DNA from: Glutamicibacter uratoxydans
GTDB lineage: Bacteria; Actinomycetota; Actinomycetes; Actinomycetales; Micrococcaceae
Length of the DNA stretch: 64,000 bases
NCBI RefSeq assembly: GCF_006539925.1
Contig: NZ_BJNY01000010.1
Span: 62,001 to 126,000, forward strand
Direction: 5' to 3'
This document shows positions 1-64,000 of this stretch, piece by piece. The translations under genes and the position numbers were made by a program. Each line of letters opens with the position of its first letter. Positions within the stretch are counted from its first letter, which is position 1. The notes beneath the pieces were generated by a model. That model was not told where the DNA came from. It was given only the letters and a program-made list of their open reading frames with translations, and did not search any database.

Positions 1-461
1 GAAACGACAGGCAGGCCAGGATTAGCTGGCAGCGATTGGGCTACCTCGTCGATCCCATTCTGCGCCGCGCTTTTGAGAACATCGTCGGATACTGTCGAGG
101 TTTCAGCCCATCCGGACATGGGAACGGAAATTCCCGCCCACCGTGGATTCTCTTCAGCAGGTGGAAGGGAAAATTCCAAAGAGCTGTCGCCCATCCGGGC
201 CAGACGGTCTTGTATGGAAGCAAGCGAGTACGACTTGTTGATGTCGGCGGCTTCCGAAAGCCGGTGAACGCGCATTGCAAGGATCGTGTACTGCCCCTGT
301 CCTAGTTCGGCTGGCACCAGCACCGGAACGTACACTGCCAATGCAGTTCCCCGCCCGGTGAGCAAGGCTGCGTCGTCATCCACCGTTTTAGCTCGGCTGA
401 TGAAGTTTGCCAGATCGTTCACGGAATTGCTGTCGTCAAAAACTAGTACATTGCTTCCCAT
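1..461 (-). CDS. Conserved hypothetical protein, 3' part cut by window edge
   Basis: An open frame runs from an ATG at 461 off the left edge of the window, about 153 codons with no stop. The product begins MGSNVLVFDDSNSVNDLANF and continues with an acidic stretch and beta-strand-like segments (TALAVYVPVLVPAEL at about residues 45-60). I do not recognise a catalytic motif, signal peptide or membrane segment. Small proteins of this look, starting with a VLVFDDS-type N-terminus, occur next to thioesterase genes in Arthrobacter relatives, but that is from memory. It is divergent from the thioesterase gene, with 174 bp between the starts. Function unknown. The open frame itself is clear from the codons. 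Confidence 0.7.
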   Translation of the reverse strand, partial: MGSNVLVFDDSNSVNDLANFISRAKTVDDDAALLTGRGTALAVYVPVLVPAELGQGQYTILAMRVHRLSEAADINKSYSLASIQDRLARMGDSSLEFSLPPAEENPRWAGISVPMSGWAETSTVSDDVLKSAAQNGIDEVAQSLPANPGLPVV

Positions 462-635
462 ATATTCATGTTCTCACGCGCCGACTTGGGGCAGGTCATC
501 TTTTGCTCAAGGCGTCATCTACCGACAAAAATCGTATAGTTTAGCAATGGGCGCAGTTTCTATGACCTTCATGTTACTTTTGAGTAATTATCGTTCGCGC
601 CCTGACCAGTCGGGGCACCTCAAGGAGTCAACATC

Positions 636-1523
636 GTGACCGAAGAATTAGGCACTACTCAAACGTTGCTGGATATTCTCAACCTCAGCGGTGAAGGACA
701 GGCCCGCACCGATGAAGACATCTTCGTCGGCGACACTCCCTCCCACAGCCGTGGCCGGGTATTCGGCGGTCAGGTATTGGCTCAGTCGGTGATGGCGGCA
801 ACCCGTACGGTCGAGGCTTCACGAGCGGTGCACTCCCTGCACGGCTACTTCTTGCGCCCCGGCGACCCGCATCAAAGCATTACATTCGGTGTTCAGCGGC
901 TTCGCGACGGGCGCTCGTTCTCAGCGCGTCGCGTCCACGCCTATCAGGGCGGAGTGCCGATTCTTTCGATGATCGCGTCCTTCCAGGAGCCCGCCGATGG
1001 CCTGGAGCACCATGATCCAGCGCCGATCACTGCGCCGGATCCAGAATCGCTTCCGACAACCGCGCAGCTGATTGGCCATATCGACCACCCTGTTGCCCGG
1101 GAATGGGCTTACCAGCGCCCGTTCGACATCCGCCATATCACCGAGGCCATCTACCTCCCGGGCAAGATCGAAGCTTCCCCCGATTCTGCGGTATGGCTGC
1201 GCACCACAGCGAAGATGCCTGACAATCCAGCGATTCACCGCGCCGCGCTTGCCTATGCGAGCGACTACATGCTGCTTGAACCAGTGCTGAGGGCTCACGG
1301 TAAAAGCTGGGTTGAACCTGGCCTGAGCGTCGCCAGCCTTGACCATGCCATGTGGTGGCACCGCGACTGCCGGGTAGATGAGTGGCTGCTGTATGTGCTG
1401 CATTCGCCCTCGGCGTCCTCGGCCCGTGGCCTGGGCACCGGCCAGTTCTACAACCGCGCTGGAGAGCTGGTAGCTACCGTCGCCCAGGAAGGCATGGTGC
1501 GTTTGCCGGAATTCGCCGGCTGA
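636..1523 (+). CDS. tesB: Acyl-CoA thioesterase II (TesB family)
   Basis: Cytosolic double hot-dog thioesterase that hydrolyses acyl-CoA to free fatty acid and CoA. The 295-residue length is normal for the family. The N-terminal hot-dog (about residues 10-115) contains the GRVFGGQVLAQ helix-region signature. The second domain contains SLDHAMWWH (Asp in the expected catalytic place) and ends with VAQEGMVRLP, the conserved Gln-containing end of TesB proteins. The GTG start at 636 has an AAGGAG ribosome site at 622-627. The gene stands alone between a divergent hypothetical gene and convergent soxR. The physiological substrate cannot be read from the sequence. Confidence 0.92.
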   Translation: MTEELGTTQTLLDILNLSGEGQARTDEDIFVGDTPSHSRGRVFGGQVLAQSVMAATRTVEASRAVHSLHGYFLRPGDPHQSITFGVQRLRDGRSFSARRVHAYQGGVPILSMIASFQEPADGLEHHDPAPITAPDPESLPTTAQLIGHIDHPVAREWAYQRPFDIRHITEAIYLPGKIEASPDSAVWLRTTAKMPDNPAIHRAALAYASDYMLLEPVLRAHGKSWVEPGLSVASLDHAMWWHRDCRVDEWLLYVLHSPSASSARGLGTGQFYNRAGELVATVAQEGMVRLPEFAG

Positions 1524-1537
1524 TCCAATCGTGCACC

Positions 1538-1585
1538 GACAGGGGCGCCTCGAGATTACTTCTCGGTGCGCCCCTGTTCTGCACC
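1538..1585. terminator. Shared terminator of tesB and soxR
   Basis: Inverted repeat with arms ACAGGGGCGC (1539-1548) and GCGCCCCTGT (1568-1577), with outer GTGCA/TGCAC pairing. It lies downstream of tesB and overlaps the last codons of convergent soxR, so it could end transcription from both sides. Confidence 0.6.
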
Positions 1586-2077
1586 ATCCTCAACGAGCGC
1601 CTCTAGCCGGCGTGCGCCAGTTCCGGATTCTGCCAGTGCATCGTGCGGGTTGATCAAGCTGCAGGCCTGCATCGACAGGCAGCCGCAGCCGATGCAGCCC
1701 ATCAGCCTGTTTTCAAGTTCCTCGATGGCTCGGCGCCGCGCTTCAAGGACGCGCTTCCACTCAGCGGTGGCCCGCAGCCAGTCCTCTTCCGATGGCAACG
1801 ATTCCATGGGAACAGGCTCCAGCGCGCGCTTGATATCTGCCAATGGAATGCCCAGCCGGCTGCCTACGCTGATGAGCGATATTCGTCGAATCATGTGCCT
1901 CGGATAGCGCCGCTGATTTCCGGACGTTCGCTGGGAGGCGATCAGGCCCAACTGTTCGTAGTAATGGAGCGCGGAATGAGCCACGCCTGTACGGGCGCTG
2001 ACGATGCCGATGCTGAGCAATTCACTGCCCAGAGTCGTCAAATTGTCATCCTGATTGAAACTTGTGTCTATCATCAC
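1556..2077 (-). CDS. soxR: Redox-sensitive transcriptional activator SoxR (MerR family)
   Basis: MerR-family regulator of about 173 residues. An N-terminal winged helix (about residues 20-90, with SARTGVAHSALHYYEQLGLI) is followed by a dimerisation helix. Near the C-terminus is the pattern C-x2-C-x-C-x5-C in CIGCGCLSMQAC, which in SoxR binds the [2Fe-2S] cluster that senses redox-cycling compounds. GTG codons at 2080 and 2077 and an ATG at 2074 are all in frame. I chose 2077 because the AAGGAG at 2085-2090 then has seven-base spacing. It is divergent from a flavin reductase gene, with a SoxR-type promoter in between. In actinobacteria SoxR usually controls a handful of oxidoreductase and efflux genes rather than soxS. 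Confidence 0.92.
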   Translation of the reverse strand: MMIDTSFNQDDNLTTLGSELLSIGIVSARTGVAHSALHYYEQLGLIASQRTSGNQRRYPRHMIRRISLISVGSRLGIPLADIKRALEPVPMESLPSEEDWLRATAEWKRVLEARRRAIEELENRLMGCIGCGCLSMQACSLINPHDALAESGTGARRLEALVEDGAEQGRTEK

Positions 2078-2088
2078 CACGTCACTCC

Positions 2089-2119
2089 TTGACCTCAGGT
2101 CTACTTGAGATCTTAGTGT
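2089..2119 (+). promoter_or_regulatory. SoxR-type promoter of the flavin reductase gene
   Basis: TTGACC (2089-2094) and TAGTGT (2114-2119) form -35 and -10 elements separated by 19 bp, the overlong spacing typical of MerR-family activated promoters. The palindrome CTCAGGTCTACTTGAG (2094-2109) fills the spacer. Its arms CTCAGGT and ACTTGAG match at six of seven positions and resemble the known SoxR box. It points towards the flavin reductase gene at 2197. Confidence 0.8.
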
Positions 2120-2196
2120 TGGGTGTAGTCGTTACCCCTTTGGCAACATGCGAAGGGCCGCAGCACCGGTGCTGCAGAATTTTAGAAAGATGTGAA

Positions 2197-2700
2197 ATGT
2201 CGAGTTTGTCTGATGACTTCAAGGCCGCATTCCGGCATCACCCTGCTGGAGTTGCCCTCATTACCGCTACGGTGGACAACATTCCTTATGGACTGACAGT
2301 GTCATCACTAGCTTCGCTGTCCATCGACCCCGTGGCAGTTTCCTTCTCGCTCACTAAGGAATCGGGTGCGGCAGGCGCGGTACTTTCCGCGAACACGTTC
2401 ATGATTCACTTGCTTGGCGAAGATCATCACGAACTTGCCACCAACTTCGCCAGGCCGGGCGCTCCCCGATTCACCGCAGACCAAGGCTTCGAGTTCTTGT
2501 CCACTGGCGAGCCGTATTTCCCGTTGGCGCCGGTAGCCCTGCGCGCTAGCCTGCACTCGTCCATCAGCATAGGCGGCTCGCGGCTCATTGCGGCAGAAGT
2601 CCACGATGTGCTGGTGCAGGACCACCAGCAGCATCTTGTCTACCAGAACCGCCAATATCTGAACCTGTCAGAGCATCTCAAGACTGCTGCGGCTAACTAG
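2197..2700 (+). CDS. Flavin reductase family protein
   Basis: Protein of 167 residues of the flavin reductase-like split-barrel family (HpaC/DIM6 type), which binds FMN or FAD and commonly reduces it with NAD(P)H for a partner monooxygenase or as a redox-defence enzyme. Visible signatures are FRHHPAGVALITA at the N-terminus, the strand PYGLTVSSLASLSIDP, and LLGEDHHELATNFA. The ATG at 2197 is chosen over an upstream in-frame start at 2062 because the family signature begins directly after it and an AGAAAG site lies upstream. No monooxygenase gene is adjacent. The SoxR promoter upstream suggests induction by redox-active compounds. Confidence 0.85.
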   Translation: MSSLSDDFKAAFRHHPAGVALITATVDNIPYGLTVSSLASLSIDPVAVSFSLTKESGAAGAVLSANTFMIHLLGEDHHELATNFARPGAPRFTADQGFEFLSTGEPYFPLAPVALRASLHSSISIGGSRLIAAEVHDVLVQDHQQHLVYQNRQYLNLSEHLKTAAAN

Positions 2701-2719
2701 TTCGCCGCATTAAATGCCC

Positions 2720-2745
2720 GAGGCCGCCACGAGTGTGGCGGCCTC
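2720..2745. terminator. Hairpin between convergent flavin reductase and ettA
   Basis: Perfect 11-bp stem GAGGCCGCCAC / GTGGCGGCCTC with a four-base loop, placed between two converging genes. It can serve both strands. Confidence 0.75.
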
Positions 2746-2759
2746 AAACGTTAGCGAGG

Positions 2760-4442
2760 TTAGTCGCGGGTCAAGCGGCGGTGGGTCACGCGATGCGGCT
2801 TAGCTGCGTCGGCGCCCAAACGCTCAATCTTGTTGGCTTCGTAAGACTCGAAGTTGCCCTCGAACCAGTACCAGTTCGATGGATTCTCTTCGGTACCCTC
2901 ATAAGCCAAGATGTGGGTGGCTACTCGGTCAAGGAACCAGCGGTCGTGGGAAACGACTACCGCACAACCTGGGAACTCCAGCAGGGCGTTTTCCAAGGAC
3001 GAGAGAGTCTCAACGTCGAGGTCGTTAGTAGGCTCATCGAGCAGCAACAGGTTGCCGCCCTGCTTCAAAGTCAATGCAAGGTTCAGGCGGTTGCGCTCAC
3101 CACCGGAGAGCACACCAGCCTTCTTCTGCTGATCTGGACCCTTGAAGCCGAAAGCCGAAACGTAGGCGCGCGATGGCATTTCAACCTGGCCGACGTTGAT
3201 GTAGTCCAGGCCGTCGGAGACGACCTCCCACAGCGACTTGGCGGGGTCGATGTTTTCGCGGTTCTGGTCGACATAGGAAATCTTGACGGTTTCGCCGACC
3301 TTCAGCTGGCCTTCATCAAGCTCTTCGAGTCCAACGATGGTCTTGAAGAGGGTGGACTTGCCCACGCCGTTCGGACCGATGACACCGACGATGCCATTGC
3401 GCGGCAGCGAGAACGACAGTCCCTCGATGAGAACTCGATCGCCAAAGCCCTTCTTCAGGTCCTTGGCCTCGATGACTACCTGGCCCAAGCGAGGGCCTGG
3501 CGGAATCTGAATCTCTTCGAAATCGAGCTTGCGAGTGCGCTCGGCTTCAGCTGCCATTTCTTCATAGCGTGCCAGACGAGCCTTCGACTTGGTCTGGCGG
3601 CCCTTGGCATTGGAGCGGACCCATTCGAGTTCTTCAGCCAGACGCTTTGCGAGCTTCTGGTCCTTCTTGCCCTGAACTTCCATACGTTCGCGCTTCTTCT
3701 CCAGGTAGGTGGAGTAGTTGCCTTCGTATGGGTGCAGTCGACCGCGGTCAACTTCACAGATCCATTCAGCGACGTGGTCGAGGAAGTAACGGTCGTGAGT
3801 CACGGCCAATACTGCGCCCGGGTAGGATGCCAGGTGCTGTTCAAGCCACAACACTGATTCCGCGTCGAGGTGGTTGGTAGGCTCATCGAGCAGCAGAAGG
3901 TCAGGCTTCTGCAGCAGCAGCTTACATAGCGCTACACGACGGCGCTCACCACCGGAGAGGTGGGTGACCATCTCATCGCCCGGAGGGCAACGCAGCGCAT
4001 CCATAGCCTGTTCGAGCTGATTATCGATGTCCCATGCATCAGCGGCATCGATGGCTTCCTGAAGCTTGCCCATTTCTTCGAGCAGAGCATCGAAGTCGGC
4101 ACCTTCCTGTGCCATCTCTTCAGAAATTTCGTTGAAGCGCTGGATCTTTTCGTAGATCTCGCCGACGCCTTCCTGGACGTTACCTAGGACCGTCTTTTCT
4201 TCGTTCAGTGGTGGTTCCTGCAGCAGGATACCTACTGAGTAGCCCGGTGAGAGTCGTGCTTCACCGTTCGACGGGGTATCAAGACCCGCCATAATCTTAA
4301 GAATCGTTGACTTACCAGCACCGTTAGGGCCCACGACACCAATTTTGGCGCCCGGGAAGAACGACATGCTGACATCGTCAAGGATGACTTTGTCACCAAC
4401 GGCCTTGCGAGCCTTGGTCATCGTGTAAATGAATTCCGCCAT
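2760..4442 (-). CDS. ettA: Energy-dependent translational throttle protein EttA (ABC-F)
   Basis: Soluble tandem ATP-binding cassette protein of 560 residues, the usual EttA length. In E. coli EttA binds the ribosomal E site and gates entry into elongation according to ATP/ADP ratio. Both cassettes are complete: Walker A GPNGAGKST and GPNGVGKST, signatures LSGGERRRVAL and LSGGERNRLNL, and Walker B LLLLDEPTNHLD and LLLLDEPTNDLD. The arm insert in cassette 1 and the linker rich in Arg and Lys (about residues 240-310) fit EttA. There are no membrane segments, so it is not a transporter. It starts with ATG at 4442 and lies 112 bp after the upstream ssb gene on the same strand. Confidence 0.95.
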   Translation of the reverse strand: MAEFIYTMTKARKAVGDKVILDDVSMSFFPGAKIGVVGPNGAGKSTILKIMAGLDTPSNGEARLSPGYSVGILLQEPPLNEEKTVLGNVQEGVGEIYEKIQRFNEISEEMAQEGADFDALLEEMGKLQEAIDAADAWDIDNQLEQAMDALRCPPGDEMVTHLSGGERRRVALCKLLLQKPDLLLLDEPTNHLDAESVLWLEQHLASYPGAVLAVTHDRYFLDHVAEWICEVDRGRLHPYEGNYSTYLEKKRERMEVQGKKDQKLAKRLAEELEWVRSNAKGRQTKSKARLARYEEMAAEAERTRKLDFEEIQIPPGPRLGQVVIEAKDLKKGFGDRVLIEGLSFSLPRNGIVGVIGPNGVGKSTLFKTIVGLEELDEGQLKVGETVKISYVDQNRENIDPAKSLWEVVSDGLDYINVGQVEMPSRAYVSAFGFKGPDQQKKAGVLSGGERNRLNLALTLKQGGNLLLLDEPTNDLDVETLSSLENALLEFPGCAVVVSHDRWFLDRVATHILAYEGTEENPSNWYWFEGNFESYEANKIERLGADAAKPHRVTHRRLTRD

Positions 4443-4505
4443 ACCCTTAAGGCTAGTCGGTTCACGCCTCCAAAACCCAATCCATCCGCTAGAAAATCGG
4501 CAGTG

Positions 4506-4540
4506 TGGTGCCCGGATTCACATGAATCGTCCGGACACCA
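4506..4540 (-). terminator. Imperfect hairpin after ssb
   Basis: TGGTG-C-CCGGA-TTCA pairs with TGAA-TCG-TCCGG-A-CACCA across two loop bases. It lies between the ssb stop and the ettA start and may partly end ssb transcription. No clear U-tract. Confidence 0.4.
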
Positions 4541-4554
4541 GCAAAAGTGCCGAA

Positions 4555-5004
4555 TTATGCCGCGTCAGATTCTTCTCCAGCCCACGAGTTCTTCTGCGCT
4601 TTTTGGGCAGTCCCATGAATCGAGCGCTCTGGAGAAACGTTCTCACTCCTAGTACGGGTGAACTGCGAGATGCCATATTTCAAATCATGCCCGAGAGCGT
4701 AGATCTCGACATCGGCACTTGTTCCCCTCGTCCCGTCTTCACGGTCGAACTGGCGAATTTGAAGTTTTCCGAACAGCACCACGTGGTCGCCTTGGACGAT
4801 GGACTCCATGGTGTTTTCAGCAAGTCCACGGAATGCAGTTGCCGAGTACCAGTTGGTGGGTCCTTCGTTCCATTCACCGGTATCGCGATCACGACGGTTC
4901 TCGTGTGAGGCAACGCGGAACTTCAGAACGGAAACACCCTTGGGTGTGATAGTCAGCTGGGGGTCGGTGCCAACTACCCCACGAATCGTAATCATGTCGG
5001 CCAT
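4555..5004 (-). CDS. ssb: Single-stranded DNA-binding protein, tail lacks acidic tip
   Basis: OB-fold SSB of 149 residues that coats single-stranded DNA as a tetramer. The fold is clear: ITIRGVVGTDPQL, LKFRVASHE, NWYSATAFRGLAENT and DHVVLFGKLQIRQFDREDG. After the OB fold (about residue 110) comes a short basic-polar tail ending EESDAA, without the DDDxPF-like tip that canonical SSBs use to recruit repair and replication partners. It is therefore likely an accessory paralogue and not the replication SSB, which in actinobacteria normally sits with rpsF/rpsR. ATG 5004 is preferred over 5028 because of the AAAGGAG site just upstream. Confidence 0.88.
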   Translation of the reverse strand: MADMITIRGVVGTDPQLTITPKGVSVLKFRVASHENRRDRDTGEWNEGPTNWYSATAFRGLAENTMESIVQGDHVVLFGKLQIRQFDREDGTRGTSADVEIYALGHDLKYGISQFTRTRSENVSPERSIHGTAQKAQKNSWAGEESDAA

Positions 5005-5077
5005 GAAAGGATCTCCTTTGAAATTCACCTCGAGTCTTTCGAGGGCTATTTCAAGGCTGAGGTACCAAAGCTAACAA

Positions 5078-5989
5078 TCAAGAAGACTGCTGACCAGTTG
5101 TGGAAATCGCACGTGTTGCGCTTCTGCGCCAGGCAGTAAACGTCAGCACAAGCCCAATAATGAGCCCTGGGAGTATCCATCCCGACCAGCCAAGGATTGA
5201 TGCCTTTTGAGTGTCCAGCACCGCGCCCATGAGCATGAAGAGGGAGATAATTCCTGCACTGGCGTTGAAGATCGCGTGGGCAATGGCGCTGGGCCAAACA
5301 TTTCCAGACAAGGTGCGCAGCCATCCGAAGAAGGCTCCCACGACGACGCACATGCCGCACATGAACAGCGGGCCCCAAGCGCCTTTCGCCAGCGGATAGT
5401 TGTAGCCCAACAGGATTAGCGGCGCATGCCAGAGGCCCCAGATCACGCCGGAAACCAGGATTTTCGTTAGCTGCCCATATTGCTGCAATCTCGGCCATAG
5501 CCAGCCACGCCAACCAATTTCCTCGCCTAAAGCTGGAAGTAGGTTGAGCAGTTCGCCCAATAGAATCAGCCCAAATTGATTAACCAGGAACTCTGCGGGC
5601 CCCGATGGCCCCGCCAAAAAGTTCAAGATAGTAAAGTTCGCCAGGTCGCCAGGAAATACACCGAGCCACGTCCCGACGTAGGCTGCCTGGACAATCAGAA
5701 AAATTGAGACGGCAATTGCCAGCAGAACGCTCCCTATTAACCTTCTGGGATGCGCAAGCGGCCATAGGCCGACGTCACGCGTAAAACTTGTGATTCGTCC
5801 TTCAAGCCCTGCGAGCACTACAGCGGCAATACTGGGTGTCGCCATCATTGCCACAGCAATCCATCTAAAATGCGGATGGTTCAGTCCTCCACCGAGCCAT
5901 AGTGGCATGGCGACGATCCATGACAAGGCAAAACTCAACAAGCTGAAAATAGTAACCGCCGCCAAGTTATTGATTTTCCATCGTTGCAC
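5078..5989 (-). CDS. CPBP family intramembrane glutamic endopeptidase
   Basis: Polytopic membrane protein of 303 residues with about seven or eight hydrophobic segments. It has the CAAX/bacteriocin-processing (CPBP, Abi) motifs: EEIGWRG (Glu156, Glu157, Arg161), WGLWHAP (His188) and AIAHAIFN (His238). Family members are intramembrane proteases; bacterial roles include bacteriocin immunity and processing of membrane proteins. No bacteriocin gene was seen nearby. It is transcribed towards ssb and ends 73 bp before it. Target unknown. Confidence 0.88.
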   Translation of the reverse strand: MQRWKINNLAAVTIFSLLSFALSWIVAMPLWLGGGLNHPHFRWIAVAMMATPSIAAVVLAGLEGRITSFTRDVGLWPLAHPRRLIGSVLLAIAVSIFLIVQAAYVGTWLGVFPGDLANFTILNFLAGPSGPAEFLVNQFGLILLGELLNLLPALGEEIGWRGWLWPRLQQYGQLTKILVSGVIWGLWHAPLILLGYNYPLAKGAWGPLFMCGMCVVVGAFFGWLRTLSGNVWPSAIAHAIFNASAGIISLFMLMGAVLDTQKASILGWSGWILPGLIIGLVLTFTAWRRSATRAISTTGQQSS

Positions 5990-6092
5990 TTTAAGATCAC
6001 CAAATCAGCGTGAGGAACTAGAACCGTCATACCAACCCTAACGTGTGGAATCGTAATTTGAGCTGTCCATGAGCTAAACTAATTCCGGTCAT

Positions 6093-6166
6093 GCCTCCTT
6101 AGCTCAGCTGGATAGAGCAAGAGCCTTCTAATCTCTAGGTCGTGGGTTCGAATCCCGCAGGGGGCA
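6093..6166 (+). tRNA. tRNA-Arg (anticodon TCT)
   Basis: A full cloverleaf can be drawn. The acceptor GCCTCCT pairs with AGGGGGC, the D arm is GCTC/GAGC, the anticodon loop CTTCTAA centres on TCT, and the T arm GTGGG-TTCGAAT-CCCGC is perfect. The last anticodon-stem pair is C-T, a small irregularity. CCA is not encoded. The anticodon reads AGA. The 3' end is the kind of site used by phage-type integrases, and an integrase relic lies just downstream. Confidence 0.93.
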
Positions 6167-6176
6167 CACACAAGAA

Positions 6177-6220
6177 AACCGGAGTTCACTTGGTTAAACA
6201 AGTGAACGCCGGTTCTCTCT
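6177..6220 (+). terminator. Terminator of tRNA-Arg
   Basis: Arms AACCGG-A-GTTCACTTG (6177-6192) and CAAGTGAAC-G-CCGGTT (6199-6214) with one mismatch and a six-base loop, followed by a pyrimidine-rich CTCTCTATTT. It starts 11 bases after the tRNA. Confidence 0.75.
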
Positions 6221-6386
6221 ATTTCGACCAAAATCGGGTTATTAGTGCCCTACCACCACAACACCACCACAATTTTGATTTCTATGAGGCTCCGCGAGGC
6301 CGCTGCGCGAGCCGGTCCGCCAGCGAGAAGATGCTGCCTTCCGGCTCCGGTTCGGGGCCTCAGGGCGCGGTGAGCTTCTTGGATAC

Positions 6387-6660
6387 TCAGTCGTGAATTT
6401 CACCCAGGACATGCTGGTATCGGGTAAGCATGGAGCCATGGGAGCAGGCAAGGATCTCCATGACCACGCGCGGTTGGATGCCGAGCGGCAGGACCATGGT
6501 AGCCGCGGCATGCCGGCCGCCCGGAGCGCCAGAATCCTCCAAAAACGTCTTTCACGAGGCCCCGTCCGAGCGGTAGTCCATTGGTTAACCAGCCTTGCGC
6601 GGAAAGACGAACTCATTGGCCACTTTGTTCCGGTCCGTCCGCGGCTTCCAATCCTGGGTG
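6387..6660 (-). pseudogene. Relic of a phage-type tyrosine recombinase (integrase), C-terminal part
   Basis: On the minus strand one reading frame keeps clear integrase homology over about 90 codons but has two in-frame stops. Reading down from 6650: NEFVFPRKAG, stop, PMDYRSDGAS, stop, KTFLEDSGAP, GRHAAATMVLPLGIQPRVVM, EILACSHGSM, TRYQHVLGEIHD, stop at 6387-6389. This matches the catalytic core of actinobacterial integrases: RH-AAT-L, the PRVVMEIL helix, and the nucleophile Tyr in RYQHVL. The usual GHS motif has become ACS, so a catalytic His is lost. The second internal stop is TGA where a Trp codon is expected. The N-terminal part is absent or unrecognisable. The relic lies beside tRNA-Arg, the likely former attachment site. 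Confidence 0.8.
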
Positions 6661-6876
6661 CGCTGCAGTTGTTGGACATCGCCGCGCTCTCTTAACGTGG
6701 CATTTGAAGACGTAGTGGAATCTATTTACTGCCCATCTAACTAGCCAGTCTTCCTCATGTTCAAGGGGAACGAGCGCAAAACCGACATGCATACGGTTGT
6801 ACTTAAGAACAGACACAGTTTCGGAAGCTGACAATAGTCCAAGAGGTCCAAAACTATCTGATTCCGCAAGCCTGCA
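6661..6876. other. Gene-less stretch, probable decayed DNA
   Basis: Only short frames without recognisable domains are present. It is probably the eroded 5' part of the integrase relic or its flank. The stretch 6221-6386 on the other side of the relic is similar: no gene recognised. Confidence 0.4.
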
Positions 6877-8568
6877 TCAGATTCCGAGATCCCTAACGAT
6901 GCCCCTGCCAGTTTCTCGTCCGCTGAATAAACACCCTCCAAGGAACGTTCCTTCTAGCGCGTTGTATCCATGCATTCCACCGCCGCCGAACCCGCTGGCC
7001 TCTCCCGCAGCGTAGAGGCCTGTCAAAGCAGTACCGTCAGATTTCAGCGCGCGGCCCGATAGGTCTGTCTGTATTCCTCCCAATGATTTTCTCGTCAAGG
7101 TATGCAGCTTGACTGCAATTAGAGGGCCGCTCTTGCCGTCAAGTATCGGACGCGGTGAGACGACGCGCATCAGTCGATCCCCGATATACCGACGGGCGTT
7201 GCGAATGCTTTGGATCTGCGCGTCCTTCGAAAATGGGTTCGCCACCTGACGATCTCGAGCTTCGATCTGTTCGCGTAGTTCTTTCGAATCAATGAATGCT
7301 TCAGGAGCTGAAGCGTTCATTTTCTCCGTGAGTTCTTCGAGCGTGTCAGCGGTGAGAAAGTCCTCTCCGTATTTCAAGAAATCAGACACGGGCTTTGGTG
7401 CGCCGCTGCCGAAAATTCGGTCCTTGATCACTGCCTGTTTATTGCGTTCAGTTATGTCCGGGTTTTGTTCTGACCCGGAGAGCGCAAACTCTTTTTCGAT
7501 GATTCTCTGGTTCAAGACGAACCATGAGTGATCAAACTGGCTTGCTTTCGGACCTGTTCGCAGTATTTTCAATGTTCCGATGGTGTCGTGGCCAGGTATT
7601 CCTGGAGCTGGAAGCCTTTTGCCTTGGGCATCGATCCACAGGGAACTTGGGCCTGGAAGGATTCTGATCCCATGTCCCGGCCAAATAGGATCCCAATTGT
7701 GCACACCTTCTGTGTAATGCCACATGCGGTCGCGATTCACTAGGCGAGCACCAGCTCGTTCGGCGATATCCAGACCACTGCCATCAACATAGGCAGGGAC
7801 TCCAGTAAGCATTCGCTTCGGCGGATTTCCAAGTCGTTCGGGCCAGAATTTTCGAACAAGTTCATGGTTTCCGCCGATGCCTCCGGTAGTGATCAATGTG
7901 GCCTCGGCTTTGACCTCGAACTCGCCGATAACACGACGAGACGAGGCCACTCCACGTGGACTAGCATCAGCGACAAGGGCTTGACCACGACATCCAATGA
8001 CTTGGCCTGCATCTACAAGCAAGCTGGTCACCTTGCAACGGTTGAGAAAGTGCAGCTTTCCTGCCAATTGTGCCTGCACTGCGTGACGGACAAATGGCTC
8101 GGATACCCCAGTCCCAGTACCCCAACAAATATGGAATCTTGGCACAGAGTTGCCGTGGCCCTGTGCACGGCCGTCGCCTCGTTCAGCCCAACCGACGACA
8201 GGGGTCAGTTCGATTCCGTGATCCGCAATCCACGTACGTTTTTCACCAGCAGCAAATTCGACGTATTTTTGGGCCCACTGATAAGCCCATGAGTCCTGAT
8301 CATCCATGCGGTTGAATTGTGCGCTGCCAAGCCAATCAGACCATGCAAGGTCGAATGAGTCCCGCACGCCAAGGTGTCGCTGCTCGGGAGAATCGACCAA
8401 GAATAGACCCCCAAAGGACCAGTGCGCTTGGCCGCCCCAGTTTTGTGAGTTTTCTTGATCGACGACAATTACCTTCAAGCCGACAGAAGTCATCTCTGCG
8501 GCAGCCACCAGCCCGGAGAGGCCTGCACCAATGACGATCACATCGGCCTGAAACTTTTGAATTTCCAC
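6877..8568 (-). CDS. FAD-binding dehydrogenase (COG3573 / ketosteroid-dehydrogenase-like flavoprotein)
   Basis: Flavoprotein of about 563 residues. The N-terminal Rossmann motif VIVIGAGLSGLVAAAE binds FAD. The C-terminus has the second FAD contact LYAAGEASGFGGGGMHGYNA, typical of the fumarate reductase/3-ketosteroid dehydrogenase superfamily and especially of the group annotated only as FAD-binding dehydrogenase. There is no signal peptide or heme motif. The GTG at 8568 is preferred to the ATG at 8754 because the FAD motif starts ten residues later and GGGAG lies upstream. It is divergent from an MFS transporter gene, which may move its substrate. Substrate unknown. Confidence 0.85.
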   Translation of the reverse strand: MEIQKFQADVIVIGAGLSGLVAAAEMTSVGLKVIVVDQENSQNWGGQAHWSFGGLFLVDSPEQRHLGVRDSFDLAWSDWLGSAQFNRMDDQDSWAYQWAQKYVEFAAGEKRTWIADHGIELTPVVGWAERGDGRAQGHGNSVPRFHICWGTGTGVSEPFVRHAVQAQLAGKLHFLNRCKVTSLLVDAGQVIGCRGQALVADASPRGVASSRRVIGEFEVKAEATLITTGGIGGNHELVRKFWPERLGNPPKRMLTGVPAYVDGSGLDIAERAGARLVNRDRMWHYTEGVHNWDPIWPGHGIRILPGPSSLWIDAQGKRLPAPGIPGHDTIGTLKILRTGPKASQFDHSWFVLNQRIIEKEFALSGSEQNPDITERNKQAVIKDRIFGSGAPKPVSDFLKYGEDFLTADTLEELTEKMNASAPEAFIDSKELREQIEARDRQVANPFSKDAQIQSIRNARRYIGDRLMRVVSPRPILDGKSGPLIAVKLHTLTRKSLGGIQTDLSGRALKSDGTALTGLYAAGEASGFGGGGMHGYNALEGTFLGGCLFSGRETGRGIVRDLGI

Positions 8569-8857
8569 TGTCAGCTCCCGAGAGTCACTGTGCCCTGATG
8601 ACCTGAGACTACGACGAACTTGAGCGAACTGCCAGTGACAGCTGTATTGACTAGGAAACAATTCAATGAACAGTAACAGATGTCCGGACACACATACTGT
8701 CCGACTATAAACGGAGGGAAATTTCACAGTTATGAATACGCTGAGCACCACCATCGAAGTGAAACTTAAAACGCCCCCTCGTCTGCCACATCACTAGGAT
8801 TTCCGCAAGGTTGGGATAAACTGAATCCGAATTACTAATCGAAAGGCGAAGGCGTAA

Positions 8858-10075
8858 ATGGCTCAAGCGGTTAGCAGCATTGCGCGAGTGAGCATAAGTG
8901 AGAAGCAGAGCCTCAACCTTATATTCTTCATTGCAGGTCTTTCCTTTGCCTCATGGGCAGGGCGGCTATCTGTCATTGATGCAGTATTCAACTTCTCTGG
9001 GATTGCACTAGGCGCTTTCCTGCTCTGCATGACTACCGGAACGCTGCTCGGGATTGGTCTCATTCCAGCCATCAGCCGCAAGTTGAATACGAAGAAATTA
9101 CTTCTTTACTTGCCACTTCTACTTTCAATTTGTCTCATTTCCCTTGGTTTCGCAATTTCTGTCACAAGAGAACCAAGCATCGCCTTTGTTATTTTATTCA
9201 TTAATGGATTATTCTTTGGTTGCCTTGACATCATGATGAACGTCAGTGGTGCTCGTGTTGAAAGACACTTGAATCGAAGCATAATGCCTATATTTCACGG
9301 ATTCTTTAGCCTGGGAACATTAGCCGGCGCGGGCATTGCCACAGCCACCATCGGGTTCCACATGCTGACTATTTGGCATTTCTCCATTGTTGCCCTGATC
9401 ATCGTTTCCCTCACCGCACTTTCCCAGTTCGGCCTCCAAGGTTGGGAAAACGAGAATTACCGCAAGAACAGTCAGGAATCCCCCCAAACGTCAGGTTCCA
9501 ACCATCAGAAACTTGGAGCCTTGCTGCTCATCGGCCTCATGGTAGCTGGGCTGAGCTTTGCCGAGGGATCAGCGAACGACTGGATTACTGTTGCCTCCGT
9601 GGACGGCCACGGCTTGAATCACGAAGCTGGAGCTTTCATGTTCACGCTTTTCGTGGCGGCAATGACCGCTGGGCGCTTTGCTGGCGGTCGAATGATTGAT
9701 GCCATGGGTCCACAGCGCACACTCATGATCATGGGATCCATCGGGCTGATCGGGTTGTGCCTGTTTATTCTCGGCGACGGAGCACTGGCACTCGGGTTGT
9801 CTGCCGTCATGTGGGGCCTTGGAAGCTCGCTTGGCTTCCCGGTTGGGATGACAATTGCAGCATCCCAAAGCAGCCGCCTTGGACCAAATTCGGTCAGCAT
9901 CATCAGCGCTTTTGGCTACGGCGCGATGCTCGCGGGGCCTCCATTAATTGGATTCATGGTCGACCACATCGGCTTGCCCAACGCCCTCTGGCTGGCCGCA
10001 GGAATTATGGGATTGTCGCTATTACTGACGCCAAAGGCAGCACGTTACAGCCCAAGGGCTCCTCAGCAAATCTAA
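8858..10075 (+). CDS. MFS transporter (YbjJ/fucose-permease-like)
   Basis: Integral membrane protein of 405 residues with about 12 hydrophobic segments. The N-terminus (FIAGLSFASWAGRLSVI) and the segment CLDIMMNVSGARVERHLNR resemble the YbjJ/FucP-like branch of the major facilitator superfamily. A central loop (about residues 195-212) divides the halves. The first 500 bp use noticeably AT-richer codons (TTA, ATT, ATA) than neighbouring genes, a sign of acquisition. The stop overlaps that of the converging Lrp gene by two or three bases. Substrate not predictable. Confidence 0.85.
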   Translation: MAQAVSSIARVSISEKQSLNLIFFIAGLSFASWAGRLSVIDAVFNFSGIALGAFLLCMTTGTLLGIGLIPAISRKLNTKKLLLYLPLLLSICLISLGFAISVTREPSIAFVILFINGLFFGCLDIMMNVSGARVERHLNRSIMPIFHGFFSLGTLAGAGIATATIGFHMLTIWHFSIVALIIVSLTALSQFGLQGWENENYRKNSQESPQTSGSNHQKLGALLLIGLMVAGLSFAEGSANDWITVASVDGHGLNHEAGAFMFTLFVAAMTAGRFAGGRMIDAMGPQRTLMIMGSIGLIGLCLFILGDGALALGLSAVMWGLGSSLGFPVGMTIAASQSSRLGPNSVSIISAFGYGAMLAGPPLIGFMVDHIGLPNALWLAAGIMGLSLLLTPKAARYSPRAPQQI

Positions 10076-10518
10076 ACCGGCAAAACCGCCTGCCCCTTGA
10101 TATTTCTCATCACGATCGTGCTCGTGAGCTTCTCCACCGCCGGCAAGCCAACGAGCACTTCATCGTAAACGAGCTGATAGTGAGCCAAATCTTTGGCATA
10201 GACTCGCAAAAGAAAATCCGGCTCGCCAAAAAGCCTCTGAGCTTCCACGATCAGCTCCTCAGCTTCGACAGCTGATTCAAATTCTTTGAGATGAGCCCTG
10301 TCGCGCAATGTCACGAAGACCAACGCTTCAAAACCCAGCCCTACCCGGTCCGGATTAACAACCGCCTGATAACCAGCAATCACTCCCGACCGCTCTAACT
10401 CGCGAATGCGTCGATGGCAGGGCGCCACCGACAGCCCAACCTTTTCAGCTAATGCAGTGGCGCTCATTCGCCCATCGAGCTGAAGTTCTGCCAAGATCGC
10501 ACGATCAAGATCATCCAT
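10072..10518 (-). CDS. Lrp/AsnC family transcriptional regulator
   Basis: Regulator of 148 residues. An N-terminal helix-turn-helix (MDDLDRAILAELQLDGRMSA, then ALAEKVGLSVAPCHRRIREL) is followed by a RAM ligand-binding domain (about residues 65-140, GEPDFLLRVYAKDLAHY). The ATG at 10518 is chosen over 10614 because the HTH begins immediately after it. It is divergent from a LysE exporter gene with 161 bp between the starts. An Lrp-type regulator next to a LysE/RhtB exporter is a common amino-acid-sensing pair, so it probably controls that exporter and itself. Confidence 0.9.
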   Translation of the reverse strand: MDDLDRAILAELQLDGRMSATALAEKVGLSVAPCHRRIRELERSGVIAGYQAVVNPDRVGLGFEALVFVTLRDRAHLKEFESAVEAEELIVEAQRLFGEPDFLLRVYAKDLAHYQLVYDEVLVGLPAVEKLTSTIVMRNIKGQAVLPV

Positions 10519-10679
10519 AATGCCATGATACAGCGCAAAGATTTTGCGCACTATCGGCTCAAATGGGATTTTTATTGCGGAATCTGATACTAACCCGAGA
10601 AATTCAGCAAACACATTTCGGCTGTTTTTTCATAGTCTTGAGTTCAGAAATTCTCTCAACAGCAGGAGTCAGAGCGCAG

Positions 10680-11405
10680 ATGGAACTTGCACAGATCGCA
10701 ACTTTCTTGGTTGTGTCAACCACTTTGGCTTGCACCCCGGGTGCAGACTGGGCATACATCATCTCCTCCGTCCTCAAAAAGGAACGCTACGCTCCTGCGG
10801 TTTGGGGACTCTTGTCTGGATACCTTGTGCATACGCTGTTGCTCGTCTGCGGCATAGCCGCGCTCGTCGCCAGCTCGCCAATCTTGCTAACCTGGCTGAC
10901 AACAGCAGGGGCTCTGTACTTGCTGTGGCTGGGAATCAGCACCATTCGCGGCTGGAAATCCGCGGTCTTCTACAACCAGGACTCCGCAGGCTTGGACATC
11001 AGCACGAACTCTAAAGATCCAGTATCGATGGAGGCCCCGACAGCGTACACCGCAACTAGCACGATGACGCTGGCTCCAGCAACAAAAACTGCGGAATCAC
11101 CACGCGCCAAATTCCTCAAGGGTTTGCTCACCAGTGGAACCAACCCCAAGGCCTTGTTGCTTTATGTTGCACTCATTCCGCAATTCCTGAACGACAGCAG
11201 CCCGGTTCCAATGGCTCTCCAAACCACAATCTTTGGGCTCGGTCATTTCCTCGTATCGATACTCGTATACTTCGCTGTCGCCAAGGCAGCGCAGCTGCTG
11301 CTTAGTTCGCGGCCGACCGCAGCGCGGATCGTCACGCTCTGCTCGGGCATCATCATGATTGCCATCTCTGCCTTGCTACTTTGCGAACAATTCGTTGTTG
11401 TATAG
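10680..11405 (+). CDS. LysE/RhtB family amino acid exporter with enlarged central loop
   Basis: Membrane protein of 241 residues with six predicted hydrophobic segments. The LysE-family start ATFLVVSTTLACTPGADWAY carries the conserved TPGP-like motif, followed by GALYLLWLGISTIRG. Most family members have about 205 residues. The extra length is a Ser/Thr/Ala-rich hydrophilic loop at about residues 100-145, between transmembrane segments 3 and 4. The later half is typical (GLLTSGTNPKALLLYVALIPQ). The ATG at 10680 has a GGAG upstream. It probably exports an amino acid or analogue under the divergent Lrp-type regulator. Confidence 0.87.
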   Translation: MELAQIATFLVVSTTLACTPGADWAYIISSVLKKERYAPAVWGLLSGYLVHTLLLVCGIAALVASSPILLTWLTTAGALYLLWLGISTIRGWKSAVFYNQDSAGLDISTNSKDPVSMEAPTAYTATSTMTLAPATKTAESPRAKFLKGLLTSGTNPKALLLYVALIPQFLNDSSPVPMALQTTIFGLGHFLVSILVYFAVAKAAQLLLSSRPTAARIVTLCSGIIMIAISALLLCEQFVVV

Positions 11406-11412
11406 ACAGTTA

Positions 11413-11449
11413 CTTGAACAGTGATCAAGAAAATTGAACAGTGATCAAG
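11413..11449 (+). promoter_or_regulatory. Tandem operator-like palindromes upstream of the biotin transporter operon
   Basis: The 16-mer TTGAACAGTGATCAAG occurs twice (11414-11429 and 11434-11449), exactly 20 bp apart. Each is a palindrome of the form TTGA-N8-TCAA. The first copy is extended by one base pair (C before and G at the end: CTTGA-N7-TCAAG). As I recall it, the BioQ (TetR-type biotin repressor) motif of corynebacteria and mycobacteria begins TGAAC-N3, which these copies share. BioQ assignment is an inference; the repeat itself is plain. It lies about 100 bp before bioM. Confidence 0.65.
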
Positions 11450-11548
11450 TATGCTCTTTAGCAGTGGAACAACCACTACTATCGACACCGGCCGAAGCTA
11501 ACGTAGAAGCAGAATCTTCGGCACGCATAAGAGGATCGCAGAAACGCC

Positions 11549-12238
11549 GTGAACCTACCCCAGATTCGACTTGAGAACGTCACCGTCACTGTAGAAAACA
11601 GAGACGTCCTCAAGAATGTATCCCTGACGCTCGATGAACGCCGCATTGGCATCATCGGCGCCAACGGTGCTGGAAAGAGCACGCTGTCACGGCTGATCAA
11701 CGGACTTGTCTTGCCTACCCAGGGCGCCGTCTACGTTGACGGTTTGAATACGGCAAAGCATGCGAAGAAAATTCGCAGGGACGTCGGCTTTGTTTTCCAG
11801 AATCCTGCAAATCAAATCATCATGCCACTTGTGGCAGACGACATTGCCTTCGGACTTAAAAATATGGGTCTGGGCGCCAAGGAACGAGATGCTCGCGTGC
11901 AGCAGACTTTGGCTCAGCTGAATATCGCCCACCTTGCCGATCGCGAAAGCCACACGCTATCCGGCGGCGAGCAGCAGATGGTCGCCCTAGCAGCGGTCAT
12001 CGCCATGCAACCACGAACCATTGTGTTTGATGAACCAACAACCATGCTCGACTTGCGCAACCGATTGGGCTTCCAACGAGAAGTGGCAAGACTCCCCCAG
12101 CGCGCCATCGTCGTCACCCATGATCTCGAAATTCTTGAAGATTTCGATCGAGTCTTAGTGGTTACCGACGGCCAGGTGGCATTCGACGGCCCGGCAGATC
12201 CAGCAATTGCGCACTACACGCAGTGGAGCCGAGCATGA
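11549..12238 (+). CDS. bioM: Biotin ECF transporter ATPase BioM (EcfA-type)
   Basis: Cytosolic ABC ATPase of 229 residues that powers biotin uptake with BioN and BioY. Walker A is GANGAGKST (about residues 36-44), the Q-loop VFQNPANQ is the form typical of ECF transporters, the signature is LSGGEQQMVALA, Walker B is TIVFDEPTTMLD, and the switch His is in VVTHDLEI. Only one ATPase is present, as in group I dedicated BioMNY systems. GTG start at 11549. The stop overlaps the bioN start (ATGA at 12235-12238). Confidence 0.92.
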   Translation: MNLPQIRLENVTVTVENRDVLKNVSLTLDERRIGIIGANGAGKSTLSRLINGLVLPTQGAVYVDGLNTAKHAKKIRRDVGFVFQNPANQIIMPLVADDIAFGLKNMGLGAKERDARVQQTLAQLNIAHLADRESHTLSGGEQQMVALAAVIAMQPRTIVFDEPTTMLDLRNRLGFQREVARLPQRAIVVTHDLEILEDFDRVLVVTDGQVAFDGPADPAIAHYTQWSRA

Positions 12239-12843
12239 TCGCCGCAAAAAATACTTCATGGTTGTCCCGAGTCCCCGCGAGCTGGAAATTCGGCAGCCTG
12301 CTGGTCATCAGCATCGCCTTGTATCTCATCAGCTCGTGGCCCGTCCTATTGGTCCTCTTGGCAGCCAGCATCGCCATTCTGGCCACGGCGCGTGTCCGCC
12401 TCTCGCAACTGCGCGGACCACTGACTGCCTTGTCGATCATCCTGGCAATCGTCTTTATTGCACTGGGTTTGCAGACGAGCTGGCTGAATGCTGCGGTGTC
12501 GGTCACCAGACTCTTCACGCTGTGCCTCTTGGCGTATTCGGTCAGCCTCACCACTAGTTTCAATGCGATGCTCGACCTCTTCCAGCGCGTTGCCTCGCCA
12601 TTGCGGCATCTGGGAGCCAATCCTGCACAGATCGCGCTGGCATTGTCGATGGCCATCCGCTTCATCCCTGAGCTTCGGCGGGTCTATTCCGAAGTTCGAG
12701 AAGCCCAGCATGCACGGGGTTTAGGCAATAATCCCCTAGCGGTTAGCGTTCCACTCGTTATCCGAGCCCTGCGCATCGCCGACGAGACTGCCGAAGCATT
12801 GGATGCGCGAGGCTACGATTCGTCTTCCGTCCACGGCAAATGA
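12235..12843 (+). CDS. bioN: Biotin ECF transporter transmembrane protein BioN (EcfT-type)
   Basis: Membrane protein of 202 residues with four or five hydrophobic segments. It carries the two Ala-Arg-Gly motifs that define EcfT coupling helices, in AQHARGLG and ALDARGYD near the C-terminus, which contact the ATPases. ATG 12235 overlaps the bioM stop by four bases. An in-frame GTG at 12223 is possible but less likely. It links BioM to the substrate subunit BioY. Confidence 0.9.
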   Translation: MIAAKNTSWLSRVPASWKFGSLLVISIALYLISSWPVLLVLLAASIAILATARVRLSQLRGPLTALSIILAIVFIALGLQTSWLNAAVSVTRLFTLCLLAYSVSLTTSFNAMLDLFQRVASPLRHLGANPAQIALALSMAIRFIPELRRVYSEVREAQHARGLGNNPLAVSVPLVIRALRIADETAEALDARGYDSSSVHGK

Positions 12844-12891
12844 CACCACTGACTTCATCACCAAGGCAATACACCTTCTAAGGAGATCACC

Positions 12892-13473
12892 ATGACGGCA
12901 ACAACCGTTCGGCCTTCCCAGACAAAGAACACCGTCTATATCGCCATCTTCGCTGCACTGATCGCCGCGATGGGACTAGTTCCGCCAATCACCCTGGGCA
13001 TCGTGCCCGTGCCGATCACACTGCAAACGCTCGGCGTCATGCTCGCCGGTGCGGTCCTGGGACCATGGCGCGGCGCCATGGCCTCCCTGGTAGTCGTGGT
13101 TCTGTCGCTGGCAGGTCTTCCGCTGCTGGCCGGAGGCCGCGGCGGCCTGGGAGTGCTCTTCGGCCCAACCGGCGGATACCTCTTGGGCTGGGTGCTTGGT
13201 TCGCTCGTGATCGGTGCCTTGTTCAAATACTGGGTCATTCGCATTGAATCGAAGCCGGCACAAATCGCCGCAGGTTTGGTCGCGACAATTCTTGGCGGCG
13301 TCATCGTGATCTACGCCTGCGGTGTTCCATGGACCGCGATGACCACCGGTCTGGAACTCAAGACCTCCCTAGTTGGATCCTTCGCGTTCCTTCCTGGAGA
13401 CCTGCTCAAGGCGGTGGTTGCCACACTGGTAGCACTGACCGTCCACCGCAGCTACCGCGGACTGCTCAAGTAG
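12892..13473 (+). CDS. bioY: Biotin transporter substrate-binding subunit BioY
   Basis: Membrane protein of 193 residues, six hydrophobic segments, the biotin-binding S component of the ECF transporter. BioY signatures: VPITLQTLGVMLAGAVLG, the glycine-rich LLAGGRGGLGVLFGPTGGYL, and GSFAFLPGDLLKAVVATLVA. A strong AAGGAG site precedes the ATG. It is followed after four bases by a ligase gene, which suggests co-transcription of uptake and enzymatic genes. Confidence 0.95.
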   Translation: MTATTVRPSQTKNTVYIAIFAALIAAMGLVPPITLGIVPVPITLQTLGVMLAGAVLGPWRGAMASLVVVVLSLAGLPLLAGGRGGLGVLFGPTGGYLLGWVLGSLVIGALFKYWVIRIESKPAQIAAGLVATILGGVIVIYACGVPWTAMTTGLELKTSLVGSFAFLPGDLLKAVVATLVALTVHRSYRGLLK

Positions 13474-13477
13474 CACC

Positions 13478-14917
13478 ATGGACTTCGCCAGTTCTCTGGA
13501 GTTTTGGGCCCGGAGCGCACCAGAACGAATCGCTGTAGCGAACGTTCACGAGGAACTCACCTTTCTCGAACTTGCGCTCCGGGCTCAGGCTTTCTCTCAG
13601 CAGCTGCAGGATGTGGAGGAGGCGCGTGTAGGAATCTGCACCTCAGATCCAGTGACGATGGCTGTGGGATTCTTTGCTTCGGTCTTGGCTGACAAGTCTC
13701 TAGCCATTCTTGACCCCGCCTGGCCGAGTGAACTTTTTCTTCGCCTCTCACAACAGCTTGGTGTCAGATCGGTCATCTCAGAGGTACCGCTGGCAGAAGA
13801 AACAGGATCATTGATGGTCCAGCTCGACCCGCCAAAGGTCCGTCCTGACAACCCGCTACTCCCCCTGACTCAGCATCTCGCGTCGCGTGAACTGCTGGTC
13901 ATCTGCACCTCCGGATCCACTGGACTTCCAAAAGCCATCGTCAGAACCCAAGACTCTTGGCAGCAATCAATCCACGCTGGTGCTGCACTGCTTGGAGCAG
14001 TGCCTTCGGCCGTGACCATCTGCCCGGGCCCCGTCTCCCACGGCCTTAGCCTCTACGCCCTGGTGGAATCGATCGTTACCGGCGGCACCATGATCGCCAC
14101 CGGCCGGTTCAATTTGAGCAGCCTCATTGAGCTGGCGGAGCTTTACGCGTGCACCCGGCTGGTATCCGTCCCTACCATCATTGACAGAGTCTGCAGAGAG
14201 GTTCAGCATTCATCGCTCGCGTCGCTGCGCACGGTCGTCAGCGGCGGCGAACCGCTCCAGCAAGACACCGTCGACCGACTCTTCTCGCTGCCATCGGTTG
14301 AATCTTGCGTCGAATACTACGGGAGCAGTGAACACAGCCTCATTGCCTATCGACACCGTCACGCTCGGGAAGAACCCGGCAAGACCTTCAAAGGAACGCT
14401 TTTCCCCGGAGTCGAGGTCCATATCCACGACCAATCGCCCAACGCCGGATTTGGCTCGCTCTTTGTCGACAGCCCTTTTATCGCCACCGGCTACGACGCA
14501 GGCACAGCCGTGCAGATCGACCGCTGCGGTACCTCAACCGGAATCGGCGACCAGGGACGAATTTCCCACCGCGGCCAACTGGAGTTGCAAGGCCGGGGCG
14601 GATCAATGTTCAACATCCACGGCAATAACATCCACCCCAAGGAAATCACCCTCGCATTCGGCGAAATAGGGCTCCCCGGGGTGAGAGTCGATGCAGAAGT
14701 CAGGGACGGCAGAACCCTCTTGGTTGCCTACGCCGTCCTTGGCCACGCGGCGCTGGAAGAACTGGCAGACCAGCTGGCGCGTAAGCTGCCAACATATAAG
14801 ATCCCCCATGAACTGGTGCTGCTCTCCTCATGGCCGACAACTGCCAGCGGGAAGTCACTTGTCCACGGATACCGGAATTATGAAGAACTAGTCGTGAAGA
14901 GAGTGGCCTTGCGATGA
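13478..14917 (+). CDS. AMP-binding acyl-CoA ligase in the biotin operon
   Basis: Class I adenylate-forming enzyme of 479 residues that should activate a carboxylic acid with ATP and transfer it to CoA. Seen motifs: P-loop CTSGSTGLPKA (about 143-153), A5-like EYYGSSEH (279-286), A7 GIGDQGRI (356-362), A8 hinge LQGRGGSMFNIHGNNIHP (about 370-387) and the catalytic Lys459 in PTTASGKS. It is shorter than typical FadD (500-550). The start lies four bases after bioY, and the stop overlaps the thiolase start (ATGA). Its location suggests a substrate linked to biotin, for example pimelate, another biotin precursor, or biotin itself, but the specificity cannot be read from sequence. Confidence 0.88.
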   Translation: MDFASSLEFWARSAPERIAVANVHEELTFLELALRAQAFSQQLQDVEEARVGICTSDPVTMAVGFFASVLADKSLAILDPAWPSELFLRLSQQLGVRSVISEVPLAEETGSLMVQLDPPKVRPDNPLLPLTQHLASRELLVICTSGSTGLPKAIVRTQDSWQQSIHAGAALLGAVPSAVTICPGPVSHGLSLYALVESIVTGGTMIATGRFNLSSLIELAELYACTRLVSVPTIIDRVCREVQHSSLASLRTVVSGGEPLQQDTVDRLFSLPSVESCVEYYGSSEHSLIAYRHRHAREEPGKTFKGTLFPGVEVHIHDQSPNAGFGSLFVDSPFIATGYDAGTAVQIDRCGTSTGIGDQGRISHRGQLELQGRGGSMFNIHGNNIHPKEITLAFGEIGLPGVRVDAEVRDGRTLLVAYAVLGHAALEELADQLARKLPTYKIPHELVLLSSWPTTASGKSLVHGYRNYEELVVKRVALR

Positions 14918-16092
14918 ATGACGCATATCTCGTCCTTGCCCTGCGCACCCCAGTAGTCCGGGCAGGAAAAGAATTCTCCCGCGTCGGTGCCGAGAAGCTA
15001 TTGGGACTCGTCATTGACGAACTCCTCGAACGGTCGCAGATCGACCCGGCACGAATAGACCATGTCTTTGCCGGAAACGCCGCGGGGCCCGGAGGCAACA
15101 TAGCACGCGTCGCCGCCCTGTCTTCGCGTCTTCCGAACAGCATCGGAGCCACCAGCATTGACGCGCAGTGTGCCAGCGGACTGGAAGCCATAGCATCGGC
15201 TGCTCGCATGATCCGCAGCGGAGAAGCCCATGCTGTGATTGCCGGCGGCGTCGAATCAGTGAGTACGGCACCCTGGCGCATGGAGAAGCAAACCGATCCG
15301 ATGATCCAGCCGCGCCTTTATTCGCGGGCGCGCTTCACCCCGGCGCCCGACCCGGATCCCGACATGGGCGTTGCCGCCGAAAACATCGCGCAGCGTTGCG
15401 GCATCGACAGGGCCCGGCAGGATGCTTTCGCGCTGCGCAGCCACCAACGAGCCCTCCAGGCACTGGCCCAAGGAGCTTTTGACGCCGAGATCGTTGCCGT
15501 GCCGACTTCGGCAGGACTCGTCGTAAATGACACCTGTCCGCGGTCGAATTTGACCATGAAGAAGCTGCAGGCGCTCAAGCCGGCATTCGTCGAAGGCGGT
15601 AGCGTCAGCGCCGGAAATTCATGTCCGATCAACGACGGTGCATCGGCTGTACTGCTGGTCAGCGGGCAGCTGCTTGAGGAACTGGAGATCGGTTTTGCCT
15701 TGAAATACGTTGCGTCCGCTTCTGGAGGCTGCGATCCCGAGGTCCTCGGTCTGGCTGCTGTGCCTGCCTTTGAACGGCTTGCTAGGACCATGGGCGCTTC
15801 TCCCCTGCAGGAAGATTCGTTCATCGAATTCAATGAGGCCTTCGCTGTGCAGGCGTTGGCCTGCCTCGACCAGCTGGGCATCGACGAGCGGCGAGTGAAC
15901 CAGCAGGGCGGGGCCCTGGCCCTGGGGCACCCCTATGGAGCCAGCGGCGCAATTCTCACGACTCGATTATTCTGGCAGGCCCGCGCAGCCTCACGCACTG
16001 GGCAGCGGTCTATAGCGCTTATGGCCGCCGCCGGCGGCACCGGTTCGGCAGTTGCCTTCGAATCGGTCGTTGCGCCGCGGACTACAGGTTGA
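14914..16092 (+). CDS. Thiolase-family enzyme lacking the C-terminal catalytic cysteine
   Basis: Thiolase of 392 residues. The acyl-accepting Cys86 is present in DAQCASGLEA, Asn307 in FNEAFA and His339 in GHPYGASG. The canonical C-terminal motif with general-base Cys (C-x-G-G-G-x-G) reads LMAAAGGTGSAVAFE, so the Cys position is Ala371. Classical thiolases need that Cys to activate acetyl-CoA or CoA, so ordinary reversible thiolysis may be impaired or a different chemistry may be used. The gene overlaps the ligase by four bases (ATGA) and ends overlapping the convergent MIP18 copy by 11 bp. It most likely acts on the CoA ester made by the ligase. Confidence 0.88.
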   Translation: MNDAYLVLALRTPVVRAGKEFSRVGAEKLLGLVIDELLERSQIDPARIDHVFAGNAAGPGGNIARVAALSSRLPNSIGATSIDAQCASGLEAIASAARMIRSGEAHAVIAGGVESVSTAPWRMEKQTDPMIQPRLYSRARFTPAPDPDPDMGVAAENIAQRCGIDRARQDAFALRSHQRALQALAQGAFDAEIVAVPTSAGLVVNDTCPRSNLTMKKLQALKPAFVEGGSVSAGNSCPINDGASAVLLVSGQLLEELEIGFALKYVASASGGCDPEVLGLAAVPAFERLARTMGASPLQEDSFIEFNEAFAVQALACLDQLGIDERRVNQQGGALALGHPYGASGAILTTRLFWQARAASRTGQRSIALMAAAGGTGSAVAFESVVAPRTTG

Positions 16093-16426
16093 ATCCCAGG
16101 GCGCGCATCTGGTCTCTGCCGTCATCGGTGATCCGTTCAGGACCCCATGGCGGAGTCCATACCCAATTCAGGTGGTAGACGGTCACCAACTGCTTCAGTG
16201 CCTGCGAGACCTGTTCTTCGATGATTTCGGTCAGCGGGCAGGCCGCCGTGGTCAGCGTCATGTCGATCTCGAGTACGTTTTCTTCTGAATAGCGTAATCC
16301 GTACACCAGCCCCAGATCGACGATGTTCACCCCCAGTTCGGGGTCGATCACGTCCTTGAGCGCTTCCTCGATGTCCTCCAGCGGTCTGGCAATCCGTGTG
16401 ATGGTGTCCCGCGCGTCGCTCAACAT
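16082..16426 (-). CDS. MIP18 family (DUF59, SufT-like) Fe-S assembly protein, second copy
   Basis: Small cytosolic protein of 114 residues, almost all one DUF59/MIP18 domain: EEALKDVIDPELGVNIVDLG, then TLTTAACPLTEIIEEQV with the conserved Cys, and PPWGPERITDDGRDQMRALG. It is about three-quarters identical by eye to the copy at 16611-16955. Proteins of this family help deliver Fe-S clusters to targets. It sits beyond the SUF operon terminator, so it must have its own promoter; a palindrome lies just upstream. The ATG at 16424-16426 has a TAGGAGT ribosome site. It shares 11 bp at the 3' end with the convergent thiolase. Confidence 0.9.
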   Translation of the reverse strand: MLSDARDTITRIARPLEDIEEALKDVIDPELGVNIVDLGLVYGLRYSEENVLEIDMTLTTAACPLTEIIEEQVSQALKQLVTVYHLNWVWTPPWGPERITDDGRDQMRALGFNL

Positions 16427-16441
16427 CGACTCCTAGTCTTT

Positions 16442-16453
16442 TAGGTTTACCTA
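16442..16453. promoter_or_regulatory. Small palindrome upstream of the second MIP18 gene
   Basis: TAGGT-TT-ACCTA is an exact inverted repeat 16-27 bp upstream of the start codon at 16426, in an AT-rich promoter-like region. It could be an operator. No known regulator can be assigned; only part of it resembles iron-regulator boxes. Confidence 0.35.
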
Positions 16454-16550
16454 CAATAATTACAGAAAACTATACGCGCGTAATGAACTACTTGGCTAGC
16501 GCCATCCTTTGCCGTCTCGGCAGGAAGCTCTGGACCTCGAAAGACGCCCC

Positions 16551-16593
16551 AAAGCAAAAAGTGCCGGAAGAGAATCAAGTTCTCTTCCGGCAC
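16551..16593 (-). terminator. Terminator of the SUF operon
   Basis: Perfect 14-bp stem GTGCCGGAAGAGAA / TTCTCTTCCGGCAC with a five-base loop, followed on the minus strand by TTTTTGCTTT. It sits 18 bp after the first MIP18 gene and separates it from the second copy. Confidence 0.9.
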
Positions 16594-16610
16594 CTTTCAG
16601 TTAGCCGATG

Positions 16611-16955
16611 CTAGATGTTGAAGCCGAGGGCTCGCATCTGATCGCGACCGTCGTCGGTGATCCGTTCTGGACCCCAAGGCGGCATCCAGACCCAGTTCAA
16701 CCGGTGCTCGTCCACAACGCTTTCCAGCGCCTTGGCAACCTGCTCCTCGATGATATCGGTGAGCGGGCAGGCGGCGGTGGTCAGCGTCAGGTCCAAGAGC
16801 AGTGCGCCGTCGTCGGCGTACTTCAGCCCATAAAGCAGGCCAAGGTCGACGATGTTGACTCCCAGTTCGGGGTCGATGACGTCCTTGAGTGCTTCCTCGA
16901 CATCCTCCAAGGGAGTCGTGGTGGCTCCCAGATGCTGTTCGGTCGATTCGCTCAT
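16611..16955 (-). CDS. MIP18 family (DUF59, SufT-like) Fe-S assembly protein of the SUF operon
   Basis: DUF59 protein of 114 residues encoded as the last gene of the suf operon, 14 bp after sufC. Motifs: EEALKDVIDPELGVNIVDLG, TLTTAACPLTDIIEEQV with conserved Cys, and PPWGPERITDDGRDQMRALG. SufT-like proteins support maturation of Fe-S proteins, probably as a cluster carrier or adapter. This is the position such a gene normally takes in actinobacterial suf clusters, so this copy is probably the ancestral one and the copy at 16082 the duplicate. Confidence 0.93.
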   Translation of the reverse strand: MSESTEQHLGATTTPLEDVEEALKDVIDPELGVNIVDLGLLYGLKYADDGALLLDLTLTTAACPLTDIIEEQVAKALESVVDEHRLNWVWMPPWGPERITDDGRDQMRALGFNI

Positions 16956-16969
16956 TGGAATTTCCCTTA

Positions 16970-17728
16970 CTAGGCCGAGACGCTGGTGTAGCGGTCGTAG
17001 CCTTCTTCTTCCAGGCGGTCAGCCAGTTCCGGACCGCCCTGCTCTGCAACCTTGCCGTCAACGAACACGTGGACGAAGTCTGGCTTGATGTAGCGCAGGA
17101 TTCGGGTGTAGTGGGTGATCAGCAGGGTGCCCATGTTGTTCTCGTCCTGAGCGCGGTTGACGCCCTCGGAAACGATCTTCAGTGCGTCGACGTCCAGGCC
17201 GGAGTCGGTCTCGTCGAGAACTGCGAACTTTGGCTTGAACAGTTCAAGCTGCAGGATCTCGACGCGCTTCTTCTCGCCGCCGGAGAAGCCTTCGTTGACG
17301 TTGCGCTGTGCGAAGTCGGCATCGATCTTCAGCTTGCTCATGGCTTCCTTGACGTCCTTGGTCCAGGTACGCAGCTTAGGAGCTTCACCGTCGATTGCAG
17401 TCTTTGCGGTGCGCAGGAAGTTGGTCATGGTGACGCCCGGTACCTCGACTGGGTACTGCATTGCCAAGAACAGGCCAGCCTTGGCGCGCTCGTCAACGCT
17501 CATCTCCAGCACATCTTCGCCGTCCAGGGTGATGGAACCCGAGGTGACGTTGTAGCGTGGGTGGCCGGCGATGGTCGACGCCAGGGTCGACTTGCCCGAA
17601 CCGTTGGGGCCCATGATTGCGTGGGTCTCATTGGTGTTGATGGTCAGGGTTACACCCTTGAGAATTTCCTTCTCGCCCTGCTCGGTGTCGATCGAGACGT
17701 GCAGGTCCTTGATTTCCAGAGTAGACAT
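16970..17728 (-). CDS. sufC: Fe-S cluster assembly ATPase SufC
   Basis: ABC-type ATPase of 252 residues that drives the SufBCD scaffold. Walker A is GPNGSGKST. The signature is FSGGEKKRVEILQ, the SufC variant with F in place of L. Walker B with the SufC-specific Asp-Glu-Thr-Asp-Ser-Gly-Leu-Asp run follows (AVLDETDSGLDVDAL), then the switch His (LLITHYTRIL). It lies 45 bp after sufD. Soluble, with no membrane partner, as expected for SufC. Confidence 0.96.
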   Translation of the reverse strand: MSTLEIKDLHVSIDTEQGEKEILKGVTLTINTNETHAIMGPNGSGKSTLASTIAGHPRYNVTSGSITLDGEDVLEMSVDERAKAGLFLAMQYPVEVPGVTMTNFLRTAKTAIDGEAPKLRTWTKDVKEAMSKLKIDADFAQRNVNEGFSGGEKKRVEILQLELFKPKFAVLDETDSGLDVDALKIVSEGVNRAQDENNMGTLLITHYTRILRYIKPDFVHVFVDGKVAEQGGPELADRLEEEGYDRYTSVSA

Positions 17729-17773
17729 ACGTCGTTCCGTTTCTTTCTAAAAGCTGATGAAGACAGGCGCTGA

Positions 17774-19054
17774 CTAGTTGTCAGTTGCAGCCAGTTCGGA
17801 TTCGATGGTGTCGGTCAGACGCTCCTGCAGAGCTTCGTCGCCGATCTGCTGGACGATTTCGTTCAGGAAGCCACGAACCACCAGACGGCGTGCGGTCTTC
17901 TCGTCGATGCCGCGGGCCATCAGGTAGAACAGGTGCTCATCGTCGAAGCGGCCGGTGGTCGATGCGTGTCCCGCACCGTCGATCAGACCGGTTTCGATTT
18001 CCAGGTTGGGCACCGAGTCGGCGCGGGCGCCGTCGGTCAGAACCAGGTTGCGGTTTGCTTCGTAGGAGTCGGTGCCCACGGCGGCCTTCTGAATCAGCAC
18101 GTCGCCAACCCAAACGGTGTGGGCATCCTTGCCCTGCAGCGCGCCCTTGTACAGCACGTTCGACTTGCAGTTTGCCACTGCGTGGTCAACGAACAGACGG
18201 TGCTCCAGGTGCTGGCCGGCGTCTGCGAAGTACAGGCCGTACAGCTCAACCTCGGCGCGTTCGCCGGTGAAGCGGGCAGATGGGTTCACGCGCACCAGGT
18301 CGCCACCGAAGGTGACTGCAACGTGCTTGAAGGAAGCACCTGCTGCAACCAGTGCCTGCTGCGAGGAAGCATGGACGGAGTCGTCCTCCCATGCCTGCAG
18401 GGACACGACGGTCAGGCGTGCGTTCGGGCGGACGTCGAATTCGACGTTCTGTGCCAGCACGGCCGAACCAACGTGGTCCAGAACAACGGTTGCTTCCGAG
18501 TTTTCCTCGGCAACAACGATGATGTGCTGGGCGGCTGCTTCCAGCGACTCGCCGGTGATGCGCAGGGTGGCCTTTTCGCCTTCGGCATTCTTTGGAATGG
18601 TCACTACCTGAGAGGTAGTGGCGTACTTCCAGCCATTGGCCGAGACGCGGTCATCCGGCGTGTGGGCGATGCCGTTGAGCACGTCATCGGCTGGCACCTC
18701 GGACAGGGTGACGACGTCGCTGCCGGTCAGTTCGACCTTTGGCGCTGCGCCGGTGAGCTCATCGGTGTGCAGGCCCTTGATGCGCTTAAGCGGGGTGAAG
18801 CGCCAGTCTTCTTCGCGGCCGGTCAGCTTGGCGAAGTCGTCAACGTTGTAGCTGGTCAAACGGCCTGCACGCGAGGAGTCAGGCACACCGACACCGCCGC
18901 CGTGGCTGTGGGCCTTGGCTGCAGAGCCGCCCAAAGGCGAGCTGGTGTTGTCGTTGATCGGCGAAAGGTCTTCGCCCTCTTCGGTGAAACCAGGAATGGA
19001 TGGTGCGCCGATGCGCGCCTTCTCTTCTGGGATATGGGTGGTGGTCTCCGACAT
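17774..19054 (-). CDS. sufD: Fe-S cluster assembly protein SufD
   Basis: SufBD-family scaffold subunit of 426 residues. The C-terminal beta-helix core has the usual sequence FTGERAEVELYGLYFADAGQ, HTVWVGDVLIQ and LVLTDGARADSVPNLEIE. The ending (ATTGRFDDEHLFYLMARGI and LVVRGFLNEIVQQI) is conserved. The N-terminal 65 residues are a variable, Ser/His-rich extension. It starts two bases after the sufB stop, so translation is probably coupled. With SufB and SufC it forms the SufBCD complex. Confidence 0.95.
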   Translation of the reverse strand: MSETTTHIPEEKARIGAPSIPGFTEEGEDLSPINDNTSSPLGGSAAKAHSHGGGVGVPDSSRAGRLTSYNVDDFAKLTGREEDWRFTPLKRIKGLHTDELTGAAPKVELTGSDVVTLSEVPADDVLNGIAHTPDDRVSANGWKYATTSQVVTIPKNAEGEKATLRITGESLEAAAQHIIVVAEENSEATVVLDHVGSAVLAQNVEFDVRPNARLTVVSLQAWEDDSVHASSQQALVAAGASFKHVAVTFGGDLVRVNPSARFTGERAEVELYGLYFADAGQHLEHRLFVDHAVANCKSNVLYKGALQGKDAHTVWVGDVLIQKAAVGTDSYEANRNLVLTDGARADSVPNLEIETGLIDGAGHASTTGRFDDEHLFYLMARGIDEKTARRLVVRGFLNEIVQQIGDEALQERLTDTIESELAATDN

Positions 19055-19056
19055 TC

Positions 19057-20517
19057 TTAGCCGACCGATCCTTCCATCTGAAGTTCAATAAGGCGGTTCA
19101 GTTCCAGTGCGTATTCCATTGGCAGCTCGCGGGCGATCGGCTCGACGAAGCCGCGCACGATCATTGCCATGGCCTCGTCCTCGGCCAGGCCGCGGGACTG
19201 TAGGTAGAACAGCTGCTCTTCGGAAACGCGGGAAACGGTTGCCTCGTGGCCCATGGTGACGTCGTCTTCACGAACGTCGATGTATGGGTAGGTATCCGAG
19301 CGCGAGATCTGGTCAACCAGCAGCGCGTCACAGACGACCGAGTTCTTGGTGCCCTTGGCGCCTTCGCGGACCTGGACCAGGCCACGGTAGGCCGAACGGC
19401 CGCCGTTGCGGGCCACCGACTTGGCAACAATTGCCGAAGAGGTGTTAGGGGCAATGTGCACCATCTTGGAACCGGTGTCCTGGTGCTGGTCTGCGCCAGC
19501 GAAAGCGATCGACAGGGTCTCGCCCTTGGCGTGCTCGCCGACCAGGTAGACAGCTGGGTACTTCATGGTGACCTTGGAACCGATGTTGCCATCGACCCAT
19601 TCCATGGTTGCGCCCTCTTCACAGACGGCGCGCTTGGTCACCAGGTTGTACACGTTGTTCGACCAGTTCTGGATCGTGGTGTAGCGAACGCGGGCGTTCT
19701 TCTTCACGATGATCTCAACAACAGCCGAGTGCAGCGAGTCCGACTTGTAGACCGGAGCGGTGCAGCCCTCGATGTAGTGGACGTAGGAGCCCTCATCAGC
19801 GATGATCAGGGTGCGCTCGAACTGGCCCATGTTCTCGGTGTTGATGCGGAAGTAGGCCTGCAGCGGGATTTCCACGTGGACGCCCTTAGGGACGTACACG
19901 AAGGAGCCGCCGGACCATGCAGCGGTGTTCAGCGAAGCGAACTTGTTGTCGCCTGCTGGAATGACCGAACCGAAGTACTCCTGGAAGATCTCCGGGTGTT
20001 CCTTCAAGCCGGTGTCGGTGTCGAGGAAGATGACGCCCTGACGCTCAAGGTCTTCACGCAGCTGGTGGTAGACAACCTCAGACTCGTACTGGGCGGCCAC
20101 GCCGGAAACCAGCGCCTGCTTCTCAGCCTCTGGGATGCCCAGCTTGTCGTAGGTGTTCTTGATGTCCTCTGGCAGGTCTTCCCAGCTGGTTGCCTGCTTC
20201 TCGGTGGAGCGGACAAAGTACTTGATGTTGTCGAAGTCGATGCCCGAGAGGTCTGGACCCCAGGTTGGCATTGGCTTGCGGTCGAAGTACTTCAGAGCCT
20301 TCTGGCGGATGTCCAGCATCCACTCTGGCTCGCTCTTCAGAGCCGAGATGTTTGCAACAACATCCTTGTCGATGCCTCGGCGTGCATTTGCGCCTGCAAC
20401 GTCCTTGTCGGCCCAACCGTATTCGTAATTACCGATTCCCTGGAGTTCAGGGTTCTTCTCCAGAATCTCGGAAATTACACCTGGGTCTGCTGACTCCTGT
20501 GCAATCTGATCCGTCAT
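19057..20517 (-). CDS. sufB: Fe-S cluster assembly protein SufB
   Basis: Main cluster scaffold, 486 residues, the usual length. Characteristic stretches include [57 protein letters not shown] and [20 protein letters not shown]. There is no intein, although suf genes of some mycobacteria carry one in sufB. The ATG at 20517 overlaps the sufR stop (ATGA), so translation of sufB is coupled to that of its regulator. Confidence 0.97.
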
Positions 20518-21299
20518 CGCGGCCTCTCCTGCTTCGTGAACTGAATTCGAGTTCTCTTCTCGGCGCGCATTGGCGCCTTTTCACGACCCACAGGGATGTG
20601 AGTCGTACACACGTGTCCGCCGCCGGCCAAAGTCGAGAGCCTACGCACATCAACCCCGAGCAATCGGGCGAACATTTCAGTTTCCGTGTCACAAAACACC
20701 GGAAACTCCCGTGCCAAGTCTTGTATCGGGCAGTGTCCCTGGCACAGCTGAACGCTGTGCATCAGAGCCGTTGCCACCTTCGTATCAACCTTGCGGGTAT
20801 ACCCCACAAATCCGTCGGCACTGAGCAGTTCGCTCAATACCTCCGCGCGGGCTTCGAGCCCTTCAACGCCGGCCAACGCCTTGGCGTAGCGGGCCTCCAT
20901 CGTGGCAAAACGGTCGCTGGCGAACTTGCGAATCGCATCTTCGCCGGCCGCCTGGCCAAGCACTTTCAACGCGTCCGTGGCGATTTCCAAGTAATCGTTG
21001 CCGAGCTTGGCCTGGCCACGGTGGGAAAGTACGTACCTGCGAGACGGGCGACCTGCGCCGGTCTTCTGATTGGCTACCAGTTTTACTTCGACGAGCCCAG
21101 CCTTGGACAGGGCATCAAGGTGACGGCGGACCGCCGCGGGTGTGAAGCCAAGCTTGCTTCCAAGTTCAGCTGCACTGACCGGCCCATCTTCAAGAACTGC
21201 ATTCAGGACCCGGTCGCGCGTGCGTTCCTCCGTATCACCCGGAACCGCGGCAACTGCCGCTTCCGAGCCACTCACTGAGTTTGATTTAGATGAATACAC
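20514..21299 (-). CDS. sufR: SUF operon repressor SufR
   Basis: DeoR/ArsR-like winged-helix regulator of 261 residues from the GTG at 21299. The HTH (about residues 38-75, [20 protein letters not shown]) is followed by a dimer region and a cluster-binding part with Cys186, Cys190, Cys203 and Cys231 ([28 protein letters not shown]). SufR senses cluster status through a 4Fe-4S cluster and represses the suf operon it heads. A clear ribosome site is lacking. The likely -10 element is so close that the mRNA may be nearly leaderless. A GTG nine codons in (21275) is the alternative start. Confidence 0.93.
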
Positions 21300-21316
21300 A
21301 ACACAATCATGCGTAA

Positions 21317-21352
21317 ATTTTAGCCGTCAGTCTAGTAAGGAAGGACTTACTA
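21317..21352 (-). promoter_or_regulatory. suf promoter with overlapping palindrome (candidate SufR operator)
   Basis: On the minus strand TAAAAT (21317-21322) is a good -10 element about 18 bases before the sufR start. Just upstream is an exact palindrome TAGTAAG-N6-CTTACTA (21333-21352), covering where the -35 element would be. The geometry suits repression by the operon's own regulator SufR. Palindrome seen; regulator assignment inferred. Confidence 0.6.
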
Positions 21353-21493
21353 AGGGCGGGCTTTCCAGCCTAGTGATCTAGCTAAATATCGAACTGCTTC
21401 TTACGTCATCAATTCTCCCGCTATTACGCCGACAACTCGAGCATTGGTGACATAGCACTCAGAGAATATGACTTCGACATCGCGTAGAATGCA

Positions 21494-22450
21494 GTGGTGT
21501 CTTCTGTAACCCCCAGCCTTGTCATTAACGAGCTGGCCAAAGATCTAGGTCCAGTTCCGGCCTTGGACAACCGCATGCTGCGAGTCTTGGAGTCGGTTTC
21601 ACTCAAGGCCTATCCAGGCCAGGTCACAACACTTCTAGGATCCAACGGCGCTGGCAAGTCGACAACGCTTGCCTGTGCCCAGGGGCTGCTGCGCCCCGAA
21701 GGCGGAACCGTCGAACTGCTGGGCCAAGACCCCTATGGCGACAAGCCCGAACTCCGCGCCCGCGTTGGCGTGATGCTCCAGGACGGCGGCCTTCCACCGT
21801 CGATGCGGCCCATTCCCCTGCTCCGGCACGTGGCGTCCCTGTATCGCAATCCCATCGACATCGATGTCATCATCAAGCGCCTTGACCTCGAATCCTTCGG
21901 CTCGCGCACCATCCGTCGGCTTTCCGGTGGGCAGAAGCAGCGCGTCGCCCTGGCCGTGGCCCTGGCAGGAGATCCCGAGGTACTCTTCCTCGACGAACCC
22001 AGCGCGGGCCTGGACCCCCAGTCCCGGCAGGTAGTCTTCGACCTCATCGCCGAACTGCGCGATGCTGGCAAGGCGATCATCTTGACCACGCATTTGATGG
22101 ACGACGCCCAGAAGCTCAGCGACTACGTCTACATCATCGACAAGGGCTGCACGGTAGCCCAGGGCACCGTATCCGAGCTCATCGCCCGAGCACAGGAAGA
22201 GCAGGACGCCCGCCCCGTATCCTTCAGCGCACGGACCGGGCTGGCACTCCCACAGCCGCCCGAAGGCCTCCACCTGACCGAAACCTCGGCCGGTCAGTAC
22301 CGGCTTGACGGAGTCAGCTCGCCGGATCACCTGCAGTGGCTGACCAGTTGGTGGGTGCGGGAACAGATCCTGCCCACGCAGCTGAACCTGCAGGCACGCA
22401 GCCTTGAAGACGTCTTCCTTGAATTTGCCCAGAAGGAGGAGCAGGCATGA
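21494..22450 (+). CDS. ABC exporter ATP-binding protein
   Basis: ATPase of 318 residues of the ABC-2/drug-export type. Walker A is GSNGAGKST (residues about 49-57), the signature is LSGGQKQRVALA, Walker B is VLFLDEPSAGLD, and the switch His is in LTTHLMDD. A C-terminal extension of about 90 residues ends SLEDVFLEFAQKEE, typical of this class. It pairs with the permease that follows (4-bp overlap). The GTG at 21494 or 21497 lies only a few bases after TAGAAT (21485-21490), so the transcript is probably leaderless. The cargo is unknown. In mycobacteria a similar ABC pair also sits between suf and the heme A genes. Confidence 0.9.
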   Translation: MVSSVTPSLVINELAKDLGPVPALDNRMLRVLESVSLKAYPGQVTTLLGSNGAGKSTTLACAQGLLRPEGGTVELLGQDPYGDKPELRARVGVMLQDGGLPPSMRPIPLLRHVASLYRNPIDIDVIIKRLDLESFGSRTIRRLSGGQKQRVALAVALAGDPEVLFLDEPSAGLDPQSRQVVFDLIAELRDAGKAIILTTHLMDDAQKLSDYVYIIDKGCTVAQGTVSELIARAQEEQDARPVSFSARTGLALPQPPEGLHLTETSAGQYRLDGVSSPDHLQWLTSWWVREQILPTQLNLQARSLEDVFLEFAQKEEQA

Positions 22451-23208
22451 GCCAAACTCTTTCCGAACCCCGTGCAGTATCCCCGCTCAAGCGCATTTTG
22501 ATCCAGGGCAAGTACGAGTCGCTGCAGATGCTCAGCAACGGCGAACAGCTGATCCTGGCAGTCGTCATGCCGATGATTGCGCTGTTCGTCTTGACCTTCA
22601 CGGACCTGATCTCTGATATTGCAGACCGCACCATCGACGCCGCGGTGCCGGGCGTGCTCGCGCTGTGCGTCATCTCCACCGCTTTCACTGGCCAGGGAAT
22701 CGGCACCGGCTTCGACCGGCGCTATGGAGTGCTGAAAATGTTCTCCACCACGCCGCTGGGCAAGACCGGCCTGATCTTCGGCAAGGTCATCGCGGTGCTG
22801 ACGGTGCTGCTGATTCAGGTGGTGCTGATCAGCATCGCCGCGCTGCTCATGGGCTGGGAACCCAATGCCTGGGGCATTCTGCCCGGAATCTTATTCCTTC
22901 TGCTGGGGGCCGCGGCCTTCACGTCCCTGGGCCTGCTGATCGCCGGCACCGTCCGCCCCGAAGCCACGCTGGCCATTACCAACCTCGCCTGGATCCTGCT
23001 GGCCGGCGCCGGCGGCGTGCTCTACCCGCTGAGCATGGCTCCCGCCTGGATCCAGCCGACCTTGAACGCGCTGCCTTCCGCCGCGCTGGGCGATGCCATG
23101 CGCAGCGCGCTCATCGACGGCCACTTCAACCTTGCCGCTTTGATTTTCTTGGTGCTGTGGGCCGTCGTCGGCTCATTTGCCTGCATCAAGAAGTTCAAGT
23201 GGACCTAA
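22447..23208 (+). CDS. ABC-2 type exporter permease
   Basis: Membrane protein of 253 residues with six predicted hydrophobic segments and an ABC-2 permease layout (first segment at about 35-55, then LALCVISTAFTGQGIGTGFD and RRYGVLKMFSTTPL). The ATG overlaps the ATPase stop by four bases. It ends 30 bp before ctaA on the same strand, so the three genes probably form one operon. Whether the exporter serves heme or cytochrome oxidase assembly is unknown. Confidence 0.88.
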   Translation: MSQTLSEPRAVSPLKRILIQGKYESLQMLSNGEQLILAVVMPMIALFVLTFTDLISDIADRTIDAAVPGVLALCVISTAFTGQGIGTGFDRRYGVLKMFSTTPLGKTGLIFGKVIAVLTVLLIQVVLISIAALLMGWEPNAWGILPGILFLLLGAAAFTSLGLLIAGTVRPEATLAITNLAWILLAGAGGVLYPLSMAPAWIQPTLNALPSAALGDAMRSALIDGHFNLAALIFLVLWAVVGSFACIKKFKWT

Positions 23209-23238
23209 ACCACCTTTCGAATCTAAAGGGAGATTCTC

Positions 23239-24177
23239 ATGTCTTCAGACCTGGCTTCGCGAAGCTGGTCAGACAAGCTGCCGACGACGGTCACCCGCCT
23301 CGTTCACGGCCTGGCCATCGCCTCTCTGATCTCGCAGATCGGCATCATCGTCACCGGCGGTGCAGTGCGCCTGACCAAGTCCGGCCTCGGCTGCTCCAAC
23401 TGGCCCAATTGTGTCCCGGGCTCGATGACCCCGGTTCCTGAAATGGGCATCCACGGCATCATCGAGTTCGGCAACCGCACGCTGACCTTCGTCCTGCTGA
23501 TCATTGCGATCGCTTTCCTCATGGCCATCTGGAACATGCGCTCCAGCCACAAGACCCTCTTCACCCTGGGCCTAGTCCTGCTGGCAGGCATCCCAGCGCA
23601 GGGCGTCATCGGCGGCATCACCGTCTGGACCAAGCTGAACCCTTGGGTTGTCTCCCTGCACTTCCTGCTGTCTGGAGCGCTGGTCATCCTTGCAACGCTG
23701 CTGGTCAACCGCACCGGCGCGGAACTGAAGAAGCAGCAGGCTGAGCCCACCTCCAAGAACATCCGGGTCGTGGCCTACGCCATCTGGATCCTGTCGATGA
23801 TCGCGGTCATCCTGGGCACCGTCGTCACCGGCACCGGACCCCATGCAGGCGACGCCAACGCGCCTCGCCACATGTTCGACACCCTGCTGGTCACTCGCAT
23901 GCACGCGGCGCCGGTGTACATGCTGGTCCTGGCGACGATTGCGCTGGTCATCCTTGCCCGCAAGGCTGGCGGCAATGCACGACTGCGCACCTCGATCTGG
24001 TGGATGGTTGCGGTGATCCTGTTGCAGGCGGCCATCGGCTACACCCAGCACTTCACCGGCCTGCCAATCCTGCTGGTCCTCTTCCACATGCTTGGCGCAA
24101 GCCTGCTGCTGGCCTCGACCACTGACGTCTGGGACCGGGCGGTGCTTCTGCCGAAGTATCAGACGATTTCACGCTAG
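23239..24177 (+). CDS. ctaA: Heme A synthase CtaA (COX15 family), copy 1
   Basis: Polytopic membrane protein of 312 residues with eight predicted segments. It oxidises heme O to heme A for aa3-type cytochrome oxidase. The four heme-ligand histidines of the family are present: His72 in GIHGIIEFGNR, His141 in VVSLHFLL, His222 in RMHAAPVY and His283 in LFHMLGAS. The extracellular cysteine pair Cys52/Cys58 is in GLGCSNWPNC. A GGGAGA ribosome site precedes the ATG. CtaB, the preceding enzyme in the pathway, is encoded 1.5 kb away on the other strand. A paralogue is at 51352-52293. Confidence 0.94.
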   Translation: MSSDLASRSWSDKLPTTVTRLVHGLAIASLISQIGIIVTGGAVRLTKSGLGCSNWPNCVPGSMTPVPEMGIHGIIEFGNRTLTFVLLIIAIAFLMAIWNMRSSHKTLFTLGLVLLAGIPAQGVIGGITVWTKLNPWVVSLHFLLSGALVILATLLVNRTGAELKKQQAEPTSKNIRVVAYAIWILSMIAVILGTVVTGTGPHAGDANAPRHMFDTLLVTRMHAAPVYMLVLATIALVILARKAGGNARLRTSIWWMVAVILLQAAIGYTQHFTGLPILLVLFHMLGASLLLASTTDVWDRAVLLPKYQTISR

Positions 24178-24193
24178 CCGCTAGCGCCTCAGT

Positions 24194-24227
24194 TGAATGC
24201 CCCTTGCCTTTTGGCAAGGGGCATTCA
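24194..24227 (+). terminator. Terminator after ctaA
   Basis: Perfect 15-bp stem TGAATGCCCCTTGCC / GGCAAGGGGCATTCA with a TTTT loop, 17 bp after the ctaA stop and just before the end of the converging membrane-protein gene. It may act in both directions. Confidence 0.8.
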
Positions 24228-24236
24228 GCTTTCTAG

Positions 24237-25202
24237 CTAGTTTTTGCGATAGAGCCACCGCACAGGGTTCAGCCACAACACCCCGACCAGGCCCAGGAAA
24301 AGGTAGATTGCACCGGCCAGCCAGACCGCCAGCACCATCATCCCCATGCTGAATACCGACATCGCCAACAGCAGCACACCGATCACCAGCAGTGCAGCAT
24401 GCGCCGCCTTCCAGTTCAGCGCAACGCCCACGCCGCACAGACCAAGCACCGCCGCAATCGGAACCGAGAAACCGTCGCCCACAGCTGCCCCGGACACCAT
24501 TCCAGCAATTAGCATCGCCGGAGCGAGCAGCACCACGAGCGCGGCCAGCAGCCGCCAGCCAAGGGAAATCTGCTTGACGCGCCGCTCGGGGTTCCTGTTG
24601 GCTGCTCCTGCTGCCACCATCAGCCAGCCCACCAGCACCAGCGGCAGGTAGAAGACTCCAAGGTTCAGCCCCAGTAGGAAGATGGCGGCCGAAAGAACCA
24701 GGGCCGCCAGAACCCTGTATACCTGTCCTTTGCCCAAAGGAATCACAGCGCCAACGACGACCAGAGCAGTTGGAATCATGAACAACAGCATGAGCCCTGC
24801 ACCGAAATCCGCGCTCATGCCATAGTTGATCCATGAGCTCGGCAGCCAATCAGGCCACACCTCTTCCAACCCGGTGGACGGGTATAGCCATGTATCAACA
24901 GCGGCCGCGAGCAAGCCGACGAACACCGCAGCGATACCCAGAGCCTTGAGCCGGTAGCGAGCATCCGCTCCTGATACCTTCTCCTCGCCGACGGATTCGC
25001 TCATCATTCCCGCGATGTCCTTAACGGACCCCAGAGCATCAATGATCTGGGCATCGGTGCGCCCCTCCCCGCGGGCTTCATCGATATGCTCGGCAACATC
25101 GGCAAGTACCGCCTGGCGCTGTGCGGCTGGCAAGTTGCGCAGTTCCGAATCCAGTTCTTCCAAGTACCGGGCAACCAGCGACTGCTTCTTCGGCTTACGC
25201 AT
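24237..25202 (-). CDS. HAAS (DUF1700-like) domain membrane protein
   Basis: Protein of 321 residues. The N-terminal soluble HAAS-type helical domain (about residues 1-80: LVARYLEELDSELRNLPAAQ, then VADVAEHIDEA and IIDALGSV) is followed by eight or nine hydrophobic segments. ATG 25202 is chosen over 25244 because of the GGAGG site upstream and because it overlaps the padR stop by eight bases. HAAS-domain proteins are typically encoded next to PadR regulators and are thought to sense or signal at the membrane. Function unknown. Confidence 0.82.
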   Translation of the reverse strand: MRKPKKQSLVARYLEELDSELRNLPAAQRQAVLADVAEHIDEARGEGRTDAQIIDALGSVKDIAGMMSESVGEEKVSGADARYRLKALGIAAVFVGLLAAAVDTWLYPSTGLEEVWPDWLPSSWINYGMSADFGAGLMLLFMIPTALVVVGAVIPLGKGQVYRVLAALVLSAAIFLLGLNLGVFYLPLVLVGWLMVAAGAANRNPERRVKQISLGWRLLAALVVLLAPAMLIAGMVSGAAVGDGFSVPIAAVLGLCGVGVALNWKAAHAALLVIGVLLLAMSVFSMGMMVLAVWLAGAIYLFLGLVGVLWLNPVRWLYRKN

Positions 25203-25536
25203 GTTGATCCTCCAATAGTTCTTGCACTTGTCCAGAAATCTCATTCCACACTGTCGCGAATTGAGCCAGCTGCTCGGACCCGCGTTGGGTGATTTCGTAG
25301 TACTTCCTCCGGCGCCCGCTGTCGCCGCCTTCCCATCGTGTGTCGACCAGGCCGGCGGCTTTCAGCCGAGCCAGCAGCGGATAGAGGCTGCCTTCACTGG
25401 CCGTCAGATTCCGTTCAACCAAGGCTTCAGCGAGTTCCAAGCCGTACATTTCGCGTTGGGCAAGCATTGCCAGCACGCAGTACTCCAACACTCCCTTGCG
25501 TATATTCGTCGCAATTTTCTCGCCCGATTCGTCCAT
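25195..25536 (-). CDS. PadR family transcriptional regulator
   Basis: Winged-helix regulator of 113 residues. The PadR core is clear: KGVLEYCVLAMLAQREMYGL, ASEGSLYPLLARLKAAGLV, and GRRRKYYEITQRGSEQL with the wing. The short C-terminus is as in subfamily 2. It overlaps the HAAS membrane-protein gene downstream by eight bases, the standard PadR-HAAS arrangement. It probably represses its own two-gene operon. Confidence 0.92.
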   Translation of the reverse strand: MDESGEKIATNIRKGVLEYCVLAMLAQREMYGLELAEALVERNLTASEGSLYPLLARLKAAGLVDTRWEGGDSGRRRKYYEITQRGSEQLAQFATVWNEISGQVQELLEDQHA

Positions 25537-25626
25537 GTCAACAACTTATCTTGCATAACAAGACTTGTCTAGCAAGACTTGCGGCTATTGCCCCATTCAA
25601 GCTCGTTCCAGCGGCCAGGAGGCACG

Positions 25627-25671
25627 AAAAAACCTCGGCTGCAGATCCCCTTGGAGGTTCTGCAGCCGAGG
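25627..25671 (-). terminator. Terminator of ctaB
   Basis: Stem CCTCGGCTGCAGA (25633-25645) / TCTGCAGCCGAGG (25659-25671), 13 perfect pairs, followed on the minus strand by TTTTTT. It lies 23 bp after the ctaB stop. Confidence 0.88.
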
Positions 25672-25693
25672 CTTTACAGGTATGAGCCCTACC

Positions 25694-26671
25694 TTATGGA
25701 AGCAGCGGGCTTCCTACGAACGGATCAATGGCCAGCGCCAAGAAGACGATCGACAGGTAGGTGATCGAGATGTGGAAGACCTTCATGGCCTTGCGGTTCA
25801 CTTCGGCAGGCTTATGGTCGGCCTGCGCCTCGCGGTAGAGCACGTGGGATTCGTACACGAACCAGAGTCCAGCCACGCCCGCTACAACGGTATAGACGAT
25901 GCCCGCCCCGCCCAGCGGGACCAGCAGCAGCGAACAAACGACGGTGGCCCATGCGTAGAGCACCACCTGCACCGAGACGCGCCGCGCGTTGGCGATCGCA
26001 CCGAGCATCGGCACCGAGGCCGCGTTGTAGTCGTCCGCATACTTCATGGACAGCGGCCAGTAGTGCGGAGGGGTCCAAAGGAAGATGACCAGGAACAGGA
26101 TGACAGCTGGCCACTCGATAGTTTCCTTGACCGCAGCCCAAGCGATCAGCACTGGCATGCAGCCCGCGATTCCACCCCACACGATGTTCTGGGCGGTGCG
26201 GCGCTTGAGGATCAACGTATAGAACACGACGTACAGCAGGATCGCCGCAAGACCCAGTGCAGTAGTCAATGGGTTCGTCCCGAACCAGAAGACCACCAGG
26301 GACGCGATTGCCAGCGCCCAGGAGAAGACCAGCGCTTCCTTCGGGGTCAGGTCGCCGGTCACCAGCGGACGGCCCTTGGTGCGCTTCATCAGCTTGTCCA
26401 TATCGCGGTCGATATAGCAGTTGAAGGCACCAGAAGCACCAGCGGCCATAGCACCACCAACAATGGTGGAGATCATGAGCCACACCGACGGGAAACCGCG
26501 TTCGGCGAAGATCATGGTGGGAAGGGTGCTCACCAGCAACAGTTCAACAACGCGAGGCTTGGTCAGTGCGAGATACGCACTAGCCTTGCGGTTGATGAAG
26601 GCGCCGAGAGCCTCTTCAGGCTGGCGCGATGCGCGTGGCACTGAGGTGCCAACGACACTTTGAGTCTTCAA
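25694..26671 (-). CDS. ctaB: Heme O synthase (protoheme IX farnesyltransferase) CtaB
   Basis: UbiA-family prenyltransferase of 325 residues with about nine membrane segments. It adds a farnesyl group to heme B to make heme O, the substrate of CtaA. The first Asp-rich motif reads [20 protein letters not shown] and the second is in [20 protein letters not shown], both diagnostic. The only start that gives the full N-terminus is TTG at 26671, without a strong ribosome site. The gene is monocistronic and diverges from tkt. Confidence 0.94.
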
Positions 26672-27363
26672 TTAAACGCACTCAGTTCTTCACGGGTACA
26701 AGGACAGACACAACTTATTCTACGACGAATAGAAATTGAATGAAACTCTCCGCGGGAAGAACATCTGCGAATATCTAGTGATTTCAGTCAACTTAAAGCC
26801 TCATCCACATCCGCCGTACGTACGCCATTGACTCAATGCGAAGCCGACAACTGTCCACCATTCGAACGCCATTTCAGCATGCACAGAACCAACCTCAGCA
26901 CTGTGTTCAGCGACACCAGCTTCAGCCGCTGACCTTCAGCATTGGTCCAGGCAGGCCCGAAAAGCACGCCTGAGCAGATTCTTTGAACTGCCAACCTAAT
27001 GTCGTCTAAACAATGATTGCAATCTGTAGAGGAGGTATCTACAAAAACTAAAGCTAGTACGTACCCAGCATGCAAAAGTTCCAGAACTTCGCCGCCTGCC
27101 CGCAACCCAGCAGCCGTCGCGCACCATGAACCGGGGCAGCTGGTTGCCCAGTCTCAACTCATGAATTCCAAGGCCGCGAATCTTCTGATGTCATGTTGCT
27201 TAACCCGCGCATCACAGGGCGGTTTCGCGATAGAGTTGATCTTGATTGCGCCGTCGCGAACCATGACCCCTTAAGCTCGAGCACCGGGTACATAGGACCG
27301 ACGGCGTATTGCGTGTCAGCGGGAGACATCTCCCGTCCAAGCCTGAATGGAAGGAACGCCGCC
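26672..27363. other. Intergenic region between divergent ctaB and tkt
   Basis: No gene supported over about 690 bp. Short frames exist, for example 26833-27105 minus with a TTG start, but have no recognisable domain or ribosome site. It must hold the ctaB and tkt promoters. A GGGAGACATCTCCC palindrome lies close to the tkt start (about 27321-27334). Two GTACGTAC palindromes occur at 26816 and 27057. Confidence 0.5.
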
Positions 27364-29478
<2,115 letters not shown>

Positions 29479-29494
29479 AGGAACTGCTAAGAAC

Positions 29495-30598
29495 ATGAGC
29501 AACCCCAACACTCAGGCCCTGACCGACGCCGGAGTATCCATCTGGCTCGACGACCTCTCCCGCGAACGGCTGACCAGCGGATCGCTGGCGAAGCTGATCG
29601 AGGAGAAGAACGTTGTCGGCGTGACCACCAACCCGTCGATCTTCGCCGCCGCCCTGTCCAACGCCGAGGTCTACGGCGAAGCCATCGCCGCCCAGCGCCA
29701 CAACTCGGTGGAAGCTGCCATCACGGAAATCACCTGCGATGACGTGGCAGCAGCCTGCGACCTGTTCAAGGGCATCTACGACGCTTCCGGCGGCGTGGAC
29801 GGCCGCGTCTCCATCGAGGTGGACCCGCGCGCTGCCCACGAAACCGCTGACACCATCTCCCAGGCCAAAGAACTGTACCAGCGCGTTGACCGCGAGAATG
29901 TGCTGATCAAGATCCCTGCCACCAAGGCGGGACTTGAGGCGATCACCGAGACCATCGCCGAGGGCATCAGCGTCAACGTCACCCTGATCTTCTCCCTTGA
30001 GCGCTACCGCGAAGTGGTCAATGCCTACCTGCTGGGCCTGGAGAAGGCCCACGCCAAGGGCCTTGACCTGTCCAAGATCCATTCGGTGGCCTCCTTCTTC
30101 GTCTCCCGCGTAGACACCGAAATCGACAAGCGCCTGGACGCCATCGGCACCGAGGCAGCCGCCGCGGTGCGCGGCCAGGCAGGCGTGGCCAACGCGCGCC
30201 TCGCCTACCAGATCTTCGAGGAGTCCTTCAGCGCGGTGCGCTTCGAGGTGCTTAGCGCCGCCGGCGCCCACGTGCAGCGCCCGCTGTGGGCCTCGACCGG
30301 CGTGAAGGATCCTGCCTACCCGGCCACCCTGTATGTCACCGAGCTGGCAGCCCCGAACACCGTGAACACCATGCCTGAAAAGACCCTGGACGCCACCGCC
30401 GCCGAGGCACAGGTTCGCGGCAACGCGATCGCCGGCAGCTACGATGCAGCCAACCGCGTGCTGGACAAGCTGGCCGCACTGGGGATCGACTACAACGAGA
30501 TCGTCGACCTGCTCGAGGTCGAAGGCGTTGCAAAGTTTGAAGATGCATGGAACGAACTGCTCGAAGACATGGCAGTGGCTCTGAAGGGAGCAAAGTAG
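29495..30598 (+). CDS. tal: Transaldolase
   Basis: Class I aldolase-like enzyme of 367 residues, transferring a dihydroxyacetone unit in the pentose phosphate pathway. The N-terminal [14 protein letters not shown] and the Schiff-base Lys139 in [15 protein letters not shown] are conserved. The length fits the longer actinobacterial transaldolases. It starts 16 bp after tkt, and its stop directly abuts the pgi start codon. Confidence 0.96.
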
Positions 30599-32179
30599 AT
30601 GGAATTGGGTCTCGTCACCTCCGGTGATGCCCTCGCCTTTGTCGATGCGCAGCTGCCAGGGCTGATCGACGCCAAGATCGGCAGCCGCATCGCGGCGGAA
30701 GATCCCACGATCTGGGGTCCCGCGGCACAGGCAGAGTCCTCCATCCGCCTCGGCTGGGTCAACCCCTTTGACGCGGCGGACAAGCTCATCCCCGCCATCC
30801 AGGCGCTGCGCGACGAGCTGGTCGACGAAGGCCTGACCCGCATCGTGCTGTGCGGCATGGGCGGCTCCTCCCTGGCCCCGGAGGTCATCTGCGCGCATGA
30901 CGAGGTGGATCTGGTCATCTGCGACACCACCGATCCGGCGATGCTCGCGCCGATCATCAACACCGATCTTGAGCACACCGTCGTAGTCGTGGCTTCCAAG
31001 TCCGGTTCCACCGTGGAAACCGACTCGCAGCGCCGCGCGTTCACCGCCGCATTCCAGGCCGCGGGCATTGACCCGGCCACCCGCCTGGTCCTGGTCACCG
31101 ATCCGGGTTCCCCGATGGACAACCCTCAGGGCGTGCGCGCGGTGTTCAACGCGGATCCGAACGTCGGCGGGCGCTACTCCGCACTGACCGCCTTCGGCCT
31201 GGTGCCTTCCGGCCTGGCCGGCGCGGACATCGAAGCGCTGGTGGAAGAGGCAGGCCTGCTGCACGACGTGCTCAACGTGGACGACGAGGACAACCTTGCG
31301 CTGCACCTGGGCGCCGCCATGGCCACCACCGGCCGCGACAAGCTGGTCATCGCCGGCGTGGGCGACGCACTGCCGGGCTTCGGGGACTGGGCCGAACAGC
31401 TCATCGCCGAATCCACCGGCAAGGAATCCAAGGGAGTGCTGCCGGTCGTGGCCCACGTGGGCGCGCCGGAGCTGAACTCCGTGGCCGCCGACGTGCTGCC
31501 GCTGTACATCTACGACGAACTGCCCGAGCAGATCGACGAAGACGCCACCGCGGTGCACTTCAGCGCGCCGCTGGGCACCAGCTTCATGATCTTCGAGTAC
31601 GCCACCGCCGTGGCAGGCTACCTGCTGGGCATCAGCCCCTTCGACCAGCCGGATGTGGAGGCCGCCAAGGTGGCAGCCCGCTCGCTGCTCGACGCGCCGG
31701 CCGCCGCCGCCCCGGATGCAGTGGACGGAACCGTCCAGCTGTTCGGCACCACCGCCGACACCCTGGCAGGCGCCCTGGAGGAGCTGACCGGCAAGCTGGG
31801 CCAGGACGGCTACCTTGCCATCCAGGCCTACCTGAACCGCAACGAAGACACCGCACTGCTGGCGCTGCGCGACGAGCTCGCGGCGAAGACCGGGCGCCCG
31901 GTCACCTTCGGCTGGGGCCCGCGCTTCCTGCACTCCACCGGCCAGTACCACAAGGGCGGCCCGGCTCAGGGCGTGTTCCTGCAGGTCACCGCCGAGCACC
32001 CGGCGGCCGAGGATGTACAAATCCCGGGCCGCCCGTACAGCTTCGGCGGGCTGATCACCGCGCAGGCCATCGGCGATGCCGGCGTGCTCTCCGATGCGGC
32101 GCACAACCGCCCGGTGCTGCGCGTGAACCTCACCGACCGCAAGGCCGGAATCGCAGCCCTGCTAGAGGCAGCGAAGTAG
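30599..32179 (+). CDS. pgi: Glucose-6-phosphate isomerase (operon type)
   Basis: Protein of 526 residues with two SIS domains, interconverting glucose-6-phosphate and fructose-6-phosphate. Seen: VLCGMGGSSLAPEVI in the first sugar-binding region, ASKSGSTVET (phosphate loop), GGRYSALTAFGLVPSGL, and near the end FTGQYHKGG-like HSTGQYHKGGP. It belongs to the divergent Pgi group found in tkt-tal operons of actinobacteria and cyanobacteria. The start codon follows the tal stop without a gap. Placing it here lets fructose-6-phosphate cycle back into the oxidative branch. Confidence 0.9.
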   Translation: MELGLVTSGDALAFVDAQLPGLIDAKIGSRIAAEDPTIWGPAAQAESSIRLGWVNPFDAADKLIPAIQALRDELVDEGLTRIVLCGMGGSSLAPEVICAHDEVDLVICDTTDPAMLAPIINTDLEHTVVVVASKSGSTVETDSQRRAFTAAFQAAGIDPATRLVLVTDPGSPMDNPQGVRAVFNADPNVGGRYSALTAFGLVPSGLAGADIEALVEEAGLLHDVLNVDDEDNLALHLGAAMATTGRDKLVIAGVGDALPGFGDWAEQLIAESTGKESKGVLPVVAHVGAPELNSVAADVLPLYIYDELPEQIDEDATAVHFSAPLGTSFMIFEYATAVAGYLLGISPFDQPDVEAAKVAARSLLDAPAAAAPDAVDGTVQLFGTTADTLAGALEELTGKLGQDGYLAIQAYLNRNEDTALLALRDELAAKTGRPVTFGWGPRFLHSTGQYHKGGPAQGVFLQVTAEHPAAEDVQIPGRPYSFGGLITAQAIGDAGVLSDAAHNRPVLRVNLTDRKAGIAALLEAAK

Positions 32180-32190
32180 AGTAAGGAACC

Positions 32191-33711
32191 ATGAGCAATC
32201 CACTACGCGACGCCCGCGACCGGCGGCTTAACCGCATTGCCGGTCCGGGCGCGCTGGTGTTCTTCGGAATCACCGGCGACCTTGCCCGCAAAAAGCTGAT
32301 GCCGGCGGTCTACGACCTTGCCAGCCGCGGCCTGCTGCCCCCGAATTTTGCCATCGTCGGCTTTGGCCGCCGCGACTGGAGCGCCGAGGACTTTGCGGCG
32401 CAGGCGCGCGAATGGATCCTTGCCAGCTCCCGCACCCCGTTCAACGAAACGGTGTTCACCCAGCTGGCCTCCGGCATGCGCTTCATCTCCGGCGCCTTTG
32501 ACGACGACGCCGCCTACGAGCAGCTCTCGGCCACCCTTGACGAGTTGGCCGAGACCCGCTCCACCGGACGCAACCACGCCTTCTACCTCTCGATCCCGCC
32601 CAGCTGGTTCGACGTGGTCTGCGAGAAGCTCTCCGAGCACAAGCTGGCCAACGACGCGAACCCCGGCTGGGAGCGCGTGGTCATCGAAAAGCCCTTCGGC
32701 CACGACCTGGCCAGCGCCCGCGAGCTGAACGCGATCGTCGAATCCGTCTTCCCGCCCGACTCGGTGTTCCGCATCGACCACTACTTGGGCAAGGAAACGG
32801 TGCAGAACCTGCTGGCGCTGCGCTTCGGCAACCAGATGTTCGAGCCGCTGTGGAACAACAAGTACGTGGACCACGTGCAGATCACCATGGCGGAAGACAT
32901 CGGCATCGGCGGCCGCGCCAGCTACTACGACGGCGTGGGCGCGGCCCGCGACGTCATCCAGAACCACCTGCTGCAGCTGCTGGCGCTGACCGCCATGGAG
33001 GAGCCCATCTCCTTCAACGCGGACCACCTGCGCAGCGAGAAGGAAAAGGTGCTCGCCGCGGTCCAGCTGCCCGAGGACCTGGGGGCCGCCTCAGCCCGCG
33101 GCCAGTACACTTCCGGCTGGCAGGGCGGCGAAGAGGTCGTCGGCTTCCTCGACGAGGAGGGCTTCAACCCCAAGTCCAAGACCGAAACCTATGCCGCGGT
33201 GCGGCTGAACATCAACACCCGCCGCTGGTCAGGCGTGCCCTTCTACCTGCGCGCAGGCAAGCGCTTGGGACGGCGCGTCACCGAGATCGCGGTGGTGTTC
33301 AAGAAGGCGCCGAACCTGCTGTTCACCGACCACAAGGACGACGAGTTCGGGCAGAACGCGTTTGTGATTCGCGTGCAGCCCGACGAAGGCGCGACCATCC
33401 GCTTCTCCTCCAAGGTGCCGGGCACTCAGATGGAGATCCGCGATGTCACCATGGACTTCGGCTACGGCAACGCCTTCACCGAGTCCTCCCCCGAGGCCTA
33501 CGAGCGCCTGATCCTCGACGTGCTGCTGGGCGAACCGCCGCTGTTCCCCCGCCATGAAGAGGTCGAGCAGTCATGGCGCATCCTGGATCCCTTCGAGGAG
33601 TACTGGGCAGCGCTGCCCACGCAGCCCGAGCCCTATGCACCGGGTTCCTGGGGTCCGGCCAGCAGCGACGAGCTGATGGCCAAAGACGGAAGGACGTGGC
33701 GACGCCCATGA
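32191..33711 (+). CDS. zwf: Glucose-6-phosphate 1-dehydrogenase
   Basis: Enzyme of 506 residues making 6-phosphogluconolactone and NADPH, the entry of the oxidative pentose phosphate branch. The dinucleotide-binding GITGDLARKKLMPAVYDL is near the N-terminus; the active-site RIDHYLGKETVQNLL is intact. The C-terminal NADP-structural region is present. The stop overlaps the start of opcA (ATGA at 33708-33711). Confidence 0.97.
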   Translation: MSNPLRDARDRRLNRIAGPGALVFFGITGDLARKKLMPAVYDLASRGLLPPNFAIVGFGRRDWSAEDFAAQAREWILASSRTPFNETVFTQLASGMRFISGAFDDDAAYEQLSATLDELAETRSTGRNHAFYLSIPPSWFDVVCEKLSEHKLANDANPGWERVVIEKPFGHDLASARELNAIVESVFPPDSVFRIDHYLGKETVQNLLALRFGNQMFEPLWNNKYVDHVQITMAEDIGIGGRASYYDGVGAARDVIQNHLLQLLALTAMEEPISFNADHLRSEKEKVLAAVQLPEDLGAASARGQYTSGWQGGEEVVGFLDEEGFNPKSKTETYAAVRLNINTRRWSGVPFYLRAGKRLGRRVTEIAVVFKKAPNLLFTDHKDDEFGQNAFVIRVQPDEGATIRFSSKVPGTQMEIRDVTMDFGYGNAFTESSPEAYERLILDVLLGEPPLFPRHEEVEQSWRILDPFEEYWAALPTQPEPYAPGSWGPASSDELMAKDGRTWRRP

Positions 33712-34649
33712 TGATCGATCTTCCCAACACGACCACTTCCAAGGTCGCCAAGAAGCTACTCTCCTCGCGCCGCACCCACGGCGTGGTGGCGCTCTCCCGC
33801 GTGCTGACCCTGGTGGTCATCACCCGCGAGGGCTTCGCGGAAAGCGCCATCGACGCCGCGAACCTGGCAAGCCGCGAGCACCCCTGCCGCATCATCGTGG
33901 TAGTGCGCGGCTCAGCCCAGAGCGAGAACCGGCTGGACGTGCAGATCCGCGTGGGCGGCGACGCCGGCGCTTCCGAGGTCATCGTCATGCGCACCCACGG
34001 CCCGGACATGGAAGCCGACGAGGCGCTGATCTCGGCCCTGCTGCTGCCCGATGCCCCGATCGTGGCCTGGTGGCCGCACGGCGTGCCGGCCGACCCGTAC
34101 AACACCCCGCTGGGCAAGATCGCCCACCGCCGCATCACCGATTCCGGCGAGATGGAAGATCCCACCGCGGCGCTGTTCAGCCGCATCGCCAGCTACCGTG
34201 CCGGCGACACCGATCTGGCCTGGACCCGCCTGACCCTGTGGCGCGCGCAGCTGGCGAGCATCCTGGATCTGATCGGCACCGAGGGGCTGACCGGCATCAC
34301 TGTGAAGGGCTCGGAGAACTCCCCGTCCACCACGCTGCTGGCCGCCTGGCTGACCATGTGCCTTGAGGTGCCGGTGACCATCGCCGCGGACAAGTCCACC
34401 GGAGGCCTGTCCTCGGTGCGTCTGTCCCGCGAGGGCGGCGACGTGGAACTCTCCCGCCCTTCCGGGGCCGTGGCGCACCTGTACCTTCCGGGCTCCGCAC
34501 CGCAGCGCATCTCGCTGCCACGGCGCTCCGTGGCCGAATGCCTGGCCGAGGAAATGCGCCGCCTGGACGCGGACGACGTGTTCGGCGAGGTCATCACCCG
34601 CGGCCTGGCCCTGACCAACCTGAGGAGCATCCGTTCCAGTGATCGCTAG
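33708..34649 (+). CDS. opcA: Glucose-6-phosphate dehydrogenase assembly protein OpcA
   Basis: Protein of 313 residues of the OpcA family, which in cyanobacteria and actinobacteria binds and activates Zwf. Conserved features: VALSRVLTLVVITREG, HPCRIIVVVRG, LLLPDAPIVAWWPHGVP and the C-terminal LAEEMRRLDADDVFGEVI. Two ATG codons (33708 and 33711) are possible; the first overlaps the zwf stop by four bases. Its 3' end overlaps pgl by 11 bp. Confidence 0.95.
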   Translation: MMIDLPNTTTSKVAKKLLSSRRTHGVVALSRVLTLVVITREGFAESAIDAANLASREHPCRIIVVVRGSAQSENRLDVQIRVGGDAGASEVIVMRTHGPDMEADEALISALLLPDAPIVAWWPHGVPADPYNTPLGKIAHRRITDSGEMEDPTAALFSRIASYRAGDTDLAWTRLTLWRAQLASILDLIGTEGLTGITVKGSENSPSTTLLAAWLTMCLEVPVTIAADKSTGGLSSVRLSREGGDVELSRPSGAVAHLYLPGSAPQRISLPRRSVAECLAEEMRRLDADDVFGEVITRGLALTNLRSIRSSDR

Positions 34650-35379
34650 ACAGATCGTCATCCACGATGACCTGCAGGCCACCGCGCAGGGCATCGCCGC
34701 CCGGCTGATCACCTCGATCACCGACGCCATCGCCGCCCGCGGCGTGGCGCATGTGGTGGTGACCGGCGGCTCGCTGGGCATCGCCGCTCTGAAGGCAGTG
34801 GCGGCCAACCCCGCCAAGATTGCCGTCGACTGGGCCCAGGTTCATTTCTGGTGGGGCGACGAGCGCTTCGTCGAAGCCTCCTCTCCTGAGCGCAATGCAG
34901 GCCAGGCCCAGGAGCTCTTCGACTCGCTGCTGCCGCTGGGCTTGGAGCTGGACACCGTGCACGTCATGGGATCCACCGACCAGTATGCGACGGCGGAGGA
35001 AGCGGCCGCCGCCTACACGGCGCTGCTGGCTGAGGAAGCCGCCGAGGGCGCTGCCTCGCCGGCTTTCGACGTGCTGATGCTGGGCATGGGCCCGGACTCG
35101 CATATCGCCTCACTGTTTCCGAACCACACCAGGTCCGATGAGCTTGGGGCGATTGCAGTGCACAACTCCCCCAAGCCACCGGCGGACCGGGTCTCACTGA
35201 CCATGGGCACCATCAACACCGCCCGCGAAGTGTGGCTGCTGGTGGCTGGCGCCGAGAAGGCCCCAGCCCTGGCGGCGGCCCAGCACGAGGTCAATGAGGC
35301 GGCCGTGCCCGCCAGCGCCGCGCACGGCACCGAAGCCACCCGCTGGCTCGTGGACCGCGCAGCGGCAACCCTGCTCTAA
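34639..35379 (+). CDS. pgl: 6-phosphogluconolactonase
   Basis: DevB-type lactonase of 246 residues that hydrolyses the product of Zwf. Motifs: VVTGGSLGIAALKAV, VHFWWGDERFV, DVLMLGMGPDSHIASLFP and the end-region AREVWLLVAGAEKAPAL. The GTG at 34639 lies inside the opcA 3' end, so the genes are translationally coupled. Last gene of the operon; a strong hairpin follows. Confidence 0.96.
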   Translation: MIARQIVIHDDLQATAQGIAARLITSITDAIAARGVAHVVVTGGSLGIAALKAVAANPAKIAVDWAQVHFWWGDERFVEASSPERNAGQAQELFDSLLPLGLELDTVHVMGSTDQYATAEEAAAAYTALLAEEAAEGAASPAFDVLMLGMGPDSHIASLFPNHTRSDELGAIAVHNSPKPPADRVSLTMGTINTAREVWLLVAGAEKAPALAAAQHEVNEAAVPASAAHGTEATRWLVDRAAATLL

Positions 35380-35393
35380 AGCAACCCAGGCAA

Positions 35394-35433
35394 CAGACCG
35401 GCACCTCCCCCTTGAGCGGAAGGTGCCGGTCTG
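35394..35433 (+). terminator. Terminator of the tkt-pgl operon
   Basis: Stem CAGACCGGCACCT / AGGTGCCGGTCTG, 13 perfect pairs, 14-base loop, 15 bp after the pgl stop. It probably ends the eight-kilobase transcript. Confidence 0.8.
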
Positions 35434-35493
35434 CGGTCTTTACAAGCCGCAAATCATCCAACCTCGTCAACGAAGATCAGGAGAACAACGCAT

Positions 35494-36453
35494 ATGAAGA
35501 TCACCGTCATCGGTGCAGGAGTCATCGGCCTGTCCAGCGCGCACGAGCTGGCGGCGGCGGGCCACCAAGTCACCGTCGTCCACGACCAGCCGCTGCTTGA
35601 ATCGGTATCCTCCGTGGCGGCCGCCATCTGGTTCCCCTACCATTCGGAGAACTCCGAGGCGGCGGACAAGCTGCTGCGCCATTCGCTGGCCCGCTTTGAA
35701 GAACTCTCCGCTATCCACGAGACGGGAATCGACCTGCGCCACGGCCTGAACGTCGACCACCTACCGGGCGCGGACCGTTCGTGGACCAAGATCGTCTCCG
35801 GCACTGCTGAGGCGCCCAAGGAAGACCTGCCGTCCGGCGCCGATTCCGGCGTCTACGCCACCGTCCCCATCATCACCATGACCACCTACCTGGGTTGGCT
35901 GCGCGACCAAGTGGTGGAACTGGGCGTCAAGTTCCTCCAGGGCACCGTCAACGACCTCGCAGAGCTCAAGGACAGCGCAGACCTCGTCGTCCTGGCTGCC
36001 GGGCTGCGCGGCGGCGAGCTGCTGGGCGACGACCAGAGCGTCTACCCGATCCGCGGCCAGGTGGTGCGCCTTGCCAACACCAAGGGACTGACCGACTGGC
36101 TGTGCGACGACGACTATCCAGAAGGCGTCACCTACATCATCCCGCGCCGCGATGACATCATTGTGGGCGGCACCGATACGGCCAACGACTGGAACCGCGA
36201 GGTGGAACCGGAGACCTCAGAAGCGATCCTGTCCCGGGCCATGAAGCTCGTGCCAGAGCTGGAAGGCCTAGAAGTACTCGAGCACAAGGTGGGCCTGCGC
36301 CCGGCGCGCGAGACCATCAGGCTGGAACTGGTCGAAGGCCACGCTGTGCCCGTCATTGCCGCCTATGGGCACGGTGGCGCCGGTGTCACCCTGTCTTGGG
36401 GCACCGCACAGCGTGTTGTGGAGCTTGCCGAGCAGCTGGTGCCTGCGCACTAG
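35494..36453 (+). CDS. D-amino acid oxidase
   Basis: FAD enzyme of 319 residues in the DAO family, oxidising D-amino acids to keto acids with hydrogen peroxide and ammonia release. The N-terminal ITVIGAGVIGLSSAHELA binds FAD; SVSSVAAAIWFPYH and YPIRGQVVRL are DAO features; the C-terminal signature reads AAYGHGGAGVTLSWGTA. The length matches described arthrobacterial D-amino acid oxidases (about 326 residues). No signal peptide or peroxisomal-type tail. It has its own ribosome site (GGAGAA) after the pgl terminator. The peroxide produced would need catalase, not seen in this window. Confidence 0.92.
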   Translation: MKITVIGAGVIGLSSAHELAAAGHQVTVVHDQPLLESVSSVAAAIWFPYHSENSEAADKLLRHSLARFEELSAIHETGIDLRHGLNVDHLPGADRSWTKIVSGTAEAPKEDLPSGADSGVYATVPIITMTTYLGWLRDQVVELGVKFLQGTVNDLAELKDSADLVVLAAGLRGGELLGDDQSVYPIRGQVVRLANTKGLTDWLCDDDYPEGVTYIIPRRDDIIVGGTDTANDWNREVEPETSEAILSRAMKLVPELEGLEVLEHKVGLRPARETIRLELVEGHAVPVIAAYGHGGAGVTLSWGTAQRVVELAEQLVPAH

Positions 36454-36488
36454 TCGCGTAGCATCCACGGCAACGATGAGAGTCCGAT

Positions 36489-36524
36489 GCATGACGGCCA
36501 GGGGTACATCCCTAGCCGTCATGC
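36489..36524 (+). terminator. Hairpin after the D-amino acid oxidase gene
   Basis: Stem GCATGACGGC / GCCGTCATGC with inner GGG/CCC pairing, 36 bp after the stop, followed by CTTT. Confidence 0.65.
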
Positions 36525-36844
36525 CTTTGGAAAAGGATCTGGAAGCGACGGAACACGAAACGTAGAACTCTAAGGGTAGCGACGATGCAAGCACCCACGA
36601 CCAGACCCATCTCCCCTACGCCGCGTGAAAGCGTCCATCACCAGCAGCCTGTGGACGCCCAGCCTGACTTCATCGACGCTGTCAATCGCAAACGCAGGTC
36701 GGCGATCGGGGTGTTTGAGGTTCAGCAGCCTAGGTCTGTTCGATGGCATATCGACATTGACGAATACCTGCACTCCTGAACTTCGTTGCCATGACCGGGT
36801 TCCTGATGGCCTCGTTCTTCTCATCCTTGCTACCTTAATAAAGA
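36525..36844. other. Gene-less stretch
   Basis: Short overlapping frames on both strands but no domain, ribosome site or homology that I can recognise. It separates two convergent transcription units, each with its own terminator. Confidence 0.5.
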
Positions 36845-36880
36845 AAACCGGAGGCCATCTCTTCAGATGGCCTCCGGTTT
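36845..36880 (-). terminator. Terminator of the gap-pgk-tpiA-secG operon
   Basis: Perfect 16-bp stem AAACCGGAGGCCATCT / AGATGGCCTCCGGTTT with a CTTC tetraloop, followed on the minus strand by TTTTCTT, 18 bp after the secG stop. Confidence 0.9.
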
Positions 36881-36898
36881 ATGCTTTGCAGCGAAGAA

Positions 36899-37150
36899 TT
36901 AGGCTTCGATATTGAATCTCAACAGCAGAGCCAGCCCGATGATCACGGCACCCCAGATCAATCCGAGGATGATGGTGATGCGGTTCAGGTTGCGTTCGGC
37001 AACACCCGAGGAACCCATGGAGCTGGTCATGCCGCCGCCGAACATGTCGGACATGCCGCCACCCTTGCCCTTATGCAAAAGGATCAGGAGGGTGAGCAGA
37101 ACGCTGGTAATGCCCAGCACTACCTGCAAAATGATCTTGAGAATTTCCAA
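36899..37150 (-). CDS. secG: Preprotein translocase subunit SecG
   Basis: Small inner-membrane protein of 83 residues with two hydrophobic helices (about 3-25 and 56-78) flanking a Gly/Ser/Met-rich loop KGGGMSDMFGGG, the standard SecG layout. It assists SecYE in protein export. It is co-transcribed 21 bp after tpiA, the order usual in actinobacteria. Confidence 0.95.
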   Translation of the reverse strand: MEILKIILQVVLGITSVLLTLLILLHKGKGGGMSDMFGGGMTSSMGSSGVAERNLNRITIILGLIWGAVIIGLALLLRFNIEA

Positions 37151-37171
37151 GACGACAGTCCTTAGTTAGAT

Positions 37172-37987
37172 TCAGCCGGTAACGAGATGATGCTCGAACC
37201 TGACAATATTAGCAAATTCTTCAGCGTCGAGGCTGGCACCGCCGACCAACACGCCGTCGACGTCGCGTTCACGCATAATCGCCGCCGCGTTCGCCGCCTT
37301 GACGCTTCCACCGTACAGCAGTCGAGTCTTCTGTGCGATGTCCTCGCCAAAACGCTCAACCAATGCGGCGCGGATAGCTGCGCACATTTCCTGTGCATCA
37401 GCCGGACCGGCCACTTCGCCGGTGCCGATGGCCCAGACGGGCTCATAGGCAACCACGAGGTTTTCTGCCTGCTCGGCGCTGACGCCTTCCAAGGATTCGT
37501 TCAGCTGGTTCAGCGTGTAGGAAACATGCTCGCCGGCCTTGCGGATCTCCAGGCCCTCGCCCACGCAGAGCACCGGGGTGATCTCGTGGCGGTAGGCGGC
37601 AGCCAGCTTGGAGGCAATCACCTGGTTAGTCTCGTTGTGGTACTCGCGGCGTTCCGAGTGGCCCACCAGCACATAGGTGCAGCCGAGCTTCTTCAGGAAC
37701 TGGCCGGAGATCTCGCCGGTGTAGGCGCCCGAGTCCTGGGTGGACAGATCCTGCGCGCCGTAGACGACGTCGAGCTTGTCGCCAAGGGTCAGGGTCTGCA
37801 CACCGCGGATGTCGGTGAAGGGCGGGAACACTGCGACTTCGGCACGGTCGTACTCGTGTCCGGCGTCCTTCAGCGTCCACGCCAGCTTCTGCACCAGGGT
37901 GATGCCCTGGACGTGGTCCATGTTCATCTTCCAGTTGCCGGCGATCAGCGGCTGGCGCACATAGGCGCCGTTCTGCGAAATGGTCAT
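37172..37987 (-). CDS. tpiA: Triosephosphate isomerase
   Basis: TIM-barrel enzyme of 271 residues. Conserved sites are present: AGNWKMN (substrate Asn/Lys), [10 protein letters not shown] with the catalytic His, and [12 protein letters not shown] with the catalytic Glu and loop 6. It starts three bases after the pgk stop. Interconverts dihydroxyacetone phosphate and glyceraldehyde-3-phosphate. Confidence 0.97.
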
Positions 37988-37990
37988 TGA

Positions 37991-39220
37991 TTAGCCTTCC
38001 AGTGCGGCAACACCCGGCAGGGTCTTGCCTTCGAGGTACTCCAGGGAGGCGCCGCCGCCGGTGGAGATGTGGCCGAAGTCGTCCTCGGAGAAGCCCTGGG
38101 CGCGGACTGCCGCGGCAGAGTCGCCGCCGCCCACAACGCTGAATGCCTCCGAGTCGGCCAGGGCCTGTGCCACGGTGCGGGTGCCTTCGGCGAACGCCGG
38201 GATCTCGAAGACGCCCATGGGGCCGTTCCAGAACACGGTGTTGGCGCCGAGGATGTAGCTGGCGAACTTCTCTGCGGACTCCGGACCAATGTCCAGGCCC
38301 AGGCCGTTGGAGCCGAAGCTTGCCTCTTCGATCTTGTCAGCCGGCAGCACCTCGTGCTGTGCGTCTGCGCCGAACTTGTCGGCGACGACGACGTCGGTTG
38401 GCACGATGATGTCGCAGCCCAGCTTCTCCGCGCGGTTCAGGTACCCTTGGCAGGTGGCGATCTGGTCTTCTTCAAGCAGGGAGCCGCCGATGGCGTAGCC
38501 CTGGGCCTTGAGGAAAGTGAAGGCCATGCCGCCGCCGATCAGCAGCTGATCTGCCTTGCCCAGCAGGTTGTCGATGACAGCCAGCTTGTCGGAGACCTTC
38601 GAACCGCCCAATACCACCACGTAGGGGCGCTTGGGAGCCTCGGTCAGGGTCTTGAGGACCTTGACCTCGGTGGCCACCAGGTCGCCCTGGTAGCTTGGCA
38701 GCAACGCGGCGATGTCGTACACCGAAGCGTGCTTGCGGTGCACTGCACCGAATGCGTCGTTGACGTAGGCGCCGTTCTCGCCGGTCAGGGCCGCCAGCTC
38801 CTTGGCGAACTCTTCGCGCTCCGCGTCAACCTTGGAGGTTTCGCGGGCGTCGAAGCGGACGTTTTCAAGGACCAGCACCGAACCGTCGGCGAGGTTCGCG
38901 GCGGCGGTGCGGGCGGATTCGCCCACCACGTCGGCGGCGACAGCCACGTCGAAGTCGGCCAGTTCGTTCAGGCGGTTGGCAGCAGGTGCGATCGAGTACT
39001 TCGGATCAACCTGGCCCTTGGGACGGCCCAGGTGGGCCATCACAATAACCTTGGCGCCGGCGTCAACCAGCTTGGAGATAACCGGCAGCGAAGCGCGGAC
39101 GCGGCCGTCATCGGTCACGGTAGCTCCATCGAGCGGTACGTTCAGGTCGCTGCGGACCAGTACGTAGCGTGAGCGGACACCGTTGTCAGCGATCAATTCG
39201 TCGAGAGTATGTGAAGACAT
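37991..39220 (-). CDS. pgk: Phosphoglycerate kinase
   Basis: Two-domain kinase of 409 residues, making ATP and 3-phosphoglycerate. Seen: [10 protein letters not shown] near the N-terminus, [30 protein letters not shown], and the nucleotide-binding GGGDSAAAV near the C-terminus. Starts 16 bp after gap. Confidence 0.97.
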
Positions 39221-39236
39221 GTCTCTAGGTTATCGA

Positions 39237-40307
<1,071 letters not shown>

Positions 40308-40336
40308 TTAAGAGGACACTCCGTTGTGCCGTGCAT

Positions 40337-40364
40337 GCGGATCCCGGCGAAAACCGGGATCCGC
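40337..40364 (-). terminator. Hairpin between sodA and gap
   Basis: Perfect 11-bp stem GCGGATCCCGG / CCGGGATCCGC with a six-base loop. It lies downstream of sodA and upstream of gap on the minus strand, so it probably ends the sodA transcript. Confidence 0.65.
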
Positions 40365-40428
40365 TACACACAAAACATTCTACGCTAATTCAGCGAGAAT
40401 TGTGAGGTTACTTACCGAAAAAGTAAGC

Positions 40429-41058
40429 TTACTTGCCTGGAACGATCAGCGAAGCTGCGCCGTTGCGTGCTGCTTCGAAGCGTGCCTGGACATCTGCCCA
40501 GTTCACGATGTTCCAGAAGGCCTTGACGTAGTCAGCCTTGACGTTGACGTAGTCCAGGTAGAAGGCGTGCTCCCACATGTCCAGCATCAGCAGCGGGATG
40601 GTTGCCACTGGGACGTTGCCCTGCTGATCGTAGAGCTGCTCGACAACCAGCTGGCCGCCGATTGCGTCGTATGCCAGTACTGCCCAGCCCGAGCCCTGCA
40701 GGCTCATTGCCGAAGCGGTGAAGTGGCCGCGGAATGCATCGAAGGAACCGAAGAACTCGTCGATTGCTGCAGCCAGCTCGCCCTCAGGCTTGTCGCCGCC
40801 TTCTGGGGACAGGTTGTTCCAGAAGATCGAGTGGTTGGTGTGGCCGCCCAGGTGGAAAGCCAGGTCCTTGGACAGCTTAGGGATGTTGCCGAACTCGCCC
40901 TTTTCGCGAGCTTCAGCCAGCTGCTCCAGTGCCGAGTTGGCGCCTGCAACGTATGCGGCATGGTGCTTCGAGTGGTGCAGCTCCATGATGCGAGCCGAGA
41001 TGTTCGGCTCCAGTGCGGCGTAGTCGTACTGCAGTTCTGGCAGTGAGTAAACAGCCAT
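40429..41058 (-). CDS. sodA: Superoxide dismutase (Mn/Fe family)
   Basis: Dismutase of 209 residues. Metal ligands: His in [12 protein letters not shown], His in [11 protein letters not shown], and Asp/His in [20 protein letters not shown], the family signature. Gly and Gln positions ([20 protein letters not shown]) are nearer to Mn-type enzymes, but metal choice cannot be settled by eye. ATG 41058 is chosen over 41079 because GAGGAGA lies upstream. Cytosolic, no signal peptide. Monocistronic. Confidence 0.96.
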
Positions 41059-41091
41059 GATTCTCCTCAATCTAATCAATCGGATGAATCT

Positions 41092-41111
41092 CCGCGGCGA
41101 GAGTGCCGCGG
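41092..41111 (-). terminator. Hairpin after whiA
   Basis: Stem CCGCGGC / GCCGCGG with a six-base loop just after the whiA stop and upstream of sodA. Short but GC-only. Confidence 0.5.
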
Positions 41112-41118
41112 GGACGAA

Positions 41119-42099
41119 TTATTGTTCCAGCTCATCTACTGGAACGCTGGACTCGGTTCCCGGTATTCCCAGATCGCTGGCCTTTTTATCAGCCATCGCC
41201 AAAAGGCGGCGGATGCGGCCGGCAATCGCGTCCTTGGTCATCGGCGGCTCCGCCATGCGGCCGAGCTCATCCAGCGACGCCTGCTTGTGTTCCAGGCGAA
41301 GCAATCCGGCGTAACGAAGATGCGCAGGCACCTCGTCACCCAGAATCTCTAGGGCCCGCTCCACGCGGGCGCCGGCGGCTACAGCCGCCTGCGCGCTGCG
41401 ACGCAGGTTTGCGTCGTCGAAGTTTGCCAAGCGGTTGGCGGTGGCGCGCACCTCCTTGCGCATGCGGCGCTCTTCCCACACCATCAGGGCGTCGTGGGCC
41501 CCCATGCGGGTCAGCAGCTGGGCAATCGCGTCGCCGTCGCGGATCACCACGCGGTCCACGCCGCGCACTTCGCGCGCCTTGACCGTCAGTCCCAGGCGGC
41601 GGGCCGCGCCGACCAGCGCCAGCGCCGCTTCCGGGCCTGGGCAGGTGATCTCCAGCGCGGAGCTGCGCCCTGGCTCGGTCAGCGAGCCGTGGGACAGGAA
41701 TGCGCCGCGCCAGACAGCCTCGGCGTCGGCGGTGGAGCCGTTGACAATCACCGAAGGCAGGCCGCGTACCGGCCGGCCGCGCTGATCCAACAAGCCTGTT
41801 TGCCGGGCAAGCACTTCGCCGTCCTTGGAAACGCGGACGATGTAGCGGCTGCCCTTGCGGATGCCAGAGCCGGAGACCATCACGATCTCGGCGTCGTGGC
41901 CGTACAACTCGCCAATGGCAATCTTCAACCTGCGGGCAGTCGCAGCCAGGTCCACTTCAGCTTCGATGACAATTCGTCCCGAGACGATGTGCAGTCCTCC
42001 ACTGAAACGGAGCATGGTAGAAACCTCGGCCTTGCGCACCGATGGTTTGCGAATTTCTACCCGCGACAGCTCGTCTTTGACGGAAGCCGTCAATGCCAT
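41119..42099 (-). CDS. whiA: DNA-binding protein WhiA
   Basis: Protein of 326 residues with an N-terminal homing-endonuclease-like domain lacking catalytic function ([20 protein letters not shown]) and a C-terminal helix-turn-helix ([20 protein letters not shown], then [17 protein letters not shown]). In Streptomyces WhiA works with WhiB on sporulation and division genes; in non-sporulating actinobacteria it is kept for growth and division. Last gene of the uvrC-rapZ-yvcK-whiA run. Confidence 0.96.
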
Positions 42100-42126
42100 G
42101 AATCAAACTCCCTTACTAGAATCCTT

Positions 42127-43152
42127 CTAGGATCCGATCGCGGTAAACACCTCATGATAGGCCGCCGCTAAACGCAACGGGTCGTGCACGGCACGACCGT
42201 CAGACACCCCTACTCTACTAAAAAAGGTGCGTGCACCGAGTTTTTGCGCTGCCAGCTCAAATCGTTCTTTATTGTTAACAAGCGATTCATCAGCCAAGAT
42301 CGCGTCGAATCTGACTTCTGGCGCGTAGCGTCCAAGCACTTCCAAATGGGCGGCCGCATCAAGCCCCGAGGTCTCTGCGGTGTCCAGGTCCAGGTTCATG
42401 GTCAGCAGCCGCTTGCCGGTTGTATTGGCGATGGCTCGGCGCATGTCCGGCAGCAGCAGATGCGGCAGCACGGAGGTGTACCAGGAGCCCGGCCCCAGCA
42501 CCACCCAGTCGGCCAGCTCGATGGCGTTCAACGCCTCGGCGCAGGCCGGCGCGTCATCCGGAACCAGGCTCACATTAGTGACCAGTCCCCCGTTGCCGGC
42601 TTTGGCGAGCTTCGCCTGCCCGGTGATCTTGCGGCGCACCAGCGAGTCGGAGAGCGGATCAGATTCCAGGACCTCGCCCTGGATGGACAGCGGGACGGTG
42701 CTCATGGGCAGCACCTGGCCGCGGGCGCCGAGCAGCGCGCCGGCCCAGCGCAGTCCAGCCACCGGATCATCCAGCAGCTCCCAGAGCGCCAAGATCAGCA
42801 GGTTGCCCACCGAATGGCCGTTGAGCGGCTCATCGATATTCGCCTGCGAGTCGAAGCGGTGCTGCATGACATCACGCCAGGTCCTGCCCCAGTCGTTGTC
42901 GTCGCACAGGGCCGCCAGCGCCATGCGCAGGTCGCCCGGGGGAAGCACGTCGAAGGAGCCGCGGATCCGGCCGGAGCTTCCTCCGTCGTCGGCGACTGTC
43001 ACAATTGCCGTCAGCTCGGTGCTCAGCCGGCGCAGTGCGGAGAGCGATGCCGCCAAGCCATGGCCGCCACCGAGGGCCACTACCGAGGGGTTCTGGTAGT
43101 TGTCGGGGCGGTTGATGTTGAGCAGCGGTATGGGTCCGGTTCCAAACGCCAT
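42127..43152 (-). CDS. yvcK: Gluconeogenesis factor YvcK (CofD-like)
   Basis: Protein of 341 residues of the YvcK/CuvA family. The glycine-rich VVALGGGHGLAASLSALR and VTVADDGGSSGRIRG and later VVLGPGSWYTSVLPHLL are diagnostic. In other bacteria it binds UDP-sugars and affects cell-envelope synthesis and growth on gluconeogenic carbon. It lies five bases after rapZ and 27 bp before whiA. Confidence 0.94.
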   Translation of the reverse strand: MAFGTGPIPLLNINRPDNYQNPSVVALGGGHGLAASLSALRRLSTELTAIVTVADDGGSSGRIRGSFDVLPPGDLRMALAALCDDNDWGRTWRDVMQHRFDSQANIDEPLNGHSVGNLLILALWELLDDPVAGLRWAGALLGARGQVLPMSTVPLSIQGEVLESDPLSDSLVRRKITGQAKLAKAGNGGLVTNVSLVPDDAPACAEALNAIELADWVVLGPGSWYTSVLPHLLLPDMRRAIANTTGKRLLTMNLDLDTAETSGLDAAAHLEVLGRYAPEVRFDAILADESLVNNKERFELAAQKLGARTFFSRVGVSDGRAVHDPLRLAAAYHEVFTAIGS

Positions 43153-43157
43153 GGAGA

Positions 43158-44051
43158 CTACTCACGCCCCAGGTCGCGGTGCGTCACATTGACCCGGACG
43201 TTGGGCAGTTGGGCCAGGCGGCGGCCCAGCTCGATGCTGGTAGCCACCGAGCGGTGCTTGCCGCCGGTGCAGCCCACGGCGATCGTGGCGTAGTGCTTAT
43301 TTTCGCGGCGGTAGCCTTCGAAGACCGGCTCCAGTGCCTTGAGGTAGTTCTCGATGAATTCGCTGGTGCCCTCCTGGGAGAGCACGTAGTCGGAGACCTC
43401 TTTGTCGCGGCCGGTCTGCGGGCGCAGCTCTGGCACCCAGTGCGGGTTCGGGATGAAGCGGACGTCGGCCACGTAGTTGGCGTCGGTGGGCACGCCGTAT
43501 TTGAAGCCGAAGCTCATCACGTTGATGCGCAGGATCACCGGCCCCGACTCGCTGAACAGCTCGTACACGGAGCGTGACAGGTCATGCACCGACATGTTCG
43601 AGGAATCCAGGACGATCTCCGCGGTCTCGCGCAGCTCGCTGGTGATGCCGCGTTCGCGCTGGATCCCGTCGACGATACGCCCGTCTCCCTGCAGCGGGTG
43701 CGGGCGTCGGCCCTGCTCGAAGCGGCGCACCAGCACGTCGTCGCTGGCATCCAGGTAGACCAGGCGGAAATTGATGCCGCTGGAACGCAGGTTGGCCAGC
43801 GCATCGCGGATCTCCGGGAACATGTCCTTGGAGCGCACGTCCATGACCACTGCCAGCCGGGTCACCGACTCCTGGGACTTGCTCATCAGTTCGGTCAGCG
43901 GCCACAGCATGGCAGGCGGCAGGTTCTCCACCACATACCAGTCCTGGTCCTCCAGCGCATGGGCGACAGTTGTGCGGCCCGCACCTGACATGCCGGTAAC
44001 GATGACCAGCTCGGACTCAGGGGGCTTGACGGCTTCATACTCAGCGCTCAT
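43158..44051 (-). CDS. rapZ: RNase adapter protein RapZ
   Basis: P-loop protein of 297 residues. Walker A reads VTGMSGAGRTTVAH, with Arg where many RapZ have Lys. The C-terminal sensor domain carries VGCTGGKHRSVA. In E. coli it steers RNase E to the GlmZ RNA; in actinobacteria the role is less clear. Nine bases after uvrC. Confidence 0.94.
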   Translation of the reverse strand: MSAEYEAVKPPESELVIVTGMSGAGRTTVAHALEDQDWYVVENLPPAMLWPLTELMSKSQESVTRLAVVMDVRSKDMFPEIRDALANLRSSGINFRLVYLDASDDVLVRRFEQGRRPHPLQGDGRIVDGIQRERGITSELRETAEIVLDSSNMSVHDLSRSVYELFSESGPVILRINVMSFGFKYGVPTDANYVADVRFIPNPHWVPELRPQTGRDKEVSDYVLSQEGTSEFIENYLKALEPVFEGYRRENKHYATIAVGCTGGKHRSVATSIELGRRLAQLPNVRVNVTHRDLGRE

Positions 44052-44060
44052 ACCTCAAGG

Positions 44061-45998
44061 CTAGTCTAGAATTTCGCCGGTCGTCATGTTTACAGCGTTT
44101 GGTGACGAACCTTCCAGCGAATCGGCAATGACCTGGGCCAGCTTTTCGCCGATGCCGCTGACCTGCATCAGCTCTTGAACGCCGGCGGCCCGGATATTCT
44201 TCATCGAGCCGAAGTGCTTGCGCAGGGCCTCCTGCTTGGCCTTGCCCAGCCCCGGGATGGCGTCCAGCTCCGATTCGAGCATCGACTTGCCGCGCTTGGC
44301 CCGGTGGAAGGTGATGGCGAAGCGGTGCGCCTCGTCGCGCAGCCGCTGCACCAGGTACAGGGCGGCGGAAGCGCGCGGGAGGATCAGCGGGAACGGGTCC
44401 CCGGGCAGCCACAGTTCTTCCAGGCGCTTGGCCAGGCCGACCACCGGGATGTCGTCGATGCCCAGGTCATCCAGCGCCTGCTGAGCCGCCGCCACCTGCG
44501 GAGGCCCGCCGTCGACGATCACCAGCGAGGGCGGATAGGCGAACTTCTTGACCTCTGCGGTGCCGGCCTCAACCTCGCCGCCGGCGAAGACATCAGGGTC
44601 CACCTTTTCCTTCAGGTAGCGGCTGAAGCGCCGGTGGATAACGTCGTACATGCTGGCGGTGTCGTCGCGGGCCGCTTCCCCGGTGATGGAGAACTTGCGG
44701 TATTCGCTCTTCTTGGGCAGGCCGTCCTCGAAGACCACCATGGAGGCCACCACATTGGTGCCCTGGGTGTGCGAGGCGTCGTAGCATTCGATGCGCAGCA
44801 GCGCCTGCTCGGCGCCCAGCGCATCCTGCAGCTCCTGCATGGCCAGCGAGCGGGTGGTGATGTCGCTGGCCCGCTTTGACTTGTGCAGGCGCAGGGCCTG
44901 CTCGGCGTTCTCCACCACGGTGGAGGCCAGCGCCGCCTTGTCCCCGCGCTGGGCCACGCGCAGCGAGACCTTCGACCCGCGCAGCTCGCTAAGCCAGGTG
45001 ACGACTTCCTCCGGATCCTCGGGCATGGCCGGAACCAGGATTTCGCGCGGGATCCTGTCCGCATGGTCGGCATAGACCTGGGTGAGCAGCTGCTCGACGA
45101 AGGCAGGCTCGGTCAGGTCTTCGACCTTCTCGACGACCCAGCCGCGCTGGGAGCGGATGCGGCCGTCGCGCACGTGGAATACCTGCACCGCCGCTTCCAG
45201 CTCGTCGCCGTGGATGCCGAAGATGTCCGCGTCGGTGTTCTGCGCCAGCACCACCGCATTGCGTTCGAACACTTTGTTCAGCGCGGCGATATCGTCGCGG
45301 TAGCGGGCGGCGCGCTCGTATTCGAGCTCCGCCACCGCTTCCTGCATTTTGACGGTCAGCGCCTTGGTGAAGCGGGTCGCCTCGCCGGACATGAAGGTGC
45401 ACAGGTCTTCGGCCAGCTGGCGGTGGTCTTCCTCGCTGATTCGCCCCACGCAGGGGGCCGCGCATTTGTCGATGTAGCCCAGCAGGCAAGGCCTGCCGGA
45501 GGCTTCGGCGCGGCGGAAGACGCCGGGGGCGCAGCTGCGCACGGGAAAGACGCGCAGCAGCGTATCGAGGGTTTCGCGGATGGCCTTGGCCGGATAGAAC
45601 GGGCCGAAGTACTTCACGCCTTTGCGCTTGTCCCCGCGCATCACCAGGGCGCGCGGGTACTTCTCGTCCATGGTCACCGCGAGGTAGGGGTAGGTCTTGT
45701 CGTCACGGAAGACGATGTTGAAGCGCGGGGTGTACTCCTTGATCCAGGTGTACTCCAGCTGCAGCGCCTCAAGCTCGGAGCCGACCACCGTCCACTGCAC
45801 GCTGGCGGCGGTGAACACCATGGTGCGCGTCTTGGGCGTGAGTCGCTCCGGGTTGGCGAAGTAGGACAGCAGCCGGTTGCGCAGCACCTTGGCCTTGCCG
45901 ACGTAGATGACCCGGCCATGTTCGTCGCGGAAGCGGTAGACCCCGGGCTTGGTCGGGATGTCCGAGGTCTTCGGCCGGTAGCTGGCTGGATCTGCCAT
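44061..45998 (-). CDS. uvrC: Excinuclease ABC subunit C
   Basis: Nuclease of 645 residues making both incisions around bulky DNA lesions. The N-terminal GIY-YIG domain (GVYRFRDEHGRVIYVGKAK), the Cys-containing LLGYIDKCAAPCVGRI, a UVR domain (about 205-240), the RNase H-like C-terminal domain (RIECYDASHTQGTNVVASMV) and the final helix-hairpin-helix pair are all present. Four bases after the acyltransferase gene. UvrA and the end of UvrB are also in this window. Confidence 0.97.
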   Translation of the reverse strand: MADPASYRPKTSDIPTKPGVYRFRDEHGRVIYVGKAKVLRNRLLSYFANPERLTPKTRTMVFTAASVQWTVVGSELEALQLEYTWIKEYTPRFNIVFRDDKTYPYLAVTMDEKYPRALVMRGDKRKGVKYFGPFYPAKAIRETLDTLLRVFPVRSCAPGVFRRAEASGRPCLLGYIDKCAAPCVGRISEEDHRQLAEDLCTFMSGEATRFTKALTVKMQEAVAELEYERAARYRDDIAALNKVFERNAVVLAQNTDADIFGIHGDELEAAVQVFHVRDGRIRSQRGWVVEKVEDLTEPAFVEQLLTQVYADHADRIPREILVPAMPEDPEEVVTWLSELRGSKVSLRVAQRGDKAALASTVVENAEQALRLHKSKRASDITTRSLAMQELQDALGAEQALLRIECYDASHTQGTNVVASMVVFEDGLPKKSEYRKFSITGEAARDDTASMYDVIHRRFSRYLKEKVDPDVFAGGEVEAGTAEVKKFAYPPSLVIVDGGPPQVAAAQQALDDLGIDDIPVVGLAKRLEELWLPGDPFPLILPRASAALYLVQRLRDEAHRFAITFHRAKRGKSMLESELDAIPGLGKAKQEALRKHFGSMKNIRAAGVQELMQVSGIGEKLAQVIADSLEGSSPNAVNMTTGEILD

Positions 45999-46001
45999 GG
46001 C

Positions 46002-46673
46002 TTATTTCGCGTCCGGCGGCAGCTGGTTATAGGAGTCCACGCGTTCCTGGCCGGAGAGTTCCGCGATGGCGTCGACGATGCGGTCGGTGGCCAGGCGGCG
46101 CTGCGGCAGCGGGTGCTTGCGCCCGAGCTTGTCGAAGTACAGCGGTTCTCCGTAGTGGATGGTGAACTTGGAGGGCTTGAAGCCCTTGGAGCCTGCCGGC
46201 TGCAGCTTTTCGGTGCCGATCAGCCCGACGGGAACCACCGGAACGCCGGTGGTCAGCGCCAGCCAGCCCACGCCGGTGCGGCCGCGGTATAGCTTTCCGT
46301 CGCGCGAGCGGGTGCCCTCGGGATAGATGCCGATGCCGCTGCCGTCCTCGATGATCTCCACCAGCGAGTCCAGCGCGGCCACCGAGGCGGCCTGTTCGCC
46401 GCGCTGCACCGGGATGGATCCCACGGACTCGAAGAAGGACTTCATGATCTTGCCCTTGATGCCGGGGGTGGTGAAGTATTCGGCCTTGGCGAAGAATGCC
46501 ACATCGCGGGGCGTCAGCGCCTGGATGATCAGCGAGTCAAAGAACGAGAGGTGGTTGGAGGCGACAATAAACCCGCCCTGCTTGGGCACGTTCTCCAAAC
46601 CGGTCACCTCGGCGCGGCATACGCCGTGGATGATGCCGCGGATCGAAGACCGCGTCATGGTGTAGAGGCTCAT
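46002..46673 (-). CDS. 1-acylglycerol-3-phosphate acyltransferase (PlsC-type)
   Basis: Membrane-associated acyltransferase of 223 residues. The H-x4-D active site is in ASNHLSFFDSLI and the glycerol-phosphate binding block in YPEGTRSRDGKLYRGRTG. It most likely makes phosphatidic acid from lysophosphatidic acid. The ATG abuts the HAD phosphatase stop. It could alternatively be a related lipid acyltransferase. Confidence 0.9.
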   Translation of the reverse strand: MSLYTMTRSSIRGIIHGVCRAEVTGLENVPKQGGFIVASNHLSFFDSLIIQALTPRDVAFFAKAEYFTTPGIKGKIMKSFFESVGSIPVQRGEQAASVAALDSLVEIIEDGSGIGIYPEGTRSRDGKLYRGRTGVGWLALTTGVPVVPVGLIGTEKLQPAGSKGFKPSKFTIHYGEPLYFDKLGRKHPLPQRRLATDRIVDAIAELSGQERVDSYNQLPPDAK

Positions 46674-47375
46674 CTACTGTGCACCTTCCTGCATCAGTTC
46701 ATGAAAGTTAATCTGTTTGGCGGCTTCTGCCCCCAGCAGCAGCTGCGCCAGGCCGGCGGTGGTGGACACCCGGTAGTCGGCGATGTCCAGTTCATCGCCC
46801 TGCGCGAATCCCCAGTCCACGCCGATGGATGCCACCGCGTTGGCCTTCGCGGCGTCGATGTCATAGTGCCGGTCCCCCACCACCACGCTGCGCGCCGGAT
46901 CCAGCCCGCCGGCCTCCAGGGCCGCGGCGACGATGTGCGCCTTGCTGGACCCGTGGCCGCCGTGTTCGCTGGAATTTCCGTGCACCGCGTCCAGGCAGTC
47001 CTCAAGCTTTTGGGCGGCGATCAGTTCGCGGGCGATCTGCTCGGGCTTGGCGGTGGTCACCGCCACGTGGATGCCCCGGCCGCGCAATGCGGCAAGAAGC
47101 TGGCGGATTCCCGGGTAGAGCTTGGACTGCGCCATCCCCACCTCGGCATAGCGGGTGCGGTAGGTGTCGATGATGCCGTCGATGTTCTTCTCGTCGACCC
47201 CGTCCACAGTCCGCAGGCCGATCTGCAGCGGCGGTCCGACCAGGGCTTCGATGCGCTCCTCGCCGGGATCGGCGATTCCGTGGGCCACCAGGGCATAGCG
47301 AATTCCGGAGGTGATGGATCCCGCGGGGTCCACAAGGGTCCCGTCGAGATCAAAAAGCACGCTTGCAACCGACAT
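46674..47375 (-). CDS. HAD-superfamily hydrolase (phosphoglycolate phosphatase-like)
   Basis: Phosphatase of 233 residues. HAD motif I VLFDLDGTLVDPAG, motif II-region VAVTTAKPE, and motif IV VVVGDRHYDIDAA. The cap domain is of the Gph type. ATG 47375 is preferred to an upstream GTG at 47381 because TAGGTG is better spaced. Substrate uncertain: phosphoglycolate is common for this group, but pyrophosphatase-type or other sugar-phosphate substrates are possible. First gene of the operon running to whiA. Confidence 0.88.
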   Translation of the reverse strand: MSVASVLFDLDGTLVDPAGSITSGIRYALVAHGIADPGEERIEALVGPPLQIGLRTVDGVDEKNIDGIIDTYRTRYAEVGMAQSKLYPGIRQLLAALRGRGIHVAVTTAKPEQIARELIAAQKLEDCLDAVHGNSSEHGGHGSSKAHIVAAALEAGGLDPARSVVVGDRHYDIDAAKANAVASIGVDWGFAQGDELDIADYRVSTTAGLAQLLLGAEAAKQINFHELMQEGAQ

Positions 47376-47485
47376 CTTCACCTAGACATCATCCCATGAA
47401 GCAGGCGCGGGTTAGGAATCCATAACTGAAAACACATATTTCCCGCGCCCTGCGGCCCTGCCGCACGCCGCATGAACCCCGGCGG

Positions 47486-50356
<2,871 letters not shown>

Positions 50357-50432
50357 GAACCCATAATAATCGAAAATTGCTTCGAATGAGTGTTGCGTTC
50401 ATTGCACTTTGAGAGTTTCGCAGCCAGCCGCC

Positions 50433-50462
50433 CGCAGCGCCCTGGAATCTGCCGGCGCTGCA
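50433..50462 (-). terminator. Hairpin after the PAP2 phosphatase gene
   Basis: Stem GCAGCGCC / GGCGCTGC with flanking partial pairing, between the PAP2 gene stop and uvrA on the minus strand. No U-tract. Confidence 0.35.
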
Positions 50463-50468
50463 GCCGGG

Positions 50469-51119
50469 CTACGCTCCAAGCACGAACTTGGAAGGCAAGT
50501 ATTTCACCAGCAGTGGACGCACCACGGCGGTAGAAATCACGACGACGAGAATGCCCACCGCCAAACCTGTCAGCGCGTCGTGCAGGTAGTGTGCACCGAC
50601 GCCGACCCGGGACAGTGCCACCAGCGCCGCGGCGGACGCGAAATACCAGCGCAGCTTCGGCAGGGCGAGAATGCAGGCGGTGGCGAAGGCCCCGGCGATC
50701 ACCGAATGGTTCGAAGGCCATGACCAGTCCCCCGCCGGAGGGCAGGCCAGAGCGGTGGCAACATGAATGCTTTGGCAGGGGCGCTGCTCGGTCACGAGCA
50801 GCTTGAGGACGGTGCTCACCACATAGGCTGCGACCACTCCCATGCCGCTAGCTGCGATGGTCCAGAAAATACTCCGATCCTTGAACCACGACCACGCGGC
50901 AATTCCCGCAGCGCTGAGCACCAAAAGAACCAGCAGCGGTTCCGAACAGAAGACCGCCAGCGCACTGAGCACGGCCGAAGACTGCACGGTGGTGTCAATT
51001 GCTGTGTACAGCTGGTCCTTGAAAGCGAAGGAGATGAGCGCCAGCACGACGAGGCAAAGTACGACGTTGAAGCTTGTGGACAGCTTGAGCCGCGTTCTGG
51101 GAACTGATTCGGAATTCAT
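50469..51119 (-). CDS. PAP2 family membrane phosphatase
   Basis: Membrane protein of 216 residues with about six hydrophobic segments. The acid-phosphatase triad motifs are present: KLLVTEQRPC, SWPSNHSVIAG (PSNH in place of the usual PSGH) and SRVGVGAHYLHD. Such enzymes dephosphorylate undecaprenyl pyrophosphate or phosphatidic acid at the outer face of the membrane. The ATG at 51119 is used; the open frame continues upstream but that part is antisense to the ctaA paralogue. Substrate not assignable by eye. Confidence 0.85.
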   Translation of the reverse strand: MNSESVPRTRLKLSTSFNVVLCLVVLALISFAFKDQLYTAIDTTVQSSAVLSALAVFCSEPLLVLLVLSAAGIAAWSWFKDRSIFWTIAASGMGVVAAYVVSTVLKLLVTEQRPCQSIHVATALACPPAGDWSWPSNHSVIAGAFATACILALPKLRWYFASAAALVALSRVGVGAHYLHDALTGLAVGILVVVISTAVVRPLLVKYLPSKFVLGA

Positions 51120-51351
51120 GAATCGGGATTCTACGAACAAAAACTGGCAATCATTGTCAGCTGGCTGTCGGCAGGCTTTCAGCAACAAGTGGTCGGGTTT
51201 TCGCAGGTGCTTTCCGCCTGCTAGCGTTGAGAGGCTGGAGCCGCAGCGCCTGCACTGGGCAATTCTGAGCCCGGTGGCGCAAAAATTGCCGCCGCTCGCG
51301 ATCAACCTGTGGTTCTGGCCAATCGATAATTTCCGACAGAATCGTTGACCC

Positions 51352-52293
51352 ATGCCCACACCGTTCAGCTGGCTCGCCTCAAAGTTCTCGACGCAGCTCA
51401 AAACCGTGCAAACCGCCTCACTGATTTCGCTTTTGCTGGCAATACTTGTGGTGGTCGGCGGCTCGGTGGTCCGGGTGACAGGCTCGGGCCTAGGCTGCAC
51501 CGAGTGGCCGTACTGCACTCCAGAAACCCTGGCTCCCACCGCTGAAATGGGCATCCACGGCATTATCGAGTTCAGCAACCGGCTGATCACCGTAGCGCTG
51601 TGCATCGGGGTGGGCTGGCTGATCATCGCCGCCAGGCTCAACCGCGAACACGGCCGGGAACTGACCAGGCTTGGATGGCTGCAATTCTGGATCGTCGTGC
51701 TCAACGCGGTGATCGGAGGGATCACCGTGTGGGTCAAGCTGAACCCCTTCGTCGTCGCAGGCCACTTCATCGCCGCGTCGCTGCTGCTGACCGCCGCCAC
51801 GATCACCTGGCATAAGGCGATGCAGATCGGCCAGACTCCCCCAGCCGCGCCTACCGGCCGGCAAAAATCCCTGGGCACGGCAATCCTGGTTGTCACCGCT
51901 GTGTTGCTGGTAATCGGCACCGCAGCCACAGGCTCCGGGCCCCATGCAGGCGATTCGGCCGACGTGCCGCGCATGCCTTTTGACTGGGCCACAGTGACGG
52001 TCATCCACGGCCTATTCGCCGCGGCATGCCTCGGCTTGGGCATCTGGCTGTGGCTGGACGCCCGGCGCAGCACCAACCATGCGTTGGCCATGAAGTCCTT
52101 GCTGCTGGTCATTGCGGTGCTGGGCCAGGGTGCGATCGGCATCTATCAGTCCCTCGACGGGCTTCCAGAGGTGGTCGTGATCCTGCATCTGTTCGGCGCC
52201 GCCATCGTGTGGATCGGCGCCATCCGCACCTTCCTGACCAGCCGCGCCGCAGCAGCGCAGCCTGCCGCCCCGGCCGCTGTGGCGGCAGGCTAG
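51352..52293 (+). CDS. Heme A synthase CtaA (COX15 family), copy 2
   Basis: Polytopic membrane protein of 313 residues, paralogue of the CtaA at 23239. All four heme-ligand histidines are kept (His69 in GIHGIIEFSNR, His138 in VVAGHFIA, His219 in VIHGLFAA, His279 in ILHLFGAA), and so is the Cys49/Cys55 pair in GLGCTEWPYC. It ends with an Ala/Pro-rich tail. The ATG at 51352 follows after 232 bp from the divergent PAP2 gene. Unlike copy 1 it is not next to ctaB or an ABC exporter. It may be a second heme A synthase or a diverged partner of cytochrome oxidase assembly. Confidence 0.88.
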   Translation: MPTPFSWLASKFSTQLKTVQTASLISLLLAILVVVGGSVVRVTGSGLGCTEWPYCTPETLAPTAEMGIHGIIEFSNRLITVALCIGVGWLIIAARLNREHGRELTRLGWLQFWIVVLNAVIGGITVWVKLNPFVVAGHFIAASLLLTAATITWHKAMQIGQTPPAAPTGRQKSLGTAILVVTAVLLVIGTAATGSGPHAGDSADVPRMPFDWATVTVIHGLFAAACLGLGIWLWLDARRSTNHALAMKSLLLVIAVLGQGAIGIYQSLDGLPEVVVILHLFGAAIVWIGAIRTFLTSRAAAAQPAAPAAVAAG

Positions 52294-52297
52294 ACGG

Positions 52298-53134
52298 CTA
52301 CAGGTTCACCTGGCCGGCCACGCACGGGTTAACGTGTCCGCCGACCCAGATGCCGTCGGCGGCGTAGCGGATCTGGACCCTGCCTTCATACCCGATAGCG
52401 GTGCCTTGGGCCGCAACATAGTCGGCGGCCGCCACCCCTGTACTGCGCAGCCAGTAGGCCAATCCAGCGTTCAGGCTTCCTGTCACCGGGTCTTCCCAGA
52501 CCGGGTCGTTGCCCAGAAACGCCCGGACCTCGAACTGGGTGTCATGGCCGTCGTCGTGGGGGCCGATGACCCCGAGGCACAACTCTCCGAGATTCTGCGG
52601 GTCGGGGCTCAAGGCGAGGACGTCGGCCGCGCTGGCCAGCCTGATGCCGATCCATTCGGGCCCGTTGACAATCCACGAGCTGTCCAAGATCTTCTCCGGC
52701 TCCAGCCCCAGTGCGGCCGCGACCTCTGCAATTTTGGCTTCGCCCAGCGGCTCGAAGCGGGTGATCGGCGGCGCCTTGAAGGAAAATTCTTGACCCTGAT
52801 AGGTGACGTCGACCAGCCCTGCGCCGCACTCTTGAACGATTTTTCCAGGGGTCTTCGGCACACCTCCGGCCTGCAGCCAGGCATAGGCGGAGCCGAGCGT
52901 AGGGTGGCCGGCAAAGGGGAATTCCTGAGAAGCGGAGAAGATCCGCACCCGGTAGTCGGCCGCGTCGGTGGTCGGCGGCAGCAGAAACGTGGTTTCGGCC
53001 AGGTTGGTCCATTTGGCAAAGCGCTGCATCTGCTCTGCGCTCAGCTCTTGCGCGTCGTGGACGACTGCCAGCGGATTGCCCAGGTAGGCGGTGGGTGAAA
53101 AGACGTCGACTTCGCTGTATTGACGGGTTCGCAT
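52298..53134 (-). CDS. PhzF family isomerase/epimerase
   Basis: Protein of 278 residues with the diaminopimelate-epimerase-like fold. Conserved parts are VDVFSPTAYLGNPLAVV, WTNLAETTFLLPP (Glu at the catalytic place), FPFAGHPTLGSAYAWL and a late DPVTGSLNAGLAYWL. Family members include phenazine-pathway isomerase PhzF, but most are of unknown substrate; no other phenazine gene is here. The ATG at 53134 follows a GTG at 53137. The stop lies four bases after the stop of the converging ctaA copy. Confidence 0.9.
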   Translation of the reverse strand: MRTRQYSEVDVFSPTAYLGNPLAVVHDAQELSAEQMQRFAKWTNLAETTFLLPPTTDAADYRVRIFSASQEFPFAGHPTLGSAYAWLQAGGVPKTPGKIVQECGAGLVDVTYQGQEFSFKAPPITRFEPLGEAKIAEVAAALGLEPEKILDSSWIVNGPEWIGIRLASAADVLALSPDPQNLGELCLGVIGPHDDGHDTQFEVRAFLGNDPVWEDPVTGSLNAGLAYWLRSTGVAAADYVAAQGTAIGYEGRVQIRYAADGIWVGGHVNPCVAGQVNL

Positions 53135-53159
53135 CACCCCAAACTAGCAGGTGGAGGCC

Positions 53160-53537
53160 CTATCGAGGCAGCGAGCTGAATGCGGCGCGCAGGTACTTCA
53201 CCGCAGTTTCCTCATCCACGGACCAGGTCTGCGCGATGCGGGCAAGGTCCGCCGCCGCGTCGCTGACTTCCTGCTCTGCACGGTCCTCGGCGGCCTGCAC
53301 CACGGTGCCATGGCGCCCCCGGGTGACCACGGCACCCTGCAGTTCAAGCTCCTTGTACACCTTGGCCACGGTGTTCACCGCGAGGTTCAGGGCACCGGCG
53401 AGCGCACGCACCGAAGGAAGTTTGGTTCCCGGAGCGAGCTTCCCGTCGGAGATTGCCGTGAGGATCTGCTCGCGCACCTGCTGGTAGGGGGCCACGGCTG
53501 AGCTGTGCTCAATGGTGATGAAATCTAGGTCGGTCAT
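53160..53537 (-). CDS. GntR family regulator (YtrA-type, short)
   Basis: Regulator of 125 residues. The N-terminal winged helix is standard GntR (YQQVREQILTAISDGKLAPG, LPSVRALAGALNLAVNTV, YKELELQGAVVTRGRHGTVV). The short C-terminus (about 50 residues) is helical, as in the YtrA subfamily, which usually controls ABC transporter genes and often has no ligand domain. No ABC genes adjoin it. It is divergent from a metallo-hydrolase gene with 78 bp between starts. Confidence 0.9.
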   Translation of the reverse strand: MTDLDFITIEHSSAVAPYQQVREQILTAISDGKLAPGTKLPSVRALAGALNLAVNTVAKVYKELELQGAVVTRGRHGTVVQAAEDRAEQEVSDAAADLARIAQTWSVDEETAVKYLRAAFSSLPR

Positions 53538-53615
53538 GCAACTGTCCGTTTCATATAGTGGTCGTGTCTTTCGAGCCTATCGTGTCTGCATTGTGATTCC
53601 CCGTACGCTGAAGAC

Positions 53616-54269
53616 ATGAATGAACTTCTACTCGATGACGTTGTGATCCGCTGGATCTCCGTATCCAGCATGAACAACAACGTGTACCTGGTGACCGAAC
53701 GAGCCAGCGGCAAGCAGCTGCTGGTGGACGCGGCAGACAACTTTTCGGCGATCAAGAAGCTGGTCGACGCGGCGGGTGCGGACGGGCCGAATCCCGAGCT
53801 GGTCGGCATTGCCACGACCCATCAGCATTGGGACCATGTCCGCGCGCTGGCCCAGGCGGCCAAGGAATATCCGGTGCCGACCTATGCGGGGGCCGATGAT
53901 GCGGCAGGCATCACCCGCGAGGCCTCGGTGAAGATCAGCAATGAGCTGGCCAACGGCGACACGCTGAAGATCGGCGATGTGGTGGTGGAGGCGATCCACC
54001 TGCGCGGACACACTCCGGGCTCCATCGCCTATGTCATCCGCGATTCCTCGGAACAGAATGTGATCCTCAGCGGCGACAGCCTGTTCCCGGGAGGCGTGGG
54101 CAATACCGGCAACAGCCCCCAGCGCTTCAACTCCCTGCTGGACGACGTGATCGAACGCATCTTCGACCGCTTCGGCGATGACACGCTGGTCTACCCGGGC
54201 CACGGGGATGCGACGACGTTGGGCGCCGAGCGCGGTTCGCTCGATGACTGGCGCGCCCGCGGCTGGTAG
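53616..54269 (+). CDS. Metallo-beta-lactamase fold hydrolase
   Basis: Hydrolase of 217 residues with the binuclear metal motif THQHWDH (His69, His71, Asp73, His74), a later His in LRGHTPGS, Asp in LSGDSLFPGGVGNT and His in YPGHGDATT. The size and the GDSLFPGG motif resemble glyoxalase II-like or persulfide-dioxygenase-like hydrolases. No signal peptide, so not a secreted beta-lactamase. Possibly controlled by the divergent GntR protein. Substrate unknown. Confidence 0.88.
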   Translation: MNELLLDDVVIRWISVSSMNNNVYLVTERASGKQLLVDAADNFSAIKKLVDAAGADGPNPELVGIATTHQHWDHVRALAQAAKEYPVPTYAGADDAAGITREASVKISNELANGDTLKIGDVVVEAIHLRGHTPGSIAYVIRDSSEQNVILSGDSLFPGGVGNTGNSPQRFNSLLDDVIERIFDRFGDDTLVYPGHGDATTLGAERGSLDDWRARGW

Positions 54270-54288
54270 CCCGCCGGCGTTTCGCAGC

Positions 54289-54329
54289 ACAGCCCGCGGG
54301 GAAGGATGAAGTCCTGTCCCGCGGGCTGT
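54289..54329. terminator. Bidirectional terminator of the MBL hydrolase and tam
   Basis: 12-bp stem ACAGCCCGCGGG (54289-54300) / CCCGCGGGCTGT (54318-54329) with inner AGGA/TCCT pairing, between convergent genes. Confidence 0.8.
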
Positions 54330-54331
54330 TC

Positions 54332-55123
54332 CTATCCCAGCTTCCGGCCGATCAGGAAGATGCGGCGGAACGGGAAGTTGGTCAGCTCGGTGCCGTCCGG
54401 GCCGAGGAAGGACGGGTAGGCCTGGGCCACCTCGCGCGCATAGTCTGCTTCAAATTCCGCATAGTCCTGTGCATCGAGGACGTGCTTGACGGGCAGCAGG
54501 GCGGTGCCGCGCACCCACTGCAGGATCGGGTCTTGGCCGACCATGACCTGCTGGTAAGTCGTCTCCCACACATTTGCCTGGAAGCCTGCTTCCAGCAGCA
54601 GGCGCTGGTATTCGCCCGGCTCCCCCACGACGTCGTCATGGCGCAGCACGCCTTCAAGCTGGGCTGCCCATTTGGGGCTTTCTGCGAGCTGGCGCATCAG
54701 CGCGTGCGAGGGTGCGGAGAAGTTCCCGGGGACCTGTATGGCCACATAGGAGCCGCTCTTCAATGCCTGGAGCCAGCGGCGCAGCAGTTCCCGGTGTCCT
54801 GGGATCCATTGGAGCATGGCGTTGGAGAAGAGCAGGTCGGTGTCCTCCTGCGGGGTCCAGTCCAGCGCGTCGGCCAGGACAAAGCTGAGGTTCGCCTCCG
54901 CGGCGCTCTGCGTGGCCCGTTCGATCATCGCTTCCGAGGAGTCGATCCCCAGTACCTGCGCCGCCGGCCACTTGCGGGCCAGCAAGGCAGTCATATTGCC
55001 CGGCCCGCAGCCCAGGTCCACGACGTGCTTCGGGTCCGCCTCCCCCAGCTGCTCTAGCAGGTCGCGGTAGGGCCGGCCCCGGTAGTCGGCGAATTCGGTG
55101 TACTTTGCTGGATCCCACTTCAT
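54332..55123 (-). CDS. tam: Trans-aconitate 2-methyltransferase
   Basis: SAM-dependent methyltransferase of 263 residues. SAM-binding motif I is HVVDLGCGPGNMTALLARKW and the acidic loop GIDSSEAMIERA. The N-terminal WDPAKYTEFADYRGRPYRDL is typical of Tam, which methylates trans-aconitate, an inhibitory by-product of the citric acid cycle. Tam identity comes from overall likeness and is less certain than the methyltransferase fold. Divergent from the helicase gene. Confidence 0.85.
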   Translation of the reverse strand: MKWDPAKYTEFADYRGRPYRDLLEQLGEADPKHVVDLGCGPGNMTALLARKWPAAQVLGIDSSEAMIERATQSAAEANLSFVLADALDWTPQEDTDLLFSNAMLQWIPGHRELLRRWLQALKSGSYVAIQVPGNFSAPSHALMRQLAESPKWAAQLEGVLRHDDVVGEPGEYQRLLLEAGFQANVWETTYQQVMVGQDPILQWVRGTALLPVKHVLDAQDYAEFEADYAREVAQAYPSFLGPDGTELTNFPFRRIFLIGRKLG

Positions 55124-55199
55124 ACCCAGAGCATATTGCGCATGCTCAGGGCAAAACTAGGGGCCGGTCATAGTTCGCAAAGGATAGGCTTAGAACATC

Positions 55200-57731
55200 A
55201 TGTTGCTCACTGACTATCTGCCTGCAGACGCGAAAAACGTATCGGACGACGAAATCTACGAGGCTTTCGGCCGCTGGGTCACCACCCGCGGCATCGAGCT
55301 CTATCCCGCACAGGACGAGGCTTCCATGGCTCTGGCCAGCGGAAACAACGTCATTCTTGCCACCCCCACCGGATCCGGCAAGTCCCTGGTGGCGATCGCC
55401 GCGCACTTCTACGCCATGGCCCGCGACCAGATCAGCTTCTACACCGCGCCGATCAAGGCGCTGGTCTCGGAGAAGTTCTTCGATTTGTGCAAGATCTTCG
55501 GCGCTGAAAACGTCGGCATGGTCACCGGCGACTCCTCGGTGAATGCCGATGCGCCGATCATCTGCTGCACCGCGGAAATCCTGGCGAACATTGCGCTGCG
55601 CGAAGGCTCGCGCGCGGATGTGGGCTGCGTGATCATGGACGAGTTCCACTTCTACGCCGACCCACAGCGCGGTTGGGCCTGGCAGGTCCCGCTGATCGAG
55701 CTGCCGCAAGCGCAGTTCCTGCTGATGAGCGCCACCCTGGGCGATGTGTCCCGCTTCGAGAAGGAGCTTGAGGAGCGCACCGGCAAGACCACGGTGACCG
55801 TCGCGCACACCCAGCGCCCGATCCCGCTGCACTTCTACTACTCCATGGACCCGGTCCAGGAGGCAGTGGAGGAACTGATCAAAACCCAGCAGGTACCGAT
55901 CTACATTGTGCACTTCTCCCAGCTGGACGCGATCGACCGCGCCACCGGGCTGATGAGCATCAACGTGGCGACCCGCGAGGAGAAGGACCGCATCGCCGAG
56001 CTGATCGGCGGGTTCCGCTTCGCCGCCGGATTCGGCAAGACGCTGAACCGGCTGGTGCGCCACGGCATCGGCGTGCACCACGCGGGCATGCTGCCCAAGT
56101 ACCGCCGTCTGGTGGAGCAGCTGGCGCAGGCCGGCCTGCTCAAGGTCATCTGCGGCACCGATACCTTGGGCGTGGGCATCAATGTGCCGATCCGCACCGT
56201 GGTCATCACCGCGCTGTCCAAGTTCGACGGCACCCGCACCCGCATCCTCAACGCCCGTGAATTCCACCAGATCGCCGGGCGTGCCGGACGTGCAGGCTTC
56301 GACACCGCCGGCACCGTGCTGGTGCAGGCCCCGGAGCATGCGATCGAGAACCACAAGGCCATGGAAAAGGCGCTGAAGAAGCACGGCGAGGGCTCGGCCA
56401 AGCTCAAGCAGATCCCCAAAAAGAAGCCACCTCAGGGCTTCGTGACCTGGGGCGAGAAGACCTTTGAGCGCATTGTCGAGGCACCGCCGGAGACGCTGAA
56501 GTCTTCCTTCCAGGTCTCGCACTCGATGCTGCTGAACCTGCTGGAGCGCGAGGACAACGCCTTTGAGGCAACTGTCCGCCTGCTCACCGAGAACCACGAG
56601 ACCCCGTCCGCGCAGCGCAAGCTGAAGCTGCGCGCCATCGGCATTCTGCGCGAGCTGATCGCCACCGGCGTGGTGGTGCGCCGGGATGAACCGGATGAGT
56701 ACGGCAACTACTACGAGCTGACCGTGCATCTGCAGCAGAACTTCGCGCTGAACCAGCCGCTCTCCCCCTTCGCGCTGGCCGCGCTGGAGCTGCTGGACCC
56801 CGACTCCGCCAGCTACGCTCTGGATGTGGTCTCCACCATCGAGGCCACTTTGGAGAAGCCGCGCCAGGTGCTCTCCGGCCAGGAGAAGAAGGCCCGCGGC
56901 GAGGCGGTGGCGGCGATGAAGGCCGAGGGCCTGGACTACGACGCGCGCATGACGGCGCTGGAAGAGGTCACCTACCCGCAGCCGCTGGCTGAAAAGCTTG
57001 AGGCGGCATTCGAACAGTACCGGCAGGGCGCTCCGTGGCTTGCCGACTTTGAACTGCAGCCAAAATCAGTGGTGCGCGACATGTACGAACGAGCCATGGG
57101 CTTCTCCGACTTCGTCCAGTACTACCAGCTGGCCCGCTCCGAGGGCGTGCTGCTGCGCTACCTCACCGACGCCTACAAGGCGCTGCGCCAGTCGGTTCCG
57201 CAGGATGCGCTGCGCGAAGACCTGGAAGATTTGATCGAGTGGCTCGGAGAGCTGATTCGCCAGATCGACTCCTCGCTGCTCGATGAATGGGAGGAGCTCT
57301 CCCGCGGCGAGCTGCACGATGACTCCGAGGAGATCACCCCGCCGGCCCCGGAGAAGCTGACCAGCAATATGCGCGCCTTCCGCGTGATGGTCCGCAATGA
57401 GATGTTCCGCCGCGTCAAGCTCTTCGCCGACGAGCAGGACAAGGCCCTGGGCGAGCTGGACGAACACAATGGCTTCGACGCAGACACCTGGGCCGAGGCG
57501 ATGGACGACTACTTCGACGAGCACGACGACATTGACGACGGCCCCGAAGGCCGCAGCCCCAAGCTGTTCATCGTCAATGAGAAGCCTGGCCGCATCTGGG
57601 AGGTCCGCCAGATTTTCGCCGATCCCGAGGAGCACCACGACTGGGGCATCAACGCCACCATCTCGCTGGACGACTCGGACGAGGTCGGCGAACCTGTCGT
57701 CACCGTGACCGCGGTGGGGCGTCTCGATTAG
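55200..57731 (+). CDS. DEAD/DEAH-box helicase with DUF3516 C-terminus
   Basis: Superfamily 2 helicase of 843 residues, probably acting on RNA. Motif I ATPTGSGKS (about 54-62), motif II DEFH (147-150, in place of DEAH), motif III MSATLGD, and motif VI QIAGRAGRAGFD are intact. The second half beyond about residue 400 is the actinobacterial DUF3516-type region, ending FADPEEHHDWGINATISLDD. It is distantly related to HelY/Ski2-like helicases. The ATG at 55200 has AGGA upstream. Its cellular role is poorly known; it stands alone. Confidence 0.88.
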   Translation: MLLTDYLPADAKNVSDDEIYEAFGRWVTTRGIELYPAQDEASMALASGNNVILATPTGSGKSLVAIAAHFYAMARDQISFYTAPIKALVSEKFFDLCKIFGAENVGMVTGDSSVNADAPIICCTAEILANIALREGSRADVGCVIMDEFHFYADPQRGWAWQVPLIELPQAQFLLMSATLGDVSRFEKELEERTGKTTVTVAHTQRPIPLHFYYSMDPVQEAVEELIKTQQVPIYIVHFSQLDAIDRATGLMSINVATREEKDRIAELIGGFRFAAGFGKTLNRLVRHGIGVHHAGMLPKYRRLVEQLAQAGLLKVICGTDTLGVGINVPIRTVVITALSKFDGTRTRILNAREFHQIAGRAGRAGFDTAGTVLVQAPEHAIENHKAMEKALKKHGEGSAKLKQIPKKKPPQGFVTWGEKTFERIVEAPPETLKSSFQVSHSMLLNLLEREDNAFEATVRLLTENHETPSAQRKLKLRAIGILRELIATGVVVRRDEPDEYGNYYELTVHLQQNFALNQPLSPFALAALELLDPDSASYALDVVSTIEATLEKPRQVLSGQEKKARGEAVAAMKAEGLDYDARMTALEEVTYPQPLAEKLEAAFEQYRQGAPWLADFELQPKSVVRDMYERAMGFSDFVQYYQLARSEGVLLRYLTDAYKALRQSVPQDALREDLEDLIEWLGELIRQIDSSLLDEWEELSRGELHDDSEEITPPAPEKLTSNMRAFRVMVRNEMFRRVKLFADEQDKALGELDEHNGFDADTWAEAMDDYFDEHDDIDDGPEGRSPKLFIVNEKPGRIWEVRQIFADPEEHHDWGINATISLDDSDEVGEPVVTVTAVGRLD

Positions 57732-57752
57732 CAGACAGCCCCGCTAATACAG

Positions 57753-57802
57753 GCCCGCGGCGAATCCACAAACAGCTATGTGACTGTGGTTTCGCCGCGG
57801 GC
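57753..57802 (+). terminator. Terminator after the helicase gene
   Basis: Long stem GCCCGCGGCGAA / TTCGCCGCGGGC with inner CCACA/TGTGG pairing, followed by TTTGT. Starts 22 bp after the stop. Confidence 0.82.
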
Positions 57803-57821
57803 TTTGTCGTAGGGTAACGGC

Positions 57822-58013
57822 ATGAGCGGAATCACATTGCGTGTCATCGGCGCCGCGGCCATCACCGTTGGCCTCATCTGCCTGCTCAGCGGCTGGTCTG
57901 CAGTGTTCGCGGTGGAAGGCACGCTGTTCACTGCCCTGCAGTGCGCGCTGGTGCTCGTCGGCCTTGTCATGGTGTATCGCGGCGAAAACGTGAACTCAAG
58001 GCATCCAAAATAG
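57822..58013 (+). CDS. Small two-helix membrane protein
   Basis: Predicted protein of 63 residues: MSGITLRVIGAAAITVGLIC then a turn around SGWSAVFAVEG and a second hydrophobic segment (ALQCALVLVGLVMVYRG). Two membrane helices, short charged tail. The ATG follows GGTAACGGC without a strong ribosome site. It converges on the phosphotransferase gene with eight bases between the stops. No family recognised; coding status is moderately supported by its hydrophobic pattern and position. Confidence 0.55.
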   Translation: MSGITLRVIGAAAITVGLICLLSGWSAVFAVEGTLFTALQCALVLVGLVMVYRGENVNSRHPK

Positions 58014-58021
58014 CCTGTGAA

Positions 58022-58972
58022 CTATGCCAATCGTGATCTAGAATCAAGCCGCCCCTTCAACCAGGCGACAGTGGCTGAAGCCTGTTTCGCGTGATAGTCG
58101 CGCAGGGTGGGCAGCGAAGGAATCGGAGGCCGGCGTGCGGCATCGACATAAAATCCGGCAAGTCCCGCCAATACCGCGTCGACTGCCTCGGAGGCGACAC
58201 CGTTGAAGAGCTCATGCGAAGCAATGAGCCTGTCCGCATCAAAATCCGGATTGAAGATCTTCGCCTCGATCAAGACAGTTAATCCGTCGTACCAGGCTGC
58301 TCCGCGGGTAGCCCACGGCCAGTCGACCAAGATGATCTCGCCGCTGGTGTCAATGAGCAAATTGTCGGAGCGCAGATCCGAATGGACCAGCTGGTCCCCG
58401 GCGAGCGCCTCGTCCGCTTTTTGCGCCAACTCGTTCAGCTCCGCCGTATTGGCAGCGACCCAAGGATCTTCCGGAATATAGCCATCAGACATTAGGCGCC
58501 TGAATCCTTGGAAGTCTTCGCGCACGTCCTCGTACAATTCCGGCAATTGAATCTCGCCGACGTCCAGTGGCTCCCGGGTCATGCCCGCGAGAACATCAAG
58601 GACAGCGAGCAGCTCATTCTGATTCCAGGGAAGTTTGGGGCTGCATCCGTCGATGTCAGAGAAAATCAAGGCTTCCCAGTTCTCCCATGTTTGATGCCCA
58701 ATGAACCGAGGGACTGGCAGCGAGGAATGCAGTGACGCAGCGATTTTTGCTTCGCGGACATGAAGGTTAGCTGATCCCTCGTTCAGCTCCCGGCTCACCG
58801 CTTTAACGAAGGCTCTTCGTCCATCGGCGGTCACAATCCGGTCTGCGGTGCCCGGTGAGAAGCCGCCGGTTTGGCTTCGACTGTCGACCACTTCAGAACC
58901 GAGCACTGACTCAATTTGGGCCCGCAGTTCGGAGGGAAGCGCTGGCCATGTGATGCGTTCTGCGAAGTTCAT
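58022..58972 (-). CDS. Phosphotransferase of the aminoglycoside (APH) family
   Basis: Kinase-like protein of 316 residues from the ATG at 58972. The Brenner motif is LVHSDLRSDNLLI (catalytic Asp and Asn) and the DFG-like position reads ILVDWPWATRGA, the combination seen in APH/choline-kinase-type enzymes. An N-lobe FSPGTADRIVTADGRRAFVK carries the Lys. Substrate may be a drug, a sugar or a small alcohol; resistance cannot be claimed. The frame stays open upstream to 59173 (66 more residues containing CTACTETGH), so the start is uncertain. Confidence 0.82.
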   Translation of the reverse strand: MNFAERITWPALPSELRAQIESVLGSEVVDSRSQTGGFSPGTADRIVTADGRRAFVKAVSRELNEGSANLHVREAKIAASLHSSLPVPRFIGHQTWENWEALIFSDIDGCSPKLPWNQNELLAVLDVLAGMTREPLDVGEIQLPELYEDVREDFQGFRRLMSDGYIPEDPWVAANTAELNELAQKADEALAGDQLVHSDLRSDNLLIDTSGEIILVDWPWATRGAAWYDGLTVLIEAKIFNPDFDADRLIASHELFNGVASEAVDAVLAGLAGFYVDAARRPPIPSLPTLRDYHAKQASATVAWLKGRLDSRSRLA

Positions 58973-59276
58973 CTGCATGAACCAATTAGGCTCAGCTCCG
59001 CCAGCGAAAGGCAAGTTGGCAACTGAAACTTTCACATGCCCGGCACGCGCAGCGACCAAACCAAGCGTCAAAGGGACATGTCCTGTCTCAGTACAAGCCG
59101 TACAGCTGACCATTCGAATGTCATCGCGCACCGTGGTTGGGGAATCATCTGCCACCGCTACGTGGGCAAACAATCTCCTCGTTAGTTAAGGCACTTCTCG
59201 TCATCGATTCTGGCGATGCTCCACTGAGCGCAGTATGGATCGCGTAAAAATGCTCTGATGCAAACGATGGATTCCA
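58973..59276. other. Region upstream of the phosphotransferase gene
   Basis: About 300 bp. The proximal 200 bp are open in the phosphotransferase frame and might encode an N-terminal extension. Otherwise no gene, hairpin or promoter that I can defend. Confidence 0.4.
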
Positions 59277-60029
59277 CTAAGCCACGATCAGCGCGATGCC
59301 CACATAGGTGGTCAGCAGCGAAGCCAGAATCCATTCGGCCTGCGAGCCGGTCTCTGCCAGGATCGGCAGCGCAACGCGGCCGTTGGCCTTCCACACTCCC
59401 CCGACCACCGGAAGCTTCCTGAACCAGCGCGGTGAACGGATCTTGATCGGCCAGATCAGATTGCAGCCGCCGATAGTGAGCATGTCTCCGACCACGTGGA
59501 CGATCACGCCAATGGCCACTGCCAGCAGGAACCACTGGTTTTCGGCTGGCGCATTCATTCCCACGAAGGCACCGGCAGCCAGCGCGATGATCCAGCACAG
59601 CGTGGCCGGCATGAACTTCAAGGACTTCACCGCGAAGGAGATCAGCAGAATCGCAAAGAGGGCGGCCGCGGGATACACGGTGCCCAGGGCCGCGGTCTGC
59701 ACATCCCAGCCATTGGCCAGCCAGGCCAGCAGGATGAAAAAGGCGATGCCGATAATCGAGTGCGTGCCATTGCGGTGCCCGCCGGAGACCTGGCCGATGA
59801 CGCGAGCGAAAATGCTTGAAATCGGTGGCAGCGAACGGGCGATCGTCGCCCCATGGTGGTCTGCATCCGGCAGCAGCGCGGCGCCCGCGCACACGATGGC
59901 TCCGGCCAGGGTTTCCCAGCGGTCCATCTGCAGGACCCCGAAGCCGAGATCGATCGAACCGATTGTCACCGGAGTTGTAATTGCTAGCCATGCGGCAGCG
60001 CCGCTTATGGCGTGGTGTCCACCCATCAT
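59277..60029 (-). CDS. YdjM-type membrane-bound metal-dependent hydrolase
   Basis: Membrane protein of 250 residues of the YdjM/DUF457 family. It starts MMGGHHAISGAAAWLA, with family-typical histidines, then ALLPDADHHGATIARSLPP, GHRNGTHSIIG and VHVVGDMLTIGGCNLIWP, the metal-ligand-like motifs. About six or seven membrane segments. The ATG at 60029 (or 60026) follows AAGG; an upstream frame to 60116 is ignored. Biochemical function of the family is not well known. Divergent from the acetyltransferase gene. Confidence 0.87.
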   Translation of the reverse strand: MMGGHHAISGAAAWLAITTPVTIGSIDLGFGVLQMDRWETLAGAIVCAGAALLPDADHHGATIARSLPPISSIFARVIGQVSGGHRNGTHSIIGIAFFILLAWLANGWDVQTAALGTVYPAAALFAILLISFAVKSLKFMPATLCWIIALAAGAFVGMNAPAENQWFLLAVAIGVIVHVVGDMLTIGGCNLIWPIKIRSPRWFRKLPVVGGVWKANGRVALPILAETGSQAEWILASLLTTYVGIALIVA

Positions 60030-60091
60030 GAATTCAACCTTAAGACTGGTCACCGACGTTTTAGCTGCACTGCGGCGGTAAGCTTGAGCAC

Positions 60092-60583
60092 ATGAGTATT
60101 GTGCGCGAAGCAACAATTGCGGACTGCCCGCAGATTTTAGAGCTGATCCACGAGCTGGCGGTCTACGAAAAAGAGCCCGACGCAGTGCTGACCACCGTCG
60201 AAGACCTCGCCGCCCACCTGTTCGGGGATGATCCCAAGGTCTTCGCCCACGTGGCGCAGGACGAGTCCGGCAGCATCGTCGGCACTGCCATTTGGTTCCT
60301 GACCTACTCCACCTGGGAGGGCCGCCACGGCATCCACCTGGAGGACTTGTATGTGCGCGAATCCCAGCGCGGCCTAGGCACCGGCACCAAGCTTTTGCGC
60401 ACGCTCGCGAAAATCTGCGTGGAGCGCGGCTACAAGCGCCTCGAATGGGCGGTGCTGGACTGGAATGAGCCGGCGATCAAGTTCTACGACGCGATCGGCT
60501 CCGGCTCGCTGGATGAATGGACCACACGCCGCCTCGACGGCCAAGCTTTGACCGCTCTGGCGGCGCAGGAGGAAACCCGATGA
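60092..60583 (+). CDS. GNAT family N-acetyltransferase
   Basis: Acetyl-CoA-dependent acyltransferase of 163 residues. The acetyl-CoA loop is RESQRGLGTGTKLLRTL and the core strand LEDLYVRE. The C-terminal DWNEPAIKFYDAIGSGSLDEW resembles the diamine/spermidine acetyltransferase branch. Its stop overlaps the start of the peptidase gene (ATGA), so the two are co-translated. Substrate unproven. Confidence 0.92.
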   Translation: MSIVREATIADCPQILELIHELAVYEKEPDAVLTTVEDLAAHLFGDDPKVFAHVAQDESGSIVGTAIWFLTYSTWEGRHGIHLEDLYVRESQRGLGTGTKLLRTLAKICVERGYKRLEWAVLDWNEPAIKFYDAIGSGSLDEWTTRRLDGQALTALAAQEETR

Positions 60584-61863
60584 CCCACTACCGCGGCATG
60601 GATGTGGCCGAGCACCGCATCAGCGTACCCCTGGACCACGCGCAGCCCGATGGCGAGCAGATCAGCATCTTCGCCCGAGAAATCAGCACCGATTCCTCGC
60701 TGCCCTGGCTGTTGTTCCTGCAGGGCGGCCCCGGCGGCAAGTCCCCGCGCCCCGGTTCCCTGTCCGGATGGCTGGCAGAGGCCGTCAAGCACTTCCGGGT
60801 GCTGCTGCTTGACCAACGCGGCACCGGCCTGTCTACCCCGGCCAACCGGCAGTCGCTGGCGCTGCGCGGAGACTACGCTGCCCAGGCCCGCTACCTGACG
60901 CACTTCCGCGCGGATTCGATCGTGCGCGACGCCGAGGTGCTGCGCGAGCATCTGGGCGTGGAGAAGTGGAGCACCTTCGGGCAGAGCTACGGCGGGTTCT
61001 GCACGCTGACCTACCTGTCTCTGTTCCCGCAGTCCCTGGAACGCTGCTTGGTCACCGGCGGGCTGGCCTCACTGGACGCCAACGCCCAGGAAGTCTACCG
61101 CGCCACCTACCAGCGCATGGCAGAACGCAACGCCGAATACTTCTCCTGGTACCCGCAGGACTTCGAGGTGCTGCATGAGATCTACGAGCACGTGCGGCAC
61201 AACGACGACGAGGTGCTGCCCACCGGCCAGCCGGTCACCGTACCGCTAGTGCAGATGCTGGGCATGTACCTGGGCGGCAACACCCGCGTGCACCTGCTGC
61301 ACCACGTCTTCGAGGAAGCGTTCATCGACACCCCCGGCGGGCGCCGGCTCTCGGACACCTTCCTGGACGCGCTGGCGGCCCAGGCCTCCTTCTCCTCGAA
61401 CCCGCTCTATGCGCTGATGCATGAAACCATCTACGCCCAGGGGTCGCCGACGAACTTCGCCGCGGAGTCAGTCCTGCCTGAATTCCCGGAGTTCACCGCT
61501 GCGGCGGCCACCCCGCTGCTCACCGGCGAGATGATCTTCCGCTGGCATTTCTCCGAAGACCCCGCCCTGCGCCCGCTGGAGGACGTGGCGCGCGTGCTGG
61601 CGGAGTATGAGCACTTCGGACCGCTCTACGATCTGGACGTGCTGGCGAAGAACAACGTGCCGGTGGCGGCGGCCGTCTACCACGATGACGTCTACGTCGA
61701 CCGGGAGTTGTCGCTGCGCACCGCCAGCCAAGTCAACGGCCTTCAGGCCTGGGTGACCGAGGACTTCCACCACGACGGGATTGCCGACGACGGGCCCGCG
61801 ATCTTCCACAGGCTGCTGGCCATGGCCAACGGCGAAGACCCGGAAGCCGCCGCGGCCGAATAG
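60580..61863 (+). CDS. Proline iminopeptidase-like alpha/beta hydrolase (S33)
   Basis: Serine peptidase of 427 residues. Oxyanion-hole FLQGGPGGKSP, DQRGTGLS, nucleophile elbow TFGQSYGGF, and a late His in EDFHHDGI. The length and cap domain fit actinobacterial proline iminopeptidases that release N-terminal proline. ATG 60580 overlaps the GNAT stop. A signal peptide is not seen, so cytosolic. Confidence 0.92.
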   Translation: MTHYRGMDVAEHRISVPLDHAQPDGEQISIFAREISTDSSLPWLLFLQGGPGGKSPRPGSLSGWLAEAVKHFRVLLLDQRGTGLSTPANRQSLALRGDYAAQARYLTHFRADSIVRDAEVLREHLGVEKWSTFGQSYGGFCTLTYLSLFPQSLERCLVTGGLASLDANAQEVYRATYQRMAERNAEYFSWYPQDFEVLHEIYEHVRHNDDEVLPTGQPVTVPLVQMLGMYLGGNTRVHLLHHVFEEAFIDTPGGRRLSDTFLDALAAQASFSSNPLYALMHETIYAQGSPTNFAAESVLPEFPEFTAAAATPLLTGEMIFRWHFSEDPALRPLEDVARVLAEYEHFGPLYDLDVLAKNNVPVAAAVYHDDVYVDRELSLRTASQVNGLQAWVTEDFHHDGIADDGPAIFHRLLAMANGEDPEAAAAE

Positions 61864-61887
61864 TCCCCAACGCCTGTGCGACAGCAA

Positions 61888-61938
61888 AAAGCCGTGCCCG
61901 CCCCACCAGTCCAAGACTGGCGGGGCGGGCACGGCTTT
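61888..61938 (+). terminator. Terminator after the peptidase gene
   Basis: 17-bp stem AAAGCCGTGCCCGCCCC / GGGGCGGGCACGGCTTT enclosing a second hairpin CCAGTC/GACTGG. It lies between the peptidase stop and the convergent marR gene, so it may serve both. Confidence 0.88.
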
Positions 61939-61983
61939 CGCTGCAAGATGCGCCGGTTGGCGTGCTAGGCCCTGCTAGAAGTG

Positions 61984-62439
61984 CTAAGCCTTGTCCAGTT
62001 CGGCGGCCATGTCCTCGCACAGGCGCTGCAGCAGCGGCAGCGCGGAGGACAGTACCACTTGCTCCTTGGTGCTCAGCTCGCCGATGGTGCCGCCCAGCGC
62101 CTGGATCGCCCGGGCGCGGTAGCCGTCGACCTCCTGCTTGCCGCGCTCGGTCAGCGCCACCAGGCTCACGCGCCGGTCGCGCGGATCGGTCTGCCGGATG
62201 ACCATGCCGTCCTGCTCCAGCCGGATGACCAGACCGGTCATCGTCGGCTGGGCCACGCGCTGTCCGATGGCCAGGTCCCCCACACGCTGTGCGCCGTCGC
62301 GGTCCAAGCCCGCCAGCACGCGCCACGCTGTTACTGAACGGCCCTGGCCTGCAATATGCCCCAACAACCTCGACATCGTACCGGCGGTCATCGTGATGCC
62401 AGCGGCGATGTCATTGGCAGGCAATGGATCGTTACTCAT
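61984..62439 (-). CDS. MarR family transcriptional regulator
   Basis: Winged-helix regulator of 151 residues. The core is AWRVLAGLDRDGAQRVGDLA, then QRVAQPTMTGLVIRLEQDGM and RQTDPRDRRVSLVALTERGK, the MarR wing. It probably acts as a dimer responding to small aromatic or stress ligands. It is followed downstream on the same strand only by the terminator, and the gene 49 bp upstream is terC on the same strand, so the partner gene is not evident. Confidence 0.92.
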   Translation of the reverse strand: MSNDPLPANDIAAGITMTAGTMSRLLGHIAGQGRSVTAWRVLAGLDRDGAQRVGDLAIGQRVAQPTMTGLVIRLEQDGMVIRQTDPRDRRVSLVALTERGKQEVDGYRARAIQALGGTIGELSTKEQVVLSSALPLLQRLCEDMAAELDKA

Positions 62440-62487
62440 AATTTTTACCCTAGCTCATCCGATGGTTCATGCCACGCGTGCCGCCGG

Positions 62488-63540
62488 CTACTTCTGATCG
62501 TCGGCTTCCGACGCCCGCTTGGCGGCCTCGGCGATGGCTTCGGCTTCCTCGGCCCTAGCGGCGGCGTTGCGGCCCAGCGGGGTCCACAGCGAGAGCACGG
62601 TGGCGATCACGATGGCGCCCAGGATCACCAGCAGCGAGATGCCGACCGGGATGTCCAGCCAGGCGTACTGGTGCAGCGGCTCGCCGCCGTTGATGAACGG
62701 CACGTTGTTCTCATGCAGCGCATGGAAGACCAGCTTGACGCCGATGAACGCTAGGATGAAACTCAGCGCGTGCTTCAGGAACACCAGACGGCTCATCAGG
62801 CCGCCGAGCAGGAAGTACAGCTGGCGCAGGCCCATCAGCGCAAAGATGTTCGCGGTGAACACGATGAACGCGGACTTGGTCAGGCCGAAGATCGCGGGGA
62901 TCGAGTCGAAGGCGAACAGCAGGTCCGTCATGCCGATGGTGATGAACACCATCACCATCGGGGTGAACAGCTTCTTGCCGTTCACCACGGTGCGCAGCTT
63001 GTTGCCGTCGAAGTCATCGGAGATCGGCAGCTTGCTGGTCAGCTTCTTGACCAGGCCGCTCTCCTCGTCCTCGTCGCCCTCGTCCTTGAGCTGGTTCCAG
63101 GCGGTCCACAACAGGAATGCACCGAAGATGTAGAAGACCCACGACCACTGTTCGATGATCGCGGCGCCGGCGACGATGAAGATCGCACGCAGGATCAGCG
63201 CGATGATGATGCCGAACATCAGCACTTCCTGCTGGTACTTTCGCGGTACCGAGAAGCGCGCCATGATGATGATGAACACGAACAGGTTGTCCACGGACAA
63301 CGCATATTCGGTGATCCAGCCGGCGTAGAATTCCTGGCCGATCTGCGGGCCCGCCTGCCACCAGAGCACGCCGCCGAAGGCGATGGCCAGGCCGATGTAG
63401 ACGGCAACGAAGATGCCGGCTTCCTTCATGGAAGGAATATGGGGGCGCTTGGTCACATAAAGCAGATCCGCGACCAGCACGACGCACAAGACAACCAGTG
63501 CGATGATTTCAAATTGAAGGGTTAACCCTGAAGTGCCCAC
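62488..63540 (-). CDS. terC: TerC family membrane protein (probable manganese exporter)
   Basis: Membrane protein of 350 residues with about nine segments. TerC motifs: ITEYALSVDNLFVFIII, TIGMTDLLFAFDSIPAIFGL and FLKHALSFILAFIGVKLVFH, with the acidic residues in membrane helices that are thought to bind metal. GTG start at 63540. TerC/Alx proteins were long linked to tellurite resistance and are now thought to export Mn. The probable yybP-ykoY riboswitch upstream supports that role. Confidence 0.93.
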   Translation of the reverse strand: MGTSGLTLQFEIIALVVLCVVLVADLLYVTKRPHIPSMKEAGIFVAVYIGLAIAFGGVLWWQAGPQIGQEFYAGWITEYALSVDNLFVFIIIMARFSVPRKYQQEVLMFGIIIALILRAIFIVAGAAIIEQWSWVFYIFGAFLLWTAWNQLKDEGDEDEESGLVKKLTSKLPISDDFDGNKLRTVVNGKKLFTPMVMVFITIGMTDLLFAFDSIPAIFGLTKSAFIVFTANIFALMGLRQLYFLLGGLMSRLVFLKHALSFILAFIGVKLVFHALHENNVPFINGGEPLHQYAWLDIPVGISLLVILGAIVIATVLSLWTPLGRNAAARAEEAEAIAEAAKRASEADDQK

Positions 63541-63555
63541 AGACGAGCAGCCTTT

Positions 63556-63695
63556 CGTTATAGGGGTACGGCAAATAATCGCAAGTCTCTCCGCCGCCCG
63601 TGCATACGCGCATCGTGGTCGGCTGCTGCGCCCGGCGATTCGCCATTGAATCGCGTGCTGACGTTCACAGCATTTGGGATACTCCCCTACGTCCA
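63556..63695 (-). ncRNA. Probable yybP-ykoY (manganese) riboswitch upstream of terC
   Basis: On the minus strand the leader has a closing stem TAGGGG (63689-63684) / CCCCTA (63566-63561). It contains GGGGAGTATCCC, then TGCTGTGAACGTCAGCACG, and GAGAGACTTGCG before the closing strand, matching the yybP-ykoY layout. This riboswitch class senses Mn2+ and often precedes terC or mntP genes. The boundaries are approximate and I had no model search to confirm it. Confidence 0.75.
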
Positions 63696-63758
63696 AAGAT
63701 CAAGTGTAGCGTACAGGCAAAACACAGGCACCGGATTCGCGAGCCCCAGGCATAGGAA

Positions 63759-63804
63759 AACGCGCCGGCACCGCACCCAGCTTGGGGTGCGGTGCCGGCG
63801 CGTT
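63759..63804 (-). terminator. Strong hairpin after uvrB
   Basis: Perfect 20-bp stem (63759-63778 with 63785-63804, arms start AACGCGCCGG) with a six-base loop, 22 bp after the uvrB stop, upstream of the terC leader. On the minus strand the stem is followed by TTCC, so the U-tract is weak, but the stem is very strong. Confidence 0.85.
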
Positions 63805-63825
63805 CACAGCCAGCCGGCCTGCCGC

Positions 63826-64000
63826 CTAGGCGTGCCCGGCCGCCTTCATCTGCCGCAGCTCCTTCTTCAGCTCTGCGACCTCGTCGCGCAGCCGGGCCGC
63901 CAGCTCGAACTGCAGCTCGCCGGCGGCAGCATGCATCTGCGCTGTCATCTCCTCGATCTGGCTCAGCAGGTCCTCGGCAGGGGCCGCGGCCAGCCCATCC
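63826..64000 (-). CDS. uvrB: Excinuclease ABC subunit B, C-terminal end (window edge)
   Basis: The last 57 codons of a gene whose 5' part lies beyond the window. The product ends with a UVR coiled-coil domain: [20 protein letters not shown], then [18 protein letters not shown], the UvrC-binding tail typical of UvrB. UvrA and UvrC are also in this window. The identity rests on this domain and its position; a UvrC- or ClpC-type UVR domain is less likely because uvrC is already present. Confidence 0.85.

Follow-up and report, generated by a model that had tools for sequence, protein, structure and literature searches.

Why should a biotin importer operon carry an acyl-CoA ligase and a thiolase? 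The question is raised by a locus of Glutamicibacter uratoxydans lying in a stretch of 64,000 nucleotides (the window), in which five genes run on the + strand and the next downstream gene is convergent.

Operon layout and biotin-type operators

The first gene, bioM (11549..12238, start codon GTG), encodes an ECF transporter ATPase (PF00005, ABC_tran, 103.6 bits), whose best NCBIfam match, ECF_ATPase_1, scores 214.7 bits, below the cut-off of 315. It is followed by bioN (12235..12843), encoding the T component (PF02361, CbiQ, 52.9 bits), and, 48 bp further on, by bioY (12892..13473), which encodes the biotin-specific S component (PF02632, 132 bits) and is the only BioY found in the window's genome. 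All three Pfam families score above cut-off, as expected of a BioMNY ECF importer. Only 4 bp downstream of bioY begins the gene for an AMP-forming acyl-CoA ligase related to YhfT/PRK07638 (13478..14917; PF00501, 134 bits), joined by an ATGA overlap to that for a thiolase-fold acyltransferase related to YhfS/PRK06690 (14914..16092; PF00108/PF02803, Thiolase_N/C). A second ATGA overlap, between bioM and bioN, holds if bioN starts at the ATG at 12235, as read here; the longest ORF begins at 12223. Judged by its layout, bioM-bioN-bioY-ligase-thiolase is a real operon, and the ORFs, families, overlaps and short gaps bear out the five-gene unit proposed in an earlier, sequence-only reading, whose loose description of the operon as "fused" stands for co-operonic layout but not for fused genes.

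Upstream of bioM lies a tandem operator, comprising two copies of TTGAACAGTGATCAAG (11414..11429 and 11434..11449, + strand) with starts 20 bp apart; these are the only two perfect copies genome-wide, both 5' of bioM. The tandem fits the BioQ-type palindrome TGAAC-N3-G[A/T]TCA: the exact TGAAC-N3-GTTCA, which is the predicted BioQ site in the accessible text of PMC3398298, occurs upstream of bioB in the same genome, and a one-base variant (GATCA) occurs twice upstream of bioM. In 18/18 genus genomes TTGAACNNNGWTCAA is found upstream of both bioB and bioM, with five other places in all 18. Among Bacilli, BirA-box-like sites precede bioY in 10/13 loci, with scores that no more than 3 in 200 block shuffles attain. 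Furthermore, biotin represses the Staphylococcus aureus yhfST promoter (PMC6391492, accessible text), so that expression would drop when biotin is plentiful.

Conservation of the linkage to bioY

The gene order bioM-bioN-bioY-ligase-thiolase is identical in 18/18 genus genomes examined (the window's and 17 others). At the family level, 31 ligase carriers were identified in a sample of 120 genomes, 5 of them from the window's genus; carriers were called by neighbourhood, since ligase score alone is a poor guide near the edge, where G076 (243.6 bits) has adjacent bio genes and G046 (240.8 bits) has none. Among 25 other family carriers, ligase and bioM/bioN share the fetched stretch in 21, are convergent in 21/21 and are accompanied by a detected thiolase in 18; no thiolase was seen beside the ligase at L132 and L174-L176.

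Further afield, bioY-ligase-thiolase occurs in Bacillus velezensis and Fictibacillus, the same trio followed by bioM/bioN in Microbispora, Nocardia, Rhodococcus and Mycetocola, and the complete window order in Shimia, while at L134, L221-L224 and L265 the ligase and thiolase genes even sit between bioY and bioM/bioN. These neighbourhoods, in which the gene order around bioY varies, represent Actinomycetota, Bacillota (Bacillus yhfUTS) and one alphaproteobacterium; the wider contig search sampled the best 80 of at least 592 stretches. A phylum search passed 42 genomes, and surroundings were fetched for six (G009, G394, G273, G327, G422, G258): no bio genes lay near the ligase in those of G273 and G258, and none in that of G009, where bioY is about 35 kb away. 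An association of bioY, CoA ligase and thiolase had already been noted, with no tested function given in the accessible sources, in Bacillus and Staphylococcus; the present comparison extends it to at least three phyla, including genomes without biotin synthase.

Ligase, thiolase and the Lactobacillales cassette

In alignment, the window ligase keeps the TSG..G.PK, YG.SE, GD and C-terminal SGK motifs. It scores 111.4 bits against the PRK07638 (YhfT) model, whose curated cut-off is 518, and the scores of relatives climb from 187.5 (L058), 212.9 (L171) and 255 (L134) to 537.6 (L217) and 702.9 bits (L279). Pfam at E 0.001 returns AMP-binding families alone, with no match to the BioW family, and the 25 NCBIfam matches listed of 81 all belong to the AMP-binding superfamily. 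The best split of the ligase tree unites all 65 labelled ligases with nine extra ones, of which four (L060, L134, L135, L169) are apparently linked and were missed by the distance rule, and five are ligases other than those next to bioY (L133, L182 and the second ligase of each of L222-L224).

The window thiolase likewise falls short of its model, PRK06690 (YhfS), with 290.9 bits against a curated cut-off of 498, and forms one clade with L217 (509.2 bits) and L279 (627.2 bits). All 64 biotin-linked thiolases group in one clade among 131 (support 0.928), with labels partly set by hand: L131 and L170, being family orthologs, were counted as linked, L321, with no bioY nearby, was assigned to the Lactobacillales set, and L271 was omitted though script-linked through a bioM/bioN-like pair. 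Since the linked thiolases are a single clade, the pairing of ligase and thiolase with bioY is not accidental; together with conservation in genus and family and recurrence beside bioY elsewhere, this rules out a chance neighbourhood. The proposed link of the two enzymes to biotin thus survived the check for conservation next to bioMNY in relatives and is strengthened by the operator common to bioB.

Of the canonical residues Cys89, Asn316, His348 and Cys378, the window enzyme retains the first three as Cys86, Asn307 and His339 and replaces the second catalytic cysteine, Cys378, by Ala371, which upholds its earlier description as an atypical thiolase. The column of this second cysteine, which matches a Cys of 1ulq, holds Ala in 20, Ser in 19 and a gap in one of 40 relatives, window included. 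Loss extends to 49/52 script-called linked thiolases (two have Cys, one a gap) and to all readable linked thiolases outside Lactobacillales, including the window's; 66/69 unlinked thiolases retain the residue, and the Cys89 and His348 equivalents are present in every thiolase readable at those columns. Cys237 of the window enzyme aligns with Ser247 of Z. ramigera, and a cysteine stands at this position in 46/52 script-called linked thiolases. Relocation of the second cysteine to this site was considered as a universal explanation and holds only in part, as L134, L135, L221 and L230 lack both the second Cys and the Cys237 equivalent. The lack of the ordinary Claisen second cysteine in the window enzyme counts against two-carbon elongation.

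In Lactobacillales, bioY-ligase-thiolase runs into a dehydratase-like pair and an SDR ketoreductase in 10/12 loci and also includes a FabK-like enoyl reductase in 8/12, where all elongation steps then have candidates. The thiolases of these loci keep all four catalytic residues (12/12) and fall in the same larger clade as the linked ones. Judged from such gene families, the set appears complete for two-carbon elongation; its HadA-like gene has an hhalign probability of only 54%, and its SDR and FabK-like proteins score below curated cut-offs. No acyl-CoA dehydrogenase was recognised among the extra cassette genes. The cassette is rare, the ligase being present in 12/395 Lactobacillales genomes, and at L317 it was found by tblastn, spurious antisense ORFs masking it in the ORF listing. 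Across 129 loci, tblastn matched the cassette dehydratase genes only at the two query loci (L217, L280), the FabK-like gene beyond L280 only at L244, L268 and L274, all without bioY, and the SDR only distantly. The window operon itself contains no ketoreductase, dehydratase or enoyl reductase, and this lack of a linked reductase or dehydratase counts against side-chain repair.

Proposed vitamer salvage and its rivals

Taken together, the evidence suggests that this biotin importer operon may serve the repair of shortened biotin rather than de novo synthesis. What chemistry the window enzymes perform we infer from their families and neighbours, salvage of bisnorbiotin by side-chain rebuilding being the leading inference and biotin-independent fatty-acid elongation its main rival. 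We tentatively regard the operon as a BioQ-regulated unit for biotin-vitamer salvage, with bisnorbiotin as its likely acid and biotin as its product. BioY would bring in the acid, whose side chain is two carbons short; the ligase would convert it to its CoA thioester; the thiolase would extend this by two carbons, with acetyl-CoA as donor or, in enzymes that have lost the second cysteine, a malonyl compound; and the beta-keto group would then be reduced, in Lactobacillales by enzymes of the cassette and in the window organism by housekeeping ones. Some Lactobacillales would hold the whole route as one self-contained cassette, and Bacillus and Actinobacteria would have only the lean ligase-thiolase pair. 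Since biotin synthase is missing from many carriers, which hence cannot use pimelate or dethiobiotin, bisnorbiotin is the most likely acid. Bisnorbiotin is a real vitamer, making up 13-23% of urinary biotin in humans according to the accessible text of PMC9106636. The same text states that biotin metabolites escaped determination by microbial assays; the organisms used in these assays thus apparently do not use them, which counts against salvage. That the sequence of import, activation, two-carbon addition by a thiolase-fold enzyme and reduction to biotin amounts to a previously undescribed vitamin repair is possible, if doubtful. The ligase and thiolase show no feature that would favour a biotin-ring substrate over fatty acids.

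Activation of pimelate, or condensation to a pimeloyl-CoA precursor, had been proposed earlier; such a supply to BioF, through a BioW-like ligase or from glutaryl-CoA plus acetyl-CoA, draws on the bioB-bioA-bioF-P450-bioD operon of the window's genome, which shares the operator and lies on another contig (consistent with the noted lack of bioA, bioB, bioD and bioF in the window), as well as on the presence of bioB in 18/18 genus genomes. Against it, bioB is missing from 16/31 family-sample carriers (16/26 searched outside the genus; the 5 genus members have it), from G327 and G422, near-complete genomes of carriers in other classes, and, as far as found, from the carrier Enterococcus sp. MSG2901. 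Moreover, its rate is similar in carriers (10/26, or 15/31 with the genus) and non-carriers (23/51, absent in 28/51 tested), so the ligase does not follow a pimelate-using pathway, and the pair is placed with the importer, away from the bioB operon. With no BioW match for the ligase either, pimelate activation or supply was dropped as the main role and is disfavoured as largely refuted by carriers without bioB; we consider it improbable, and the earlier idea of a condensation on a biotin-linked acyl-CoA stays plausible except as a pimeloyl-CoA supply. Breakdown of the valeryl side chain fares worse still: beta-oxidation does begin with a ligase and end with a thiolase, but the genes sit under biotin-repressor-type (BioQ/BirA) sites, the enzymes added in the extended cassette are of reductive types (reductase, dehydratase), and the yhfST promoter is, in the accessible text of PMC6391492, repressed by biotin. 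Side-chain catabolism was accordingly rejected on control and enzyme types and is very improbable.

The main rival is a biotin-sparing lipid module, called on when scarce biotin lowers acetyl-CoA carboxylase and malonyl-CoA, in which fatty acids, taken from outside or recycled, would be activated by the ligase and then elongated with acetyl-CoA, free of biotin, by the thiolase, joined in Lactobacillales by the dehydratase, SDR and FabK-like enzymes. Fatty-acid synthesis uses the enzyme types found in the cassette, the Lactobacillales thiolases are catalytically complete, biotin-regulon operators fit, and carriers occur both with and without bioB; however, the genes keep company with bioY, even inserting between it and bioM/bioN at the loci named above, they adjoin the importer rather than the bioB operon in the window's genome, and a thiolase without the second cysteine would be a poor fatty-acid elongase, all of which leaves this module rather unlikely. 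Unlikely, too, is thioester handling without C-C bond formation, whereby the ligase would make biotinyl-CoA, trapping imported biotin or freeing biotin from derivatives, and the thiolase-fold enzyme would only transfer or hydrolyse the acyl group. Loss of the second cysteine in linked thiolases that retain Cys and His, set against its retention in unlinked ones, agrees with such a role; yet Lactobacillales relatives keep this residue and are mostly accompanied by genes for reduction, and most linked thiolases carry a cysteine at position 247 instead.

For the cassette and bisnorbiotin salvage, no published description was found in the open-access literature, and the known systems resemble the operon only in part. 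Corynebacterium glutamicum BioYMN shares its transporter families but differs in gene order; its expression is raised by biotin limitation (PMC3398298, accessible text), and thiolase is not mentioned there (0 occurrences in PMC3398298). BioW, a pimeloyl-CoA synthetase, and BioZ, which elongates glutaryl-CoA to pimeloyl-ACP, both serve biotin supply (PMC11089781, accessible text) and are comparable in acid activation and two-carbon acyl-CoA elongation, respectively; here, by contrast, the ligase falls among AMP-binding families, its partner is a thiolase rather than FabH-like, and carriers often lack bioB. Reverse beta-oxidation (thiolase, ketoreductase, dehydratase, enoyl reductase) has its counterpart in the eight Lactobacillales loci with candidates for every step, whereas the present system forms part of an importer operon for biotin, opens with a CoA ligase and, in the window, comprises only ligase and a thiolase without the second cysteine. 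Closest are yhfU-yhfT-yhfS of Bacillus subtilis (yhfU being its bioY) and yhfS-yhfT of S. aureus in the BirA regulon, which are likewise biotin-controlled, belong to the same enzyme families and share the thiolase clade; the window differs in its proteins scoring below the PRK07638 and PRK06690 cut-offs, in a BioQ-type rather than BirA operator and in a full BioMNY importer within the same operon. The yhfUTS proposal reportedly goes back to Rodionov in 2002, and in the accessible literature yhfT and yhfS are published solely as putative enzymes. Bisnorbiotin repair, if true, would explain the BirA-controlled yhfTS genes and would probably change genome-based prediction of biotin auxotrophy and cross-feeding. 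Both NCBIfam cut-offs are exceeded by the B. velezensis proteins, at 702.9 bits for PRK07638 and 627.2 bits for PRK06690.

The operon in the window and in Micrococcaceae

Five genes on the + strand at 11549-16092 encode BioM, BioN, BioY, an AMP-forming acyl-CoA ligase (13478-14917) and a thiolase (14914-16092), spaced by ATGA overlaps, by 48 bp ahead of bioY and by 4 bp between bioY and the ligase, and the gene after the thiolase is convergent; bioM-bioN-bioY-ligase-thiolase thus forms one apparent operon. The five-gene operon claimed by the sequence-only reading is confirmed and can be widened beyond the window, its order being kept in the genus and the ligase-thiolase pair lying beside bioY elsewhere, although the term "fused" is not borne out, as separate genes share the operon. 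A single BioY was found in the window's own genome (3.79 Mb, 99.99% complete); since BioY occurs in 80/80 genomes searched, its presence does not discriminate. Adjoining a sufC-like gene are tandem paralogs at 16082-16426, which matches FeS_assembly_P, and 16611-16955, which resembles the former.

The same gene order is common to the window and the 17 other genomes examined from its genus, with thiolase orthologs in 18/18 (61-72% identity, self apart). Among 120 Micrococcaceae genomes, a single ligase query at 1e-40 matched 9, and a ligase profile at a threshold of at least 243 bits identified 31 carriers; a 32nd genome, at 240.8 bits, had no bio genes found on its stretch. For the 25 carriers outside the genus, ligase and bioM/bioN lie on one fetched stretch in 21 and are convergent in all of these. 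Of the remaining four loci, L131 and L170 have bioY elsewhere, L173 lies at a contig end, and in L060 ligase and bioY, at the end and near the start of one record, are probably adjacent if that record is taken as a circle. Three of the 21 stretches (L174, L175 and L176) retain the ligase and bioY-bioM-bioN with no thiolase detected; the gap in L174 and L176, read by eye, holds an AsnC/Lrp-type regulator and a class-III aminotransferase.

Biotin-type operators and biotin synthesis genes

Upstream of bioM, the operator TTGAACAGTGATCAAG occurs twice (11414-11429 and 11434-11449, starts 20 bp apart), and a whole-genome search found no other perfect copies; the next-best pair lies on another contig, ~75 and ~130 bp 5' of the bioB start codon. 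A further copy with two mismatches is located on contig C5 (42932-42947). Exact TTGAACNNNGWTCAA precedes both bioB and bioM in 18/18 genus genomes, with five further places in all 18 together, the backwards pattern used as control giving two forward and two reverse matches. Within TTGAACNNNGWTCAA, the site predicted for BioQ, TGAAC-N3-GTTCA (PMC3398298), is exact at bioB and has one base changed (GATCA) at bioM. On the strength of this operator, common to bioB and bioM and containing the predicted BioQ site, the ligase and thiolase appear to be members of the biotin regulon. In Bacilli, palindromes resembling the BirA-box consensus precede bioY in 10 of 13 loci scanned (score reached by at most 3/200 block shuffles) and were not found at the other three, L313, L320 and L322.

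The lack of biotin synthesis genes in the window is uninformative, because contig C1 of the same genome carries (locus L080) an overlapping operon of bioB, bioA, bioF, a cytochrome P450 and bioD, where bioF is the best model yet falls under its NCBIfam cut-off. The P450 (L080:11476-12672, between bioF and bioD) has only remote similarity to BioI (3ejb, 59.9 bits, rank 13 among listed matches) and may, as a guess, be an independent pimelate-making P450.

Supply of pimelate or pimeloyl-CoA, one role proposed from the sequence, is disfavoured, since a pair with that role would not be expected to stay linked to the importer genes in genomes that have no biotin synthase. bioB is present in 10/26 family carriers, a rate similar to that of non-carriers (23/51), and five further genus carriers in the family sample bring the total to 15/31; the thiolase stands beside the ligase in 13 of the 16 family carriers without bioB. 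Beyond the family, bioB was not found in G327, G422 or the incomplete G394, and among 13 named carriers (completeness not stated) it occurs in eight and is missing from five, including an Enterococcus.

Thiolase active site, cassette and predicted reaction

All of 40 thiolases of the biotin-linked kind retain the nucleophile Cys and the His, whereas at the second catalytic Cys, its column set by alignment to 1ulq, 20 have Ala and 19 have Ser, with one sequence unreadable there. Across 121 thiolases, the second Cys is absent from 49 of 52 called linked by script (exceptions: Cys in L280 and L271, the link of the latter being spurious, and one gap) and kept in 66 of 69 unlinked ones, the others being one unreadable and two Ser, by deduction the family orthologs L131 and L170. 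A Cys occupies the position of Zoogloea Ser247 in 38/40 linked-kind thiolases; L134, L135, L221 and L230 have neither Cys, an argument against a base that has simply been relocated.

All four catalytic residues are kept in the 12 Lactobacillales thiolases, from loci matched when the ligase of an Enterococcus carrier was used as query against 395 genomes of its order (itself included). Ten loci encode, on one strand and mostly overlapping, bioY, ligase, thiolase, then a small HadA-like gene, a HadB/MaoC-like gene and an SDR ketoreductase, and eight of the 12 also encode a FabK-like enoyl reductase; L321 has ligase-thiolase with no bioY nearby, and L322 only birA-bioY-ligase-thiolase. The L322 birA (8035-9012; TIGR00121 over cut-off) lies directly 5' of the other three on one strand. 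The SDRs scanned have FabG or acetoacetyl-CoA reductase as best models and the enoyl reductases FabK, all under curated cut-offs. HadB-like proteins share an invariant D-x-N-P-x-H (n=7), with weak sub-cut-off Pfam MaoC matches in three of four scanned (none in that of L280), an hhalign probability of 96% against a Fictibacillus MaoC protein and borderline similarity to HadB structures (E 0.06). The HadA-like identity is weakly supported: hhalign probability is 54%, Pfam gave no match in 4/5 sequences and one weak DUF4299 match in the fifth, and a structure search gave none. In Fictibacillus a FAS1_DH/MaoC pair follows the thiolase; in the actinobacterial loci a search found none of the cassette's extra genes beside the pair, distant SDR matches apart.

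As annotated, the cassette would activate an acid, condense it with a two-carbon unit and reduce the product, lengthening the chain by two carbons; the ligase-thiolase set lies behind predicted biotin-type operators and is linked to the gene of the biotin S component, including in genomes where biotin synthase is missing. Bisnorbiotin, whose side chain is two carbons shorter than that of biotin, would be the best-fitting acid. In humans it accounts for 13-23% of urinary biotin, and microbial assays are described as unable to determine biotin metabolites (PMC9106636); the latter is a point against its general use. Repair of the biotin side chain by extension of bisnorbiotin is a tentative proposal, put at about one chance in three; the main rival, fatty-acid elongation without malonyl-CoA under biotin shortage, which would draw on the same condensing and reducing enzymes, is put at around one chance in four. 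Breakdown of the side chain, also suggested earlier, is disfavoured, and the condensation then envisaged survives in another form. For side-chain repair, thiolases without the second Cys might, as a guess, use a malonyl donor as ketoacyl synthases do, with housekeeping Fab enzymes completing the cycle; this would explain both the Cys loss and the missing linked reductases, but does not neatly fit Fictibacillus, where the Cys is lost and the dehydratase pair present. The chemistry of the window itself is at most a predicted two-carbon extension.

Relatives outside the family

In a phylum sample (n=346), 42 genomes matched the ligase profile at 1e-50, and surroundings were examined for six: bioY-ligase-bioM-bioN without thiolase (G394), bioY-ligase-thiolase-bioM-bioN (G327), ligase-thiolase-bioM-bioN at a contig end (G422), no bio genes around the match (G273 and G258), and a family member (G009). 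A wider contig scan covered the best 80 thiolase loci among the matches listed, most being ordinary thiolases without bioY or bioM/bioN neighbours; such neighbours occur in Arthrobacter, Paenarthrobacter, Microbispora, Nocardia, Rhodococcus, Mycetocola, Cellulosimicrobium, Fictibacillus barbaricus, Bacillus velezensis, an Enterococcus and Shimia biformata. In a tree of 131 thiolases, the 64 placed in the biotin-linked set group together as a single clade (support 0.928). The B. velezensis proteins pass NCBIfam PRK07638 and PRK06690, which identifies the family as YhfT/YhfS; the Bacillus and Staphylococcus proteins are thus of the same ligase and thiolase family as the window pair, and in S. 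aureus and B. subtilis are described as BirA-controlled and termed putative (PMC6391492, PMC7235819, PMC11089781). The alphaproteobacterium Shimia biformata (L212, one contig seen) has bioM-bioN-bioY-ligase-thiolase as in the window, flanked by ordinary host genes as judged by eye, perhaps through horizontal transfer. In L222, L223 and L224 (Nocardia, Rhodococcus), a short ligase adjoins bioY and a second, better-scoring ligase lies just 3' of bioM/bioN.
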